NCBI RefSeq assembly: GCF_000426365.1
Contig: NZ_AUFF01000002.1
Span: forward strand, 186,001-250,000
DNA from: Arenimonas composti TR7-09 = DSM 18010
GTDB lineage: Bacteria > Pseudomonadota > Gammaproteobacteria > Xanthomonadales > Xanthomonadaceae
Length of the DNA: 64,000 bases
Direction of reading: 5' to 3'
Numbering within the stretch: position 1 is the first letter of the stretch; each line of letters starts with the position of its first letter. A program made the translations under genes and the position numbers. The notes below the pieces were generated by a model. That model was not told the origin of the DNA. It was given only the letters and a program-made list of their open reading frames with translations, and ran no database searches. Positions 1 to 64,000 of the stretch are shown here, piece by piece.

Positions 1-40
1 TTACCGATCTCTACCTCCCGAAGAAGAAGTGATGGCCCAT

Positions 41-486
41 AAGTGAGAAATGAAGAGGCTCACCTGTCTCCGGGTGATTCTCTGATGGCGGGGGGTTCGG
101 GTTGAGCCGGAAGATGGGGCATGCACTACCGACAGGCTCCCGTCTGGCAGAACGCGATGTTGCTCGCGGAAGCCGCCTGTCGGCTCGCCGCAACACTTCC
201 GAGCCAGGAGAGGTACACCGTTCGGCCACAGATCATTCGTGCTGCCGTCTCGGTGGCCAGCAACATCGCGGAAGGCTGGGCGCGCGAATCGGTCAGGGAA
301 AAGTCGCATTTCCTCGCGGTAGCGCAAGGCTCACTCGCGGAACTCACGACGCAGCTGATCCTGTGCAGGCGACTCGGATGGGGCGATCCGGAAAGTTTCG
401 AGCGGATCGCTGCCCTCGAGTCCGATACCGGCAGAATGCTGACGGCGCTGCGCCGTCACTTCCGCCGGTGACTCCATTTCTCACTT
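41..486. repeat. 12-bp inverted repeats flanking the four-helix-bundle gene
   Basis: AAGTGAGAAATG at 41-52 is an exact reverse complement of 475-486. The pair encloses the whole 121-471 gene, leaving 68 bp on the left and 3 bp on the right. The motif resembles the GAGAAAC-type inverted repeats elsewhere in this window (39.1 kb, 57.2 kb), so this may be a mobile or formerly mobile cassette. That last step is inference; no target-site duplication was recognised. Confidence 0.5.
121..471 (+). CDS. four helix bundle protein (23S rRNA intervening-sequence protein family)
   Basis: 116 aa, all-helical, with the family's typical opening (aromatic-rich N-terminus, VWQNAM) and the central block SVASNIAEGWARES, which is characteristic of the S23/IVP four-helix-bundle family. 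Members occur inside 23S rRNA intervening sequences or as free-standing genes; they are small pentameric basic proteins of unsettled function. Here the gene is free-standing, between short inverted repeats and convergent with the SLC13 gene. The start at 121 follows a GGAAG-like ribosome site. The family is clear; the cellular role is unknown. Confidence 0.85.
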   Translation: MHYRQAPVWQNAMLLAEAACRLAATLPSQERYTVRPQIIRAAVSVASNIAEGWARESVREKSHFLAVAQGSLAELTTQLILCRRLGWGDPESFERIAALESDTGRMLTALRRHFRR

Positions 487-505
487 CTCCTGAATCATTT
501 CTGCC

Positions 506-1885
506 TTACCCGAACGCGACGTAGCAGACGCCACAAAGCACACAAACCCCAACCACATCCAACACCGCCCCCTCCCGCAGCATGTCCTGCGCCGACACAT
601 GCCCCGATCCGTAGGCGATCGCATTCGGGGCGGTAGCGACGGGCAGCATGAAGCCCACGCTCGCGGCGAGCACCGCCGGAAACATGAAGAGCGCCGGATC
701 GACACCGACGGCGCTGCCGGTGGCGGCGAGGATCGGCATCAGGAGCACCGCCGTCGCGGTATTGCTGGCGACCTCGGACATCAGCACGACGCTGCCGACG
801 ATGCCGACCAGCAGCAGCGGCAGCGGCAATGCGCTCAGGCCGGAGAGCGACACCGCCAGCCGGTCGCTGAGTCCCGAACTCTGGAACGCCGCCGCCAGCG
901 CGATGCCGCCGCCGAACAGCACCAGCGCGCCCCAGGGCACCTTCTCGGCCGTTTCCCAGTCGAGCAGGCGGCTGCCGCGGCCGTCGGGAATCACGCACAG
1001 CACGACGACGGCGAGCAGGGCGATGCTGGCGTCGTTGGCGCCATCGAGGCCGAGCGCGCCGCTCCAGCCGCCGAAGGGTTCGCTGCGGAAGATCCATGCG
1101 GCGGCGGTGAGCGCGAACACCGCGAGCACGCGCCGCTCGGCCGGCGACCACGCACCGGTCTCCGGCAGTTCCGCCGCCGGCGCGCCGGCGAGGCGTCGGC
1201 CCAGCCACAGCCCGAGCAGCGGCAGGAACAGCAGCACCACCGGTACGCCGATCGCCATCCAGTCGAGAAAGCCGTAGCGGGAGCCGGTGACGTCGGCGTA
1301 GACCTGCATGAAGACCAGGTTCGGCGGCGAGCCGATCGGGGTGCCGAGGCCGCCGATGCTGGCCGCGTAGGCGATCGCCAGCACCAGCGGTGCGTGCAGG
1401 CGGCGGTCCGGATAGGTCTCCAGGATCGCCATCGCGACCGGCAGCATCAGCAGGGTCGTCGCGGTGTTGCTGATCCACATGCTGATGAAGCCGGTGGCGG
1501 CGATGAAGCCGTAGAGCAGGTGGCGGCCGCTGCGGCCGCCGAAGGCGCGCACCATCGCCAGTGCCAGCCGGCGGTGGCCGCCGCTGCGTTCGAGCGCGCG
1601 CGAGAGCATGAAGCCGCCGCCGAGCAGCAGGATGAGTTCATGCCCGTAGCTCTGCGCGACCTGTCGGGCGTCGAGCACGCCGAGCACCGGGAAGGCGGCG
1701 AGCGGCAGCAGCGCGGTCACCGGGGCCTTCACCGGCTCCATCACCCACCAGGTCGCGCACCAGACGGTCAGCGCGACGGTCGCGGCCAGGGCATGCGATT
1801 CGCCGCTGCGATCGACCAGCATGTAGGAGAGCAGGGCGAGCAGCGGGCCGGCGATCAGTGCGGCCTGGCGGGCGGGGTGGGCCAT
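506..1885 (-). CDS. SLC13/DASS family anion (dicarboxylate) transporter
   Basis: 459 aa, about 11-12 hydrophobic segments, inner membrane. Two inverted-topology SNT motifs typical of sodium-coupled dicarboxylate/sulfate carriers are visible: SNTATTLLMLP in the first half and SNTATAVLLMP in the second, the latter followed by the ATAPNAIAYGSG signature near the C-terminus. Substrate is probably a C4-dicarboxylate or related anion; this cannot be resolved by sequence alone. The frame stays open upstream to 2368, but the ATG at 1885 starts the first membrane segment directly and avoids overlapping the DUF2061 gene and the REP at 1929, so it was preferred. Confidence 0.88.
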   Translation of the reverse strand: MAHPARQAALIAGPLLALLSYMLVDRSGESHALAATVALTVWCATWWVMEPVKAPVTALLPLAAFPVLGVLDARQVAQSYGHELILLLGGGFMLSRALERSGGHRRLALAMVRAFGGRSGRHLLYGFIAATGFISMWISNTATTLLMLPVAMAILETYPDRRLHAPLVLAIAYAASIGGLGTPIGSPPNLVFMQVYADVTGSRYGFLDWMAIGVPVVLLFLPLLGLWLGRRLAGAPAAELPETGAWSPAERRVLAVFALTAAAWIFRSEPFGGWSGALGLDGANDASIALLAVVVLCVIPDGRGSRLLDWETAEKVPWGALVLFGGGIALAAAFQSSGLSDRLAVSLSGLSALPLPLLLVGIVGSVVLMSEVASNTATAVLLMPILAATGSAVGVDPALFMFPAVLAASVGFMLPVATAPNAIAYGSGHVSAQDMLREGAVLDVVGVCVLCGVCYVAFG

Positions 1886-1928
1886 GCGGCGGCTCCGGGT
1901 GGGCTCGCCGCACGATAGGGGAAGATGG

Positions 1929-1953
1929 ATCGCGCCTGAAGGCGCTCCTACAG
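1929..1953 (-). repeat. REP-like palindrome, type A
   Basis: Core GGCGCTCCTACAG preceded by the complementary GCGCCTGAAG arm; the palindromic part is GCGCCTGAAGGCGC. Same sequence as copies near 19.3, 24.4, 39.0, 39.2 and 63.5 kb. It sits between two minus-strand genes. Confidence 0.85.
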
Positions 1954-2160
1954 GGGGGTGTGGGCGAATTCGCCGTGGCGGCGGCTGCGGCGGCGCTCGA
2001 GGCGTCGCCAGAGTTTTTCGTGGAAGTGGAAGGCGATGGTGTTGCAGAAGGGCTCGACCAGGGCCAGCGCACCGCCGACCAGCACGCTGCCGCTCATCGC
2101 CCAGCCGACGGCGAAGGCGGTGGTGAAATGCACGGCGGCGAAGGACAGGGTCTTGGTCAT
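1948..2160 (-). CDS. DUF2061 family small membrane protein
   Basis: 70 aa with two hydrophobic segments separated by a short turn (GWAMSGSVLVGGALALVEP) and the family's signature CNTIAFHFHEKLW. The C-terminus is Arg-rich and cytoplasmic by the positive-inside rule. The ATG at 2160 was chosen over 2205 because it begins MTKTLSFAAVHF, matching family N-termini. Function unknown. The last bases overlap the REP at 1929-1953, which contributes to the tail. Confidence 0.78.
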   Translation of the reverse strand: MTKTLSFAAVHFTTAFAVGWAMSGSVLVGGALALVEPFCNTIAFHFHEKLWRRLERRRSRRHGEFAHTPL

Positions 2161-2232
2161 GGCGGCGGTTCCGGGATCGGCCACGATCGTCGCGCCGGCG
2201 CCCAATGGCGTCCATTCGATTCTTGCGAATGC

Positions 2233-2255
2233 GGCGATAGGCGATCGCTATCGCC
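2233..2255. promoter_or_regulatory. dyad symmetry upstream of nhaA (possible operator)
   Basis: GGCGATA (2233-2239) and TATCGCC (2249-2255) are perfect inverted arms around a centre containing the palindrome GCGATCGC. It lies in the divergent region between DUF2061 and nhaA, about 27 bp upstream of the TATACT hexamer at 2282-2287. An operator is an inference; nothing identifies the protein. Confidence 0.35.
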
Positions 2256-2281
2256 AGCGTCCTCCGCTTGCCCGGGCCACC

Positions 2282-2287
2282 TATACT
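2282..2287 (+). promoter_or_regulatory. putative -10 element of nhaA
   Basis: TATACT, 25 bp before the nhaA start. No convincing -35 hexamer at 16-18 bp spacing was seen. TA-ACT/ATAAT-like hexamers at this position recur upstream of several genes here. Confidence 0.35.
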
Positions 2288-2312
2288 CGCGCCCGGACCA
2301 CGGAGGACATGG

Positions 2313-3511
<1,199 letters not shown>

Positions 3512-3515
<4 letters not shown>

Positions 3516-4339
3516 GGCGCTGGCTGGCCTTCGGCCTGAGCGGCGCCGTCGGTCAGGCACTGCGGGCGCGCTGGTCGCCACTGCTGGCGACGATCGATGC
3601 CGTGAGCCGCGAGGCGCGCGCCGACGCGCCGGGCCTGCACTGGCACCGCGGCAGCCTCGAAGCCCCGCCACCGCTCGCCGAGGCCTGGGACGCCGTGCTG
3701 AGCCTGGGCCCGCTGGACCGCTTCGCCGCATGGTTCTGCGCGCAGGGCGTCCGGGCGCCGGTGCTCGTCGCGCTCGGCTCCACCGGCGTGCACGACAAGG
3801 CGGCTTCGCCCGATCCGGCGGAACGCGAACTCGCGGCGCGTCTCGCCGCCGCGGAAGCGCGGCTTGCCGCCGCCTGTGCCGCGCGCGAAAGCCGGCTGGT
3901 GCTGCTGCGGCCGGGCCTGCTGTGGGGCGGGGAAGCGGATGCGTTCACGCCCCTGGTGGCCGCCGCGCGCCGCTGGCGCCTGCTGCCGGTGCCGCGATCG
4001 GCGACCGGCCTGCGCCAGCCCGTGCATGTCGACGACGTCGCCGCCGCGGTGCTCGCTGCGGTGGCGGGCGACTTCGCCGGAACTTACGACCTGCCGGGCG
4101 GCGAGGCGCTGGCGTGGCGGGAGATGGTGGCGCGGGTGCTGGCGTCACGGGCGCCGGGGGCGCGCCTGCTCGTGCTGCCGGACGTGGCCTTCCGGCTGGG
4201 ATTCGCGCTGGCGCGGATCGCCGGCCAGCCGCTGACGGCCGGCCCCGGCCGCCTGGCCCGGCTGCGGCGTGACCAGGTTCACGATTCCGGGCCCGCGACT
4301 ACCCGATTCCAGTGGCGTCCCCGGCCATTCCGACCGTGA
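3512..4339 (+). CDS. NAD(P)-binding epimerase-like protein (atypical SDR)
   Basis: 275 aa. The N-terminus MRRWLAFGLSGAVGQALRAR gives a degenerate glycine-rich dinucleotide fold, followed by a strand-helix pattern and the segment RPGLLWGG and QPVHVDDVAAAV, which is typical of extended SDR/nucleotide-sugar epimerase-like proteins. The catalytic Tyr-x-x-x-Lys is not evident, so this may be an atypical, possibly regulatory, SDR. The ATG at 3512 overlaps the nhaA stop (ATGA), arguing for coupling. Substrate unknown. Confidence 0.7.
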
Positions 4340-4359
4340 GGTGCGCTGTCCATACGCAG

Positions 4360-4408
4360 GAGCATTGCCTTTCCGTAACGAACAATTAATATGCCCGAGG
4401 AAATGCTC
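4360..4408 (+). promoter_or_regulatory. promoter with flanking inverted repeat upstream of the DUF1302 cassette
   Basis: TTGCCT (4365-4370) and TAATAT (4387-4392) are separated by 16 bp, a good sigma70-type arrangement in an unusually AT-rich patch. The inverted pair GAGCATT (4360-4366) and AATGCTC (4402-4408) brackets it, as would two half-sites of a regulator spanning the promoter. The leader to the start at 4538 is about 135 nt. Confidence 0.5.
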
Positions 4409-4537
4409 TAATCCGGGGGGAATCCAGAGCGACGTCCGTCTTGACCGACAAGCCAGCCGGCTGTCGTTTCGCGGCTCCGCCCCGGCCTTCCGCCCGATCC
4501 TTCGCAAACCGACCTGCACCGACCCGAGGAAGTCTCC

Positions 4538-6565
4538 ATGAAGAAACCGCATCCACGCCACGGGCTGGTCGCTCGTGCCCCGCTGGCCGCCGCCGTCGCC
4601 TTCGGCCTGCTGATGGCGCCCGGGGCCCAGGCCTTCGAATTCAGCCGCGGTGAGCTGACCGGCAGCTTCGACACCACGGTCTCCTACGGTTACTCGTGGC
4701 GCATCGACGAGCAGGATCCCGACCTGATCGGCAAGTCCTGGTTCGACCCGCTGCTGTGCGCGCAGAACGTGCCGCTGGGTGCGATCCCGGTCGGTACCGG
4801 GCGCTGCACCTCGACCGGCGGCGTGCCGGGTTCGGACTACCAGATCGGCGCGCGCGGCCGTTTCTCCGCCAACCGCGACGACGGCAACCTGAAGTACGAC
4901 CGCGGTGACGCGATCTCGAACGCGGTGAAGATCACCTCCGAGTTCTCGCTGAACTGGCGCGACTGGGGCCTGTTCACCCGCGCGACCTTCTTCCACGACT
5001 TCGAGAACCACGACCGCGACGACCTGACCGAGGTCGCGCAGGACCGCATCGGCCAGCGCTTCCGCATGCTCGACGCCTTCGTCTTCAAGGATTTCGGCGG
5101 CGGCGAAAGCGGCATCAGCGGCACCGTCCGCCTCGGTCGCCAGGCGGTCAGCTGGGGCGAGAGCACCTTCATCCAGAACGGCATCAACGTCATCAACCCG
5201 GTGGACCTGTCGGCGCTGCGCGTCGCCGGTGCCGAGCTGAAGGAAGCGTTCCTGCCGATCGACATGATCTGGGGCTCGGTGCAGATCTCCGAGAACGTCT
5301 CGCTCGAAGCGCTGTACATGTTCGAGTTCGAGGAGATCGAGGTCGACGCCGCCGGCACCTACTTCAGCTCGAACGACTTCGGCACCCCGGGCGGCAGCTA
5401 CGTGATGCTGGGCTTCGGCACCACGCCGCAGCCGGTCTACAACCCGGAATACTTCGAGGCGACCTGCTACAACGGTGCCGCCGGTTACGCGAACTCCGAC
5501 CGCTTCGCCGACCTCGCCGCGGTCTACGGCCCGGCCAACGCCGGCGCGATCATCGCGATCGGCTGCGGCAACGCGGTCGGCCGCCTGCCGGACCGCCCGG
5601 CCAGCGACAGCGGCCAGTTCGGCGTCGCGCTGCGCTGGTACGCGGAAGCGCTGAACGAAACCGAGTTCGGCTTCTACTTCCTGAACTACCACAGCCGCGT
5701 GCCGCTGCTGTCGGGCCGCGCGGTCACCGACCCGGTCGGCGGCGCCGCCACCGGCCGCTTCTTCGCCGAGTATCCGGAAGACATCCAGCTGTACGGCATC
5801 TCGTGGAACACCACGCTCCCCGGCGGCATCGCCTGGCAGGGTGAGGTCAGCCACCGCCCGAACATGCCGCTGCAGGTCGACGACGTCGAGCTGCTGTACG
5901 CCGCGCTGAGCCCGCTGAATCCGTTCATCGCCGCGCCGGCGCTGCGCTTCAACAGCCAGCTCGGCCAGTACAACTTCGGCCAGGAAGTGCGCGGCTGGCG
6001 CGAGCACGAGGTCAGCCAGCTGCAGATGACCTTCACGAAGGCGTTCGCCAACGTGCTCGGCGCGCAGCAGCTCGCGATGGTCGCCGAGGTCGGCGCCACC
6101 GAGGTCCACGACCTGCCGCCGCAGTCCGAACTGCGCTACGAGGGCGAAGGCACCGACACCGCCGGCAGCTGCGACGTCGGCGACGTGCTCGCCAACGGCG
6201 GCTTCGGCGGTCCGGGCGTGCTGATGTACGGCTGCGCCCGCAACCCGTACACGCTCACCGGCGGCTTCCCGACCAGCTTCTCGTGGGGCTACCGCGTCGC
6301 CGCGCGTGCCGACTATGCGAACGCCTTCGGCAGCCCGCTGACCTTCTCGCCGCGCGTCGCCTTCAACCACGACGTCAGCGGTACCACCCCCGGCCCGGGC
6401 GGCAACTTCCTCGAGGACCGCAAGTCGCTGACGGTCGGCCTCGAAGCGAACTACCTGAACCAGTGGGTGTTCGACCTCAGCGTGACGTACTTCTTCGGCG
6501 CCGAGGAATACAACCAGATCCACGACCGCGATTTCGCGGCGTTCTCGGTCCGCTATTCGTTCTGA
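4538..6565 (+). CDS. DUF1302 family outer-membrane protein
   Basis: 675 aa with a cleavable signal peptide (positively charged start, hydrophobic stretch, cleavage after APGAQA). The mature protein is rich in alternating aromatic beta-strands and ends in VRYSF, the terminal aromatic typical of outer-membrane barrels. DUF1302 proteins are regularly encoded with a DUF1329 partner and an MMPL transporter, as here. Family knowledge links such clusters to handling of hydrophobic compounds, but the mechanism is unproven. GAGGA sits eight bases before the start. It is the first gene of a four-gene same-strand set. Confidence 0.88.
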   Translation: MKKPHPRHGLVARAPLAAAVAFGLLMAPGAQAFEFSRGELTGSFDTTVSYGYSWRIDEQDPDLIGKSWFDPLLCAQNVPLGAIPVGTGRCTSTGGVPGSDYQIGARGRFSANRDDGNLKYDRGDAISNAVKITSEFSLNWRDWGLFTRATFFHDFENHDRDDLTEVAQDRIGQRFRMLDAFVFKDFGGGESGISGTVRLGRQAVSWGESTFIQNGINVINPVDLSALRVAGAELKEAFLPIDMIWGSVQISENVSLEALYMFEFEEIEVDAAGTYFSSNDFGTPGGSYVMLGFGTTPQPVYNPEYFEATCYNGAAGYANSDRFADLAAVYGPANAGAIIAIGCGNAVGRLPDRPASDSGQFGVALRWYAEALNETEFGFYFLNYHSRVPLLSGRAVTDPVGGAATGRFFAEYPEDIQLYGISWNTTLPGGIAWQGEVSHRPNMPLQVDDVELLYAALSPLNPFIAAPALRFNSQLGQYNFGQEVRGWREHEVSQLQMTFTKAFANVLGAQQLAMVAEVGATEVHDLPPQSELRYEGEGTDTAGSCDVGDVLANGGFGGPGVLMYGCARNPYTLTGGFPTSFSWGYRVAARADYANAFGSPLTFSPRVAFNHDVSGTTPGPGGNFLEDRKSLTVGLEANYLNQWVFDLSVTYFFGAEEYNQIHDRDFAAFSVRYSF

Positions 6566-6587
6566 CGCCATACAAGGGAGGCAGAGG

Positions 6588-7955
6588 ATGAACATCACCA
6601 GGAAAACCGCGCTGGCCATGACGGTCGCAGCCGCGGTCTTCACCGCCGGCCAGGCAACCGCCGCGGTCAGCGAAACGGAAGCCGCCAAGCTCGGAACGAC
6701 GCTGACCCCGGTCGGCGGCGAACGCGCCGGCAATGCCGACGGCACCATCCCCGCGTGGGACGGTGGCATCACCCGCCCGCCGGCGGGCTACAAGGTCGGC
6801 GAGTTCCACCCCGATCCGTACGCGGCCGACAAGCCGCTGTTCCAGATCAGCCGGGCCAACGTCGCCCAGTACGCGCAGTACCTGTCGCCGGGCCAGCGGG
6901 CGATGTTCGAGCGGTATCCGAACACCTACCGCATGGACGTCTATCCGACCCGCCGCAGCGCCTCGTTCCCGCAGCGGACCTACGAGATGACCCGCCGCAA
7001 CGCGACCCAGTGCCGTCTGGTCGCCGACGGTGAGGGCGTGCAGAACTGCGCCGAGGGCATTCCGTTCCCGATCCCGCAGAACGCCTACGAGGTCATCTGG
7101 AACCACAAGCTCAAGTACAAGGGCCTGTCGGTCGTCAGCTACTCGAACCAGGCGGCGCCGACCGCCAGCGGTGCCTACACGCTGGTGAAGCTGCGCGAGG
7201 AACTGCTCGGCCTGTACTACAAGCCGGGCAACACCTCCGAGACCATCAACAACATCCTGCTGTACTTCAAGCAGGAAGTGCTCGGTCCGGCGCGCCTGGC
7301 CGGCCAGGTGCTGCTGGTGCACGAGACCCTGAACGCGGCCGCCGCGCCGCGCCAGGCGTGGGTGTACAACCCGGGCCAGCGCCGCGTGCGCCGCGCTCCG
7401 AACGTCGCCTACGACAACCCGGGCACCGCCTCGGACGGCCTGCGCACCAACGACATGACCGACATGTTCAACGGCGCGATGGACCGCTTCGACTGGACCC
7501 TGGTCGGCAAGCGCGAAATGCTCGTCCCGTACAACGCCTACCGCGCCCACGCCGGCACGACCCGCATCAGCGACCTGATCCGCCCGGGCCATCTGAACCC
7601 GGACTACATGCGCTACGAGCGGCACCGCGTCTGGGTGGTCGAGGCCAAGCTGAAGCCGGGCCAGCGCCACATCAACAGCCGCCGCACCTTCTACGTCGAC
7701 GAGGACAGCTGGCAGATCCTGATGATCGATCACTACGACGGTCAGGGGAATCTGTGGCGCTTCTCCGACGCGCCCTCGGTGAACTACTACGAGGTGCCGA
7801 CGTTCTGGTCGACGCTGGAAACCCACCACGACCTCAAGTCCGGCCGCTACATCACGATGCTGCTGGACAACGAGGACAAGCCGCGTGACTTCGGCTACCA
7901 GAGCACCCCGGCGAACTACTCGCCGCAGAACCTGCGTACCGCAGGCGTGCGCTGA
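6588..7955 (+). CDS. DUF1329 family envelope protein
   Basis: 455 aa with a signal peptide (cleavage likely after QATA). It shows DUF1329 landmarks: the N-terminal LGTTLTPVGGERAGNADG, IPAWDGG, and a C-terminal half containing RRTFYVDEDSWQI. The fold is predicted to resemble LolA/LolB-type lipid-binding beta structures in family descriptions. It has GGGAGG before the ATG and lies 22 bp after the DUF1302 gene, so both are surely one transcript. Likely acts in the periplasm as partner of the barrel and the MMPL pump. Confidence 0.88.
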   Translation: MNITRKTALAMTVAAAVFTAGQATAAVSETEAAKLGTTLTPVGGERAGNADGTIPAWDGGITRPPAGYKVGEFHPDPYAADKPLFQISRANVAQYAQYLSPGQRAMFERYPNTYRMDVYPTRRSASFPQRTYEMTRRNATQCRLVADGEGVQNCAEGIPFPIPQNAYEVIWNHKLKYKGLSVVSYSNQAAPTASGAYTLVKLREELLGLYYKPGNTSETINNILLYFKQEVLGPARLAGQVLLVHETLNAAAAPRQAWVYNPGQRRVRRAPNVAYDNPGTASDGLRTNDMTDMFNGAMDRFDWTLVGKREMLVPYNAYRAHAGTTRISDLIRPGHLNPDYMRYERHRVWVVEAKLKPGQRHINSRRTFYVDEDSWQILMIDHYDGQGNLWRFSDAPSVNYYEVPTFWSTLETHHDLKSGRYITMLLDNEDKPRDFGYQSTPANYSPQNLRTAGVR

Positions 7956-7978
7956 TCCGGCAGTCGCCGTAGCAACAC

Positions 7979-8004
7979 CCGCCGCGCCCGCAAGGGCGCG
8001 GCGG
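7979..8004 (+). terminator. strong hairpin between DUF1329 and YCF48 genes
   Basis: An 11-bp perfect GC stem (left arm 7979-7989, right arm 7994-8004) closes a GCAA tetraloop. There is no T-run after it, so it is more likely an mRNA-stabilising or attenuating hairpin that separates the expression of the first two cassette genes from the last two. Confidence 0.5.
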
Positions 8005-8048
8005 CGTTCCGGGCTCCCGAACCGGGGGCCACCCGAGCAGGAGCCTTC

Positions 8049-9239
8049 ATGTCCCGAACCCCCTTCCGACGCGCGCGCCTCCCGCTGGCCATGCTGGCCG
8101 CACTGGCCCTCGCCGCGCCCACGCTGGCGCAGGACCCGATCGCCGACGACACCGGGGAAGGCGACTATCCGATGGAAACCGACGAGGGCGACGAGCCCCT
8201 CGTCGACGCGGCACCCGCGGTCGCGGCGACCGATCCCGCGCTGCTCGATGCCGAACCGATGCCCCGCGCCGCCGACTCGATGCTGCTCGACGCGGTGCGC
8301 ACCAATTCCGGTTTCTTCGTCGTCGGCGAACGCGGCCACGTGCTCGTCTCCGAGGACGGCCGCCGCTGGACCCAGGCGAAGATCCCGACCCGTTCCACGC
8401 TGACCTCGATCGCCACCGCCGACGGCATCCTGTGGGCCGCCGGCCACGACGGCGTGATCGTGCACTCGACCGACGGCGGCCAGACCTGGACCCGCCGCCG
8501 CGCCGCGCCGTGGACGCCGGACACCTTCGACGCCAGTGAAGGCGTGCCGGTGCTCGACCTGCTGTTCACCGACGCCAGTCACGGCTTCGCGGTCGGCGCC
8601 TACAGCCTGATGCTGGTGACCGACGACGGCGGCGTGACCTGGACCCCACGCGGCGTCGCCAGCGACGAGGACGACGCCCCGGCGGCGGTCGCCGCGGCTG
8701 CCGAGGACGGCGGTGACGAAGGCGAGGACTGGACCTTCGACGAGTCCGACCTGATGCTCGACGCCGAGTCCGATCCGCATTTCAACGCGATCGCCCGCAG
8801 CGGTTCCGGGGCGCTGGTGATCGCCGGCGAGCGCGGCGCCTTCCTGCGTTCGCGCGACGGCGGCCAGACCTGGGAAAGCCGCCGCCTGCCCTACGAGGGC
8901 TCGATGTTCGGCGTGCTGTCCTGGGACGGCGACCACATCATGGTCTTCGGCCTGCGGGGCAACGTCTACGAATCCACCGACCTCGGCGACAGCTGGACGC
9001 GCGTCGAGACCGGCACCACCGCCAGCCTGATGGGCGGCGCGGCGCTGCCGTCCGGCGGTGCGATCCTGGTCGGCGCCAACGGCACCCTGCTGACGCGTGC
9101 GAACGCGCAGGCGCCGTTCAGCGCCAGCACCGTGACCGACGGCGACGGCATCCCGCAGCTCTCGGCGGTGGTGCCGGCCGGCGATGACGGCTTCCTCGTG
9201 GTCGGCGAGATGGGTGCCGACCTGTACCGCCCGCAGTAA
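8049..9239 (+). CDS. YCF48/BNR-repeat beta-propeller protein (secreted)
   Basis: 396 aa with a signal peptide ending at TLAQ. Repeated blades of the photosystem-assembly-like YCF48 family are visible as STDGGQTWT, TDDGGVTWT, SRDGGQTWES and STDLGDSWT. A low-complexity acidic insert interrupts the propeller around residues 205-240. This is the standard third member of DUF1302-DUF1329-YCF48-MMPL cassettes and is likely a periplasmic scaffold. AGGAG precedes the ATG. Confidence 0.85.
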   Translation: MSRTPFRRARLPLAMLAALALAAPTLAQDPIADDTGEGDYPMETDEGDEPLVDAAPAVAATDPALLDAEPMPRAADSMLLDAVRTNSGFFVVGERGHVLVSEDGRRWTQAKIPTRSTLTSIATADGILWAAGHDGVIVHSTDGGQTWTRRRAAPWTPDTFDASEGVPVLDLLFTDASHGFAVGAYSLMLVTDDGGVTWTPRGVASDEDDAPAAVAAAAEDGGDEGEDWTFDESDLMLDAESDPHFNAIARSGSGALVIAGERGAFLRSRDGGQTWESRRLPYEGSMFGVLSWDGDHIMVFGLRGNVYESTDLGDSWTRVETGTTASLMGGAALPSGGAILVGANGTLLTRANAQAPFSASTVTDGDGIPQLSAVVPAGDDGFLVVGEMGADLYRPQ

Positions 9240-9249
9240 CGGAGTAGCA

Positions 9250-11745
9250 ATGAGCCTGCCCAACGCCCAGCCCGGCCCCTTCGCCCGGTTCGCCGAGACG
9301 CTGGTCTTCGGAAACCGCCCGCTCGTGCTGATCGTCTTCGCGGCGATCACCGCGGCGATGCTCTACTTCGCCGCCCAGCTCGAGATCGACGCCGGCTTCA
9401 AGAAGCAGGTGCCGCTGCAGCACGAGTACATGCAGACCTTCCTCGAGTACGAGGCGGACTTCGGCGGCGCCAACCGCGTGCTGGTCGCGGTGATCGCCGA
9501 GGACGGCGACATGTACGACCAGCACTTCATGCAGGTGCTGGAGAACGTCACCAACGAGGTCATCAACCTCGAGGCGACCGACGACGCCCGCTCGCGCTCG
9601 CTGTTCACCCCGAACGTGCGCTTCATCGAGGTCGTCGAGGACGGCCTGTCCGGCGGCAACGTGATCCCGCAGACGTTCACCCCGAACGTGCCGGGCTTCG
9701 AGGCGACCCCGGAGGACTTCGCGCAGATCCGCAGCAACATCCTGAAGGCCAACATCACCGGCCGCCTGGTCGCGCGCGACGGTTCCGGCGCGATGATCTG
9801 GGCCGACCTGATCCCCGAATCGGGCGACAACAAGGTCGACTACCGGGCGATCGCCGAACAGTTCGAGGAGATCCGCCGGAAGTACGAGAAGGAAGGCGTC
9901 ACGATCCACGTGATCGGCTTCGCCAAGATGGTCGGCGACATCGCCGACGGCGCCGCCTCGGTGGTGAAGTTCTTCGCGCTGACGGTCGCTTTCACGTGGC
10001 TGCTGCTGTTCCTGTACTCGACCTCGGCGAAGCTGGCGAGCCTGACCGTCGCCGCCGCGCTGGTGTCGGTGATCTGGATGCTGGGCGCGCTGAAGCTGAT
10101 GGGCTTCGGCATCGACCCGATGAACATGCTGACGCCGTTCCTGATATTCGCGATCGCGGTCAGCCACGGCGAACAGATGATCAACCGCTTCCGCGGCGAG
10201 ATCTTCTTCGGTGGCCTCGAGGAGGGCACCGTCGAGGAGCTGCGCGCGCGCGCCGCTAACGCGGTCGGGCCGCTGGAGGCGGCGCGGCTGTCGTTCCGCA
10301 TGCTGCTCGGCCCGGGCACCGTCGCGCTGCTGGCCGGCTGCATCGGCTTCGGCGCGATCATGGTGATCCCGATCGACATGGTGCGCGAGCTGGCGATCAC
10401 CGCCACCGTCGGCGTCGCCCTGACGATCCTGACCGACCTGGTGCTGCTGCCGGTGCTGCTGAGCTACACGAAGCTGCGCAACATCGACCGCAAGCGCGAA
10501 TTCCGCCTGCGCCAGCTGACCCGCTTCGACCGCATCTGGGCGGCGCTGTCGCGGCTGTCGAGTCGGCCGGCGGCGGCGGTGGTGATCCTGGTCGGCCTGG
10601 TCGGCTGGTTCTTCGCCTGGCAGCACGGCAACAACGTGATGATCGGCGATGCGCAGAAGGGCGTCGCCGAGCTGCACGCCGACGCCCGCTACAACCAGGA
10701 CGCGGTGCTGATCTCCGAGCGCTTCTCGCTCGGCGTCGACATCCTCAACGTGATCGCCGAGTCCGGCCCGTCCGCGTGCACCACCAGCTACGCGGCGATG
10801 GAGCTGATCGACCGCTTCGCCTGGCACATGCAGAACGTCGAGGGCGTCGAGCAGGTGATCACCCTGCCGGCGGCGGCGAAGATCGTGAACGCCGGCTGGA
10901 ACGACGGCTCGATGCGCTGGCGCGTGCTGCCGCGCGATCCCGACACGCTGCGCCAGGCGACGCAGAACTTCGAGACCGATTCCGGCCTGCTCAACGCCGA
11001 CTGCAGCGCGATGCCGATCACGATCTTCCTCGCCGACCACCAGGCGACGACGATCGACCGCGTGGTCGCGGCGGTGAAGGATTTCCGCGAGGCCAACAAC
11101 GCCTTCGTGCCGGGCAACCTGCAGCTGAAGCTGGCCGAGGAAGCGGCGAACACGCCGGACTTCCAGACCGACCAGGTGAACCTGCGCCTGGCCACCGGCA
11201 ACGTCGGCGTGATGGCGGCGACCAACGACGAGGTGCGCAAGGCCGAACACTGGATCCTCGGCCTGCTGTACGCCGCGGTGTTCGTGATGTGCCTGCTCAG
11301 CTTCCGCAACCCGCTGGCGGCGCTGTGCGTGCTGGCGCCGCTGGTGCTGGTCACCGAGCTGGGCCACTCGCTGATGGTCGAACTCGGCATCGGCATGAAG
11401 GTCAACACGCTCTGCGTGGTGGCGCTGGGCGTCGGCATCGGCGTCGACTACGGCATCTACATCTTCGCGCGCATGCGCGAGGCGATGTCGCAGGGCCGCA
11501 GCCTGTCGGAGAGCTACTTCATCGCGCTGAAGACCACCGGCATCGCGATCTTCTACACCGCGCTGACCCTGGCGGTGGGCGTGGCGATGTGGATCTTCTC
11601 GGACCTGAAGTTCCAGGCCGACATGGGCGTGATGCTGACCTTCATGTTCGTGGTGAACATGATCGCGGCGATCATCTTCCTGCCGGCGCTGTGCCGCTGG
11701 CTGCTGCGCCCGGGCGAAAGCGACGACTGGCGCCCGAAGCTCTGA
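9250..11745 (+). CDS. MMPL/RND superfamily transporter
   Basis: 831 aa with the RND duplication: one N-terminal membrane helix, a long periplasmic domain, five helices, then the same again. The second half contains VVALGVGIGVDYGIYIFAR, the Asp-bearing helix typical of MMPL/HAE3 proton-coupled lipid exporters. It starts ten bases after the YCF48 stop with a GGAG site. Family members move lipids or hydrophobic compounds across the inner membrane; here they likely hand over to the DUF1302/DUF1329 proteins. Substrate unknown. Confidence 0.9.
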   Translation: MSLPNAQPGPFARFAETLVFGNRPLVLIVFAAITAAMLYFAAQLEIDAGFKKQVPLQHEYMQTFLEYEADFGGANRVLVAVIAEDGDMYDQHFMQVLENVTNEVINLEATDDARSRSLFTPNVRFIEVVEDGLSGGNVIPQTFTPNVPGFEATPEDFAQIRSNILKANITGRLVARDGSGAMIWADLIPESGDNKVDYRAIAEQFEEIRRKYEKEGVTIHVIGFAKMVGDIADGAASVVKFFALTVAFTWLLLFLYSTSAKLASLTVAAALVSVIWMLGALKLMGFGIDPMNMLTPFLIFAIAVSHGEQMINRFRGEIFFGGLEEGTVEELRARAANAVGPLEAARLSFRMLLGPGTVALLAGCIGFGAIMVIPIDMVRELAITATVGVALTILTDLVLLPVLLSYTKLRNIDRKREFRLRQLTRFDRIWAALSRLSSRPAAAVVILVGLVGWFFAWQHGNNVMIGDAQKGVAELHADARYNQDAVLISERFSLGVDILNVIAESGPSACTTSYAAMELIDRFAWHMQNVEGVEQVITLPAAAKIVNAGWNDGSMRWRVLPRDPDTLRQATQNFETDSGLLNADCSAMPITIFLADHQATTIDRVVAAVKDFREANNAFVPGNLQLKLAEEAANTPDFQTDQVNLRLATGNVGVMAATNDEVRKAEHWILGLLYAAVFVMCLLSFRNPLAALCVLAPLVLVTELGHSLMVELGIGMKVNTLCVVALGVGIGVDYGIYIFARMREAMSQGRSLSESYFIALKTTGIAIFYTALTLAVGVAMWIFSDLKFQADMGVMLTFMFVVNMIAAIIFLPALCRWLLRPGESDDWRPKL

Positions 11746-11759
11746 CCGGAGGCGGTCGC

Positions 11760-12227
11760 ATGGGTGACAGGCATCTCCCTGACCTGGCGGCCGACTTCCA
11801 TGTGCGCCTGCGCAAGGCGCGGCGATACGCGCGCCTGACCCAGAGCGCGGTCGCCGCCGCCTGCGGGGTCAGCCGCAACGCCGTCACCCACTGGGAGCAC
11901 CCGGAAGGCACGCGGCCGACGCTGGCCCACCTGAGCTGCGTCGCCCACGTCACCGGGGTCGCCTTCGAATGGCTGTGCACCGGCCGCGGCCGCATGGTCT
12001 ACCAGGCGCTCGACGACCGCGAGGAAGCCGGCGTGCTGCTGCGCTATTGCGCCCAGGACGAGACCGAGGAACGTATCCTGGTCGACCTGCGCCGGCTCAG
12101 TTACGCGCAGACCCTGGCGATCGCCGCATTGGTGTCGTCACTGGCGCGCGAGGCCGCCGGCAGCGACGAGCCGCCACGAAGGCAGCCGCCGCTGCGCCCG
12201 AGCCGCCGCATCGGCGAGGACGACTAG
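11760..12227 (+). CDS. XRE-family helix-turn-helix regulator
   Basis: 155 aa. An XRE HTH occupies residues about 15-75 (RLTQSAVAAACGVSRNAVTHWE), followed by a linker, a helical segment around YAQTLAIAALVSSLA, and a basic tail. It begins 14 bp after the MMPL stop with GGAGG upstream, so it is probably co-transcribed and may regulate the cassette; that is context inference. Its stop overlaps that of the convergent EamA gene by two to three bases. Confidence 0.8.
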   Translation: MGDRHLPDLAADFHVRLRKARRYARLTQSAVAAACGVSRNAVTHWEHPEGTRPTLAHLSCVAHVTGVAFEWLCTGRGRMVYQALDDREEAGVLLRYCAQDETEERILVDLRRLSYAQTLAIAALVSSLAREAAGSDEPPRRQPPLRPSRRIGEDD

Positions 12228-13114
12228 AGCTCCTGCGGCTCGACCACCGGCGGCCGCGCGCGCGTCCGGCTGCGCAGCGCGATCACGAGGATGCCGCCGA
12301 GTACCATCGCGCCGCCGAGCCACAGGCGCGGACCGGGACGGTCGCCCCAGAACACGATGCCGAGCGCGACCGCGAACACCGGCGTCAGCAGCAGCCACGG
12401 CATCACCGTCGCGACCGGGTGGCGGCGCACCAGCACGTAGTAGAGGCCGTGCCCCAGCAGGGACGCCACCAGCGCCGCCCAGGCGATGCCGGCCCAGGCG
12501 GTCGCCGTCAGCGCCGGGATCAGCGCGAAGCCGCCCGGTTCCAGCCACGCGCTGAGCGCGAGCAGCGGCGGCAGCCCGACCAGCGCGATCCAGGCCTGCA
12601 TGCTCCACGGCGACAGGCCGCCGATCCCGCGCATCAGCACCGTGCCCAGCGCGAGGAAGAACGCCGACACCAGCATCAGCCCCAGCGATGCCGGCCGCGC
12701 GAGCACCAGCGGATCGAAGCCGAGCACCAGCACGCCGGCGAAGCTCAGCGCCACCGCGGTACCGGTCCGCCACGCAAAGCGCTCGCCGAGCAGCAACCAG
12801 GCCAGCAGCACCGACATCGGGATGTAGCTCTGCATCACGATCGCCGGCGACGACAGGTTGCCCGCCAGCTTCAGCGCCCAGAAGCTCAGCCCGAAATGCA
12901 GCACGCCGGTGCACGTGGCGATCGCCAGCAGGCGCGGCCACTGCCCCGGCGGCGGCCGCCGCAGCAGCGGCGCCAGCAGCAGCACCAGCACGGCCAGGCG
13001 CAGCGCGGTGAACAGCAGCGGCGGCAGCTCGCGCAGCGCCAGCGCCGACATCAGGAAGTTGCCGGCCCAGGCCAGGCAGATCAGCAGGGCCAGCAGGAGA
13101 TCGCGCAGCGGCAT
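12224..13114 (-). CDS. EamA/DMT family transporter
   Basis: 296 aa, ten predicted membrane helices in two repeated five-helix halves, the drug/metabolite transporter layout. N-terminus LLLALLICLAWAGNFLMSALALRELP and the second-half GGLSPWSMQAWIALVG match EamA proteins. Probably an inner-membrane exporter of amino acids or metabolites; specificity unknown. The stop codons of this and the facing XRE gene interlock at CTAG (12224-12227), leaving no intergenic space. Confidence 0.88.
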   Translation of the reverse strand: MPLRDLLLALLICLAWAGNFLMSALALRELPPLLFTALRLAVLVLLLAPLLRRPPPGQWPRLLAIATCTGVLHFGLSFWALKLAGNLSSPAIVMQSYIPMSVLLAWLLLGERFAWRTGTAVALSFAGVLVLGFDPLVLARPASLGLMLVSAFFLALGTVLMRGIGGLSPWSMQAWIALVGLPPLLALSAWLEPGGFALIPALTATAWAGIAWAALVASLLGHGLYYVLVRRHPVATVMPWLLLTPVFAVALGIVFWGDRPGPRLWLGGAMVLGGILVIALRSRTRARPPVVEPQEL

Positions 13115-13139
13115 TCAGGGGGTCCGGACGGGGCGCGGC

Positions 13140-13145
13140 ATTATG
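13140..13145 (-). promoter_or_regulatory. putative -10 element of the EamA gene
   Basis: CATAAT on the minus strand, 25 bp before the ATG at 13114. The context GCATAATGCCGC is close to that before purC and speD, which supports a shared promoter style. No clear -35. Confidence 0.35.
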
Positions 13146-13238
13146 CGCCCGCGGTCCGGTACCGCGGCGTCGGCATCCGCGTCGGCGTCGGCGTCCTCGT
13201 CCGCCTCGGCGTCCGCGACCGGGCAGGATCGGTCGCGG

Positions 13239-13742
13239 TCAGTGGCCCCAGCCGAGCCGGCGGTAGAGCTTGTCGAGCGTCCACAGCGGCCCGATCAGCA
13301 GATAGCTCAGGTCGGTGAAGAAGCTCGGCTTACGGCCTTCGATCCTGTGGCCGATGAACTGGCCGATCCATGCGACGACGAACACGCCGATCGCGATCCA
13401 AAGCAGCCCCGGGATCCCGAACTGCAGCCAGAGCAGGCGGTTGATCACCCCGAAGGCGACGAAGGTGGCGAGCATGCCGAACGCCAGCGGCTTCGACAGT
13501 TTCCAGTAGTACAGCCACGCGAAGAACATGCCGACCGCCATCCACGTGCCCGGCTGCAGGTAGGCCGACGGCACCGGGATCGTCCACATCAGCGCGGTCA
13601 CCGACCAGACGATGGTCGGCACGCAGATCACATGGATCAGCTGGTTGGTCGGGTGCTGGTGGTCGCCGGAATAGCTGAAGAGCCAGCGGTCGATCGGCCG
13701 GCGCGGGTCGGGTGCGTCCTGCAGGGTCTCGGTCGTCGACAT
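13239..13742 (-). CDS. Mpo1-like (DUF962) membrane protein
   Basis: 167 aa with four hydrophobic segments. The conserved N-terminal histidine region HQHPTNQLIHVICVP and the later GQFIGHRIEGRKP are the His motifs of the Mpo1/DUF962 family. Yeast Mpo1 is a Fe2+-dependent dioxygenase in alpha-oxidation of 2-hydroxy fatty acids. A lipid role is plausible, but bacterial members are little studied. The start at 13742 gives the usual family length. Tandem with purC. Confidence 0.85.
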   Translation of the reverse strand: MSTTETLQDAPDPRRPIDRWLFSYSGDHQHPTNQLIHVICVPTIVWSVTALMWTIPVPSAYLQPGTWMAVGMFFAWLYYWKLSKPLAFGMLATFVAFGVINRLLWLQFGIPGLLWIAIGVFVVAWIGQFIGHRIEGRKPSFFTDLSYLLIGPLWTLDKLYRRLGWGH

Positions 13743-13779
13743 GGACTGGCTCCGGAGAATGCTTTGGCCATTCTAGGGC

Positions 13780-13877
13780 GAGTAACGAGCGGAGAGTAAC
13801 GAGTAACGAGTAAACCCCCGCGCTTCGCGCGAGCGCGGGTCTCCACTCGTTACTCGTCGCTCTCCACTCTCCACTCG
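13780..13877. repeat. 7-bp-unit inverted repeat (GAGTAAC type)
   Basis: The left part (about 13780-13813) consists of GAGTAAC-like 7-mers; the right part (about 13841-13877) carries the complementary GTTACTC and TCCACTC units. The centre contains the small dyad CCGCGCTTCGCGCGAGCGCGG. Same architecture as 39.08 and 57.16 kb but with a T in place of A in the unit. It lies between the Mpo1-like gene and the purC 3' end. Confidence 0.7.
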
Positions 13878-13879
13878 CT

Positions 13880-14764
13880 TCACAGGTCAGCCAGCCGCGC
13901 CAGCGCCTCCGCATACCGCTGCCGCGTGCCCGCGACGACCTCCGCCGGCAGCCGCGGGCCGGGGGCGGTCTTGTTCCAGTCGAGGGTTTCCAGGAAGTCG
14001 CGCACGAACTGCTTGTCGTAGCTCGGCGGGCTGCTTCCGGGCGCGTATTCGTCGGCCGGCCAGAAGCGCGACGAGTCGGGCGTCAGCAGCTCGTCCATCA
14101 CGTGCAGCACGCCGGCCTCGTCGAGGCCGAACTCGAGCTTGGTGTCGGCGATGATGATGCCGCGGGTGGCCGCGTAGTCGGCGGCGTAGCGATAGATCGC
14201 CAGGGTCGCGGAGCGCACCTGTTCGGCGAGGTCGGCGCCGATCAGGCGCACCACCGCGTCGAAGTCGACGTTCTGGTCGTGGTCGCCGACGGCGGCTTTG
14301 GTCGACGGCGTGAAGATCGGCTGCGGCAGGCGGTCGGCCTGGCGCAGGCCGCCGGGCAGGGCGATGCCGCAGACCGCGCCGGTGCGCTGGTAGTCGGCCC
14401 AGCCGCTGCCGATCAGGTAGCCGCGGGCGATCGCCTCGACCGGCACCGGCCGCAGCTTCTTCGTCACCACCGAACGCTGCAGGTACGGCGCCGGGTCGAC
14501 GCCTTCCGGCAGCACCGCGGCGACGTCGTCGCCGGTCAGATGGTTGGGCATCAGGTGGGCGGTGCGCGCGAACCAGAAATTGCTGATCCGGCAGAGCATT
14601 TCGCCCTTGCCCGGGATCGGGTCGGGCAATACGACGTCGAAGGCGGAGAGGCGATCGGTCGCGACCATCAGCAGCCGGTTGCCCGGCAGTTCGTAGACGT
14701 CGCGGACCTTGCCGCGATGCAGCAGCGGCAGCGGGAGGTCGGAAGTGTGCAGCGTGGTGGACAC
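13880..14764 (-). CDS. purC: phosphoribosylaminoimidazole-succinocarboxamide synthase
   Basis: 294 aa. PurC ligates aspartate to CAIR in the eighth step of de novo purine synthesis. Signature segments seen are [10 protein letters not shown] at the N-terminus, the SAICAR motif [19 protein letters not shown], and [11 protein letters not shown] for the second signature. Start choice: an ATG exists at 14794, but it lies inside a likely -10 element (CATAAT, 14793-14798), so the GTG at 14764 (VSTTLH, matching family starts) is preferred. The gene is monocistronic and divergent from the J-domain gene. Confidence 0.93.
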
Positions 14765-14792
14765 GGCGGATCCGGTACGCGGGCGGGGCGAC

Positions 14793-14832
14793 ATTATGCA
14801 CAGCCCGGCGCGGCCGTGGCCGCTGCTAGACT
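14793..14832. promoter_or_regulatory. divergent -10 elements of purC and the J-domain gene
   Basis: CATAAT on the minus strand at 14793-14798 points to purC and would give a leader of about 20 nt to the GTG. TAGACT on the plus strand at 14827-14832 points to the J-domain gene. No good -35 is visible for either. Confidence 0.35.
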
Positions 14833-14862
14833 GCGGGCCCGCGACGGAGGACGCCTGGAACG

Positions 14863-15183
14863 ATGCGCTGGTACGGAAAGCTGCTCGGATTCATTGCCGG
14901 CTGGCTGCTGCTGCGGCATCCGGCGGGCGCGGTGATCGGCCTGCTGGTCGGCCATGCCTTCGACGCCGACTGGCTGCGCCCGAAGCGCTACGACCCCTAT
15001 GCGGTGCTCGGCCTGCGCGACGACGCCACCGACGGCGAGGTCGACCGCGCCTACCGCCAGCTGATCGCCCAGTACCACCCGGACCGCCTGGTCGGCGCGG
15101 CCGAGGACCTGCGCCTGCAGGCCGAGGACAAGGCGCGCGCGATCAACGCCGCCTACGACCGGATCCAGAAACTCCGCAGATAA
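14863..15183 (+). CDS. small membrane-anchored J-domain protein
   Basis: 106 aa. One N-terminal hydrophobic segment ([20 protein letters not shown]) is followed by a C-terminal J domain (about residues 42-106) with the essential HPD in QYHPDRL. J domains stimulate the ATPase of DnaK-type Hsp70. The arrangement is like a DjlA protein stripped of its TerB middle domain. Its TAA stop (15181-15183) is the first base triplet of a palindromic repeat element, so the present C-terminus may be set by the insertion. Confidence 0.85.
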
Positions 15184-15241
15184 CGGTGTCAGATAACGGT
15201 GTCAGAGACAGTTATCCAAATAACTGTCTCCGACACCGTTA
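15181..15241. repeat. 22-bp inverted repeat supplying stop codons to both flanking genes
   Basis: Arms 15194-15215 and 15220-15241 pair over 22 bp with one mismatch around a CCAA loop. A partial direct copy of the arm (TAACGGTGTCAG) precedes it at 15181-15192. The left end provides the TAA of the J-domain gene and the right end, read on the minus strand, provides the TAA of the beta-barrel gene. It could also act as a bidirectional terminator, though T-runs are short. Confidence 0.9.
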
Positions 15242-16081
15242 CCAGTCACCGTCGTTGAAGCGCCAGCCGAGGGTCAGCCGGGTCGAGCTGAAGTCGACCG
15301 CGGAACGGGTGCGGCGGATGTCGGTGCCGTCGGGGTCGCGGTGGTCGAAGATGCCGCCGTCGGCGTGCACCGTGAAGTCGCTGTCGTCGTCGAAGCTGCT
15401 GCTCAGCCACTCGAGGCCCAGCGTGATGTTGCGGGTGACGAAGGTCTCGTAGCCGATGCCGAACTGCCAGCCACTGGCGGTGCCTTCCTCGCCGGACAGG
15501 GTGTAGGTGGAGCCGTTGTCGCTGGTCGTGAAGCGGTTGACCACGTCGGCGCGGCCATAGCCCAGCGTCGCGTAGGCCAGGTTGCTGCCGTCGCCGAAGG
15601 TGAAGCCGATGCGGCCGCGGATGGAGCTGACGTCGCCGACCTCGCGATGCATCGTGTAGGTGTTCAGCGCGGTGGTGTAGCCGGTGACGCTGTCGGCGAA
15701 CTCGTTCGTCGAATGCTCGATCGCGACGCCGACCACCAGGTCCAGGGTCTGCCAGTCGTAGCCGATGCGGATGCCGACGTCGCCGGAATTGTCGTCCATG
15801 TTGTTGCGGCAGCCCGACTGCGGCCAGCCGGAATTCGCGGTGCCGCCGCAGAAGCCCGGCGCGAACGCGTTGATCAGCAGCACCGGATCCGAGGACACGC
15901 CGTCGCCGTAGCGGCCGTCGCCGTCGGTGTCGAAGTCGAGCATTTCCCGGCTGTCGTTGCTCTGCGAGGTAGCGCCGCCGTGGATGCCGATGTGGAAGCC
16001 GTCCCAGCTCCACTGGGCGGCGGCGGGCGTCGAGGCCGCGGCGAACAGGGCGGTCAGCGAAAGGGCGAACAACGGCTTCAT
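15239..16081 (-). CDS. outer-membrane beta-barrel protein
   Basis: 280 aa with a signal peptide (cleavage near PAAAQ). The mature part begins [13 protein letters not shown] and shows alternating strands including [31 protein letters not shown] and [15 protein letters not shown], as in small OmpA-like/OmpW-like porin family proteins. It ends [12 protein letters not shown], where the usual C-terminal aromatic lies a few residues before the end; the last residues abut the palindrome. Asp-rich loops suggest cation contact. No specific function is assignable. Confidence 0.8.
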
Positions 16082-16215
16082 CGGGTTCTCCGGGCCGGTG
16101 GGGCGGCCGAATGGACGTACAGGCCCCGCATGGTAGTGGTTACGGGCCCGGGAAAAAACCGCCGGGCGGGCCGGCCCGCCGATTAAGATGGCGTCCCGCG
16201 CCCGGAGCCGCCCCG

Positions 16216-16899
16216 ATGTCCGCCTGCCTGATTGCCCCTTCCATCCTGTCCGCGGACTTCGCCCGCCTCGGCGCCGAGGTCGACGCGGTGCTGCAGGCCG
16301 GCGCCGACTGGGTGCATTTCGACGTGATGGACAACCATTACGTGCCGAACCTGACGATCGGCCCGATGGTCTGCGAAGCGCTGCGCAGGCACGGCGTCAC
16401 CGCCCCGATCGACGTCCACCTGATGGTGAAGCCGGTCGACCGCATCGTCCCGGACTTCGCCCAGGCCGGCGCCACGTACATCAGCTTCCACCCCGAAGCC
16501 AGCGAGCACGTGCACCGCACGATCCAGCTGATCCGCAGCCACGGCTGCAGGCCGGGCCTGGTGCTGAACCCCGCGACGCCGGTCGAGGTGCTCGACTACT
16601 TGCTCGACGAGCTCGACCTGGTGCTGCTGATGTCGGTGAACCCCGGCTTCGGCGGCCAGGCCTTCATCCCGTCGGCGCTGGACAAGCTGCGCCGCGTGCG
16701 CGAGCGCATCGCCGCCAGTGGCCGCGACATCCGCCTCGAGATCGACGGCGGCGTGAAGCCCGACAACATCGGTGCGATCGCTGCGGCCGGCGCCGACACC
16801 TTCGTCGCGGGTTCGGCGATCTTCAACGCCCCCGACTACGCGGCCGTGATCGCGAAGATGCGCGCGGAGGTCGCGGCGGCACGCAGCGCGAACGCCTGA
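16216..16899 (+). CDS. rpe: ribulose-phosphate 3-epimerase
   Basis: 227 aa, standard length. It interconverts ribulose-5-phosphate and xylulose-5-phosphate in the pentose phosphate pathway. Seen in order: [31 protein letters not shown] with the catalytic Asp and metal His, [16 protein letters not shown] and [10 protein letters not shown] with the second catalytic Asp. The ATG at 16216 gives the exact family N-terminus. Convergent with the sortase gene. Confidence 0.96.
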
Positions 16900-16910
16900 G
16901 CGAGTCGCCG

Positions 16911-17519
16911 CTACTCCGGCTGGGGTTCCAGCGTCACCACATAGCGCATCGGTCCGCCAGCCGCGACCGCGTCGAAGGGCCAGCAGGTCACCAGCACCAG
17001 GCGGTCCGCAGCCGCCGTCACGTCCAGGCGTGTCGTGCGCGAATCGACCACTTCACTGCCGGCCACGGTCCAGCGGCTGATGCCCGACGCCGCTTCCAGT
17101 TCGACGACGTCGCCATGCTGCAGCTCTCGCAGCCATTCGAAGTGGCTGTCGCGGTGGCCGCTGATCACGGTGGTGCCGGTGGTGCCCGGCGCGGCGCTGG
17201 CTTCGGCCCAGCCGGGGCCGAAGGCGAGGGGGCGGCCGGCGTCGCCGGCGAGCACGATCTGGCTCCGGCCCAGGCGTGGCGCCGACAGGCGCGCCACCGG
17301 ATGGGTATCGGCCCAGGGCCAGGGACGGTGGGCGCCGCCGTCGCCACGCGCCTGTTCCCAGGCTTCGCCGAGCAGATGCTGCGCCAGCGCCGCCTTCGCC
17401 GGCATCCAGCCGGCGTGCAGCGCGAGCACGGCGGCGACGGGCAGAAGAAGCCGCGCCAGCCAGCGAGGGCCACGCGCGGCCGGGCCTGCATCCGCGCCCG
17501 ATGAAAGCTCCGGACTCAG
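16911..17519 (-). CDS. class GN sortase (dedicated proteobacterial sortase)
   Basis: 202 aa if started at CTG 17519. One N-terminal membrane anchor (LARLLLPVAAVLALHAG) precedes a sortase domain with the PWPWADTHPVARL block typical of class GN and the triad His in ISGHRDSHF, Cys in LVTCWPFD and Arg in PMRYVV. It should cleave and anchor the VIT/VWA protein encoded upstream. Start: no ATG, GTG or TTG lies at a sensible place; CTG 17517-17519 overlaps the TGA of the 88-aa gene as CTGA, as in coupled translation. The frame is open to 17798, but that ATG lies in the ribosome site of the small gene. Confidence 0.88.
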   Translation of the reverse strand: MSPELSSGADAGPAARGPRWLARLLLPVAAVLALHAGWMPAKAALAQHLLGEAWEQARGDGGAHRPWPWADTHPVARLSAPRLGRSQIVLAGDAGRPLAFGPGWAEASAAPGTTGTTVISGHRDSHFEWLRELQHGDVVELEAASGISRWTVAGSEVVDSRTTRLDVTAAADRLVLVTCWPFDAVAAGGPMRYVVTLEPQPE

Positions 17520-17782
17520 CCGGCGACGGCGATCGCGGCCTGCGGCATCGGCTGCAGCTGCGGCAGCGGCACGGCGACCGGGCGCACCGGTGCGGGTGCC
17601 GGCACGACCTGCAGGCGCGGCTTCAGCGGCAGCGGCCGGCGCGCCGGGGTGACCGCGTGCTTCGCGGCGGTCGCTTCCGGGCACGGCCAGCCCATGTTGC
17701 GCAGCGCCTGCTCCAGGGAGCACCGACGCGGTTCCTGCGGGATCGGCTGCAGGTCCGTTGCATTCTCGACGACCAGGATCAT
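17516..17782 (-). CDS. small proline-rich protein between sortase and its target
   Basis: 88 aa, not recognised. It has excellent translation signals: AAGGAG seven bases before ATG 17782. The N-terminal half is globular-looking with two cysteines (RRCSLEQALRNMGWPCPEA); the rest is Pro/Val/Leu-rich (VVPAPAPVRPVAVPLP) with no membrane segment or signal peptide. It is sandwiched in the sortase operon and overlaps the sortase start by four bases, so it likely belongs to the same system. It is not the OmpA-like PdsO partner. Confidence 0.65.
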   Translation of the reverse strand: MILVVENATDLQPIPQEPRRCSLEQALRNMGWPCPEATAAKHAVTPARRPLPLKPRLQVVPAPAPVRPVAVPLPQLQPMPQAAIAVAG

Positions 17783-17881
17783 GGCGGGTCTCCTTCATGG
17801 CTTCAGCGGCGTGCGGGGGCTCGCAGCAGGCACATCACGAGCGTGCAGAAGACGCAGGCGGCGGCGCGATGGAGCATGGCG

Positions 17882-19978
17882 TCACCCGCGTGAGCGCAAG
17901 AGCAAGGCCGACAGCGTCGCGAGCGCGATCGCCAGCAGCAGTTCCGCGCGCCAGCCGAGGCTGCCCTGCGCGAACGCCAGCGAACCTTCCGGCGACGCGT
18001 TGTTCACGCGTGTGGTGCTCAGCGGTGCCGTCTGTGGTCGCGCCGGCGTGCGTTCGACCGCGACGAGGCTGGTGTAGCTGCTGACCAGCCCGTGCCGCAG
18101 CGCGGTGTCGACGATCAGCGGCCGCAGCGAAGCGAGCTCGCCACCGGCGCGCACCTGGTCCTCGAGCGCATCGATGCGTGCGCGCGCCCACAGGCGTCCG
18201 ACACCCGGCGCGATCACCGCGCGGTCGCCGAGTTCGATCTGCCGCACCCAGGGCTGCGGGCGCAAACCGCGCACGGTGACGTGGCCGTCCATCGCGCGCA
18301 GCTTCGCGACGACCTGCAGCGCCTCGCCGGCATAGAGGTCGGGCACGCGCTGCGGATAGGCGTCGGCGCCGGCCGGCCAGTCGAGCTGGATGTCGCGCAT
18401 TGCCGGGCGGTCGAGCTTCGCCAGCAGCTCGTCCATGCGTGCCGACACTTCCTGGATGTCGCGGATCACCACATGGGTGCCGCGGCCGAGTTCGGCCGCC
18501 TTGCGCAGGAAGTGGCCGTTCGGGGCACTGCCGATGCCGACCGGGAACAGCCGCGATTCGCCGCGTCCCGACTGCACCAGCGCCAGCAGTTCGTCCTCGT
18601 TGGAGATCGCCGCATCGGTGACCAGCACGACCTGGCGCAGGAATCCGGCCGGCGCCTGCCCGGCGAACGCGGCACGCAGCGCCGGCATCATCTCGGTGCC
18701 GCCGGCGGCGCGCAGCGAGCGCACGAAGGCGCGGGCGCGGGCCACGTTGCCGGGTTCGGCCGGCACGGCTTCCGGGAACAGCACGTCGAAGCTGTCGTCG
18801 AAGCGGATCACGTTGAAGCGGTCGCCCGGACGCAGGCGCGCCAGCGCGCGGTCGGCGCCTTCGATCGCCTGGCGCATCGACGCGCCTTCCATCGATCCGG
18901 AGTTGTCGATGACCAGCACGAGTTCGCGCGACAGCGGCGCCTGCGGCAGCGTCGGCGGCACCAGCATCAGCAGCGCGAAGTCCTCGCCGTGCACGCGGTC
19001 GGTGAACAGCGCGCTGCGCGGTGCGTCGCTCGGCACCGGCGCCCAGCGCAGCACGAAGTCGCGGTCGCTGCCCTCGACCCAGTGCGCGAGCACGACGCGG
19101 TGGATGCCGGCCGATTCGTGCACGTCGACGACGTGGCTGGGGCTTTCGACCACGGCCAGCGGCAGGCCGGCCTCGATCTCGGCGACCAGCTCGAAGGTCG
19201 GCGGCAGCGTCGAACCCATCACGCCACGCCCCTCCGCCGCTCCCGTAGGAGCGCCTTCAGGCGCGATCACCGAAATCTCGGAACTTCCGGAAGCAATTCG
19301 AACCGCAGGAGCGCCTCCCGGCGCGGTACCAGGGGAGGGGGGCATCGCGCCTGAAGGCGCTCCTACAGAAGGGGCGGGGGTGTAGCGGGGGGTGAATGTC
19401 AGTGGCAGCGACAGCGAGAAGACGCCATCGCGGAAGTCGACCGGCTGCCAGTAACGCACTTCGATCTCGACGGTCTCGCCGGGGCCGACGTTGGCGACCG
19501 CGGTCTGGAACAGGTTCGGCCGGTCCTGGGCGACGAGGCCGGCGCGGCGGCCGCTGGCGGCGGCTTCGGCGTAGACGCGCTGCGCTTCCTCCTTCTCGCG
19601 GATCTCGCCCTCGATCAGCCGCTCGCCGATGCGCAGCGTCAGCGCGCCGACCGCGGCGTTCTCCGGCAGCGGCAACAGATACCGGCCCTCGCGCCAGTCG
19701 CTGTCGGCGTTGACCCAGGTCTGCGTCACCGTGACCTCGGCGAGCAGGCCACGCACCTGCATCTCCACGCGGGTGTCCATCACCAGACCCGGCATCCAGG
19801 TGTCGCCGTCGCGCAGCAGCAGGCCGTTGCCGGCGCCGTCCGCGCGGGCGATCGCCGGCAACCCGGCGAAGAGGAAACCGATCAGCAGCATCATTCCCGC
19901 CCAGTAGCAGCGCACCGGCTGCGGCGGCCGCTGCAGGCGCCGGAACATGCGGGGTTTGCGGGTCTCGCGGATATGCAT
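17882..19978 (-). CDS. VIT and VWA domain sortase target protein
   Basis: 698 aa, the marine proteobacterial sortase target type. Order: N-terminal signal/anchor (CYWAGMMLLIGFLFAG), VIT domain (about 55-180), a linker, VWA domain (about 300-490) with MIDAS DNSGSME, and a C-terminal hydrophobic helix ending RSRG, as in sorting signals. AGGAGG lies six bases before ATG 19978. Odd points: no LPxT[AG]-like box is found before the C-terminal helix (nearest candidates RPQTA, 45 residues earlier, or FAQGS), and three REP palindromes are translated in frame at residues about 204-245. Confidence 0.9.
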   Translation of the reverse strand: MHIRETRKPRMFRRLQRPPQPVRCYWAGMMLLIGFLFAGLPAIARADGAGNGLLLRDGDTWMPGLVMDTRVEMQVRGLLAEVTVTQTWVNADSDWREGRYLLPLPENAAVGALTLRIGERLIEGEIREKEEAQRVYAEAAASGRRAGLVAQDRPNLFQTAVANVGPGETVEIEVRYWQPVDFRDGVFSLSLPLTFTPRYTPAPSVGAPSGAMPPSPGTAPGGAPAVRIASGSSEISVIAPEGAPTGAAEGRGVMGSTLPPTFELVAEIEAGLPLAVVESPSHVVDVHESAGIHRVVLAHWVEGSDRDFVLRWAPVPSDAPRSALFTDRVHGEDFALLMLVPPTLPQAPLSRELVLVIDNSGSMEGASMRQAIEGADRALARLRPGDRFNVIRFDDSFDVLFPEAVPAEPGNVARARAFVRSLRAAGGTEMMPALRAAFAGQAPAGFLRQVVLVTDAAISNEDELLALVQSGRGESRLFPVGIGSAPNGHFLRKAAELGRGTHVVIRDIQEVSARMDELLAKLDRPAMRDIQLDWPAGADAYPQRVPDLYAGEALQVVAKLRAMDGHVTVRGLRPQPWVRQIELGDRAVIAPGVGRLWARARIDALEDQVRAGGELASLRPLIVDTALRHGLVSSYTSLVAVERTPARPQTAPLSTTRVNNASPEGSLAFAQGSLGWRAELLLAIALATLSALLLRSRG
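19245..19368. repeat. three REP-like palindromes inside a coding sequence
   Basis: Copies at 19245-19268 (plus), 19305-19330 (plus, degenerate, GCGCCTCCCGGCGC) and 19344-19368 (minus). The first and last match the type A core GGAGCGCCTTCAGGCGC. They are read through in frame by the minus-strand VIT/VWA gene, encoding IAPEGAPTG and VGAPSGAM peptides. Confidence 0.9.
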
Positions 19979-20119
19979 GGCTCGCCTCCTGTGGACGGCA
20001 CCAGTGCATCCCGGCCCGGCGCAAGGCGCGGGCGCGGCTGCGGGCAGGACGGCGATCATTCATGGCGATTCGCGGGCAGTCCATTGCCGGCGCCGGTCGC
20101 GGCGGCCAGACTTGCGGCC

Positions 20120-20809
20120 ATGAGCAGAACCGTCGCCATCGTCGAAGACGAACCCGCCATCCGCGACAACTACGCCGAGGCCCTGCGCCGCCACGGCTAC
20201 CAGGTCGCGGCCTTCGCCAGCCGCAGCGAAGCGAAGGCGGCCTTCGCGCTGAAGCTGCCGGACCTGGTGATCATCGACGTCGGCCTGGGCGACGAGCCGG
20301 AGGGCGGCTTCGATCTGTGCCGCGAGCTGCGTGCGCGTTCGGCGACGCTGCCGATCCTGTTCCTGACCGCACGCGATTCCGACTTCGACGTGATCTCGGG
20401 CCTCCGGTTGGGCGCCGACGACTACCTGAGCAAGCACACCTCGCTGCCGCAGCTCACCGCGCGCATCCACGCACTGTTCCGGCGCATGGATTCGCTGGCG
20501 GCGCCGCAGGTGCGCGAGTCGGTGTTCCGGCTGCGCGAGCTGACGCTCGAGCTCGAGCGCATGCGCGTGACCTGGCGCGAACAGGAAGTCGCGCTGACCG
20601 TCACCGAGTTCTGGATGGTGCACGCGATGGTGCGCTACCCCGGCCACGTGAAGTCGCGCGACCAGCTGATGCGCGAGGCGCAGATCGTCGTCGACGACGC
20701 CACGATCACCTCGCACATCAAGCGCATCCGCCGGAAGTTCCAGGCGCTCGATCCGGCTTTCGACGAGATCGACACCGTGCACGGCGCCGGCTACCGCTGG
20801 CGCGCCTGA
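20120..20809 (+). CDS. dedicated sortase system response regulator (OmpR/PhoB type)
   Basis: 229 aa. Receiver domain 1-120 with acidic pocket VEDEP, phospho-acceptor Asp in VIIDVGL (about residue 53), Thr in FLTARD and Lys in YLSKH; then a winged-helix DNA-binding domain ending VHGAGYRWRA. It matches the proteobacterial dedicated-sortase response regulators by context and sequence style. It is divergent from the VIT/VWA gene, so the 141-bp gap at 19979-20119 should hold its own and the target's promoter. Start 20120 is the first Met of the receiver fold. Confidence 0.9.
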   Translation: MSRTVAIVEDEPAIRDNYAEALRRHGYQVAAFASRSEAKAAFALKLPDLVIIDVGLGDEPEGGFDLCRELRARSATLPILFLTARDSDFDVISGLRLGADDYLSKHTSLPQLTARIHALFRRMDSLAAPQVRESVFRLRELTLELERMRVTWREQEVALTVTEFWMVHAMVRYPGHVKSRDQLMREAQIVVDDATITSHIKRIRRKFQALDPAFDEIDTVHGAGYRWRA

Positions 20810-20831
20810 GCGCGATGCCGGCCGCCCGCTG

Positions 20832-22832
20832 ATGTCGCTGCGCGCGAAGCTGCTGCTGGTCGCCCTGTCGGTGCTGGTGCTGCCGTGGGCCGGCTGGCAG
20901 TTCGTGCGGCAGATGGAGGAGTTGCTGCGCCAGGGCCAGGAGCAGGCGATCGTCGCGTCGGCGGAAGCGCTGGCGCGCGGGGTCGCGGTGCGGCCGGGGC
21001 GGCTGCCCCCGGCGCAAGGCGGCTTCTTCGTGCACCGCCTGCAGTTCGCGCCGCGCCTCGACGGCGAGGGCGGCGACTGGCAGGGCGCGCAGCAAGCGCC
21101 GGCGGTCTTCGGCGGCGCGAATCCCTGGCTGCGTGTCGCGCTCGCCCGCAGCGCCGAACGCCTGCACCTGCTGGTGGAGGTCGCCGATACCAGCCGCCAG
21201 CGCGGCGAGGCCTACTGGCCCGGCGATCTCGCCTTCGACCGCCTGCGCCTGCGCCTGCGCGGCCCCGGCGGCGACTGGCTGCTGCACGTCGCCAACAACA
21301 CGCCGGGCGAACTGCGCGTCGCCGGTGCCGACGGCGGCGCGCTGCCGTTCCGGGTGGAAGGCTTCTGGCGCGAACACGACGCCGGCTACACGGTCGAACT
21401 GGCGCTGCCGCAGGCGCTGCAGGTCGACGCCGTCGGCATCGCCGCGCTCGACCTCGATGCCGGCGGTGACCGCCGCGAGGCCGGCACGCTCGCGAACGGC
21501 GAACTGGCGCTGCGAGCGCTGCACGGCTACGTCGGCGCCCTCGAGCCTGAACTGCTGGCGCTGGCGCCGCCGGGCATGCGCGTCGTGCTGGTCGACCGCG
21601 ACGCGACGGTGTTCGCGCGCGCCGGCACCCTGCGGGCCGACGCCACCGACGAGGACCTGCTGCCGTGGCGCCGAGCGCTGTATCGCGCGCTGCTGTTCCG
21701 CGACGTCGACGAGATCGCGACCGCGCCCGGCGAGCGTCGCGTCGAGCGGCCGGAAGTCGATGTCGCGCTGGAAGGCCGCAGCGGCGTCGCCTGGCGGCGC
21801 GATCCCGGCGGCGCGCGGCTGTTGCTGGCGGCGGCGGTGCCGCTGCGCGCCGGCGACGGCGCGATCCGCGGCGCCCTGCTGCTGGAGCGCACGAACTCGG
21901 AAGTGCTGCTGCTCACCGACCGCGCGTTCTCGCGCCTGCTGGCGGTCACCCTGGTCGCGCTGCTGCTCAGCGGTGGCGTGCTGCTCTGGTACGCCTCGCG
22001 CCTGGCCGCGCGCATCCGCCGCCTGCGCGATGCCGCCGAATCCGCGCTCGACCGCGAGGGCCGCGTCGGCGCCTTCCCGCGCACCCGTGCCCGCGACGAG
22101 ATCGGCGACCTGTCGCGCAGCTTCGCGGCGCTGCTCGACCGCGTCGCCGCCTACACCGACTACCTGCGCTCGCTGTCCGGCAAGCTGTCGCACGAACTGA
22201 ACACGCCGCTGGCGATCGTCCGCACCTCGCTCGACAACCTCGACAGCGCGGCGCTGCCCGCGGACGTGCGGCCCTACCTCGGCCGCGCCCGCGACGGCGT
22301 CGAGCGCATGGGCAATCTCGTCCGCACGATGAGCGAAGTCACCCGCATCGAACACGCGATCGAGGCCGCCGAAGCCGAGGACTTCGACCTCGCCGCCCTG
22401 CTCGCCGGCTGCGCCGACGCCTACGCCGACCTCCTCGCCCCCCGCACCTTCGAAACGGGGACGTACCCCGTTCAGCTTCGGGGCGCGCCCGAGCTGATCG
22501 TGCAGGCCCTCGACAAGCTGGTCGACAACGCCCGCAGCTTCTGCCCGCCGGACGGCTGCGTGCGCCTGAGCCTGACGAAGGAAGGCGACGGCGTCCGCAT
22601 CGCCCTCGCCAATACCGGGCCCACCCTGCCGGAATCGATGCGCACCCAGCTCTTCGATTCCCTGGTCAGCCTGCGCGACAAGCCGCAGCGCACCGACGGC
22701 GCCGCCCATCTCGGCTTCGGCCTCTACGTCGTGCGCCTGGTCGCCGAACTGCACGGCGGCCGGGCGGAAGCGCGCAATCTGGCGGACGGCAGCGGCGTGG
22801 AGTTCGTGCTGCATCTGCGCGGCATGGGCTGA
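20832..22832 (+). CDS. dedicated sortase system sensor histidine kinase
   Basis: 666 aa. First membrane helix at residues 5-25, a large extracytoplasmic domain (to about 370), second helix LAVTLVALLLSGGVLLWYA, HAMP, HisKA with SHELNTPLAIVRTSLDN (His near 454) and HATPase with N box LVDNARSF. It pairs with the response regulator 22 bp upstream and presumably senses envelope or sortase status. Oddity: a palindrome (22454-22472) is translated in frame as TGTYPV between HisKA and the ATPase domain. Confidence 0.9.
   Translation: MSLRAKLLLVALSVLVLPWAGWQFVRQMEELLRQGQEQAIVASAEALARGVAVRPGRLPPAQGGFFVHRLQFAPRLDGEGGDWQGAQQAPAVFGGANPWLRVALARSAERLHLLVEVADTSRQRGEAYWPGDLAFDRLRLRLRGPGGDWLLHVANNTPGELRVAGADGGALPFRVEGFWREHDAGYTVELALPQALQVDAVGIAALDLDAGGDRREAGTLANGELALRALHGYVGALEPELLALAPPGMRVVLVDRDATVFARAGTLRADATDEDLLPWRRALYRALLFRDVDEIATAPGERRVERPEVDVALEGRSGVAWRRDPGGARLLLAAAVPLRAGDGAIRGALLLERTNSEVLLLTDRAFSRLLAVTLVALLLSGGVLLWYASRLAARIRRLRDAAESALDREGRVGAFPRTRARDEIGDLSRSFAALLDRVAAYTDYLRSLSGKLSHELNTPLAIVRTSLDNLDSAALPADVRPYLGRARDGVERMGNLVRTMSEVTRIEHAIEAAEAEDFDLAALLAGCADAYADLLAPRTFETGTYPVQLRGAPELIVQALDKLVDNARSFCPPDGCVRLSLTKEGDGVRIALANTGPTLPESMRTQLFDSLVSLRDKPQRTDGAAHLGFGLYVVRLVAELHGGRAEARNLADGSGVEFVLHLRGMG
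22454..22472. repeat. in-frame palindrome AACGGGG-ACGTA-CCCCGTT
   Basis: Seven-bp perfect arms around ACGTA inside the kinase gene. The core GGGGACGTACCC recurs twice at 36250-36282 inside another gene, marking it as a repeat family rather than chance. Confidence 0.7.
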
Positions 22833-22848
22833 GAAAGTGGAGTCCTGC

Positions 22849-22854
22849 CATACT
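22849..22854 (+). promoter_or_regulatory. putative -10 element of trpE
   Basis: CATACT, 29 bp before the trpE ATG. There is no leader peptide rich in Trp codons and no attenuator hairpin in the 50-bp space after the kinase stop, so attenuation of the classical kind is not supported. Confidence 0.3.
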
Positions 22855-22883
22855 CGGCCGCCCCGCCGAACGCCCTCGTGCCG

Positions 22884-24365
22884 ATGATTTCCGCCGAAGA
22901 ATTCGCCCAGCTCGCCGCCGCCGGCCACACCCGCATCCCGGTCGTGCGCGCGGTGCTGTCGGACCTCGATACGCCGCTGTCGGTATACCTGAAGCTCGCC
23001 GACGGCCCGCACACCTATCTGTTCGAATCGGTCGAGGGCGGCGAGACCTGGGGACGGCATTCGATCATCGGCCTGCCGGCGAAGCGCACCTGGACCTTTC
23101 GCGGCAACACCCTGGAGACCCGCGATCACGGCGAACTGATCGAGTCGCGCGAGGTCGCCGATCCGCTGGCCGAAATCGAGGCCCTGCGCGCGGCCTGGTC
23201 GGTGCCGCAGCTGCCGGGCATGCCGGCCTTCAGCGGCGGCCTCGTCGGCTATTTCGGATTCGAGACGATCGACTGGATCGAACCGCGCCTGGCGGCCTCC
23301 GGCGCGCACCAGCCCGACCACCTCGGCACCCCCGACGCGCTGCTGATGCTCAGCGACGAGGTCGCGGTCTTCGACAACCTCGCCGGGCGGCTCTACCTGA
23401 TCGTGCACGCCGACCCGTCGCAGCCGCAGGCGTATGCGCGTGCGCTGCGCCGGCTCGATGAACTCGTGCACCGCCTGCGCCATTCCGGCCGTTCGTATCC
23501 GGACGTGCTCGACCCGTCGCTGCTGCAGGAGGCCGACTTCGTCAGCGGTTTCACCCGCGAGGGTTTCCTCGCTGCGGTCGAGAAGGCGAAGGAATACATC
23601 CGCGCCGGCGACGTCTTCCAGGTGGTGCTCAGCCAGCGCATGAGCGTGCCGTTCCGCGCCCGCCCGGTGGACGTGTATCGCGCGCTGCGGGCGCTGAATC
23701 CCTCGCCCTACATGTATTTCCTCGACCTCGACGGCTTCCAGGTCGTCGGCAGCTCGCCGGAGATCCTGGTGCGCCTGCAGCAGGGCGAGGTCACCGTGCG
23801 CCCGATCGCCGGCACCCGACCGCGCGGCGCGACGCCCGAGGCCGATGCCGCGCTCGAGGCCGAGCTGCTCGCCGATCCGAAGGAGCGCGCCGAGCACCTG
23901 ATGCTGATCGACCTCGGCCGCAACGATGTCGGCCGCGTCGCCGAACCGGGCAGCGTGCGCATTCCCGACCGCTTCGTGATCGAGCGCTACTCGCATGTGA
24001 TGCACATCGTCAGCGAGGTCCAGGGCCAGCTGCGCGACGGCCTCGGCTTCGCCGACGTGCTGAAGGCGACCTTCCCGGCCGGCACCGTCAGCGGCGCGCC
24101 GAAGATCCGCGCGCTCGAGGTGATCCGCGAACTCGAGCCGGTGCGCCGCAACGTCTACAGCGGCGCCGTCGGCTGGCTGAACTGGTGGGGCGATGCCGAC
24201 ACCGCGATCGCGATCCGCACCGCGGTGATCAAGGACGGCCGCCTGCACGTACAGGCCGGCGCCGGCATCGTCCACGACTCCGATCCCGCGAAGGAATGGG
24301 ACGAAACGATGAACAAGGGCCGCGCCCTGTTCCGCGCCGTCGCCCAGGCCGCCTCAGGCCTGTAG
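22884..24365 (+). CDS. trpE: anthranilate synthase component I
   Basis: 493 aa. It makes anthranilate from chorismate with ammonia from TrpG, the first step of tryptophan synthesis. Visible: the N-terminal [45 protein letters not shown], and the C-terminal [13 protein letters not shown] with the chorismate site. An in-frame GTG lies two codons upstream (22878); the ATG fits family N-termini (MISAEEF) better. Its TAG stop falls inside a REP palindrome. trpG lies 4.1 kb downstream, separated by unrelated genes. Confidence 0.95.
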
Positions 24366-24384
24366 GAGCGCCTTCAGGCGCGAT
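24362..24384 (+). repeat. REP-like palindrome, type A, containing the trpE stop
   Basis: Starts GTAGGAGCG; the TAG at 24363-24365 is the trpE stop. It is followed by a degenerate stretch of CGCGGAT units (24391-24420) resembling the inverted repeat at 46.1-46.3 kb. Confidence 0.85.
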
Positions 24385-24439
24385 GCTTCTCGACGCGGAT
24401 CCACGCGGATGAACGCGGATAAGACAGGAGAGCAAAGAA

Positions 24440-25132
24440 ATGACCACACTGTCCGGCAAGACCTTCGCCATCACCGGCGCCTTCGGCGCCCTCGGCACCG
24501 CCGTCGTGCAGGCCCTGCGCCGCGAAGGCGCCGATGTCGCCGCGCTCGACCGCGCCGATGCGCCGCGCGATCCGGCGGCGCTGCACGGGGCCAAAGCCTT
24601 CGGCGGCGTCGATGTCGCCGACGAGGCGGCGGCGGCGCAGGCGATGGCCGCGGTAATCGCGAAGTTCGGCCGCATCGACGGCCTGGTGAACATCGCCGGT
24701 GGTTTTCGCTGGGAGACCGTCGAAGGCGGTTCGCTCGACAGCTGGGACGCGCTGTACCGGATGAACGTGCGCAGCACCGTCGCCGCCTGCCGCGCGGCGC
24801 TGCCGCATCTGGGCGCCGGCGGCCGCATCGTCAACATCGGCGCCAACGGCGCGGTGAAGGCGGCGGCCGGGATGGGCGCCTATGCCGCGTCGAAATCCGG
24901 CGTCGCGAAACTGACCGAAGCACTGGCCGAGGAACTGAAGCCGCGCGACATCACCGTCAACGCGCTGCTGCCGAGCATCATCGATACCCCGGCCAACCGC
25001 GCCGACATGCCCGACGCCGATTTCGGCAAGTGGGTGCGGCCGGAGCAGATCGCCGACGCGATCGTGTTCCTGCTGTCGGAGCGCGCGTCGGCGATCACCG
25101 GCGCGCTGATCCCGATCACCGGGCGGGTCTGA
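24440..25132 (+). CDS. SDR family oxidoreductase
   Basis: 230 aa classical short-chain dehydrogenase: cofactor motif TGAFGALG near residue 12, Asp-Val at the adenine pocket, NIAGG, and active-site YAASK. The Ser expected 13 residues before the Tyr is Ala (in NIGANGAVKAAAG), so the usual Ser-Tyr-Lys triad is incomplete. NAD preference is suggested by the Asp after strand 2 (ALDRAD). AGGAG lies upstream with a spacing of about 9. Substrate unknown. Confidence 0.85.
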   Translation: MTTLSGKTFAITGAFGALGTAVVQALRREGADVAALDRADAPRDPAALHGAKAFGGVDVADEAAAAQAMAAVIAKFGRIDGLVNIAGGFRWETVEGGSLDSWDALYRMNVRSTVAACRAALPHLGAGGRIVNIGANGAVKAAAGMGAYAASKSGVAKLTEALAEELKPRDITVNALLPSIIDTPANRADMPDADFGKWVRPEQIADAIVFLLSERASAITGALIPITGRV

Positions 25133-25135
25133 ACC

Positions 25136-25660
25136 TCACTTCGGCGGCGGGCTGGCGATCACCGGCACGCGGATTTCGCCGTCGTCGCTGCGGTAGTGGC
25201 CGACCAGGCGGCCCTGCGACAGCCTCAGTTCGAGGTGGTGCGGCAGTCCGTCGGCGGTCGGGTGGAACACGGCGTGCAACTGCACGCAGTCGACCTCGAT
25301 CGCGCTGAATTCCATCGACTCGAAGGCCAGCTCGCAGTCGTGCTCGCTGCCCGGCGGGCCACCGGCGACGGTCGCGCAGAACGGCGGATACATCAGCAAC
25401 TCGCCCTGAGCGATGGTGGCGCCGTGGTCGTGATGCAGGGTGAAGCGCATCAGCGGCGCGTCGGTCCGGTCGGCGGCATGCACGAGCCGCCAGGTGCCCT
25501 GCAGCGGGCCGGGAATATTCCGGATGTCGTCGTCGTCGGGACCCGCGCCCGGGTCGTCACCGACGATCGCCGCAGGCGCATCGGCCGGCGGGACGGCAAG
25601 ACCCGGTTCGGCAGAGAGCAGGGCTAGCGAGAACAGGGCAGGGATCGACAGCCGTCGCAT
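25136..25660 (-). CDS. secreted protein of unknown function
   Basis: 174 aa, not recognised. A signal peptide begins MRRLSIPALFSLALLS. The mature part has an acidic linker and a beta-rich domain with two cysteine pairs possible (FCATVAGG, HDCELAFES, VDCVQLHAVF). The start at 25660 has GGAG six bases upstream; the frame extends to 25783 without a signal peptide. Probably periplasmic. It is convergent with the SDR gene, with three bases between the stops. Confidence 0.65.
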   Translation of the reverse strand: MRRLSIPALFSLALLSAEPGLAVPPADAPAAIVGDDPGAGPDDDDIRNIPGPLQGTWRLVHAADRTDAPLMRFTLHHDHGATIAQGELLMYPPFCATVAGGPPGSEHDCELAFESMEFSAIEVDCVQLHAVFHPTADGLPHHLELRLSQGRLVGHYRSDDGEIRVPVIASPPPK

Positions 25661-25800
25661 CGGGAACTCCACGAAAGGGGTGGGCCGCCCTACGCAGCCG
25701 CGGGGCCCGATCCGGACATCGCCGGAATGTCCGGATTGCCTCCGGTCATCGCGTAAGAGGGCAGTCCCGGCCAGCCGGCCCATTGCGAAGGACCCGATCC

Positions 25801-26511
25801 ATGAACCGACTGCTTTCCGGCGCCCTGCTCGCGACCCTGCTGGGCGCCTGCGGCAGCGAACCGGCGTCCCGCCCCGCCGGCATCGCCGAGGCGATGCAGG
25901 ACGTCCGCGACCGTGCCGCCGGAGACGCCGACGATGCGGCGCCCGTCGCCCACGGCCCGGGCTTCATCGAGCACCGCGCGGACCTGGCGGCGCTGTTCCC
26001 GCCGGCGCTCGCCGCCGAGGTCACCGGCTACGACGAGGCCGCCGCCCACCAGCGCCTGACCCCGGGCCTGCGCATCCGCTACGAGTGGAACGGCGGACGC
26101 AGCACCGAATACGCCGGTTCGCGGATCCCGAAGAAGGACGCGATCGAGTTCACGCCGATGCTCGCCGGCATCACCCGCGAATTCTTCCTGTCGCGCTTCG
26201 AGGCGATCGGCGAGGACCAGAAGGCTGCCGCCCGGCGCGCGCTCGACGAGCACTTCGACGGCAACGACCAGCAGCGCGCGGTCGCCGCGGCGGCGATGCA
26301 GGCGCTGGAGGCCGGTAACGACGGTCGTGACGTCGAGCCGGTCGAGGGCGTCGGCGAGGCGGCGATGTGGGAGCCGGGTGCCGATGTGCCGACGCTGCAC
26401 ATCTTCCACAACGGCGGCAGCGCGAAGCTCGTCGTCGACGTCAGCGACGACATGGCGCGCAACCGCGAGGTCGCGATCGTGACGGCGCGGGCGCTGATCG
26501 CCCGGCTGTGA
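25801..26511 (+). CDS. putative lipoprotein of unknown function
   Basis: 236 aa. The N-terminus MNRLLSGALLATLLGACGS has a clear lipobox (LGAC, Cys17), so the protein should be lipidated. The mature region is charged and mainly helical with no domain I recognise. AAGGA lies upstream of ATG 25801. Its promoter region is shared with the divergent secreted protein gene. Nothing recognisable fills 26512-26617. Confidence 0.7.
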   Translation: MNRLLSGALLATLLGACGSEPASRPAGIAEAMQDVRDRAAGDADDAAPVAHGPGFIEHRADLAALFPPALAAEVTGYDEAAAHQRLTPGLRIRYEWNGGRSTEYAGSRIPKKDAIEFTPMLAGITREFFLSRFEAIGEDQKAAARRALDEHFDGNDQQRAVAAAAMQALEAGNDGRDVEPVEGVGEAAMWEPGADVPTLHIFHNGGSAKLVVDVSDDMARNREVAIVTARALIARL

Positions 26512-26617
26512 TCGTGGGCGGCGGCCGGATCACCGAACAGTCGAACCCGTTGCGAAGGTAGGGGCCGCGCCGCCGCGTCCATCGGCGCCCGCGTGTTTCG
26601 CAGCGAGCCTCAGCGCG

Positions 26618-26956
26618 TCAGTGCGGCTCACTCCCGCCGGAGGCCGCCGCCAGCAGCCCCCGCCGCCGGAACCACATCTCCACCGGCACCGTGACCAGCG
26701 GTGGTACCGCCGCCAGCAGGGCGACGAGCAGGGCCCAGCCCGGCCACTTCAGCCGCGCGCCGGCGACGAAGGCGATCACGAAGTAGGCGAGGAACATGCC
26801 GCCGTGCAGGCGGCCGAACAGCCAGACGTAGTTGTCCGGCGTCTGCACCTGGTACTTCAGGAACATCGCGACCAGCAGGCCGACCCAGGTCAGGGCTTCG
26901 AGGAAGGCGGCGACCGCGAACACGCGGCCGGTCGTCGACAGGGAAGGCGAGGGCAT
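26618..26956 (-). CDS. DUF3817 family small membrane protein
   Basis: 112 aa, three hydrophobic helices. The family pattern is visible: an early Glu in [15 protein letters not shown] and the [12 protein letters not shown] segment with the conserved His. Function unknown; homologues are inner-membrane proteins often annotated only as DUF3817. ATG 26956 chosen because it directly precedes the first helix. Confidence 0.78.
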
Positions 26957-27013
26957 CGGGTCGTGTGTCCTGTGGCACCGGAGTGTTCCGGCGGCCCATT
27001 GTCGCCCGGCGGC

Positions 27014-27019
27014 TAGACT
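27014..27019 (+). promoter_or_regulatory. putative -10 element next to the LLM oxidoreductase start
   Basis: TAGACT ends seven bases before the ATG at 27027. If used, transcription would begin at or within one base of the start codon, giving a leaderless mRNA; no Shine-Dalgarno site is seen, which agrees. Confidence 0.35.
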
Positions 27020-27026
27020 GGCCGCC

Positions 27027-28040
27027 ATGAAAAGCACGCTGCCGCTGTCGATCCTCGACCTGGCGCCGGTGACCGAAGGCTCGACGCCGGCGGTCACGTT
27101 CGCCAACACCCTCGACCTCGCACGCCACGGCGAGCGCCTGGGCTATCGCCGTTTCTGGCTCGCCGAGCACCACAACATGCCCGGGATCGCCAGCGCCGCG
27201 ACCGCGGTGCTGATCGGCCACGTCGCTGCCGGCACGTCGACGATCCGCGTCGGCGCCGGCGGGGTGATGCTGCCCAACCACGCGCCGCTGCAGGTCGCCG
27301 AACAGTTCGGCACCCTCGGCGCGCTGTTTCCCGGCCGCATCGACCTCGGCCTCGGCCGCGCGCCCGGTACCGACCAGGCGGCGGCGCAGGCGCTGCGCCG
27401 CTACTACGCCAGCGCCGAGGAATTCCCGGCCGACGTACAGGAACTGCTCGGCTACTTCGCGCCGGTGGTGCCGGGTCAGCCGGTGCAGGCCGTGCCCGGC
27501 GCCGGCATCGAGGTCGAAGTGTGGATCCTCGGTTCCAGCCTGTTCGGCGCGCGGCTGGCGGCGGCGCTCGGGCTGCCGTACGCGTTCGCCTCGCACTTCG
27601 CGCCGGATGCCCTCGAGCAGGCCCTCGCGCTCTATCACCGCGAATTCCGGCCGTCGCCGCGCCGCGCGAAACCGCACACGATGCTGGCGCTGAATGTCGT
27701 CTGCGCCGGCGACGACGCCGAAGCCGGGCGGCTGTTCACGACCCAGCAGCAGGCCTTCGTGAACCTGCGCCGCGGTCGTCCCGGGCTCGTACCGCCGCCG
27801 CTGGCCTCCGCGGAGGCGATCGAGGACTACGCCAGCCCGGCCGAGCGGGCGATGCTCGAGGCGACGCTGGCCTGCCGGGCGGTGGGCTCGCCGAAGAAGG
27901 TGCGTGCCGAGGTCGCCGCCTTCGTCGAGCGTTACCGGCCCGACGAACTGATCCTCACCGCGAACGTATTCGATCACGCCGCCCGCCTGCATTCGTTCGC
28001 GCTGGCGATCGCGGCGCTGGAAGGCATCGCCGGGCGATGA
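27027..28040 (+). CDS. LLM class flavin-dependent oxidoreductase
   Basis: 337 aa luciferase-like monooxygenase. It begins [14 protein letters not shown] and has the family blocks [37 protein letters not shown] and [10 protein letters not shown], matching the MsnO8-like group that uses FMNH2 or a related flavin. The substrate cannot be predicted. It overlaps the next gene by ATGA and so likely forms a two-gene unit. Confidence 0.88.
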
Positions 28041-28375
28041 GCCGCGACGTCGCCGCGCTGTTCGCGACCCGGCCCTGGCAGTGGGGCCTGCGCGGCGACC
28101 CGCACCTGTGGGCTGCCCTGGAGCGACATTTCGCCGGCGTGCCGGTGCCGGACGACGCGCAGGCCCTGCGGACGCTGATCGAAGCCGCCTTCGCCGAACT
28201 GGCCGGGTTTCCGCTCGACGATCCCCGCCGCGAGGTTTTCGTGCAGGCGTACGCGCACGGCGGCATGTCGTCGGGCTACGTTTTCCTGCCGTTCTGGCGC
28301 GGGACGGCGCTGCCGATGCTGCTGGCGGCGGCCGGCTTCGCACCCGGCCCACCGCCGGGCGCGGACCCGCCCTAG
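28037..28375 (+). CDS. conserved-looking hypothetical protein
   Basis: 112 aa, not recognised. It starts by ATGA overlap with the LLM gene. Conspicuous features are [19 protein letters not shown], a helical middle, and [23 protein letters not shown] with Gly and aromatic residues, then a Pro-rich tail. No signal peptide or membrane span is convincing. Translational coupling suggests work with the flavin enzyme. Confidence 0.65.
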
Positions 28376-28475
28376 CCCCGGCGGCCGATCCCCTTCGCCG
28401 CGCGAGGTCTCACAGCCGGCGGTGGGCCGGCTATCCTTGGCGGCCCCCGGCCGGGGCAAGCGGGCGAACCGACCC

Positions 28476-29054
28476 ATGCTGTTGATGATCGACAACTACG
28501 ATTCGTTCACCTTCAACCTCGTGCAGTACTTCGGCGAGCTGGGGCAGGACGTCGTCGTTATCCGCAACGACGCGAAGACGGTCGCGGAGATCGCCGCGAT
28601 GAAGCCCGAGCGCATCGTGATCTCGCCGGGCCCGTGCACGCCGAACGAGGCGGGGGTGTCGCTGCAGGTGCTGCATGAGCTCGCCGGCACGATGCCGATC
28701 CTCGGCGTCTGCCTCGGCCACCAGGCGATCGGCCAGGCCTTCGGCGGCGAGGTGGTGCGCGCGAAGACGATCATGCACGGCAAGACCTCGCCGATCCGCC
28801 ACCGCGGCCAGGGCGTCTTCGCCGGCCTGCCGGATCCGTTCGAGGCGACCCGCTACCACTCGCTGGTGGTGCGCCGGGAATCGCTGCCCGACTGCCTCGA
28901 GATCACCGCGTGGACCGAAACCGCCGACGGCGACGTCGACGAGATCATGGGCCTGCGCCACAAGACCCTGCCCGTCGAAGGCGTGCAGTTCCATCCCGAA
29001 TCGATCCTGACCCAGCATGGCCACGACCTCCTCCGCAATTTCCTCGCCCGCTGA
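28476..29054 (+). CDS. trpG: anthranilate synthase component II (glutamine amidotransferase)
   Basis: 192 aa. It supplies ammonia from glutamine to TrpE. The class I triad is visible: Cys in [17 protein letters not shown], His and Glu in [10 protein letters not shown]. The N-terminus [18 protein letters not shown] is typical. It overlaps trpD by 38 bp and opens the block trpG-trpD-ABM-trpC-HAD. Confidence 0.95.
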
Positions 29055-30114
29055 CGCTGCCCGCGACTGCGCGGCGCCGACCGGCATCACGCCGAAGGAC
29101 GCGCTGCAGCGGGTGATCGAGCACCGCGAGATCTTCCACGACGAGATGGTCGGGCTGATGCGCCAGGTGATGCGCGGCGAGGTGCCGGCGCCGATGCTGG
29201 CGGCGCTGCTGATCGGCCTGCGGGTGAAGAAGGAGACCGTCGGCGAGATCGCCGGCGCCGCGAAGGCGATGCGCGAGTTCGCCGCCCGCGTGGTGGTGCC
29301 GGATGCCGGCGACTTCGTCGACATCGTCGGCACCGGCGGCGATTCCGCACACACTTTCAACATCTCGACGGCGAGCATGTTCGTGGTCGCCGCCGCCGGC
29401 GCCAAGGTCGCCAAGCACGGCAACCGCAGCGTGTCGTCGAGTTCCGGCAGCGCCGACGTGCTCGAGGCCCTCGGCGTGGCGATCGAGCTGCAGCCGGAAC
29501 AGGTGTCGGCCTGCATCGCCGAGACCGGCATCGGCTTCATGTACGCGCCGATCCACCACCCGGCGATGAAGAACGTCGCCGCGGTACGGCGCGAGCTCGG
29601 CGTGCGCACGATCTTCAACATCCTCGGGCCGCTGACCAACCCGGCGTCGGCGCCGAACATCCTGATGGGCGTGTTCCACCCCGACCTCGTCGGCATCCAG
29701 GCGCGCGTGCTGCAGAAGCTCGGCGCGAAGCGGGCGCTGGTGGTCTGGGGCCGCGACGGCATGGACGAGATCTCGCTCGGCGGCGCGACGATGGTCGGCG
29801 AGCTGCGCGGCGACGACGTGATCGAGTACGAAATCCACCCCGAGGACTTCGGCATCGCGATGGCCTCGACCCGCAACCTGCGCGTCGCCGGCCCGCAGGC
29901 GTCGATGGCGATGCTGAAGGAGGCGCTGGAAGGCGTCGACGGGCTGCCGCGGGAGATCGTCGCGCTCAACGCCGGCGCGGCGCTGTACGCGGCCGGCAAG
30001 GCGGTGTCGATCGCCGACGGCATCGGCCTGGCGCGGGCGGCGATCGCCTCGGGCGCGGCGCGGCGCAAGCTCGACGAGTTCGTCGCGGCGACGCGACGGC
30101 TGGCGGCGGGCTGA
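29017..30114 (+). CDS. trpD: anthranilate phosphoribosyltransferase
   Basis: 365 aa. It transfers ribose-5-phosphate from PRPP to anthranilate. Motifs: the PRPP loop [38 protein letters not shown], and [10 protein letters not shown]. The ATG at 29017 gives about 22 extra residues compared with typical family starts (ITPKDALQR), but no other start codon is available there, so a 38-bp overlap with trpG is accepted. Confidence 0.94.
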
Positions 30115-30115
30115 G

Positions 30116-30559
30116 ATGTCTTCCGCGCCGTCCGCTGATCCGGAGGCCGGCGATGCGGGCCTCGCGCGCACGCCGGCGCCGCCGTATTACGCGGTGATCT
30201 TCACCAGCCGGCGCACGGCCGACGATGCCGAGGGCTACGCGGCGACCGCCGACCGCATGGTCGAGCTGGCGGCGCAGCAGCCGGGTTTCCTCGGCGTCGA
30301 GTCGGTGCGCGACGCCGACGGCCTCGGCATCACCGTCAGCTACTGGGAGAGCGAGGACGCGATCGCCGCCTGGCGCCGCCATGCCGAGCACACCGCCGCG
30401 CGCGACGACGGGCGGGCGCGCTGGTACGCCGGTTTCGAATTGCGCGTCGCGCGCGTCGAACGCGCCTACGGCCGCGAAAACCGGCAAGACTGGGGTCAGA
30501 GTACATTTCCCCCGGTTGCCACGAGCGCCTCGGGAGATCCCGAGGGAAATGTACTCTGA
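30116..30559 (+). CDS. antibiotic biosynthesis monooxygenase (ABM) domain protein with repeat-derived C-terminus
   Basis: 147 aa. The ABM/dimeric alpha-beta barrel fold lies at about residues 24-115 ([47 protein letters not shown]), typical of heme-degrading or quinol-type monooxygenase-like proteins of unclear role. It starts two bases after trpD. From about residue 125 the reading frame runs into the 23-bp-arm palindrome, so roughly the last 23 residues and the TGA (30557-30559) come from the inserted repeat. Confidence 0.85.
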
Positions 30560-30570
30560 CCCCAGTTTTT
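30489..30570. repeat. 23-bp perfect inverted repeat inserted between ABM and trpC
   Basis: Arms 30489-30511 and 30544-30566 are exact complements (start ACTGGGGTCAGAG). The spacer contains a second small hairpin, CTCGGG-AGAT-CCCGAG. Five T residues (30566-30570) follow the right arm, so on the plus strand it looks like an intrinsic terminator inside the trp block. The GGGGTCAGAGTACATTT motif resembles palindromes associated with REP-type (RAYT) elements in proteobacteria; that assignment is from general knowledge. Confidence 0.93.
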
Positions 30571-30596
30571 ACGAGCCCGGTTTTCCGGTTGCCCCC

Positions 30597-31385
30597 GTGG
30601 ATATCCTGACCCGCATCCTTTCCCGCAAGTCCGAAGAAGTCGCCGAACGCGCGACCCGCCTGCCGCTGCGCGAGCTGTCCGCGCGCTGCGCCGACCTGCC
30701 GCCGACGCGTGGTTTCGCGAACGCGCTCGAGGCGAAGATCGCCGCCGGTGCGGCCGCGGTGATCGCCGAGATCAAGAAGGCCAGCCCGAGCAAGGGCCTG
30801 ATCCGCCCGGACTTCGACCCGGCCGCGATCGCCGCGAGTTATGCCCGCCACGGCGCCGCCTGCCTGTCGGTGCTGACCGACGTCGACTTCTTCCAGGGCC
30901 ACGACGACCACCTGCGCCAGGCCCGCGCCGCCTGCACGCTGCCGGTGCTGCGCAAGGATTTCACGATCGACGCCTACCAGGTCTACGAGGCACGCGCGCT
31001 CGGCGCCGACTGCATCCTGCTGATCGTCGCCGCGCTCGGCGACGCGGCGCTCGCCGAGTTGTCGCACCTGGCGCTGGAGCTGGGCATGGACGTGCTGGTC
31101 GAGGTGCATGACGTCGACGAGCTCGAGCGCGCGCTGCAGATCGGCGCGCCGCTGGTCGGCGTCAACAACCGCAGCCTGCGGACGTTCGAGGTCTCGCTCG
31201 ACACCACGCTGGCGCTGCGCGACGCGGTGCCGCCGGACCGCCGCCTCGTCACCGAGAGCGGCATCGCGACGCCGGAAGACGTCGCGCGGATGCGTGCCGC
31301 CGGCGTGCACGCCTTCCTGGTCGGCGAGACCTTCATGCGCGCGCAGGATCCCGGGGCCGAACTGGCGCGGCTGTTCGCGGCATGA
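30597..31385 (+). CDS. trpC: indole-3-glycerol-phosphate synthase
   Basis: 262 aa, TIM barrel closing the indole ring in tryptophan synthesis. Seen: [60 protein letters not shown] and [12 protein letters not shown]. The GTG at 30597 yields the family N-terminus ([13 protein letters not shown]). An in-frame ATG at 30549 lies in the right arm of the palindrome and would add 16 residues of repeat-derived sequence. Neither start has a good ribosome site, so the insertion may have displaced the original signals. Confidence 0.93.
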
Positions 31386-32056
31386 GTGCGAACCCGGCGG
31401 CGGTGTCCGGCGCCGTCGTCTTCGACTTCGACGGAACGCTGGTGCGCGGCGATTGCGTCGCCAGCTGGCTGCGTGGACAACTCACGGCGCACCCGCTGCG
31501 CAAGCTGGTCGCCGGCCTCAGTTTCCCGGTGCTGAAACCGGCCTTCCGCTGGTGGCGTAGTGCCTGGCTGCCGGCGAGTTTCTATTCCTGGCTCGCGACC
31601 GTCGGCCGCACCCCCGAGGCCCTGGCGGAAGCGCGCGAGGACTACCTGCGCGAATGCGCGGCCCGCCGCGAGGCGCTGCTGATCGCGCCGGCGGTGGCGC
31701 GGCTGCGCGCCCATCTCGCCGCCGGCGATCCGGTCGTGATCGTCACCGGCGCCGAGGCTGGACTGGCCCGCGGGCTGTGGTCGGCGCTGGGGCAGCCCGA
31801 GGTGCCGGTGATCGGCTCGAGCATCCGCCCGGCCTTCGGTGGCTGGATCGGCGCCGAGCACACGATCGGCCCGCGCAAGCTGGCGGCGCTGGCCCGCAGC
31901 GGCTTCCGCCCGCCGTTCGCCGCCGTCTACAGCGACAGCGCCCTCGACCTGCCGCTGCTCTGCGAAACGGCCAGGCCGGTACTCGTCTGCCCGGACGCGC
32001 GGAGCAGGAAGCGCGTGCTGCGGCGCTTGCGCGGCCGCGTGGAAGAACTCGCTTAA
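31382..32056 (+). CDS. HAD-superfamily phosphatase (subclass IB)
   Basis: 224 aa. HAD motif [13 protein letters not shown], motif II VIVTGAE, motif III with KLAAL, and motif [13 protein letters not shown]. The helical cap lies between motifs I and II (about 35-100). Subclass IB includes SerB-like and phosphatidyl-type phosphatases. It overlaps the trpC stop by ATGA. Its TAA stop overlaps the start of a 49-bp inverted repeat by two bases. Substrate unknown. Confidence 0.87.
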
Positions 32057-32153
32057 CAACTGGGGTTAACAACTGGGGTCGGATTCCTTCGTTAAGACAG
32101 GCGTCGCCTGTCTTAACGAAGGAATCCGACCCCAGTTGTTAACCCCAGTTGTT
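32055..32153. repeat. 49-bp perfect inverted repeat between convergent genes
   Basis: Arms 32055-32103 and 32105-32153 are exact complements around a single central T. Each arm itself has a direct duplication of the CAACTGGGGT unit at its outer end. It separates the HAD gene (ends 32056) from crp (stop at 32157). As RNA it would form a 49-bp hairpin; it may serve as a two-way transcription end. The TGGGGTCGGATTCC core relates it to the element at 30.5 kb. Confidence 0.95.
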
Positions 32154-32156
32154 GAG

Positions 32157-32828
32157 TCACCGCGTGCCGTAGATGACGAGGGTCTTGCCCCGCGCCTGCA
32201 GCATGCCCTGTTCCTGCAGCTGCTTGAGCACGCGGCCGGCCATCTCGCGCGAGCAGCCGACGATGCGCGCCAGCTCCTGTCGCGAGACCTTGATCTGCGT
32301 GCCCTGCGGATGCGTCAGCGCGTCCGGTTCCTGGCACAGGTCGTTGAGGGTGCGGACGATGCGGCCGCTGACGTCGAGGAAGGCCAGTCGGCTGGCCTTG
32401 CGGCTGGTGTCGAGCAGGCGCTTGGAGAGCTGCAGGCCGATCGCGTAGAGGATGCGCGGGCATTCGGCGGCGAGCGGACCTTCGAACAGCTGGTGCAGGC
32501 GTTCGTAGGGAATCTCCGCGAGTTCGCACGGCGCGCGCGTGCGCACGACGACCGCGCGGTTGTCGGCCGCGAAGAACAGGCCCATCTCGCCGATGAACTC
32601 ACCGGCATTCACATAGCCGAGGATCAGCTCGCGGCCGTCGGGTTCCTCGCTGATCACGCTGAGTGAACCACTGACGACGTAATACAGCGACGTGGCCTGC
32701 GCACCCGGACGGAACACGTCGGTACGGCTGCCGTAGCGACGGCGGTGGCAGTAGTCGAGGAAGCGCCCCATGGTCGCCGAATCCGGCGCCAGTGGGCTGT
32801 TCACGACCTTGGGGGCATGCAGGGCCAT
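32157..32828 (-). CDS. crp: Crp/Clp-type global transcription regulator
   Basis: 223 aa. Cyclic-nucleotide-binding barrel at about 20-135, dimer helix, and a C-terminal winged helix with VSRQELARIVGCSREMAGRVLKQL. In xanthomonads this protein (Clp) responds to c-di-GMP rather than cAMP; the GEFIGEMGLFF pocket is present, but I cannot decide the ligand. Divergent from speD with 169 bp between, which likely holds both promoters. Confidence 0.92.
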   Translation of the reverse strand: MALHAPKVVNSPLAPDSATMGRFLDYCHRRRYGSRTDVFRPGAQATSLYYVVSGSLSVISEEPDGRELILGYVNAGEFIGEMGLFFAADNRAVVVRTRAPCELAEIPYERLHQLFEGPLAAECPRILYAIGLQLSKRLLDTSRKASRLAFLDVSGRIVRTLNDLCQEPDALTHPQGTQIKVSRQELARIVGCSREMAGRVLKQLQEQGMLQARGKTLVIYGTR

Positions 32829-32926
32829 CTTCGATCCCTTCGTTTCCGGGCGCGGGCAGCGGCGGCCAGCTTAAGCAGCACGCCCGCGCGGGGCAATCGA
32901 CGTGAAGGCCCGCTGACCCACAGCGG

Positions 32927-32955
32927 TTTCCCCCGGGGGGCGATTGCCGGATAAT
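32927..32955 (+). promoter_or_regulatory. putative promoter of speD
   Basis: GATAAT (32950-32955) as -10 with TTTCCC (32927-32932) 17 bp upstream as a weak -35. The predicted leader to the GTG at 32998 is about 35 nt. Confidence 0.45.
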
Positions 32956-32997
32956 GCGCCCCCTTCGCAAGCCCCCTCCCGCAGCAGGAAAGCCACC

Positions 32998-33792
32998 GTG
33001 GTCAAGCCGCTTCCGCGCCTCAGGCTCCAGGGTTTCAACAACCTGACCAAGGCCCTGAGCTTCAACATCTACGACATCTGCTACGCGGTGAGCGAGGAGC
33101 AGCGCTCGCGCTACATCGAGTACATCGACGAGGAATACAACGCCGACCGGCTGACGCAGATCCTCACCGACGTCGCCGAGATCATCGGCGCCAACATCCT
33201 CAACGTCGCCCGCCAGGACTACGACCCGCAGGGTGCGTCGGTGACGATCCTGATCTCCGAGGAACCGGTGATCGACAAGAAGGCGGCCGGCAAGGAGCTG
33301 ATCTCCGACGCCGTCGTCGCGCACCTGGACAAGTCGCACATCACGGTGCACACGTATCCGGAAACGCATCCGCACAACGGCATCGCGACCTTCCGTGCCG
33401 ACATCGACGTCGCCACCTGCGGCGTGATCTCGCCCCTGAAGGCGCTGAACTACCTGATCGAGAGCTTCGAGTCCGACATCGTGGTGATGGATTACCGCGT
33501 GCGCGGCTTCACCCGCGACGTGAAGGGCAAGAAGCACTACATCGACCACAAGATCAACTCGATCCAGGACTTCCTGTCGAAGCCGATCAAGCAGCGCTAC
33601 GAGATGATCGACGTCAACGTGTACCAGGAGAACCTGTTCCACACGAAGATGCACCTGAAGGACTTCGACCTCGACACCTACCTGTTCGAGGAGAAGGCGA
33701 AGAACCTCGGCTTCAAGGACCGCCAGCGCATCGAGATGCAGCTCAAGCGCGAGATCGAGGAACTCTTCCACGGCCGCAACCTGATCGACTGA
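32998..33792 (+). CDS. speD: S-adenosylmethionine decarboxylase proenzyme
   Basis: 264 aa, exactly the length of the E. coli-type enzyme. It supplies decarboxylated SAM for spermidine synthesis and self-cleaves to form a pyruvoyl group; the cleavage region is around [14 protein letters not shown]. Other family blocks: [19 protein letters not shown] and [28 protein letters not shown] 32998 has AGGAA eight bases upstream; the upstream in-frame TTG at 32944 precedes the likely -10 and is rejected. Confidence 0.95.
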
Positions 33793-33800
33793 ACACCCCC

Positions 33801-33883
33801 CGCGGGACGACCCGCGCACCGGTCCGCCGGTGAACCCCGACCGACGACGGTCCGTGGCGAAGGCCCCGGGCCGTCGCCGTTTT
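33801..33883 (+). ncRNA. guanidine-II (mini-ykkC) riboswitch with terminator-like hairpin
   Basis: Two hairpins with ACGA tetraloops, the hallmark of guanidine-II: CGCGGG-ACGA-CCCGCG (33801-33816) and GACCG-ACGA-CGGTC (33839-33852). A third hairpin, CACCGG-TCCG-CCGGTG, lies between them. A GC-rich hairpin at 33856-33878 follows (arms GGCGA/TCGCC and GGCC/GGCC) and ends in GTTTT. CGACGG in the second ACGA hairpin (33845-33850) can pair with CCGTCG (33871-33876) in the terminator, so the two structures are mutually exclusive. It precedes an SMR guanidinium exporter gene, as known for this class. Confidence 0.85.
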
Positions 33884-33917
33884 CAGGCCGGTGAACCCGG
33901 CCCGCGAGGAGAACGAG

Positions 33918-34235
33918 ATGGCATGGGTCTACCTGGTTTTCGCCGGACTGCTCGAGATCGTCTGGGCGGTCGGACTGAAATATGCGCAGGGCTTCACGAA
34001 GCCCGTCCCGAGCGCGATCACGGTGGTGGCGATGCTCGGCAGCCTCTGGCTGCTCGCGCTGGCGCTGAAGCAGATCCCGCTCGGTACCGGCTACGCCGTC
34101 TGGGTCGGCATCGGCGCGGTCGGCACGGCGATCCTCGGCATCGTGCTGTTCGGCGAGTCGGCAGCGTGGCCGCGGCTCGCCTGCATCGCGCTGATCTGCG
34201 CCGGCATCGTCGGCCTGAAGCTCTGGAGCGAGTAA
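33918..34235 (+). CDS. gdx: guanidinium exporter Gdx (SMR family, SugE type)
   Basis: 105 aa, four membrane helices, exact family length. The N-terminus [29 protein letters not shown] carries the essential Glu13 and the SugE-type GLKYAQGFT signature that separates guanidinium exporters from quaternary-ammonium (EmrE) exporters. It works as an antiparallel dimer exchanging guanidinium for protons. GAGGAG lies six bases before ATG 33918. Control by the upstream guanidine-II riboswitch fits this specificity. Confidence 0.92.
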
Positions 34236-34247
34236 CACCCCGCCCCT

Positions 34248-34345
34248 GCAGGAGCGGCTTCAGCCGCGATCGGTAGGAGCGGCTTCAGCCGCGATTCGCG
34301 CGCAGCGCGCGCGAGGGGGCATCGCGGCTGAAGCCGCTCCTACAG
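34248..34345. repeat. three REP-like palindromes, type B
   Basis: Plus-oriented copies at 34248-34270 and 34273-34295 and a minus copy at 34321-34345, with core GGAGCGGCTTCAGCCGC. Between copies two and three is a GCGCGCAGCGCGCGCG dyad. The head-to-head arrangement lies between convergent gdx and DUF488 genes and would fold into a large stem. Confidence 0.9.
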
Positions 34346-34359
34346 GGGGCGTTCGTGAT

Positions 34360-34932
34360 TCAGAAGAGGCCGGGCTGCGCCGGCGGGCCGTACCGGAGCT
34401 CGCCATCCACCACACTCGCCGCGCCGGTGAACGGATGCGCCTGCTCCGCGCTCGCCGCGTCGCCGGTCACGTGCCGCACTTCGACGCCGTGCACCTTCAG
34501 CACGTCGGCGATCAGCGAGCGGTGGCATTGCCACCACAGCACTTCGGCGCACATCAGCGCGGTGCGGCGCCGGTGCGCGAGCGCGAGCAGGGCATTGAAG
34601 CCCTCGGCGAACTCGGCGCTCACCAGATGGTCGGCATAGCCGCGGAAAGACTCGTTGCGCCAGGCGGAGTTCGGACTGTCGGCCGCCGGCCGGCGACGGC
34701 CGCCGAGCTGCGGCAGCCACCGATAGTCGATGCCGGCGTCGGCGAGCCAGGCCTGCATCGCCTCGCGCCCGAACTGCGGATGTCGCCGCGACATCGGAAA
34801 CCGCCGCACGTCGGCGATCGCCTCGATGCCGTGGCCGCGCAGCCGCGCGACGAAGGCCTCGGCCGTCAGCGTCGAGTGGCCGAGCGTCCAGACGGTGGCG
34901 GGCCAGGGGCCGTGGAGGAGGGGGAAGCGCAT
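34360..34932 (-). CDS. DUF488 family protein
   Basis: 190 aa. Family marks: the N-terminal TVWTLGHSTLTAEAFVARLRGHGI, IADVRRFPMSRRHPQF, and CAEVLWWQCHRSLIADVL with the conserved Cys-His-Arg region. DUF488 proteins are often called uncharacterised or YeaO-like; function unknown. It ends close to the REP cluster and lies 9 bp from coq7, probably the last gene of the Fe-S protein-coq7-DUF488 run. Confidence 0.82.
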   Translation of the reverse strand: MRFPLLHGPWPATVWTLGHSTLTAEAFVARLRGHGIEAIADVRRFPMSRRHPQFGREAMQAWLADAGIDYRWLPQLGGRRRPAADSPNSAWRNESFRGYADHLVSAEFAEGFNALLALAHRRRTALMCAEVLWWQCHRSLIADVLKVHGVEVRHVTGDAASAEQAHPFTGAASVVDGELRYGPPAQPGLF

Positions 34933-34941
34933 CGAAGCCGC

Positions 34942-35583
34942 TCAGAGCCTGTAGGCGACCGTCTTCATCACCTTCGACATCCCCGCCATCACCGCCGCCA
35001 CCGGTCGCGGCAGGATGCGGGCGCCGGCGGCTTCGGCGTTGTCGGCGTGGCGGGCCTCGTCGGCCTTCATCGTCGTCAGGATCGCGCGGCTGCGACCGTC
35101 GGCGGCGGGCAGGGACACCATGTGTTCGTCGAGGTGGGCCTCGACCTGGCGCTCGGTTTCGACCACGAAGCCGAGGTTCCAGCCGTCGCCACGCAGGCCG
35201 GCGGCGAACCCGATCGCCCAGCTGCCGGCGTACCACAGCGGGTTCAGCAGGCTCGGGCGGCTGTCGAGCTCGCGCAGGCGGTCGGCGCACCAGGCCAGGT
35301 GGTCTTCTTCCTCCTGCGCGGCGTGCAGTAGCTGCGCCCGCGTCGCCTCGTCGCGGGCGACCGCGGCCTGGCCGACGTACAGCGCCTGCGCGCAGACCTC
35401 GCCGGTGTGGTTGATGCGCATCAGGCCGGCGGCGTGGCGGCGGTCGGTGTCGTCGAGCGCCGGCTCCGGAATATCGCCGGCCGGGTTTCCGCGCTCGGCA
35501 TGCGCCGGGCCCAGGGTGGTGGTGAGGGCGCGCTGGGCCTCGATCAGCAGGCGGTCCAGCGGGCTGAAGCTGCGGGTGCTCAT
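34942..35583 (-). CDS. coq7: 2-polyprenyl-3-methyl-6-methoxy-1,4-benzoquinone monooxygenase
   Basis: 213 aa, the Coq7/UbiF-replacing diiron hydroxylase of ubiquinone synthesis found in many gammaproteobacteria. Diiron ligands lie in [39 protein letters not shown] and [14 protein letters not shown]. The C-terminal membrane-binding helix is [15 protein letters not shown]. The ATG at 35583 overlaps the stop of the upstream Fe-S gene. Confidence 0.94.
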
Positions 35584-36791
35584 GCCAGGTGCTCGGCGAG
35601 GAATTCGATCGGGTGACGGACGGGGAGTGTAGTGCCGGTGCCGAGGTGCAGCCGGCAACCGATATTCGTGGACAGCAGTTCGCTGGCGCCGCTGGCCGTG
35701 AAGGCCTCGAGCAGCGGCGCCCGGAACGCCGCGGCGCGCGCCGGTTCGGTCATCTGGTGCAGGCCGGCGGCGCCGCAGCAACCGGTGTCGGGCAGCAGCA
35801 CGAGTTCGAGGCCGGGAATTCGTGCCAGCAGCGCCCGGATCGGCTCGCCACCGCCGAGGACGCTGCGCTGGGTGCAGGGCAGGTGCAGGGCCACGCGCCG
35901 GTTCGCGGCGCGGAAGCGCAGTCCCTCGCCGCGGCTGGCCAGCCACGCCAGCGGTTCCGACACCGTGGCGACCCCGTCGAGGCTGCGCGCGAGGCTGTCG
36001 TGGCAGCCGCTGGCCAGGCACAGCACGTCGCCGGCACCGGCGAAGGCCTGGCGGTTCGTGGCCGCACTGACGGCGGCCGGGTCCGCGAGGCCGGCATGGG
36101 CGTCGGCGGCGCCGCAGCAGCCCTGGCCGTCCGGCAGCCGCGGCTCGACACCGGCGGCGCGCAGCAGGGCGACCAGCGCGGCGCGCGCCGGCCCCTCGTA
36201 GCTGCGGGCGATGCAGCCCACGAAGATCGCCAGCGCCGGACTTCCTACAGGGACGTACCCGGTGCTTACGGGGACGTACCCGGATGACGCGGATGACGAC
36301 GGAAACGACGCCGGCGGCCGCGGCAGCGGGCGCCAGCGCGCCGGCAGCAGCGGCCAGGCGAAGCGGTAGAGGCGCAGCAGGGCCGCGAGCCGGCGCGGGC
36401 GGCGAAGCAGTGCGAGCAGCCGTTGCACGCGCGGCGCCGGTGGCCGGCGCTGCGCCTGCACGGTTCGCGCCTGGACCAGCAGTTCGCCATACTTCACGCC
36501 CGCGGGGCAGACCGGTTCGCAGCGGCGGCAGCCCAGGCAGTGGTCGAGATGGACGTCGCCGGCCTCCGTCGGGGCCAGCCGCCCGGCCGCGGTGGCCCGC
36601 GCCCAGGCGATGCGGCCGCGCGGCGATTCGGCTTCGATCCGGTCCAGCCGGTAGGTCGGGCAATGCGGCAGGCACAGGCCGCATTGCACGCAGCGGTCGG
36701 CCAGCGCCAGCAGCGGCGCGATCCGCGGATCCGCCCCCGGCGGAGAAGGCTCCGGCGCGGCGCGGGCCGCCTGTTCGGGCGCTACGGACAT
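35580..36791 (-). CDS. (Fe-S)-binding protein, GlcF/lactate-dehydrogenase-like
   Basis: 403 aa. Two N-terminal 4Fe-4S motifs ([16 protein letters not shown] and [20 protein letters not shown]), then two CCG domains ([14 protein letters not shown] and [13 protein letters not shown]) as in glycolate oxidase subunit GlcF and LutA-type proteins. It would pass electrons from a 2-hydroxyacid flavoenzyme, but no such partner gene is nearby. Oddity: an in-frame insert at about residues 165-185 is encoded by two GGGACGTACCC repeats ([16 protein letters not shown]), between the ferredoxin and first CCG domains. Confidence 0.88.
36245..36283. repeat. tandem GGGACGTACCC palindromes inside the Fe-S protein gene
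   Basis: Two copies of GGGACGTACCC (about 36250-36260 and 36272-36282) separated by GGTGCTTACG. The same core is in the kinase gene at 22457-22468. Both are read in frame. Confidence 0.75.
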
Positions 36792-36822
36792 GGCCGGATG
36801 CTAGCACGCGAGCAAATCGGGC

Positions 36823-36851
36823 TTGCGCGAGCCCGGAGGGCCCGTTATCAT
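36823..36851 (+). promoter_or_regulatory. sigma70-type promoter of rplM-rpsI
   Basis: TTGCGC (36823-36828), 17-bp spacer, TATCAT (36846-36851). The transcript would start near 36858, giving a leader of about 33 nt before rplM. It is one of the best-spaced promoters in the window. Confidence 0.65.
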
Positions 36852-36890
36852 TCCGCTTCTTTCTACCCCGCATTCCTCTTTGGAGCCGTC

Positions 36891-37325
36891 ATGAAGTCCA
36901 TGACCGTCAGCGCCAAGCCCGAGACCGTCCAGCGCGACTGGTTCGTGGTCGACGCGACCGGCAAGACCCTGGGCCGCCTGTGCTCGGAACTCGCCCGTCG
37001 CCTGAAGGGCAAGCACAAGCCCGTCTACACCCCGCACGTCGATACCGGTGATTACCTCGTCGTCATCAACGCCGAGAAGATCCACGTCACCGGCAACAAG
37101 CTGCAGGACAAGAAGTACCACCGCTTCACCGGCTACGTCGGCAACCTGAAGACCGAGACCCTCGGCCAGGCCCTCGACGCGCATCCGGAGCGGGTCATCG
37201 AGATCGGCGTCAAGGGCATGCTCCCGAAGAACCCGCTCGGCCGCGCGATGTTCCGCAAGCTCAAGGTCTACAAGGGCTCCGAGCATCCGCACACCGCCCA
37301 GCAGCCGCAGGCGCTGGACTTCTAA
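36891..37325 (+). CDS. rplM: 50S ribosomal protein L13
   Basis: 144 aa, near the usual 142. Binds 23S rRNA early in 50S assembly. Seen: [30 protein letters not shown], the [15 protein letters not shown] block, [10 protein letters not shown] and [23 protein letters not shown] lies five bases before ATG 36891. First gene of the standard rplM-rpsI pair. Confidence 0.97.
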
Positions 37326-37340
37326 GCCAAGGGCACAGAA

Positions 37341-37733
37341 ATGGCACTTCAGCAGAATTACGGCACCGGCCGTCGCAAGTCCTCCACCGCCCGCGTGTTC
37401 CTGCGCCAGGGCAGCGGCAACATCGTCGTCAACGGCCGTCCGGTCGACGAGTTCTTCGGCCGCGAGACCTCGCGCATGATCGTGCGCCAGCCGCTGGTCG
37501 TCAGCCAGACGAGCGACAAGTTCGACGTCATGGTGACGGTCGAGGGTGGTGGCATCACCGGCCAGGCCGGCGCCATCCGCCTCGGCATCGCCCGCGCCCT
37601 GGTCGAGTACGACGACACGCTGAAGGCCGATCTGCGCAAGGCCGGTCTGATGACGCGCGACGCCCGCGAGGTCGAGCGCAAGAAGGTCGGCCTGCACAAG
37701 GCCCGCCGCGCGACCCAGTTCTCGAAGCGCTGA
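37341..37733 (+). CDS. rpsI: 30S ribosomal protein S9
   Basis: 130 aa, standard length. [21 protein letters not shown] and the C-terminal [28 protein letters not shown], whose tail reaches the P-site tRNA. It follows rplM by 15 bp and is followed by a tRNA gene, so transcription may continue into the tRNA. Confidence 0.97.
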
Positions 37734-37762
37734 TCGTTTCGTAAACTGTCGCGGCCCCGGAT

Positions 37763-37836
37763 TGGGGGATCGTCTAATGGTAGGACTGCAGACTCTGACT
37801 CTGCCTATCTAGGTTCGAATCCTAGTCCCCCAGCCA
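37763..37836 (+). tRNA. tRNA-Gln (anticodon CTG), CCA encoded
   Basis: 74 nt including the encoded CCA. Acceptor stem TGGGGGA pairs with TCCCCCA; anticodon stem GCAGA/TCTGC encloses CTCTGAC with CTG at 37795-37797; T arm CTAGG-TTCGAAT-CCTAG. The U1-A72 opening pair and overall sequence fit bacterial tRNA-Gln. A TAAACT hexamer at 37742-37747 could be its own -10. Confidence 0.97.
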
Positions 37837-37840
37837 AACT

Positions 37841-37868
37841 GGAAAGGCCCCCGCAAGGGGGCCTTTTC
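37841..37868 (+). terminator. rho-independent terminator after tRNA-Gln
   Basis: AAAGGCCCCC (37843-37852), GCAA loop, GGGGGCCTTT (37857-37866), ending in a TTTT run. Ten-bp stem; a textbook intrinsic terminator. Confidence 0.95.
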
Positions 37869-37964
37869 CTTGTCCGCTCCCCGTCGCGGCCCGCGTTCGT
37901 CCGCTACCCAAGCCGCGCCGCCGGGGATTAGACTCGGGCGGTACGCTCCCGGAGAGTTGTCCCC

Positions 37965-39023
37965 ATGCCCGTTCCCGTCGAAGCCCTCTCGCGCCTGTTC
38001 CCGCTGGAATCGCTGCGGCAGGAGACGCGCGAGCAGCTGGCGCGCGAAGCCCTGGTGTCGGAGTACCAGCGCGGCGAGAACGTGTTCGAAGCCGGCGACC
38101 TCGACGACGACACCGTGTACCTGCTCGAGGGCGAGCTGCGCTGCAACTATCCCGACGGCCGCAGCGTCGCCCACATCGCCACGGCGCCGCACGGGCGTTA
38201 TTCGCTGAACGACGCGGTGCCGCGCCGCTTCACCGCCAAGGTCGTGTCGGGCAAGGCGAAGGTGATGCGGCTGGACCGGCGTTACCTCGAGAAGCTGATC
38301 ACCTGGGACCAGCTCAGCCGCGACGACAGCTACCGCCACTTCGGCACCGCCCCGGGCGGCAACAACTGGGTGTTCCGGCTGCTGCGGGCGCCGGCATTCG
38401 CGCGCCTGCCGACCGGCAACATCGAGAAGATGTTCCAGATGTTCGAGCCGGTCACGGTCAAGCCCAGCGAGGTCGTGATGCGCGAGGGCGACACGGCCGA
38501 CTATTTCTACGTCGTGCGCGAGGGCACCGCCTCGGTGTCCAAATACCTCGACGGCGCCCCGCAGGTCGTCGCCTACCTGCGCGAGGGCGACACCTTCGGC
38601 GAGGACGCGCTGCTGTCGAACCTGCCGCGCAACGCCACCGTGCGGATGATGCAGGGCGGCAAGCTGATGCGGCTGTCGCGCGAGGCCTTCGAGGCGGTGC
38701 TGAAGCCGCCGATGCTGTCGTGGGTGCTGCCGGCCGAGGCCGCGCGCCTGGTGCAGTCCGGTGCCGCGCTGCTCGACGTGCGGATGCCGGAGGAGCACGC
38801 CCAGCGCGCGATCGACGGTTCGGTGAACGTGCCGCTCTATCGCCTGCGCGAGGACATCGACCAGGTCGTGCCGTCGGGCAGCCGCCTCGTCGTCTACTGC
38901 AACACCGGCGAGCGCTCGGCCGCCGCCGCGTTCGTGCTCAAGCGCCTCGGCTACGAGGTCAGCGCCCTGCACGGCGGCCTCGGCGCGATGCTGCGCCTGC
39001 TCGCCAACGCGCCCGCAGCCTGA
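37965..39023 (+). CDS. double cyclic-nucleotide-binding and rhodanese domain protein
   Basis: 352 aa. A first, diverged cNMP-like barrel at about 20-115, a second better-conserved one at about 150-245 (GDTADYFYVVREGTASVSK, GDTFGEDALLSNLPRNATV), and a rhodanese domain at about 255-345 with active-site Cys in VVYCNTGERSAAAA. Such fusions are presumed nucleotide-sensing sulfur/redox regulators; no HTH is present, so it is not a DNA-binding Crp protein. A TAGACT hexamer at 37929-37934 may be its -10. Confidence 0.88.
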   Translation: MPVPVEALSRLFPLESLRQETREQLAREALVSEYQRGENVFEAGDLDDDTVYLLEGELRCNYPDGRSVAHIATAPHGRYSLNDAVPRRFTAKVVSGKAKVMRLDRRYLEKLITWDQLSRDDSYRHFGTAPGGNNWVFRLLRAPAFARLPTGNIEKMFQMFEPVTVKPSEVVMREGDTADYFYVVREGTASVSKYLDGAPQVVAYLREGDTFGEDALLSNLPRNATVRMMQGGKLMRLSREAFEAVLKPPMLSWVLPAEAARLVQSGAALLDVRMPEEHAQRAIDGSVNVPLYRLREDIDQVVPSGSRLVVYCNTGERSAAAAFVLKRLGYEVSALHGGLGAMLRLLANAPAA

Positions 39024-39040
39024 CCTCCCCCCCCTCCCGT

Positions 39041-39211
39041 GTAGGAGCGCCTTCAGGCGCGATCCGCGGCAGGGAGAAAGACGAGAAGCGAGAAACGAGG
39101 AACGAGAAACGAGTGGGGCGGCCCGCCTTCACTCGTTCCTCGTTCCTCGTTCCTCGTTTCTCGTTTCTCGTTTCTCGTTTTCGCTTATCGCGCCTGAAGG
39201 CGCTCCTACAG
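39041..39211. repeat. composite palindrome: type A REPs flanking a GAGAAAC-unit inverted repeat
   Basis: A plus-oriented type A REP (39041-39064) and a minus copy (39187-39211) flank a block of 7-bp units: GAGAAAC/GAGGAAC on the left (about 39072-39112) and their complements GTTTCTC/GTTCCTC on the right (about 39131-39182). The right side has more units than the left, suggesting unit gain or loss. It lies between convergent genes. Confidence 0.9.
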
Positions 39212-39232
39212 ACCGAGGGGACGTGGGCGGGG

Positions 39233-39898
39233 TCAGGGGGCGGCGAGGGGGCGCTTCGGGCGGATCTGGTCGCCGACGATCACCACGTCGGCCGGGCGGG
39301 CGGCGAACAGGCCGACGCTGATCACGCCGGGGATCTGGTTGAGCCTGGCTTCCAGCGCCACCGGGTCCTGGATGCGCCAGCCGTGCACGTCGATGATCCA
39401 GCCGCCATTGTCGGTGACGACGCCCTCGCGCCAGACCGGCTGGCCGTCGAGCTTCAGGATCTCGCGGCCGACCAGGCTGCGCGCCATCGGCACGACCTCG
39501 ACGGGCAGCGGGAAGGCGCCCAGCAGCTCGACCTGCTTGGCCGGATCGATGATGCAGACGAAGGTCTCGCTGGCCTGGGCGATGATCTTCTCGCGGGTCA
39601 GCGCGGCGCCGCCGCCCTTGATCAGGCGGTCCCACGGGTCGCATTCGTCGGCGCCGTCGATGTAGAGCTTCAGCGGCCCGACCGCGTTCAGGTCGTACAC
39701 CGGAATGCCGTGCGCCTGCAGCTGGCGCGTGCTCTGCTCGGAACTCGAGACCGCGCCGTCGATGCGCGCCTTCATCTTCGCCAGACCGTCGATGAAGAAG
39801 GCCACCGTCGAACCGGTGCCGACACCGACGACGCTGCCCTCCTCGACGAACCCGAGCGCCTTCTCGGCGGCCTGCTGCTTCAGTTGATCGCGGGACAT
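39233..39898 (-). CDS. rpiA: ribose-5-phosphate isomerase A
   Basis: 221 aa, standard length. Interconverts ribose-5-phosphate and ribulose-5-phosphate. Seen: [35 protein letters not shown] (E. coli has YIDGADEI-), [12 protein letters not shown] with the catalytic Glu region. The ATG at 39898 ([15 protein letters not shown]) has GGAG six bases upstream; the longer frame to 39985 is rejected. Last gene of the zapA-6S-fau-EVE-rpiA block. Confidence 0.95.
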
Positions 39899-39944
39899 GC
39901 GGAACTCCGTCGGAGGGGCGCCGCAGGAGCGCGGCAGGGCGCGC

Positions 39945-40400
39945 TCAGCCGCCGGCGAGCGCGAGGATGGTCTTCCAGTGGCCATTGGCGACCGGGATCA
40001 CCGACAGCCGCGAACCGCGCTGCAGCAGGGCCAGGCCTTCGAGCCGGTCCTCGCCGCGCAGGGCCGCCAGCGTCACCGGCTCGGCGAAACGACGCACGAA
40101 GCGCACGTCGACGCACCACCAGCGCGGTTCCTCCGGCGTCGACTTCGGATCGAAGTAGGGCGACTTCTTCTGGAACTGGGTCGGGTCCGGGAAGGCCTCG
40201 GTGGCCACTTCGGCGATCCCGACCACGCCCGGCACCGCGCAGCTGGAGTGGTAGAACAGCACGCCGTCGCCGACGCGCATCTGCTTCATGTAGTTGCGCG
40301 CCTGGTAGTTGCGCACGCCGGTCCAGGGCTCGGTGCCGACACGCTCGAGGTCGACGATCGAGAATGCGTCCGGCTCGGACTTCATCAGCCAGTGTTTCAT
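39945..40400 (-). CDS. EVE domain protein
   Basis: 151 aa. The full EVE domain begins [15 protein letters not shown] and continues [26 protein letters not shown] and [18 protein letters not shown]-like folds bind modified nucleic-acid bases; this stand-alone thymocyte-nuclear-protein-like type is of unknown role. An alternative ATG at 40409 overlaps the fau stop as TAATG and would add MPA; either start implies coupling with fau. Confidence 0.87.
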
Positions 40401-40408
40401 GGCCGGCA

Positions 40409-40984
40409 TTATCGCCCGAACGCGCGCCAGCCGTGTTCCGTCAGTACGCCGTCGAGACCGACGTCCCAGGCTTCCGCGGCGAATTCCGGCAGCTCCTGGC
40501 AGGCGAAGCCGACGCCGATCCGCAGCGGCGCCGGGGCGTCGCGCAACGGCGCCAGCGTCCGGTCGTAATAACCGCCGCCCATGCCGAGCCGGTGGCCGCG
40601 GGCATCGAAGCCGAGGAGGGGCAGCAGCACGACCGCGAGATCGCCGGCGGCGAGGGTCGCGGCGGGCTCGAGCTCGGGTTCGGGAATGCCGTAGCGGTTC
40701 GGCACCAGCGGATCGCCGGCGCGCCACGGGGCGAAGCGCAGCGTGCTGTCGTCCTGCACCCGCGGCAGGCACCAGACCTGGCCGGGCGCCAGCCGCAGCT
40801 GCACCGCATGCAACGGCAGTTCGCCGTCGACCGCCCAGTAACCGGCGACGTAGCCGGGCGCGCGCAGCGCCGGCACGGCGGCCAGATGACGGGCGACCGC
40901 GTCGGCCGCGGCGAGCCGCTCCCCGGCGCTCAGGCGCCGCCGGCGTTCGCGCAGTTCGCGGCGAAGTTCGCGACGGTCGCTCAG
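40409..40984 (-). CDS. fau: 5-formyltetrahydrofolate cyclo-ligase, probable CTG start
   Basis: 191 aa if started at CTG 40984. It converts 5-formyl-THF to methenyl-THF. The ATP/folate motif LLPLLGFDARGHRLGMGGGYYDRTLA is clear. The usual family N-terminus (SDRRELRRELRERRRRLS) is present only upstream of the first GTG (40876), and the only start there is CTG 40982-40984, which has GGAGG with a seven-base gap before it. It directly follows the 6S RNA gene, as in E. coli ygfA/fau. CTG initiation is inferred. Confidence 0.88.
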   Translation of the reverse strand: MSDRRELRRELRERRRRLSAGERLAAADAVARHLAAVPALRAPGYVAGYWAVDGELPLHAVQLRLAPGQVWCLPRVQDDSTLRFAPWRAGDPLVPNRYGIPEPELEPAATLAAGDLAVVLLPLLGFDARGHRLGMGGGYYDRTLAPLRDAPAPLRIGVGFACQELPEFAAEAWDVGLDGVLTEHGWRAFGR

Positions 40985-40989
40985 AAGAG

Positions 40990-41172
40990 TTCCTCCACCA
41001 TGCCGATGCGTACGAAACGACCTTGATCCCGAGGATCAAGTGGGTACCCGAACCACCGCTTCAGGCTTTCCGCAACAGGGCGGACATGCGCACCGCGGAA
41101 GGTACGGATTCCCGGGTCGTGTTTATGGGACAAGGCGAATGTTAGGCACGCTGTCGAACACGGCAGAGGACG
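40990..41172 (-). ncRNA. ssrS: 6S RNA (SsrS)
   Basis: About 180 nt in the conserved slot between zapA and fau. The ends form the closing stem: CCTCTGCCGTG (41169-41159) pairs over 11 positions with CATGGTGGAGG (41002-40992), counting G-U pairs, followed after an internal loop by GCGTGC with GTACGC. On the 3' side of the central region an 8-bp hairpin CTTGATCC-TCG-GGATCAAG is seen, as in known 6S RNAs. TATGCT (41184-41179) lies seven bases before the predicted 5' end. 6S RNA sequesters sigma70 polymerase in stationary phase. Ends are approximate. Confidence 0.88.
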
Positions 41173-41218
41173 CGACGAAGCATAGCGCGGCGAACGAAAG
41201 ATTTAGTGAACCGGATGT

Positions 41219-41512
41219 TCAGCGCGCGGCGTCGAACAGGCCGTCGAGCTTGCGATTGAGGTCCGTCAGCGTGCGGTTCAGGGCCGCGTCGCGCTGCTCG
41301 CTCTGGCCACGCAACTGCAGCAGTTCGTGCGCGAGGTTCAGCGCCGCCAGCACCGCGACCCGGTCGAGGCCGGCCATGCGGTTGCCGCCGCGGATTTCGC
41401 GCATGCGTGCGTCGAGCAGGGTCGCCGCCGCCATCAGGCTGTCGCGCTCTTCGGGAACGACGCCGACGGTGAACTCGCGGTCGAGGATCCTGACGTTGAC
41501 CGGTTCGCTCAC
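41219..41512 (-). CDS. zapA: cell division protein ZapA
   Basis: 97 aa. ZapA bundles FtsZ filaments at the division ring. VNVRILDREFTVGV (beta part), then MREIRGGNRMAGLDRVAVLAALNLAHELL and a C-terminal coiled coil. The start is GTG 41512, which overlaps the TGA of the upstream coiled-coil gene (GTGA). No ATG fits. It is followed by 6S RNA, the known order. Confidence 0.92.
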   Translation of the reverse strand: MSEPVNVRILDREFTVGVVPEERDSLMAAATLLDARMREIRGGNRMAGLDRVAVLAALNLAHELLQLRGQSEQRDAALNRTLTDLNRKLDGLFDAAR

Positions 41513-41730
41513 GCGTTGTGCTCCAGCGATTTCAGGCGGGCGATCATCGCCTCCACCCGCGAGCGGGCCTGCTCGTTCTTGTTCAGCAGCTGCGCGCGCT
41601 CGGCGACCAGCTGTTCCTGGCCCTGGCGCAGGCTGCGGTTCTCCTCCAGCAGGCGCCGGTACTGGTCGGCGAGCCGGTCGAAACGTTCGGCCAGCGCCTG
41701 CAGCTGTTCGATCGGGTCGGGAGTGCTCAT
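41509..41730 (-). CDS. ZapB-like coiled-coil protein (TIGR02449 family)
   Basis: 73 aa, almost entirely heptad-patterned: IEQLQALAERFDRLADQYRRLLEENRSLR and EAMIARLKSLEHNA. This small family typically sits just before zapA and is thought to be a division-ring cofactor like ZapB; that role is by analogy. Coupled to zapA by a four-base overlap. Confidence 0.85.
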   Translation of the reverse strand: MSTPDPIEQLQALAERFDRLADQYRRLLEENRSLRQGQEQLVAERAQLLNKNEQARSRVEAMIARLKSLEHNA

Positions 41731-41786
41731 CGACCGGCATCGTGGGCGGCCGGCCGGCAGCCGTCAACTGTCGCCGCGGCGGCCGC

Positions 41787-44081
41787 TCAGTAGGGGGCGG
41801 GGATCGCCGCGACCGCCCCCGGCTGCCAGGTGCGGATGAAGGCCAGGCAGCGGTGGGCGTCCAGCGGCGGCGACAGCCAGAAGCCCTGGATCTCGTCGCA
41901 GCCCTGCTCGCGCAGGTAGCTCAGCTGCTGCTCGCTCTCGACGCCTTCGGCGATGACGTTCAGGCCGAGCGAATGGCCCATCGTGATCACCGTCGCGGTG
42001 ATCGCCTCGTCGTCGGGGTCGCGGGTCAGGTCGCCGATGAATTCCTTGTCGATCTTCAGGGTGTCGATCGGCAGCCGCTTCAGGTACACGAGCGACGAAT
42101 AACCGGTGCCGAAATCGTCGATCGCCAGCGTGATGCCGAGCTTGCGCAGCTCGTTGAGCACGTGCGTGGTCTGCTCGGCGTTCTGCATCACCATCGACTC
42201 GGTGACCTCGAGCTCGATGCGGTTCGCGGGTACCCCGAGGTCCTGGATCAGGTTGCGCAGCACGTCGGGCAGGTTGCTGCGCAGCAGCTGCAGCACCGAC
42301 ACGTTCACCGCCACCGAGGTCTCGGTCAGGCCGTGGCTGCGCCAGCGCTTCAGGGTCGCGAGCGCCTCGCCGAGCACCCATTCGCCGATCTGCAGGATCA
42401 GGCCCGATTCCTCGGCCAGCGGGATGAAGACCTGCGGGCTGATCTCGCCGAGTTCGCTGCTGTGCCAGCGCAGCAGGGCCTCGGCGCCGGTGATGCGGCC
42501 GTCGGCCAGCGCCATGCGCGGCTGGTAGACCAGGCGGAACTCGCCGCGGTCCATCGCCTTGCGCAGCGAGGCGAGCACGGTCGCGCGCCGGCGCGACTCG
42601 GCGTCCATCGTCTCGTTGTAGATCTGGTAGGTGTTCCGACCCTCGGCCTTGGCCTGGTACATCGCGGTGTCGGCGAACTTCAGCAGGTCGGTCGGCACCA
42701 GCGCGTGGTCGGGGTAGAGGCTGATGCCGAGCGAGGGCGTGATCGACACGTCGTGGCGCTCGTCGACCTCCAGCGGCATCGAGAACGCGGTGAGGATCTC
42801 GCGCGCCATGCGCTCGACGGCCGGCACCGACTCGACGTCCTCGAGCACCACCGTGAACTCGTCGCCGCCGAGGCGGGCGACGGTGTCGGAGGCGCCGACC
42901 GTGGCCTGCAGCCGGGTCGCCGCCGCCTTCAGCAGGCGGTCGCCGGCGGCATGGCCGAGCGAGTCGTTGATGTCCTTGAAGCGGTCGAGGTCGAGGAACA
43001 GCACCGCGACCCGGGTTTCCTGGCGGCGCGCGCGCACGATCGCGCGGCCGAGGCGTTCGCTGAGCAGGGCGCGGTTCGGCAGCCCGGTCAGGGTGTCGTA
43101 ATTGGCCAGGTAGCGCAGTTCCTGCTCGGCGCGCTTCTTGTCGGTGATGTCGTTGACCACCGCGACGAAGTGGCTGCGCACCGCCATCGCGTCGCGCACC
43201 TCGCTCATCTCGATCCAGCCGAGGAATTCCTCGCCGTCCTTGCGCTTCTGCCACATCTCGCCGGCCCAGTGGCCGGTGCGCTCGAGCACGTCGCGCACGC
43301 GCCGGTAGAACTCGGCGCTGTGCTGGCTCGAATCGAGCAGCTTGCCGTTCTGCCCGATCACTTCCTCCTCGCTGTAACCGGTGATGCGCGAGAAGGCCGG
43401 GTTGACCGAGATGAAGCGGAACTCGAGGTCGATCACCGCGACCGCCTCGCTCATGCTGCGCAGCACCTCGAGGGCGACCCGGCGTTCGCGTTCGGCGCGC
43501 CGGCTCATCGTGATGTCGCGGGCAGTGCCGGCCATGCGCAGCGGGCTGCCGGCGCTGTCGCGCTCGACGACCTTGCCGCGCGATCGCACCCACACCCATT
43601 CGCCGCGGCCGTTCCTGATCCGGTGCTCGGACTCGAACACCTCGGTGTGGCCGACGATGTGTTCCTGCAGCAGCTTCTGCACCCGCGGCAGGTCCTCGGG
43701 GTGCACCGACTGGGTGCGCCAGTCGTCGGTGCTCAGCTCGTCGCGGCTGCCCTGGCCGAGCAGGTGGTTGGCGCCGAGGCGGTAGAGGGTGTTCTCGCGG
43801 ATGTTCCAGTCCCAGAACTCGTCGCCGGAGCCCCAAAGCGCCAGGTTCAGGCGTTCCTCGCGTTCGCGGATCTCGGCGGTCAGCGCCTTCTCCTGGCGAC
43901 GGCGATGGCTCCAGACGCGCCAGAGCAGCCAGCTCAGGAACAGGGCGATCGCGAGCAGCACCGCCTGGGTGATCCAGCCGCCGAGACCGGCGCCGACCGG
44001 GCGCGCCTGCACGCCCGCGCTGGCGACCGCGAGGAACCCCGCGAGGGGTGCCGTCCACCAGCGATGTGGCTGTCGCGTCAT
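41787..44081 (-). CDS. PAS-PAS-GGDEF-EAL c-di-GMP signalling protein
   Basis: 764 aa. N-terminal anchor (GGWITQAVLLAIALFLSWLLW, about 32-55), two PAS domains (about 75-195 and 205-325), GGDEF (about 330-490, RLGGDEF intact) and EAL (about 510-760). The EAL has GAEALLRW, NVSV, ELEVTES and IDDFGTGYSSL, so both synthase and phosphodiesterase sites look intact. It lies between the zapA and ygfB blocks that are adjacent in E. coli. The ATG at 44081 was chosen over 44156. Confidence 0.93.
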   Translation of the reverse strand: MTRQPHRWWTAPLAGFLAVASAGVQARPVGAGLGGWITQAVLLAIALFLSWLLWRVWSHRRRQEKALTAEIREREERLNLALWGSGDEFWDWNIRENTLYRLGANHLLGQGSRDELSTDDWRTQSVHPEDLPRVQKLLQEHIVGHTEVFESEHRIRNGRGEWVWVRSRGKVVERDSAGSPLRMAGTARDITMSRRAERERRVALEVLRSMSEAVAVIDLEFRFISVNPAFSRITGYSEEEVIGQNGKLLDSSQHSAEFYRRVRDVLERTGHWAGEMWQKRKDGEEFLGWIEMSEVRDAMAVRSHFVAVVNDITDKKRAEQELRYLANYDTLTGLPNRALLSERLGRAIVRARRQETRVAVLFLDLDRFKDINDSLGHAAGDRLLKAAATRLQATVGASDTVARLGGDEFTVVLEDVESVPAVERMAREILTAFSMPLEVDERHDVSITPSLGISLYPDHALVPTDLLKFADTAMYQAKAEGRNTYQIYNETMDAESRRRATVLASLRKAMDRGEFRLVYQPRMALADGRITGAEALLRWHSSELGEISPQVFIPLAEESGLILQIGEWVLGEALATLKRWRSHGLTETSVAVNVSVLQLLRSNLPDVLRNLIQDLGVPANRIELEVTESMVMQNAEQTTHVLNELRKLGITLAIDDFGTGYSSLVYLKRLPIDTLKIDKEFIGDLTRDPDDEAITATVITMGHSLGLNVIAEGVESEQQLSYLREQGCDEIQGFWLSPPLDAHRCLAFIRTWQPGAVAAIPAPY

Positions 44082-44174
44082 TGGCCGGAATTCCCCCGAT
44101 CCGAACCGAATCGCACCCGTCGCCGGAGTGTAGGAGCCGGCACCTTCCGGCCACAAGCGCCCCGGTCACGGGGC

Positions 44175-44180
44175 TAGAAT
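44175..44180 (+). promoter_or_regulatory. putative -10 element of ygfB-pepP
   Basis: TAGAAT, 26 bp before the ygfB ATG. A partial hairpin-forming stretch GGAGCCGGCACCTTCCGGC at about 44133-44151 precedes it. Confidence 0.35.
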
Positions 44181-44206
44181 GGCCACCGACCCACGCCGAG
44201 CCGTCC

Positions 44207-44758
44207 ATGTCCTCCGTCACGCTGCCCGATTACGACGTCCTCGCGGCGGAACTGCGCGCCCTCGAAAGCGGGCTGGAACCGTCCGAACTGCACGGCTCGC
44301 TCTGCGGCTGGATCGCCGGCGGCGGCCGCCACGACGATGCCGGCTGGTTCGCCGCGGTGATGAGCGATCCGCAGCTGGCACCACCGGAATCGGGGAGTGC
44401 GCTCGAGCAGCTGCACGTCGCCAGCGCGCTGCAGCTGGAATCGCCGGATTTCGGCTTCGAGCTGCTGTTGCCGCCCGACGACCGGCCGATGCCCGAACGC
44501 GGCGACGCGCTGATCGCCTGGGGCCGCGGTTTCCTCGGCGGTTTCGGCCTCGCCGCCGGCCGCGAGCCGCCGCTGTCCGAGGACGCCGGCGAAGCGCTGG
44601 CCGACCTCGCCCGGCTGGCCGCCAACGACCTCAGCTACGAAGACACCGAGGGTGACGAGGAAGCGCTGGCGGAGATCAGCGAATTCGTCCGCGTCGCGGT
44701 GATGCTGGTGCACAGCGACTGCGTGCTGGGGCCGCGCCACCGCCGCCGCCTGAACTGA
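44207..44758 (+). CDS. ygfB: UPF0149 family protein YgfB
   Basis: 183 aa. UPF0149 marks: SELHGSLCGWIAGG near the N-terminus, WGRGFLGGFGLA in the middle and the acidic DTEGDEEALAEISEFVRVAVMLVHSD at the end. In Pseudomonas, YgfB-type proteins modulate beta-lactamase-related regulation; here the role is unknown. It is translationally linked to pepP (TGATG overlap), as in E. coli ygfB-pepP. Confidence 0.9.
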   Translation: MSSVTLPDYDVLAAELRALESGLEPSELHGSLCGWIAGGGRHDDAGWFAAVMSDPQLAPPESGSALEQLHVASALQLESPDFGFELLLPPDDRPMPERGDALIAWGRGFLGGFGLAAGREPPLSEDAGEALADLARLAANDLSYEDTEGDEEALAEISEFVRVAVMLVHSDCVLGPRHRRRLN

Positions 44759-46077
44759 TGATCAGGCCGGCCGAGTTCGCCCGTCGCCGCCGCCAGCTGA
44801 TGCGGATGGCCGACGAGGACGCGATCCTGATCCTGCCGAGTGCGCCGCAGCGCGTGCGCAGCAACGACACCCACTATCCGTACCGCCAGGACAGCGACTT
44901 CTGGTACCTGTCCGGCTTCCCCGAGCCCGAGGGCGTGCTGGTGCTGGTGCCCGGCCGCCGGCACGGCGAATCGCTGCTGTTCTGCCGTGAACGCGACCCC
45001 GAACGCGAGGCCTGGGACGGACCCCGTGCCGGCCCCGAGGGAGCGGTGGATGCCTACGGCTTCGACGACGCTTTTCCGATCGCCGACCTGGACGAAATCC
45101 TGCCCGGGCTGCTCGAAGGTCGTACCCGCGTGTACTACCACTTCGGACGCGACACCGAGTTCGACCTGAAGCTGATCGGCTGGGTGAACCGGGTCCGTGC
45201 GCAGATCCGCCACGGCGCCCAGCCGCCGCACGAGTTCCTCGAACTCGGCCACCTGCTGCACGAGCTGCGCCTGTTCAAGAGCCCGGCCGAGCTGAAGCTG
45301 ATGCGCCGTTCGGCGGCGATCGCCGCCGAGGCCCAGGTCGCGGCGATGCGCGCGACCCGCGCCGGCGGCTTCGAATACGAGGTCGAGGCGGCGCTGCAGT
45401 ACACCTACCGGCGCCACAACGCGGTCGCCGCCTACGAGCCGATCGTCGGCGCCGGCGACAACGCCTGCGTGCTGCATTACCGCGCCAACGACGCCCGCCT
45501 CGCCGCCGGCGACCTGCTGCTGTGCGACGCCGGCGCCGAAGTCGCCGGTTACGCCTCCGACATCACCCGCACCTGGCCGGTCGACGGCGTCTACTCGAAG
45601 GAGCAGCGCGCGCTGTACGAGGTCGTGCTCGCGGCGCAGGCGGCGGCGATGGCGATGGCGCGCCCGGGCAGGTCCTGGATCGCCGGCCACGAAGCCGCGG
45701 TCGAGGTGATCGCCGAGGGCCTGCTCGCGCTCGGCCTGCTGAAGGGTTCGCTGAAGACCGCGCTCGCGACCGGCAGTTACAAGCGCTTCTACATGCACAA
45801 GACCGGCCACTGGATCGGCCTCGACGTGCACGACGTCGGCGACTACAAGGTCGCCGGCGAGTTCCGCGAGCTGGAACCCGGCATGGTCTTCACGATCGAA
45901 CCCGGCATCTACATCCCGCGCGGCAGCAAGGGCGTGCCGGCGAAGTGGCAGGGCATCGGCATCCGCATCGAGGACGACGTCGTCGTGACGAAAGACGCCC
46001 CGGAAGTCCTCACCGCCGCCGTCCCCCGCGACGTCGACGCCATCGAGCAGCTGCTCGCGGACCGGCCCTTACGTTAG
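44758..46077 (+). CDS. pepP: Xaa-Pro aminopeptidase
   Basis: 439 aa, matching E. coli PepP (441). It removes N-terminal residues preceding proline. N-terminal AMP_N domain (FARRRRQLMRMADEDAILILPS, NDTHYPYRQDSDFWYLSGF), then the pita-bread metallopeptidase with LLCDAGAEVAGYASDITRTWP (metal Asp pair), HKTGHWIGLDVHD (His), EPGMVFTIEPGIY (Glu) and IGIRIEDDVVVT (Glu). ubiH, usually next in E. coli, is absent here. Confidence 0.95.
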   Translation: MIRPAEFARRRRQLMRMADEDAILILPSAPQRVRSNDTHYPYRQDSDFWYLSGFPEPEGVLVLVPGRRHGESLLFCRERDPEREAWDGPRAGPEGAVDAYGFDDAFPIADLDEILPGLLEGRTRVYYHFGRDTEFDLKLIGWVNRVRAQIRHGAQPPHEFLELGHLLHELRLFKSPAELKLMRRSAAIAAEAQVAAMRATRAGGFEYEVEAALQYTYRRHNAVAAYEPIVGAGDNACVLHYRANDARLAAGDLLLCDAGAEVAGYASDITRTWPVDGVYSKEQRALYEVVLAAQAAAMAMARPGRSWIAGHEAAVEVIAEGLLALGLLKGSLKTALATGSYKRFYMHKTGHWIGLDVHDVGDYKVAGEFRELEPGMVFTIEPGIYIPRGSKGVPAKWQGIGIRIEDDVVVTKDAPEVLTAAVPRDVDAIEQLLADRPLR

Positions 46078-46094
46078 CTCCGGCCACATTTTCT

Positions 46095-46258
46095 TTTGGA
46101 CACGGATGAACACGGATCAAGGCGGATGAACACGGATGGAGCAAGAGCCGATTGATGTTCGGATGCTTCGCGGCAATCGGCGACGACGATCCCGACCTCA
46201 GAATGCCTTTGCCTTATCAGTGTTCATCCGCTTTGATCCGTGTTCATCCGTGTCCAAA
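46095..46258. repeat. 39-bp inverted repeat of CGGATGAACA units
   Basis: Arms 46095-46133 and 46220-46258 pair with one mismatch; each holds three CGGAT-containing units. The 86-bp spacer shows no gene. It lies between convergent pepP and holC and could end transcription both ways. Similar degenerate units occur at 24391-24420. Confidence 0.9.
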
Positions 46259-46282
46259 AAACAGATGCACGGACACCGACGG

Positions 46283-46707
46283 TCACATGTCGTGTTTGGT
46301 GACGGCGAGGCCGGCGGCGGCGTAGGCCTTCCAGCGCTCGCGCAGTGGGCCGCGCGCGGAAGGATCGGCGGGCACGACCTCGAGCACGCGGTCGAAGGCG
46401 CCGGTGACCGCGGCGTCGCGCAGATTGAGGACGAGCGGACGCAGCGGCACGTCGTGTTCGGGCGCGGCGATCAGCACCGGCACGTCGGCGCCATCGTCGT
46501 CGGGGTCGACGATCTGGTGCGGTAGGTAGGCGTCCGGATCGAAGGCCCACATCAGGTCGTCGAGTTCTTCCGCCTGCGCCGCCGACGCGCACAGCACCAG
46601 CAGCGGCTGGCCGGCGTCGTGCGCCTTGCGCGCCAGCTCGCAGACGAGCAGCAGCGGCTGCTCGCGGAAACGCGGCTTGCCGATCAGGTAGAAGTCGGCG
46701 CGCGCGC

Positions 46708-46711
<4 letters not shown>
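46283..46711 (-). CDS. holC: DNA polymerase III subunit chi
   Basis: 142 aa. Chi links the clamp loader to SSB. Family features: [37 protein letters not shown], then [20 protein letters not shown], and [22 protein letters not shown], ending with the typical [19 protein letters not shown]. It overlaps the pepA stop by four bases, and pepA-holC is a known pair. Confidence 0.92.
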
Positions 46712-48198
<1,487 letters not shown>

Positions 48199-48316
48199 CG
48201 ATGTTGTTCCGTACAATCGTTGCGAATCGGAGGGACGGCGGACCGCGACGCGGCGCGCACCGTCGATGCCCGACGATTCTATCCCACCCCCTGCTCCCGG
48301 CCCCTGCGCGCACCGA

Positions 48317-49414
48317 ATGTTGCTGATAGAACGCCATGTCCTGCGCCAGTTCGCCGCCAGCGTCGGGGCGGTCGCGCTCGTGCTGGTGCTGGTCGGGCTC
48401 GGTGGGCTGCTGGTCGACCTGATGAGCGAGATCGCCCGCGGCAAGGTGCCGGCGACCCTGCTGCTTTCACAGCTCGGCCTGCGCTCGATCCAGGTGCTGC
48501 CGCTGCTGCTGCCGCTGGCGCTGTTCGTCGGCCTGCTGCTCGCGGTCGGCCGCCTGTACGCGGAAAGCGAGATGGCGGTGCTCGCCTCGGTCGGCATCGG
48601 TCCGCGCCAGTTGTGGAAACCGCTGGCGATCATCGTGCTGCCGGTCGCGTGCGTGGTCGGGGTCGCCTCGCTGTGGCTGGCGCCGCTCGGGGCCGACCAG
48701 GCACGCCGGATGATCGAGGACGCGGAGCGCTCATTCCTGATCGCCGGCCTCGACGCCGGCCGCTTCATGGAACTGCCGGGCCGCGAGGGCGTGATCTACG
48801 TCGGCGAGATCGACCCCGACGGCACGAAATTCGGGCGCATGTTCGTGCAGACCGAACGCGACGGCCGCCTCGACGTGATCACCGCCGCCCGGGGCGAACT
48901 GTTCTTCGAAGGCGAGACCGCCCGTTTCCTGCGCCTGCACGACGGCTTCCGGGTCGAAGGCGATCCGTCGCGGCTCGATTTCCGGCTGATGCGCTTCGCG
49001 GTCAACGAGATCCAGGTGCCCGACCGCGAGGCCGACCCCGACGACGACGAGATGGCCGGCGTGACGACGTCGCGCCTGCTGGAGATGGACGAGCCGGCGG
49101 CGATCGGCGAACTTCACTGGCGCCTCGCGACGCCGTTGCTGACCGTCGCGCTCGGCCTGCTGGCGCTGCCGCTCGGCCGCGGCGAAGTGCGCCAGGCGCG
49201 CTACGGCCGCGTGTTCGCGGCGCTGATGATCTACGGCAATGCGATGGTGCTGCTGATGTTCGGCAAGACCTGGCTCGGCGACGGCGTGATCCCGGCCTCG
49301 GCGGGCCTGTGGTGGTTGCTGGTGCCAATGGGCCTGCTGGCGGTCTGGCTGTTCGCGATCGACGGCCGAATGCGCCGGCGCAGGCCCGTCGTGGCGAAGG
49401 TGGCGGCGGCATGA
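48317..49414 (+). CDS. lptF: LPS export permease LptF
   Basis: 365 aa. With LptG forms the membrane part of the LptB2FG transporter that extracts LPS from the inner membrane. N-terminal helix starts [27 protein letters not shown]; a periplasmic beta-jellyroll lies at about 125-270; three C-terminal helices follow. The start at 48317 gives the family N-terminus; the upstream ATG (48266) is judged within the promoter region. Confidence 0.93.
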
Positions 49415-50505
49415 ACCTGCGCCCGCACCTCGTCGACCTCTACCTGGCGCGCACCGTGCTGCTGGCGACGCTCGGCGCCGCGGTGGTGATCGTCGGTTTC
49501 GACCTGCTCGGCGCCCTCGTGAAGGAACTCGAGGACATCGAGGGCGGCTACACGTTGAGCCACGCCTTCCTGTACGTCGCCTACACCGTGCCGCGGCGGC
49601 TGTACGAGGCCTACCCGACGGTGGCGATGATCGGCTGCGTGCTCGGCCTCGGCGGTCTCGCCGCGCGCTCCGAACTGACGGCGATGCGCGCGATCGGCAT
49701 GTCGCGGCTGCGCATCGGCGCCGGTGCGCTGTCGGGCCTGGCGCTGGTCGCGCTGCTGATGATCGTCAACGCCGAGACCGTCGCGCCCTTCGGCGAGCAG
49801 AGCGCGCAGGCGGTGGTGAATTCGGCGCGCACCGGCGACGTCGTCGTCGCCCGCGTCTCCGGCCTGTGGGCGCGCGAGGGCGACGTCTTCATCAACGCCA
49901 CCGACGGCGCCAGCCGTATCGACGACGGCGTGCCGGTGACCGAACTGCGCGGCGTGCGCGTGTTCGAGTTCGACCCGCAGGGCAAGCTGCTGTCGCTGGC
50001 CGAGGCGCGCACCGCCGTGCACCGCCCCGACGGCTGGGTGCTGCGCGACGTCCGCCGCAACGTGTTCCGCGACCGCGCCGTCGTCGCCGAGGAGCACGCC
50101 GAGGAACGCTGGGAAACCGGTCTCGACCAGCAGGCGCTGGCCGCCGCCGCCTCGCGCCCGCGCTACCTGAGCAGCGACGAGCTCAGCCGCAACATCGAAT
50201 ACCTCGAACGCAACGGCCTCGACGCCCGCCAGTTCGAGAACGCCTACTGGGGCCGCTGGTTCTACCCGCTGAACGTGATCGTGCTGTGCCTGGCGGCGCT
50301 GCCGTTCGCCTTCGGCTCGCTGCGCTCCGGCGGCTTCGGCAAGCGCCTGTTCGTCGCGATCGTGATCGGCCTCGGCTATCTGCTGGTGCAGCGGCTGGCG
50401 GTGAACCTGGCGGATGTGTACCGGTTCGATGCGCGGGTGGCGTATGCGGTGCCGCCGGTGCTGCTGCTGGCCTTGTCGTGGGGGCTGTTCGGCAGGCGTG
50501 AATAG
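49411..50505 (+). CDS. lptG: LPS export permease LptG
   Basis: 364 aa, six-helix permease with a central periplasmic domain like LptF. VDLYLARTVLLATLGAAVVIVGFDLL begins the first helix; TVAMIGCVLGLGGLAARSELTAMRAIGMS is the coupling region; FYPLNVIVLCLAALPFAFGSLRSGG starts the C-terminal helices. It overlaps lptF by ATGA. Confidence 0.94.
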   Translation: MNLRPHLVDLYLARTVLLATLGAAVVIVGFDLLGALVKELEDIEGGYTLSHAFLYVAYTVPRRLYEAYPTVAMIGCVLGLGGLAARSELTAMRAIGMSRLRIGAGALSGLALVALLMIVNAETVAPFGEQSAQAVVNSARTGDVVVARVSGLWAREGDVFINATDGASRIDDGVPVTELRGVRVFEFDPQGKLLSLAEARTAVHRPDGWVLRDVRRNVFRDRAVVAEEHAEERWETGLDQQALAAAASRPRYLSSDELSRNIEYLERNGLDARQFENAYWGRWFYPLNVIVLCLAALPFAFGSLRSGGFGKRLFVAIVIGLGYLLVQRLAVNLADVYRFDARVAYAVPPVLLLALSWGLFGRRE

Positions 50506-50511
50506 CGACGG

Positions 50512-50646
50512 AAAATGAAGGATAGAAATAACAAGTAATGGGTTCGGCGCGAGCGTGGGGTCCCTCTGCTGCCCGCTCTCCGGTTTCCCATCCACTACCC
50601 GCCGTCTTCCGCCTGCTATTTCCTACTTCCTATCCACTACTTGCCT
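50512..50646. repeat. imperfect inverted repeat of AT-rich units between lptG and RDD genes
   Basis: Left AAAATGAAGGATAGAAATAA (from 50512) and right TTCCTACTTCCTATCCACTA (from 50621) are imperfect complements, with CCATCCACTACCC in between. It resembles a decayed member of the window's unit-based inverted repeats. Confidence 0.4.
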
Positions 50647-50648
50647 TT

Positions 50649-51113
50649 TCAGCCCTCGAGAGCCATCGCCTTCCCGGTCCTCACGAGCACCGTGCCGGCC
50701 ACGACATCATGCAAAGCCCGCCGTTCCCGATCGACCAGGCACCACAGGAAGCCCAGCCCACAGGCCGCCAGCGACACCGTCGCCACCGCATACCGCAGCC
50801 ACAGCGCCCGCACCTCGGCCGGGCGGCCATCGGCCGCCACGACCTTCAGCCGCCACGGTTTCATGCCCAGGGTCTGGCCGCCCCGGCGCCAGGCGAGCAC
50901 CGCATAGCTGCCGCTGACCAGCCAGCAGGCCAGCCAGACGGCGAGGGCGCCGGCGCTCCACGGCGCGAAGGCCTCGTGGCTCGGGCGCAGCAGCAGCGAG
51001 ACCGCGCTGATCAGGAACCACAGGGCGATGTTCGGCAGCGCGTCGTAGACCAGCGCCAGCAGGCGCCAGCCGAGATGGGCCGGGCGCGCGGCCGGCGGGG
51101 CGGAAGAAGTCAT
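50649..51113 (-). CDS. RDD family membrane protein
   Basis: 154 aa, three membrane helices. The family's first Arg-Asp-Asp-like motif is seen as RLLALVYDALP, and the later GGQTLGMKPWRLKVV is its second signature. RDD proteins are inner-membrane proteins with possible transport roles. Convergent with lptG, divergent from xerD. Confidence 0.88.
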   Translation of the reverse strand: MTSSAPPAARPAHLGWRLLALVYDALPNIALWFLISAVSLLLRPSHEAFAPWSAGALAVWLACWLVSGSYAVLAWRRGGQTLGMKPWRLKVVAADGRPAEVRALWLRYAVATVSLAACGLGFLWCLVDRERRALHDVVAGTVLVRTGKAMALEG

Positions 51114-51150
51114 CGGCGAATTCTAGCGGCGGCGATGCTGTAATCGGCCG

Positions 51151-52149
51151 ATGTCCGGCGAAACCCCCTCCAGCAAGAAGGCCGCGCCGCCGCGCCGCCG
51201 CGGCGAGGCCGCCGCCGAACGCCGGTCGCGCGTGCTGGCGTTGCCGCCGGCGAGCGCGGGCGACGCCGCCGCGATCGCTGGGTTCCTCGACCGCCTGTGG
51301 GCCGAGTCCGGGCTGTCGCGGGCGAGCCTGGACAGCTACCGCCGCGACCTCGACGGCCTCGCGCGCTGGCTGGCGACCCGCGGCGGCGAACTGGCGACGC
51401 TGCAGCGCGGCGACCTGTTCGACTACCTCGAATGGCGCGGCCGCCACGGCTACGCCGCCCGCAGCAATGCCCGCCTGCTGTCGGCGCTGCGCGCGTTCTA
51501 CGGCCAGCGCGTGCGCCTCGGTCTCCGCCCCGACGATCCGACCGCGCTGCTGGCGCCGCCGAAGCTCGGCCGCTCGCTGCCGAAGGCGCTGTCGGAATCC
51601 GAGGTCGAGGCGTTGCTGCAGGCGCCGGCGATCGACACCCCGACCGGCCTGCGCGACCGCGCGATGCTCGAGCTGATGTACGCCACCGGCCTGCGCGTCA
51701 GCGAGCTGGTAAACCTCGACGCGGCGGCGGTGAACCTGCGCCAGGGCGTGCTGCGCGTGCGCGGCAAGGGCAGCCGGGAACGTCTGGTGCCGATGGGCGA
51801 GGAAGCCCAGCACTGGCTCGAGACCTATCTGCGCGACGCCCGCCCGGCGCTCGCCGGCGGCCGCCCGCTGCCCGCGCTGTTCCTGACTTCGGGCGGCGAA
51901 CCGCCGAGCCGGCAGCAGTTCTGGACGGTCGTGAAGAAGCTTGCCGCCGTCGCCGGCATCGACCCCGACCGGGTCAGCCCGCATGGCCTGCGCCACAGCT
52001 TCGCGACCCACCTGCTCAACCACGGCGCCGACCTGCGCGCCCTGCAAATGCTGCTCGGCCACAGCTCGCTGTCGACGACGCAGATCTACACGTATGTCGC
52101 GCGGGAGGGGCTGAAGCGGCTGCATGCCGCCCACCACCCCCGCGCATAG
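51151..52149 (+). CDS. xerD: site-specific tyrosine recombinase XerD
   Basis: 332 aa. With XerC resolves chromosome dimers at dif. An N-terminal SAM-like core-binding domain (about 40-125) is followed by the catalytic domain with Arg in [12 protein letters not shown], Lys in [24 protein letters not shown] (His-Arg), His in [12 protein letters not shown] and the Tyr in QIYTYV. A 35-residue basic N-terminal extension precedes the domain. dsbC follows, the E. coli order xerD-dsbC. Confidence 0.93.
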
Positions 52150-52160
52150 CGCGGCGACTT

Positions 52161-52285
52161 GCAGGAGCGGCTTCAGCCGCGATCCGCTCCTCACTCCTTC
52201 CCCTACCGGAAGGCACGCGCCTTCGGCGCTATCGCGGCTGAAGCCGCTCCTACAGACGGTATTGCGGCTGAAGCCGCTCCTACAG
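52161..52285. repeat. three REP-like palindromes, type B
   Basis: Copies at 52161-52183 (plus), 52231-52255 (minus) and 52261-52285 (minus; TTGCGG variant), core GGAGCGGCTTCAGCCGC. They fill most of the xerD-dsbC gap. Confidence 0.9.
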
Positions 52286-52372
52286 TCGTTGGTCGGTGGT
52301 CGTTGACGGTTTCTCGTTTCCCCGCCGCACCATGCGAGAATCCACGCCACCCTTCGCAGATCCGGATTCCTC

Positions 52373-53161
52373 ATGCTTCGCAACCTCATCCTCGCCCTCG
52401 GCCTGACGGCCGCCCTCGGTGCCTGTGCGGCCGAGCCACCCGGGCGGGCGGGCGGGGCGACGGCCGCGGCGCCGGCGGCGGCGTTGCCGGCGCAGGCGGA
52501 CGAGGCGGCGATCACCGCGGCGATGGGACAGCTGCTGCCGGGTACGCCGATCGAGCGGATCGGGCCGTCGCCGCTGCCGGGCCTGGCCGAGGTCGCGGTG
52601 CGCGGGCGGGTCCTGTACATCTCCAACGACGGCCGCTACCTGCTGGTCGAGGGCTCCTTGATCGACGTGCCCGGCAAGGTGAACCTGACCCGCCTCAGCG
52701 AGGGTTCGCTGCGCCGCGATCTGCTCGATGCGGTGCCGGCCGAGCGCCGGATCATCTTCCCGGCCGCCGAGCAGAAGCACCGCGTCACCGTCTTCACCGA
52801 CATCGACTGCGGCTACTGCCGGCAGCTGCATCAGCAGATCGCCGACTACAACCGCCTCGGCATCACCGTCGAATACCTGTTCTACCCGCGCGCCGGCATC
52901 GGCTCGGAGTCCTTCGAGCAGGCGGTGGCGGTGTGGTGCTCGCACAACCGTACCGGTGCGCTGACCGCCGCCAAGGGCGGCCTGGTGCTGCCGCCGGCGA
53001 ACTGCGACAACCCGGTGCGCGCGGACTACGAACTCGGCCAGAAGGTCGGCGTCACGGGCACGCCGGCGATCTATGCCGAGAACGGGGTCGAGATCGGCGG
53101 TTACCTGGCGCCGTCCGAAATGCTCGCCCGGCTCGAGGAAATGGCCGCGCAGGCGCGCTGA
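52373..53161 (+). CDS. dsbC: thiol:disulfide interchange protein DsbC, lipoprotein form
   Basis: 262 aa. DsbC isomerises wrong disulfides in the periplasm. N-terminal dimerisation domain (about 45-110), thioredoxin domain with active-site CGYC in [14 protein letters not shown] and cis-Pro in GVTGTPAIY; a second Cys pair (VWCSH, ANCDNP) matches the structural disulfide. Unusual: the signal has a lipobox, LGAC (Cys18), so it is likely membrane-anchored rather than soluble. Confidence 0.92.
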
Positions 53162-53246
53162 GCCAGGGCCGCCGCGGCCCGCCAGGAATCCGGGGCGCCG
53201 CAGCGTCCCGGCAACCGCTTCCGGCGGGCCCGGGCCGGGCTTCGGC

Positions 53247-53252
53247 TACAAT
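53247..53252 (+). promoter_or_regulatory. putative -10 element of purL
   Basis: TACAAT, 30 bp before the purL ATG. No clear -35 and no obvious PurR-type dyad nearby. Confidence 0.4.
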
Positions 53253-53282
53253 TGCCGGCCCGTTTCCACGGATAGTCCGGAC

Positions 53283-57146
<3,864 letters not shown>

Positions 57147-57155
57147 TCCGGGGAG

Positions 57156-57256
57156 CGAGAAACGAGAAACGAGGAACGAGAAACGAGTGAAGGCGCGCGC
57201 TTCGCGCGAAGCGGGGCTTCTTCACTCGTTTCTCGTTCCTCGTTTCTCGTTTCTCG
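57156..57256. repeat. 36-bp perfect inverted repeat of GAGAAAC units
   Basis: Arms 57156-57191 and 57221-57256 are exact complements made of the 7-bp units GAGAAAC and GAGGAAC ending GAGTGAA. The 29-bp loop is itself GC-dyad-rich (GCGCGCTTCGCGCGAAGC). Same family as 39.1 kb. Confidence 0.93.
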
Positions 57257-57298
57257 GAAGTCGGCGGCATCCGGTAGGCTGGTGGAACAGGGCGCACG

Positions 57299-57799
57299 AT
57301 GACCGCGCAACTGCGGGAGACGGGTATGGCGCGGGCGACGATCGGGAGCGGGGCCGGCATGATCCACGGGGGGCTGGTCGCGCTTGCGCTCGCCCTGCCG
57401 GCGGTTCGCGTGGCGTCGGCCGCGGAGCTCGACATGGATCGGGCCGCGTTGCGCACCGACGCGCCCGCTACCGCATCGGCGGACGTGGATCCTTCGCGCC
57501 GCATAGCGCTGTCGGACGCGCAGGCCGTCGCCGACCTGTTGGCCGGCCTGCTTCGCCACCCGGACGAGGCGGTGCGCCGCGACGCCGCCACGGCGCTCGG
57601 GAAGATGGGTCCTGCGGCACGGAGCGCGCTCGTGGCGCTGCAGGAAGCCTACGACCGCGAGTTCGAATTGTTGCCAGTGGGCACACTCATCGGACCAGGC
57701 AGCACGATGGCCGTGATCGGGTCGGCGATGCTCCGGATCCGCAGTGGCACCGCACCACCGGACAGTGGTCCTGTATGCGCCGATCCGGAGGCCCGATGA
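57299..57799 (+). CDS. secreted HEAT-repeat protein
   Basis: 166 aa. An N-terminal signal-like hydrophobic segment (LVALALALPAVRVASA) is preceded by a rather long polar start, so the true start could be the Met at 57326. A single HEAT-type motif, LLAGLLRHPDEAVRRDAATALGKMG, is visible; such helical repeats mediate protein binding. The partner is unknown. Overlaps the next gene by ATGA. Confidence 0.65.
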   Translation: MTAQLRETGMARATIGSGAGMIHGGLVALALALPAVRVASAAELDMDRAALRTDAPATASADVDPSRRIALSDAQAVADLLAGLLRHPDEAVRRDAATALGKMGPAARSALVALQEAYDREFELLPVGTLIGPGSTMAVIGSAMLRIRSGTAPPDSGPVCADPEAR

Positions 57800-58029
57800 G
57801 CGCTGAAAGCGGGCAACGTCTGGAGAGATGGATCTATGCAATCCGCCTCTTCATCTGGATAGCGTCGATCTACGTCGTCTCGGTTCCGCTCAGGCGACTG
57901 CGGGACACTCTCGGCGGGGACGTCTACGTGTGGACGGCGTTGGCTGTGCTCGCCCTCGGTTTCGTCGTCGGCGTCCTCTTGGCGTTCGTCGCCAGACGCC
58001 TTGCGGCTCGGCGCCGAATGAGGTCGTAG
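57796..58029 (+). CDS. small membrane protein of unknown function
   Basis: 77 aa, two hydrophobic helices (AIRLFIWIASIYVVSVPL and TALAVLALGFVVGVLLAFV) and a basic C-terminus. Not recognised. Translationally coupled to the HEAT-repeat gene, suggesting a pair. Confidence 0.65.
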   Translation: MSAESGQRLERWIYAIRLFIWIASIYVVSVPLRRLRDTLGGDVYVWTALAVLALGFVVGVLLAFVARRLAARRRMRS

Positions 58030-58078
58030 TGCGCGCATCTGGGGCGGCGGCCCCGGCGACGAACCCGCCCGGCCGCGG

Positions 58079-59095
58079 TCAGGAGAAATCGGCGTCGAGG
58101 ACGATGCGGTAGCGGGCTTTGCCGGCGCGGAGGTGGTCGAGGGCCTCGTTCGCCCGGCTCATCGGGAAGTGCTCGGTCTTCGGCGCGATCGCATGCCGCG
58201 CCGCGAAGCCGAGCATCGTGTCGATGGCGACGCGCGAACCGGTCGGCGAAGCCGACAGCGAACGCTGGCCCATCATCAGCGGAAAGACGGAGACCTGGAT
58301 CCCGTCGAGCACGGCGCCGACGACGTGCAGGCGGCCGTTCGGCGCCAGCGCGCCGAGCAGGCCGTTCCAGTCGAGGCTGACGTTGACGGTGTCGAGGATC
58401 AGGTCGAAGTGGCCGGCCAGCGCCTTCAGCGCGTCGGCATCGCCGGTGGCGACGACGTGGTGGGCACCGAACGCGCGCGCCTCCTCTTCCTTCGAGCGGC
58501 TGCTGGTGAAGGCGGTGACCTCGCAGCCCCAGGCGCGGCAGAACTTCAGCGCCATGTGGCCGAGGCCGCCGATGCCGACCACGCCGACCTTCGCGGTCGG
58601 GCGGATGCCGAATTCGTAGAGCGGGGTGAACACGGTGATGCCGCCGCAGAGCAGCGGCCCGGCCTCGGCTGCCGGCAATGCTTCCGGCACCGGCACCACC
58701 CAGACCCAGTGCGCGCGCACGCGTTCGGCGAAACCGCCGTGGCGGCCGGCGATCGTCGGGCGGACCCGGGGGCAGAGGTTGTGCCGGCCGGCGAGGCACT
58801 GTTCGCAACTCATGCAGCTCCAGGCCGACCAGCCCAGGCCGACACGCTGGCCGAGCGCCAGCCCCTTCGCCTGCGCACCGAGCGCGACCACCCGCCCGAT
58901 CACCTCGTGCCCGGGCACGAAGGGATAGCGGCTGAAGCCCCATTCGTTGTCGAGCATCGACAGGTCGGAATGGCAGAGCCCGCAGTGATCGACCGCGATC
59001 TCCACCTCCTCGTCGCCGAGCGGACCGGAGTCGAAGTGGAAGGGCTCGAGCGGACCGCCGGGCTGGCTGGCGGCGAGGGCGCGGATCGTGCTCAT
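58079..59095 (-). CDS. NAD(P)-dependent zinc alcohol dehydrogenase (YahK/CAD-like)
   Basis: 338 aa. MDR fold with catalytic zinc ligands in HCGLCHSDLSML and GHEVIGRV, the structural zinc four-Cys lobe around CMSCEQCLAGRHNLC, and cofactor motif GIGGLGHMALKF. TSSRSKEEEA after strand 2 suggests NADP preference. Likely an aldehyde reductase of broad range, as with E. coli YahK/YjgB. Divergent from the TPR gene. Confidence 0.92.
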   Translation of the reverse strand: MSTIRALAASQPGGPLEPFHFDSGPLGDEEVEIAVDHCGLCHSDLSMLDNEWGFSRYPFVPGHEVIGRVVALGAQAKGLALGQRVGLGWSAWSCMSCEQCLAGRHNLCPRVRPTIAGRHGGFAERVRAHWVWVVPVPEALPAAEAGPLLCGGITVFTPLYEFGIRPTAKVGVVGIGGLGHMALKFCRAWGCEVTAFTSSRSKEEEARAFGAHHVVATGDADALKALAGHFDLILDTVNVSLDWNGLLGALAPNGRLHVVGAVLDGIQVSVFPLMMGQRSLSASPTGSRVAIDTMLGFAARHAIAPKTEHFPMSRANEALDHLRAGKARYRIVLDADFS

Positions 59096-59229
59096 GGTGA
59101 TTTCCCCTGCGGCTGGATGCCGACGATACGCCCGGTGCCGGCACTACGTCCCGCCCCGGTTGCGATTTGCGGTAGTTTCCCTGGGCATGAAGCGCGCGGA
59201 CAGGTCGGACAGTCGATGCAGAGGTCACG

Positions 59230-59298
59230 ATGAAGGATGAAGCACTGTCGGAGCTGAAATCACTGCTGGATCCGCCGCAAGTCGATGAAGTCGCATGA
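59230..59298 (+). CDS. possible 22-aa upstream ORF
   Basis: A short frame, MKDEALSELKSLLDPPQVDE plus two residues, begins at 59230 after AGAGG and overlaps the start of the TPR gene (59285) by 14 bases. It could be a translational-coupling leader. There is no independent support. Confidence 0.3.
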   Translation: MKDEALSELKSLLDPPQVDEVA

Positions 59299-59866
59299 CG
59301 AAGCGGCTCCGCGCTCGACGGCTTCGGCGGCGATGAACCGCCGGTCCGAGGGCGACATCTTCGCGCCGGTGCACCGCGCCCTTCGCCGGGGCCGCGTCGC
59401 GAGCGCCCTGCGCCTGCTTCTCGACGACGCGGGCAGACTGCAGCGGCGATTCGAAGTCGACCGCAACCACGCCTGGTACCTGGTCGGCGACGGCCGCTAC
59501 CGGCGGCGGGAATTCCACGAGGCGATCCGCGCGTTCCGGCGCGCGCTCGCGAGCGATCCGGCCGACGACGACGCGATGATGGCACTCGCCAACTGCCACT
59601 CCGAACTCGGGAACCCGCGCTGGAGCAGGCACTACCTGACGCAGGCGCTCCGGCTCGCGCCGGGAAATCCGGCGCTGCTCTACAACCTCGGCAACGCATG
59701 GTTCGACTCCGGAGAATTCGCGACGGCGATCGGCCTCTATCGCCGCGCGGCGAAGCGTGCCGCGCCCGAGCTCAAGACCGCCTGCGGGCGCAACGAAGCG
59801 CTCGCGAGATTGCGGTCGCGCGGGACAGCCCGATCGCGACGGGACTTGCCCGGGGAGCGGCAGTGA
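59285..59866 (+). CDS. TPR-repeat protein
   Basis: 193 aa. Two to three tetratricopeptide motifs are visible: GRYRRREFHEAIRAFRRALA, MMALANCHSELGNPRWSRHY and LLYNLGNAWFDSGEFATAIG, about residues 70-165. The N-terminus is basic and the C-terminus Arg-rich; no signal peptide. The Met at 59333 is an alternative start. A protein-binding scaffold; partner unknown, possibly the secreted protein 34 bp downstream. Confidence 0.7.
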   Translation: MKSHDEAAPRSTASAAMNRRSEGDIFAPVHRALRRGRVASALRLLLDDAGRLQRRFEVDRNHAWYLVGDGRYRRREFHEAIRAFRRALASDPADDDAMMALANCHSELGNPRWSRHYLTQALRLAPGNPALLYNLGNAWFDSGEFATAIGLYRRAAKRAAPELKTACGRNEALARLRSRGTARSRRDLPGERQ

Positions 59867-59900
59867 CCGTGCCCCAGGAAAGCCACAGGGAGATCCGCTG

Positions 59901-60290
59901 ATGGCAATTAGATCGAGATTTCTGCCGATGGTCGGGATGCTGCTCGTGGGGTCGATGGCCGCCGCAAACTCATTCCGCGAGATGCCGCTCGAAGAGCGGG
60001 TTGTCGAGTCGGAGTTGGTGGTCGTCGCCGATTTCGTCGCCCCCGCAAGCTGTCCAGAAGACAGTGGGCGCTGGTGCGCGGACGGGAGATATATGGCGAC
60101 CTTTCGAGTGCGCAACAGCCTCAAGGGCGAAGTGCAGGATGGCGAGATCGTGGTGCAATGTCGCACCAACGTGCCCGAAGGCAGTCCGGAAGCATGCGAT
60201 CCCGGGCGCTATATCCTGTTCCTCGAGCGCTCGCGAGCGGGGCATTGGATCATCGTGGGCGGCCCGTACGGCGCGCTGAATATCCGATGA
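59901..60290 (+). CDS. small secreted protein of unknown function
   Basis: 129 aa. A signal peptide (MAIRSRFLPMVGMLLVGSMA) with cleavage after ANS or MAAA is followed by a beta-rich domain with Cys in VAPASCPEDSGRWCADG, VQCRT and EACDPGRYILFLER, so two disulfides are possible. GGGAG upstream supports ATG 59901. Base composition is less GC-rich than its neighbours, hinting at later acquisition. Not recognised. Confidence 0.65.
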   Translation: MAIRSRFLPMVGMLLVGSMAAANSFREMPLEERVVESELVVVADFVAPASCPEDSGRWCADGRYMATFRVRNSLKGEVQDGEIVVQCRTNVPEGSPEACDPGRYILFLERSRAGHWIIVGGPYGALNIR

Positions 60291-60571
60291 AGTCGTCAGG
60301 AATTCCTTCGGGCGGATGCCCAGTGGATCGCCCTCGTTGATTCGGTCACCGTGTCTCGGAGTCAGCGCGAAGCAGATCGTGTCGAGTAAGCGCTCGTCCT
60401 GGTCAAGGATCGCTGTCGTGAGCGAGGGCTGCTGACGAATCCGAAAACGCGACGGGCCCTTTTCGATCGCGGCCGATGAATCCCGGAGCGGCCCCTCGCG
60501 CAGCGGGGCGCCGCAGCTGCGTTACCCCCGCCGCGATCGAAAAAGCGCGACCTGATAGATTTCGGGTCCCG
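60291..60571. other. gene-free stretch with 14-bp inverted repeat before gspE
   Basis: No coding frame is convincing in these 281 bp. An inverted repeat TTTTCGATCGCGGC (60460-60473) with its complement at 60530-60543 is present, enclosing a GCGCAGCGGGGCGCC-rich centre. The gspE promoter is expected here; GATAGAT at about 60554 is a weak -10 candidate. Confidence 0.6.
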
Positions 60572-62290
60572 ATGCCCAGCCCCGCCCCGATGATCGACGC
60601 CCCCGACACCGCCGACACCCGCATCGCCGCCGCGCTGACCGCCCGCGGCCGGCTGAAGGAGGCCGACCTGGTGCGTGCCCAACGCCTGCACGCCGAGTCA
60701 GGTGGCGCGCTGACCGCGCTGCTGGTGCGGCTGGGCATGGTGTCCGAGCGCGACATGGCCGAGACCGCGGCCGAGACCCTCGGCCTGCCGCTGGTCTCGG
60801 CGAAGGACTGCCCGGACGCGCCGCCGCCGGGGGTGCAGCTGAGCCTGCGCTTCCTGAAGCAGCTGGCGGTGTGCCCGATCGGCGAGGACGCGCACGGGCT
60901 GGACCTGCTGGTCGCCGAACCGCAGGACCCCTATGCCGCCGAGGCGGTGGCGCTGGCGACCGGCCGCGCGGTGCGGGTCAAGGTCGGCCTGCGTGCCGAG
61001 ATCGCCGATCTGATCGAGCGGTATTACGGCTCCGGCCGCAGCGCGATGGGCACGATCGTCGAGAACCTCGGCGACGAGGCCGGGGGCGAGGAGGCCGACG
61101 TCGAGCAGCTGCGCGACCTCGCGTCCGAGGCGCCGGTGATCCGCCTGGTGAACCTGATCATCCAGCGCGCGGTCGAGCTGCGCGCCTCCGACATTCACAT
61201 CGAGCCGTTCGAGAACCGCCTGAAGGTGCGCTACCGCGTCGACGGCGTGCTCGAGGAAGCGGAATCGCCGCCGGCGAACCTCACCGCGGCGGTGATCTCG
61301 CGCATCAAGATCATGGCCAAGCTCAACATCGCCGAGCGCCGGCTGCCGCAGGACGGCCGCATCATGGTGCGGGTGCAGGGCAAGGAACTCGACCTGCGCG
61401 TGAGCACGGTGCCGACCGCGCACGGCGAGAGCGTGGTGATGCGCCTGCTCGACCGCGAGTCGGTCGTGCTCGACTTCAGGGCGCTGGGCTTCACCGACGA
61501 ATTCCTCGGCCAGTTCGTGAAGGTGCTCGAGCAGCCGCACGGCATCCTGCTCGTGACCGGCCCGACCGGCTCCGGCAAGACGACCACGCTGTACGCGGCG
61601 CTGAACCAGCTCAATACCCCCGACGTGAAGATCATCACCGTCGAGGACCCGGTCGAATACCAGATCGAGGGCATCAACCAGATCCAGGCCAGGCCGCAGA
61701 TCGGCCTGGATTTCGCGCATGCGCTGCGCAGCATCGTCCGCCAGGACCCGGACATCATCATGATCGGCGAGATGCGCGACCTCGAGACCGCGCGCATCGC
61801 CATCCAGTCGGCGCTGACCGGTCACCTGGTGCTGAGCACGCTGCACACCAACAACGCCGCCGGCGGCATCACGCGCATGCTCGACATGGGCGTCGAGGAC
61901 TACCTGCTCACGTCCACCGTCAACGGCATCCTCGCCCAGCGCCTGGTGCGCCGGATCGAACCGACGCACGCGGAAAAATATGAAGCGCTGCCGGAGGTGA
62001 TCGAGGAATTCGGCCTGCGCCGCTTCCAGCCCGAGGGCCCGATCTTCCTGACCCGGCCGAAACCGTCGGCGCTCACGCCGACCGGCTACCTCGGCCGCAC
62101 CACGATCATGGAATTCCTGGTGATGGACGACAGCCTGCGCCGGCTGGTGATGCAGCACGCCGGCATGGGCGAGCTCGAGGAGGCGGCGCGCGCCCGCGGC
62201 ATGCGCACGATGTACGAGGATGGGCTGGTGAAGGCGATGCAGGGCCTGACCACGATCGAGGAAGTGCTGCGCGTGACCCAGGAAGCCTGA
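60572..62290 (+). CDS. gspE: type II secretion ATPase GspE
   Basis: 572 aa. Cytoplasmic motor for pseudopilus assembly. N-terminal N1/GspE-N domain (about 30-150), then the ATPase with ASDIHIEPFENRLKVRYRVDG, Walker A GPTGSGKTTT, Asp box DPVEYQIEGINQIQ, Walker B IIMIGEMRD and His box LSTLHTNNAAGG. The zinc tetracysteine that most GspE proteins carry after the His box is absent; the region reads TRPKPSALTPTGYLGRT. An in-frame Met at 60590 is an alternative start. Confidence 0.94.
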   Translation: MPSPAPMIDAPDTADTRIAAALTARGRLKEADLVRAQRLHAESGGALTALLVRLGMVSERDMAETAAETLGLPLVSAKDCPDAPPPGVQLSLRFLKQLAVCPIGEDAHGLDLLVAEPQDPYAAEAVALATGRAVRVKVGLRAEIADLIERYYGSGRSAMGTIVENLGDEAGGEEADVEQLRDLASEAPVIRLVNLIIQRAVELRASDIHIEPFENRLKVRYRVDGVLEEAESPPANLTAAVISRIKIMAKLNIAERRLPQDGRIMVRVQGKELDLRVSTVPTAHGESVVMRLLDRESVVLDFRALGFTDEFLGQFVKVLEQPHGILLVTGPTGSGKTTTLYAALNQLNTPDVKIITVEDPVEYQIEGINQIQARPQIGLDFAHALRSIVRQDPDIIMIGEMRDLETARIAIQSALTGHLVLSTLHTNNAAGGITRMLDMGVEDYLLTSTVNGILAQRLVRRIEPTHAEKYEALPEVIEEFGLRRFQPEGPIFLTRPKPSALTPTGYLGRTTIMEFLVMDDSLRRLVMQHAGMGELEEAARARGMRTMYEDGLVKAMQGLTTIEEVLRVTQEA

Positions 62291-62294
62291 GGCC

Positions 62295-63506
62295 ATGCCG
62301 CTGTTCCGCTACCGCGCGCTGTCGGCGACCGGCGAGACCCTCGACGGGCAGATGGAGGCCGCCAGCGCCGAGGAAGTGGCGTTCCGCCTGCAGGAACAGG
62401 GCCACCTGCCGGTCGAGGCGCGGCGCGCCGATGCCGGCGAAACCGCGAGCTTCGCCGGCCTGTTCCGGCGCAGCGAATTCGACGGCAAGCAGGTGCTGGA
62501 ATTCACCCAGCAGCTGGCGACCCTGCTCGGCGCCGGGCAGCCGCTCGACCGCGCGCTCGGCATCCTGCTGGAGCTGCCGGAAAGCGCCGAGAGCCGCCGC
62601 GTCATCGAGCGCATCCGCGATGCGGTGCGCGGCGGCGCCCCGCTGTCGACGGCGCTGGAACAGCAGCACGGCCTGTTCCCGCGCCTGTACGTGAGCCTGG
62701 TGCGCGCCGGCGAGGCCGGCGGTTCGCTGCACGAGAGCCTGCGCCGGCTCGCCGACTACCTCGAACGCAGCGGCGCACTGCGCTCGCGGGTGATCAATGC
62801 GCTGATCTACCCGGCGATCCTGGTCACCCTGGTCGTGCTGTCGGTGGTGTTCCTGCTGACGACGGTGGTGCCGCAGTTCCAGACCCTGTTCGAGAGCCTC
62901 GATGCCGAGCTGCCGTGGTATTCGCAGGCGATCCTCGACATCAGCCTGTTCCTGCGCGCGTGGTGGTGGCTGCTGCTGCCGGCGGTCGTCGCGCTCGGCG
63001 TGTGGGCGGTGTGGGCGCTGCGGCGGCCGGCGGCGCGGCGGGCGATCGACGTGCGCCTGCTGCGTGTCCGCCACGTCGGCGACCTCGTCGCCAAGCTCGA
63101 CACCGCGCGGCTGGCGCGCACCCTCGGCACCCTGGTGCGCAACGGCGTGCCGCTGCTGACCGCGCTGAACATTTCCCGACCGGTGTTGTCGAACCGGGTG
63201 CTGGCCGAGGCGGTGGAAGCCGCGGCCGAGGAGGTGAAGACCGGTAGCGGCCTCGGTTACGCGCTGGGGCGGCAGAAACTGTTCCCGCGCCTCGCGGTGC
63301 AGATGATCCAGGTCGGCGAGGAGTCGGGCGAACTCGACGGCATGCTGCTCAAAGTTGCTGACACTTTCGACCAGGAAACCAGCAATGCGCTCGACCGCGT
63401 GCTCGCGGCGCTGGTGCCGCTGCTCACGCTGCTGATGACGGCGCTGGTCGGGGGCATCATGCTGTCGGTGCTGCTGCCGATTTACGATCTGACTTCGGCG
63501 ATTTAG
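62295..63506 (+). CDS. gspF: type II secretion inner-membrane protein GspF
   Basis: 403 aa, standard length. Two T2SSF domains (about 70-195 and 270-395) with three membrane helices, for example INALIYPAILVTLVVLSVVFLLTTVVP and the C-terminal LTLLMTALVGGIMLSVLLPIYDL. N-terminus PLFRYRALSATGETLDGQM is typical. It begins four bases after gspE. Confidence 0.95.
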   Translation: MPLFRYRALSATGETLDGQMEAASAEEVAFRLQEQGHLPVEARRADAGETASFAGLFRRSEFDGKQVLEFTQQLATLLGAGQPLDRALGILLELPESAESRRVIERIRDAVRGGAPLSTALEQQHGLFPRLYVSLVRAGEAGGSLHESLRRLADYLERSGALRSRVINALIYPAILVTLVVLSVVFLLTTVVPQFQTLFESLDAELPWYSQAILDISLFLRAWWWLLLPAVVALGVWAVWALRRPAARRAIDVRLLRVRHVGDLVAKLDTARLARTLGTLVRNGVPLLTALNISRPVLSNRVLAEAVEAAAEEVKTGSGLGYALGRQKLFPRLAVQMIQVGEESGELDGMLLKVADTFDQETSNALDRVLAALVPLLTLLMTALVGGIMLSVLLPIYDLTSAI

Positions 63507-63508
63507 AC

Positions 63509-63531
63509 ATCGCGCCTGAAGGCGCTCCTAC
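63509..63531 (-). repeat. REP-like palindrome, type A, between gspF and gspG
   Basis: Core GCGCCTGAAGGCGCTCC, two bases after the gspF stop. As mRNA this hairpin could shield the gspEF message and set a different dosage for gspG, the abundant pseudopilin; that is inference. Confidence 0.85.
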
Positions 63532-63556
63532 GGTGGTCGGGAACGAGAGTGAAGGG

Positions 63557-63976
63557 ATGATGCGCAGGAATATGAAGATCCACAGCCGCCAGGGTGGTTT
63601 CAGCCTGGTCGAAATCATGATCGTGATCGTGCTGATCGGCGGCATCGTCGCGCTGGTCGCGAACCGCGTGATGAACTCGAAGGCGCAGGGCGACTACCGC
63701 CTCGCGCAGGTGCAGCTCGACACCCTCGCCGGCAAGGTCGACCAGTTCCGCAGCGACACCGGCCGGTTGCCGGATTCGCTCGAACAGCTGGTGACCTCGC
63801 CGGGCCTGCAGGGCTGGCTCGGCCCCTACGCGCAGGCGAAGGAACTCGTCGATCCGTTCGGCACGCCGATCGAATACCGTCGCCCGGGCAGCAACGGGCC
63901 GTTCGAGCTCGTCAGCCTCGGCGCCGACGGTGCCCCGGGCGGCGACAGCTTCAACGCCGACATCCGCAAGCCCTGA
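63557..63976 (+). CDS. gspG: type II secretion major pseudopilin GspG
   Basis: 139 aa. Class III leader with processing after Gly in SRQGG before FSLVEIMIVIVLIGGIVALV; the Glu5 needed for assembly is present. C-terminal LDTLAGKVDQFRSDTGRLPDSLEQLV and the calcium-loop region end at FNADIRKP. Start is uncertain among 63557, 63560 and 63572. The last gene in the window; the rest of the gsp cluster likely follows. Confidence 0.93.
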   Translation: MMRRNMKIHSRQGGFSLVEIMIVIVLIGGIVALVANRVMNSKAQGDYRLAQVQLDTLAGKVDQFRSDTGRLPDSLEQLVTSPGLQGWLGPYAQAKELVDPFGTPIEYRRPGSNGPFELVSLGADGAPGGDSFNADIRKP

Positions 63977-64000
63977 GCCATCCGCGCCGGCGACGACGAT

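Follow-up and report, generated by a model that had tools for sequence, protein, structure and literature searches.

How do mobile palindromes come to lie within the translated frame of a protein gene, and what becomes of the peptides that they encode? The question is raised by a gene of Arenimonas composti located in the window, as we call the whole stretch of DNA analysed (64,000 nucleotides, bases 186001-250000 of contig C2), in which REP palindromes are read in frame between the VIT and VWA domains.

The REP array of the VIT/VWA gene

The gene (17882..19978, minus strand) is an open frame with a match to TIGR03788, the marine proteobacterial sortase target family (629 bits, cut-off 551.65). 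Its start codon was picked via alignment with congeners (MHxRETRKPR), and the protein has 698 aa when counted from the ATG at 19978. The adjoining open frame (16911..17798, minus strand, frame coordinates) holds a class GN sortase (TIGR03784, 205.7 bits, cut-off 158.25). TIGR03788 sortase targets are expected to carry a C-terminal sorting signal that is cleaved by sortase, and a C-terminal helix is predicted at residues 676-697. Surface anchoring of the VIT/VWA protein is a prediction that rests on the family match and the adjoining sortase.

In the direction of the gene, the array begins with a perfect match to GTAGGAGCGCCTTCAGGCGCGA on the minus strand (19345..19366), read as VGAPSGAM (residues 205-211 and on), and ends with another on the plus strand (19245..19266), where the protein reads IAPEGAPTG, the REP itself giving IAPEGAPT (residues 238-245). 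The third copy, detected as a direct repeat, is degenerate (about 19305..19326, plus strand; 4 of 22 bases differ, counted by eye) and reads TAPGGAPA (REP peptide at residues 218-224). The outer GTAG ends of the array face outward, and array and flanks together form an imperfect inverted repeat assigned to neither strand (19231..19380), with arms of 37 nt (19231-19267 and 19344-19380) that are 89% complementary. When up to three mismatches were allowed, GTAGGAGCGCCTTCAGGCGCGA matched the window 13 times, against a maximum of 0 over 100 shuffles. The minus-strand frame is open through the array, and each of the two flanks scores as coding in that same frame. The original prediction of three in-frame REPs between the two domains therefore stands as to open frame and position, but one of the three copies is degenerate. 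Two plus-strand open frames over the array (18092-19354 and 18390-19385) were not accepted as genes, the codon model having called the minus strand here. An Rfam search round the array returned a single match, to a human lncRNA family and under the gathering score, which we put down to chance. Elsewhere in the window, clusters of a GGC/GCC variant of the REP lie between genes at 34248-34343 and 52161-52283.

The VIT/VWA protein was searched against 61 genomes from collections with one genome per species. Matches were found in 38, and the alignment took one frame per returned locus, giving 30 loci, the window's own and 29 others. The inter-domain stretch comprises 75 residues in the window protein (residues 216-290 of a 725-residue reading), against 46 to 57 residues in the 13 single-frame congeneric orthologues and the split one of G003, and 30 to 59 in the remaining 15 aligned frames. 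By eye, no REP peptides were seen in this stretch in any of the 29 other aligned frames. The linker segment is missing from the aligned orthologues, and none of these 29 frames encodes the same linker with non-REP DNA. The G003 orthologue (L049, L099) is split over two frames, by a frameshift or a sequencing error. In a structural model of the protein, built with 14 aligned sequences (mean pLDDT 67.4), residues 194-258 have pLDDT below 50 and are flanked by two beta regions. The REP-bearing linker is accordingly predicted to be disordered, low pLDDT in the insert being partly expected because relatives have gaps there. The best solved-structure match to the model is inter-alpha-inhibitor heavy chain 1.

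The REP family and its putative mobiliser

Compared by eye, the 22-base core consists of GTAG, GA, a stem GCGCC/GGCGC round TTCA, and then GA(T). REPs of the GTAG superfamily have GTAG at one end and a short stem and loop, and GW bases and a 3-bp tail belong to GTAG-1 and GTAG-2 (PMC3733652, Table 1). The array elements show these superfamily features in their sequence, and we assign them at superfamily level. The exact core occurs 401 times in the genome (3,159,341 bases, 29 contigs), the highest number among the 61 genomes, against 0 for the reversed pattern; among congeners there are 110 exact copies in G015, 59 in G020, 49 in G018, 43 in G022 and 40 in G021. As in that superfamily, high copy number goes together with frequent facing pairs (47 facing neighbour pairs in the sample described below), and the elements are mostly intergenic, since 91 of 99 sampled clusters failed a test for being inside a gene.

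Of five Y1_Tnp loci, L063 (G000:C2:479978-480241) is the single one bordered by these REPs to the left and to the right; the other four have none within about 1.5 kb on either side. At L063, a RAYT-type Y1-transposase gene (1360-1845, minus strand) lies between REPs at 1226-1324 and 1904-2034, so that a RAYT-type gene is flanked by REPs of the same family, as in a REPtron (PMC3733652). This gene is likely the mobiliser of the family. The sequence upstream of the outer GTAG is rich in C: in 62 outer copies, position -2 is C with a frequency of 0.73 and position -1 is T or C with a frequency of 0.92.

Coding REPs in the genome and their common frame

The census of coding REPs covered 99 clusters with 192 exact copies: 46 clusters on C1 (all clusters of listed copies), 38 on C2, 9 on C3 and 6 on C6, the C6 region having been selected through a linker match. 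A codon-usage gene caller was trained on window genes, after a first codon model had been dropped for having been trained on antisense frames. Clusters were judged by a flank-only test, which set the REPs themselves aside and asked that 240 bases to the left and to the right score as coding in a single frame, uninterrupted by stops across the cluster. Eight of the 99 clusters passed, in genes for LigA, IcmF, MazG, an ABC-F ATPase, a methyltransferase-like protein, the window gene and a molybdopterin oxidoreductase (two clusters). In the others, coding-like flanks differed in frame or strand (48 clusters), were present on one side only (32) or were absent (4); in the last 7, a stop separates flanks that are coding-like in one and the same frame, and a part of the REP insertions may therefore break genes. 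An unselected 398,992 bases gave 3 coding clusters out of 35, even though coding calls cover 88% of this sequence. Thus, REP insertion into genes is strongly under-represented yet present.

Three further arrays came to light by other means. The SucB array was found by the gene caller and fails the strict flank test; an Fe-S protein has REP peptides near its C-terminus, by open frame only; and the PurF array, reached via a peptide match, cleared a threshold that had been relaxed slightly (8, with scores of 45 and 49). PurF, on C4, was the only one to pass among five more peptide-match regions examined, those on C5, C12, C8 and C11 having failed. REP-bearing LigA, IcmF, SucB, MazG and PurF all exceed curated family cut-offs and the ABC-F protein passes one general ABC-F model, while the names methyltransferase-like, oxidoreductase and Fe-S reflect resemblance below cut-offs. 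The view of the REP segment as a portable linker gained support, since the same peptides recur in unrelated proteins of the genome. Two other parts of the original prediction fared worse: with 8 of 99 sampled clusters coding, coding REPs are not rare in this genome, and the other carriers (LigA, IcmF, MazG, PurF, SucB) speak against a special tie to a surface protein.

LigA is the clearest intragenic case in these sequences. The LigA family was matched in all 27 genomes of the genus, and the two matches in the window's genome are parts of one 875-residue frame, so that LigA is single there. Its insert adds about 50 residues with REP peptides at a turn that takes only a few residues in every one of the 24 congeners aligned (out of 26; the loci of G001 and G009 are fragmentary and were omitted). 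When set against E. coli LigA (2owo), query residues 278-329 stay unaligned, at a point bracketed by chain residues 160 and 164. The IcmF array occupies a linker of which congeners have a shorter version; of 17 aligned loci, two were uninformative at this site, and the insert is missing from the informative congeners. The IcmF gene also holds in frame (L113, about 2687-2760) a second, different palindrome-like segment, GGGGTCAGAGCCCATTTCC facing GGAAATGGGGTCTGACCCC, with a core word found at 3 places in the 490,497 bases of own-genome sequence covered.

By eye, four of the six frames through the REP core are free of stops. Nevertheless, in the eight strict arrays and in those of SucB, the Fe-S protein and PurF the copies read GAPSGA or APEGAPT, and the GGC/GCC variant gives, for example, AAEAAPT in the same frame. 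As a chance baseline, 99 of 225 open frames spanning a cluster (89 clusters) put every copy in this frame. Frame statistics were restricted to six arrays (LigA, IcmF, SucB, methyltransferase-like, ABC-F and MazG), of which SucB is a weak member. They omit the window array, which prompted the work, and also the C6 and PurF arrays, because these were found through linker-peptide matches, which favour the observed frame. All six retained arrays are in the one frame, and 0.44 to the sixth power is 0.007. This frame calls for a spacing of 1 mod 3 between facing neighbours, a value seen in all 5 coding pairs, that of the window included, compared with 13 of 42 non-coding ones. A general frame-keeping spacing of the REP pairs of this genome was not seen, as the non-coding facing pairs number 12, 13 and 17 across the mod 3 classes. 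We hold with moderate confidence, on these sequence counts from one genome, that intragenic REPs are biased to one frame.

A second phase of the same palindrome supplies a stop codon. Among 137 approaches to an outer REP, taken from the window, the C1 loci and the 399-kb sample and with a few entered twice owing to overlapping loci, 38 were genes running in, and 28 of these end on the TAG of the REP. The GAPSGA frame is entered by 8 of the 38 (6 internal, 2 as C-terminal tails) and the third frame, which is also open, by 2, both C-terminal tails; the window array itself fell outside the thresholds applied in this count. Within the window, the REPs at 24362-24383 (plus) and 1930-1951 (minus) each give a TAG stop to an incoming gene, the one ending at 24362-24383 presumably resembling an anthranilate synthase component.

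Two REP-rich relatives were also surveyed for a wider frame rule. No coding cluster was found among 33 in G015 or among the 26 of G027 that entered the test, a further cluster having been set aside for its short flank; the test is weak in G027, since none of 45 approaches there was a gene running into a REP. The dominant start-to-start spacing of facing pairs is 55 in G015 (13 of 26 pairs, L191-L210) and 46 in G027 (12 of 18, L171-L190), unlike the varied spacing in the window's genome. Both values are 1 mod 3, possibly by chance.

Probable origin and persistence of the in-frame palindromes

We consider it very probable that RAYT-mobilised GTAG REPs entered an inter-domain loop and survived there as an open-frame, Gly/Ala/Pro-rich and roughly inert disordered spacer. 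REPs of the GTAG superfamily would spread with the help of a RAYT transposase, and the L063 RAYT may have moved the present copies, by assisted insertion or array growth with C-rich sequence ahead of the outer GTAG. A group of REPs would thereby have been inserted where the gene encodes a variable loop between the VIT and VWA domains. Insertions that broke frame or fold would then have been lost, selection presumably removing other frames and sites. The array would have survived because it kept the gene open and because its frame gives a small, flexible, Gly/Ala/Pro-rich peptide, so that the segment would act as a roughly inert disordered spacer in proteins that are probably made and working. 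A like event would have taken place in at least six other genes of the sample, including the only LigA of the genome. Some observations count against this reading: the samples of G015 and G027 contained no coding cluster, two genes enter the third frame of a REP, although as C-terminal tails, and seven clusters have a stop between flanks that are coding-like in one frame.

Several other explanations were weighed. The translated segment could be a domesticated, useful linker, its length or flexibility being selected and REPs supplying ready-made spacers. The varying length of the VIT/VWA linker in relatives (30 to 59 residues vs 75 here) and the recurrence of REP segments in many proteins agree with this, but the targets are unrelated, and that they include the short turn of LigA suggests tolerance rather than need; we judge domestication very unlikely. 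A better case, though still an unlikely one, can be made for insertion that favours one codon phase, for instance at C-rich sites that encode proline, which would produce the uniform frame in the place of peptide selection. The bases before the outer GTAG are indeed C-rich and several arrays come after Pro or Ala-Pro residues. However, 28 of the 38 run-in genes enter the TAG phase and two the third, so insertion beside coding DNA is not limited to one phase. The second REP of every pair likewise keeps phase, whereas the spacings within non-coding pairs are spread roughly evenly over the mod 3 classes.

For other bacteria, roles of REPs as hairpins in RNA and as sites on DNA have been proposed (PMC3733652), and the array might work mainly in this way, as an mRNA hairpin or protein binding site with incidental translation. 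Such a role would require only an open frame, whereas the internal arrays hold a single one, and we give it as little credence as domestication. It is extremely improbable that the open frame is accidental, whether through faulty assembly, decay of the gene or a true start or stop of the protein elsewhere. Assembly often goes wrong at repeats, and there are 29 contigs in this genome, but eight independent clusters keep the frame between two coding flanks, and several carrier genes score above curated cut-offs, one of them being the only LigA.

Under the preferred reading, survival of RAYT-mobilised REPs as roughly inert spacers, mobile palindromes appear to have lengthened several core proteins, among them the only LigA. 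The positions of the inserts can be read against REP-free relatives, and every insert amounts to an insertion experiment done by nature that points to a tolerant loop; the uniform frame offers a testable rule for the survival of mobile DNA inside genes. A bolder proposal, which we regard as quite unlikely, is that these REPs are a protein-compatible family, with one phase giving a disordered Gly/Ala/Pro linker and another a TAG stop; the family could therefore persist both beside and inside genes. If this is true, the one-frame rule would hold for intragenic GTAG-type REPs of other bacteria.

Comparison with known systems

The Rickettsia palindromic elements (RPEs) are in-frame palindromes in many protein genes of one genome (PMC10969869, PMC3733652), and the likeness to the Arenimonas arrays lies there. 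RPEs are about 150 bp long and belong to other sequence families, the shorter RPE-4 and RPE-6 being CGTC-tagged repeats (PMC10969869, PMC3733652), whereas the Arenimonas element is GTAG-tagged with a 22-base core; thus, it is RPE-like in behaviour only. Known REPtrons share with the present system the high-copy GTAG palindromes in facing pairs, together with a single Y1-transposase gene that has copies of these REPs to either side, and the difference is that several Arenimonas copies lie inside genes as well as between them.

The closest precedent is the work of Di Nocera et al. (2013; PMC3733652), which describes intragenic GTAG-tagged REPs, frequently dimeric or grouped, that lie in frame in genes for unrelated proteins, among them the DNA ligase of O. 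terrae. REP-supplied TAG stops were also reported, and the inserts were suggested to be neutral in flexible linkers or loops. The Arenimonas REPs are the same kind of palindrome, in frame, with a DNA ligase case and TAG stops. The name Arenimonas does not occur in the main text of that paper, and a frame shared by intragenic REPs was not found stated in the passages covered by a search of open-licence papers; the peptides of the 2013 study are listed in its Additional file 3. Intragenic GTAG REPs are therefore already described, and the one-frame bias is the less familiar part.
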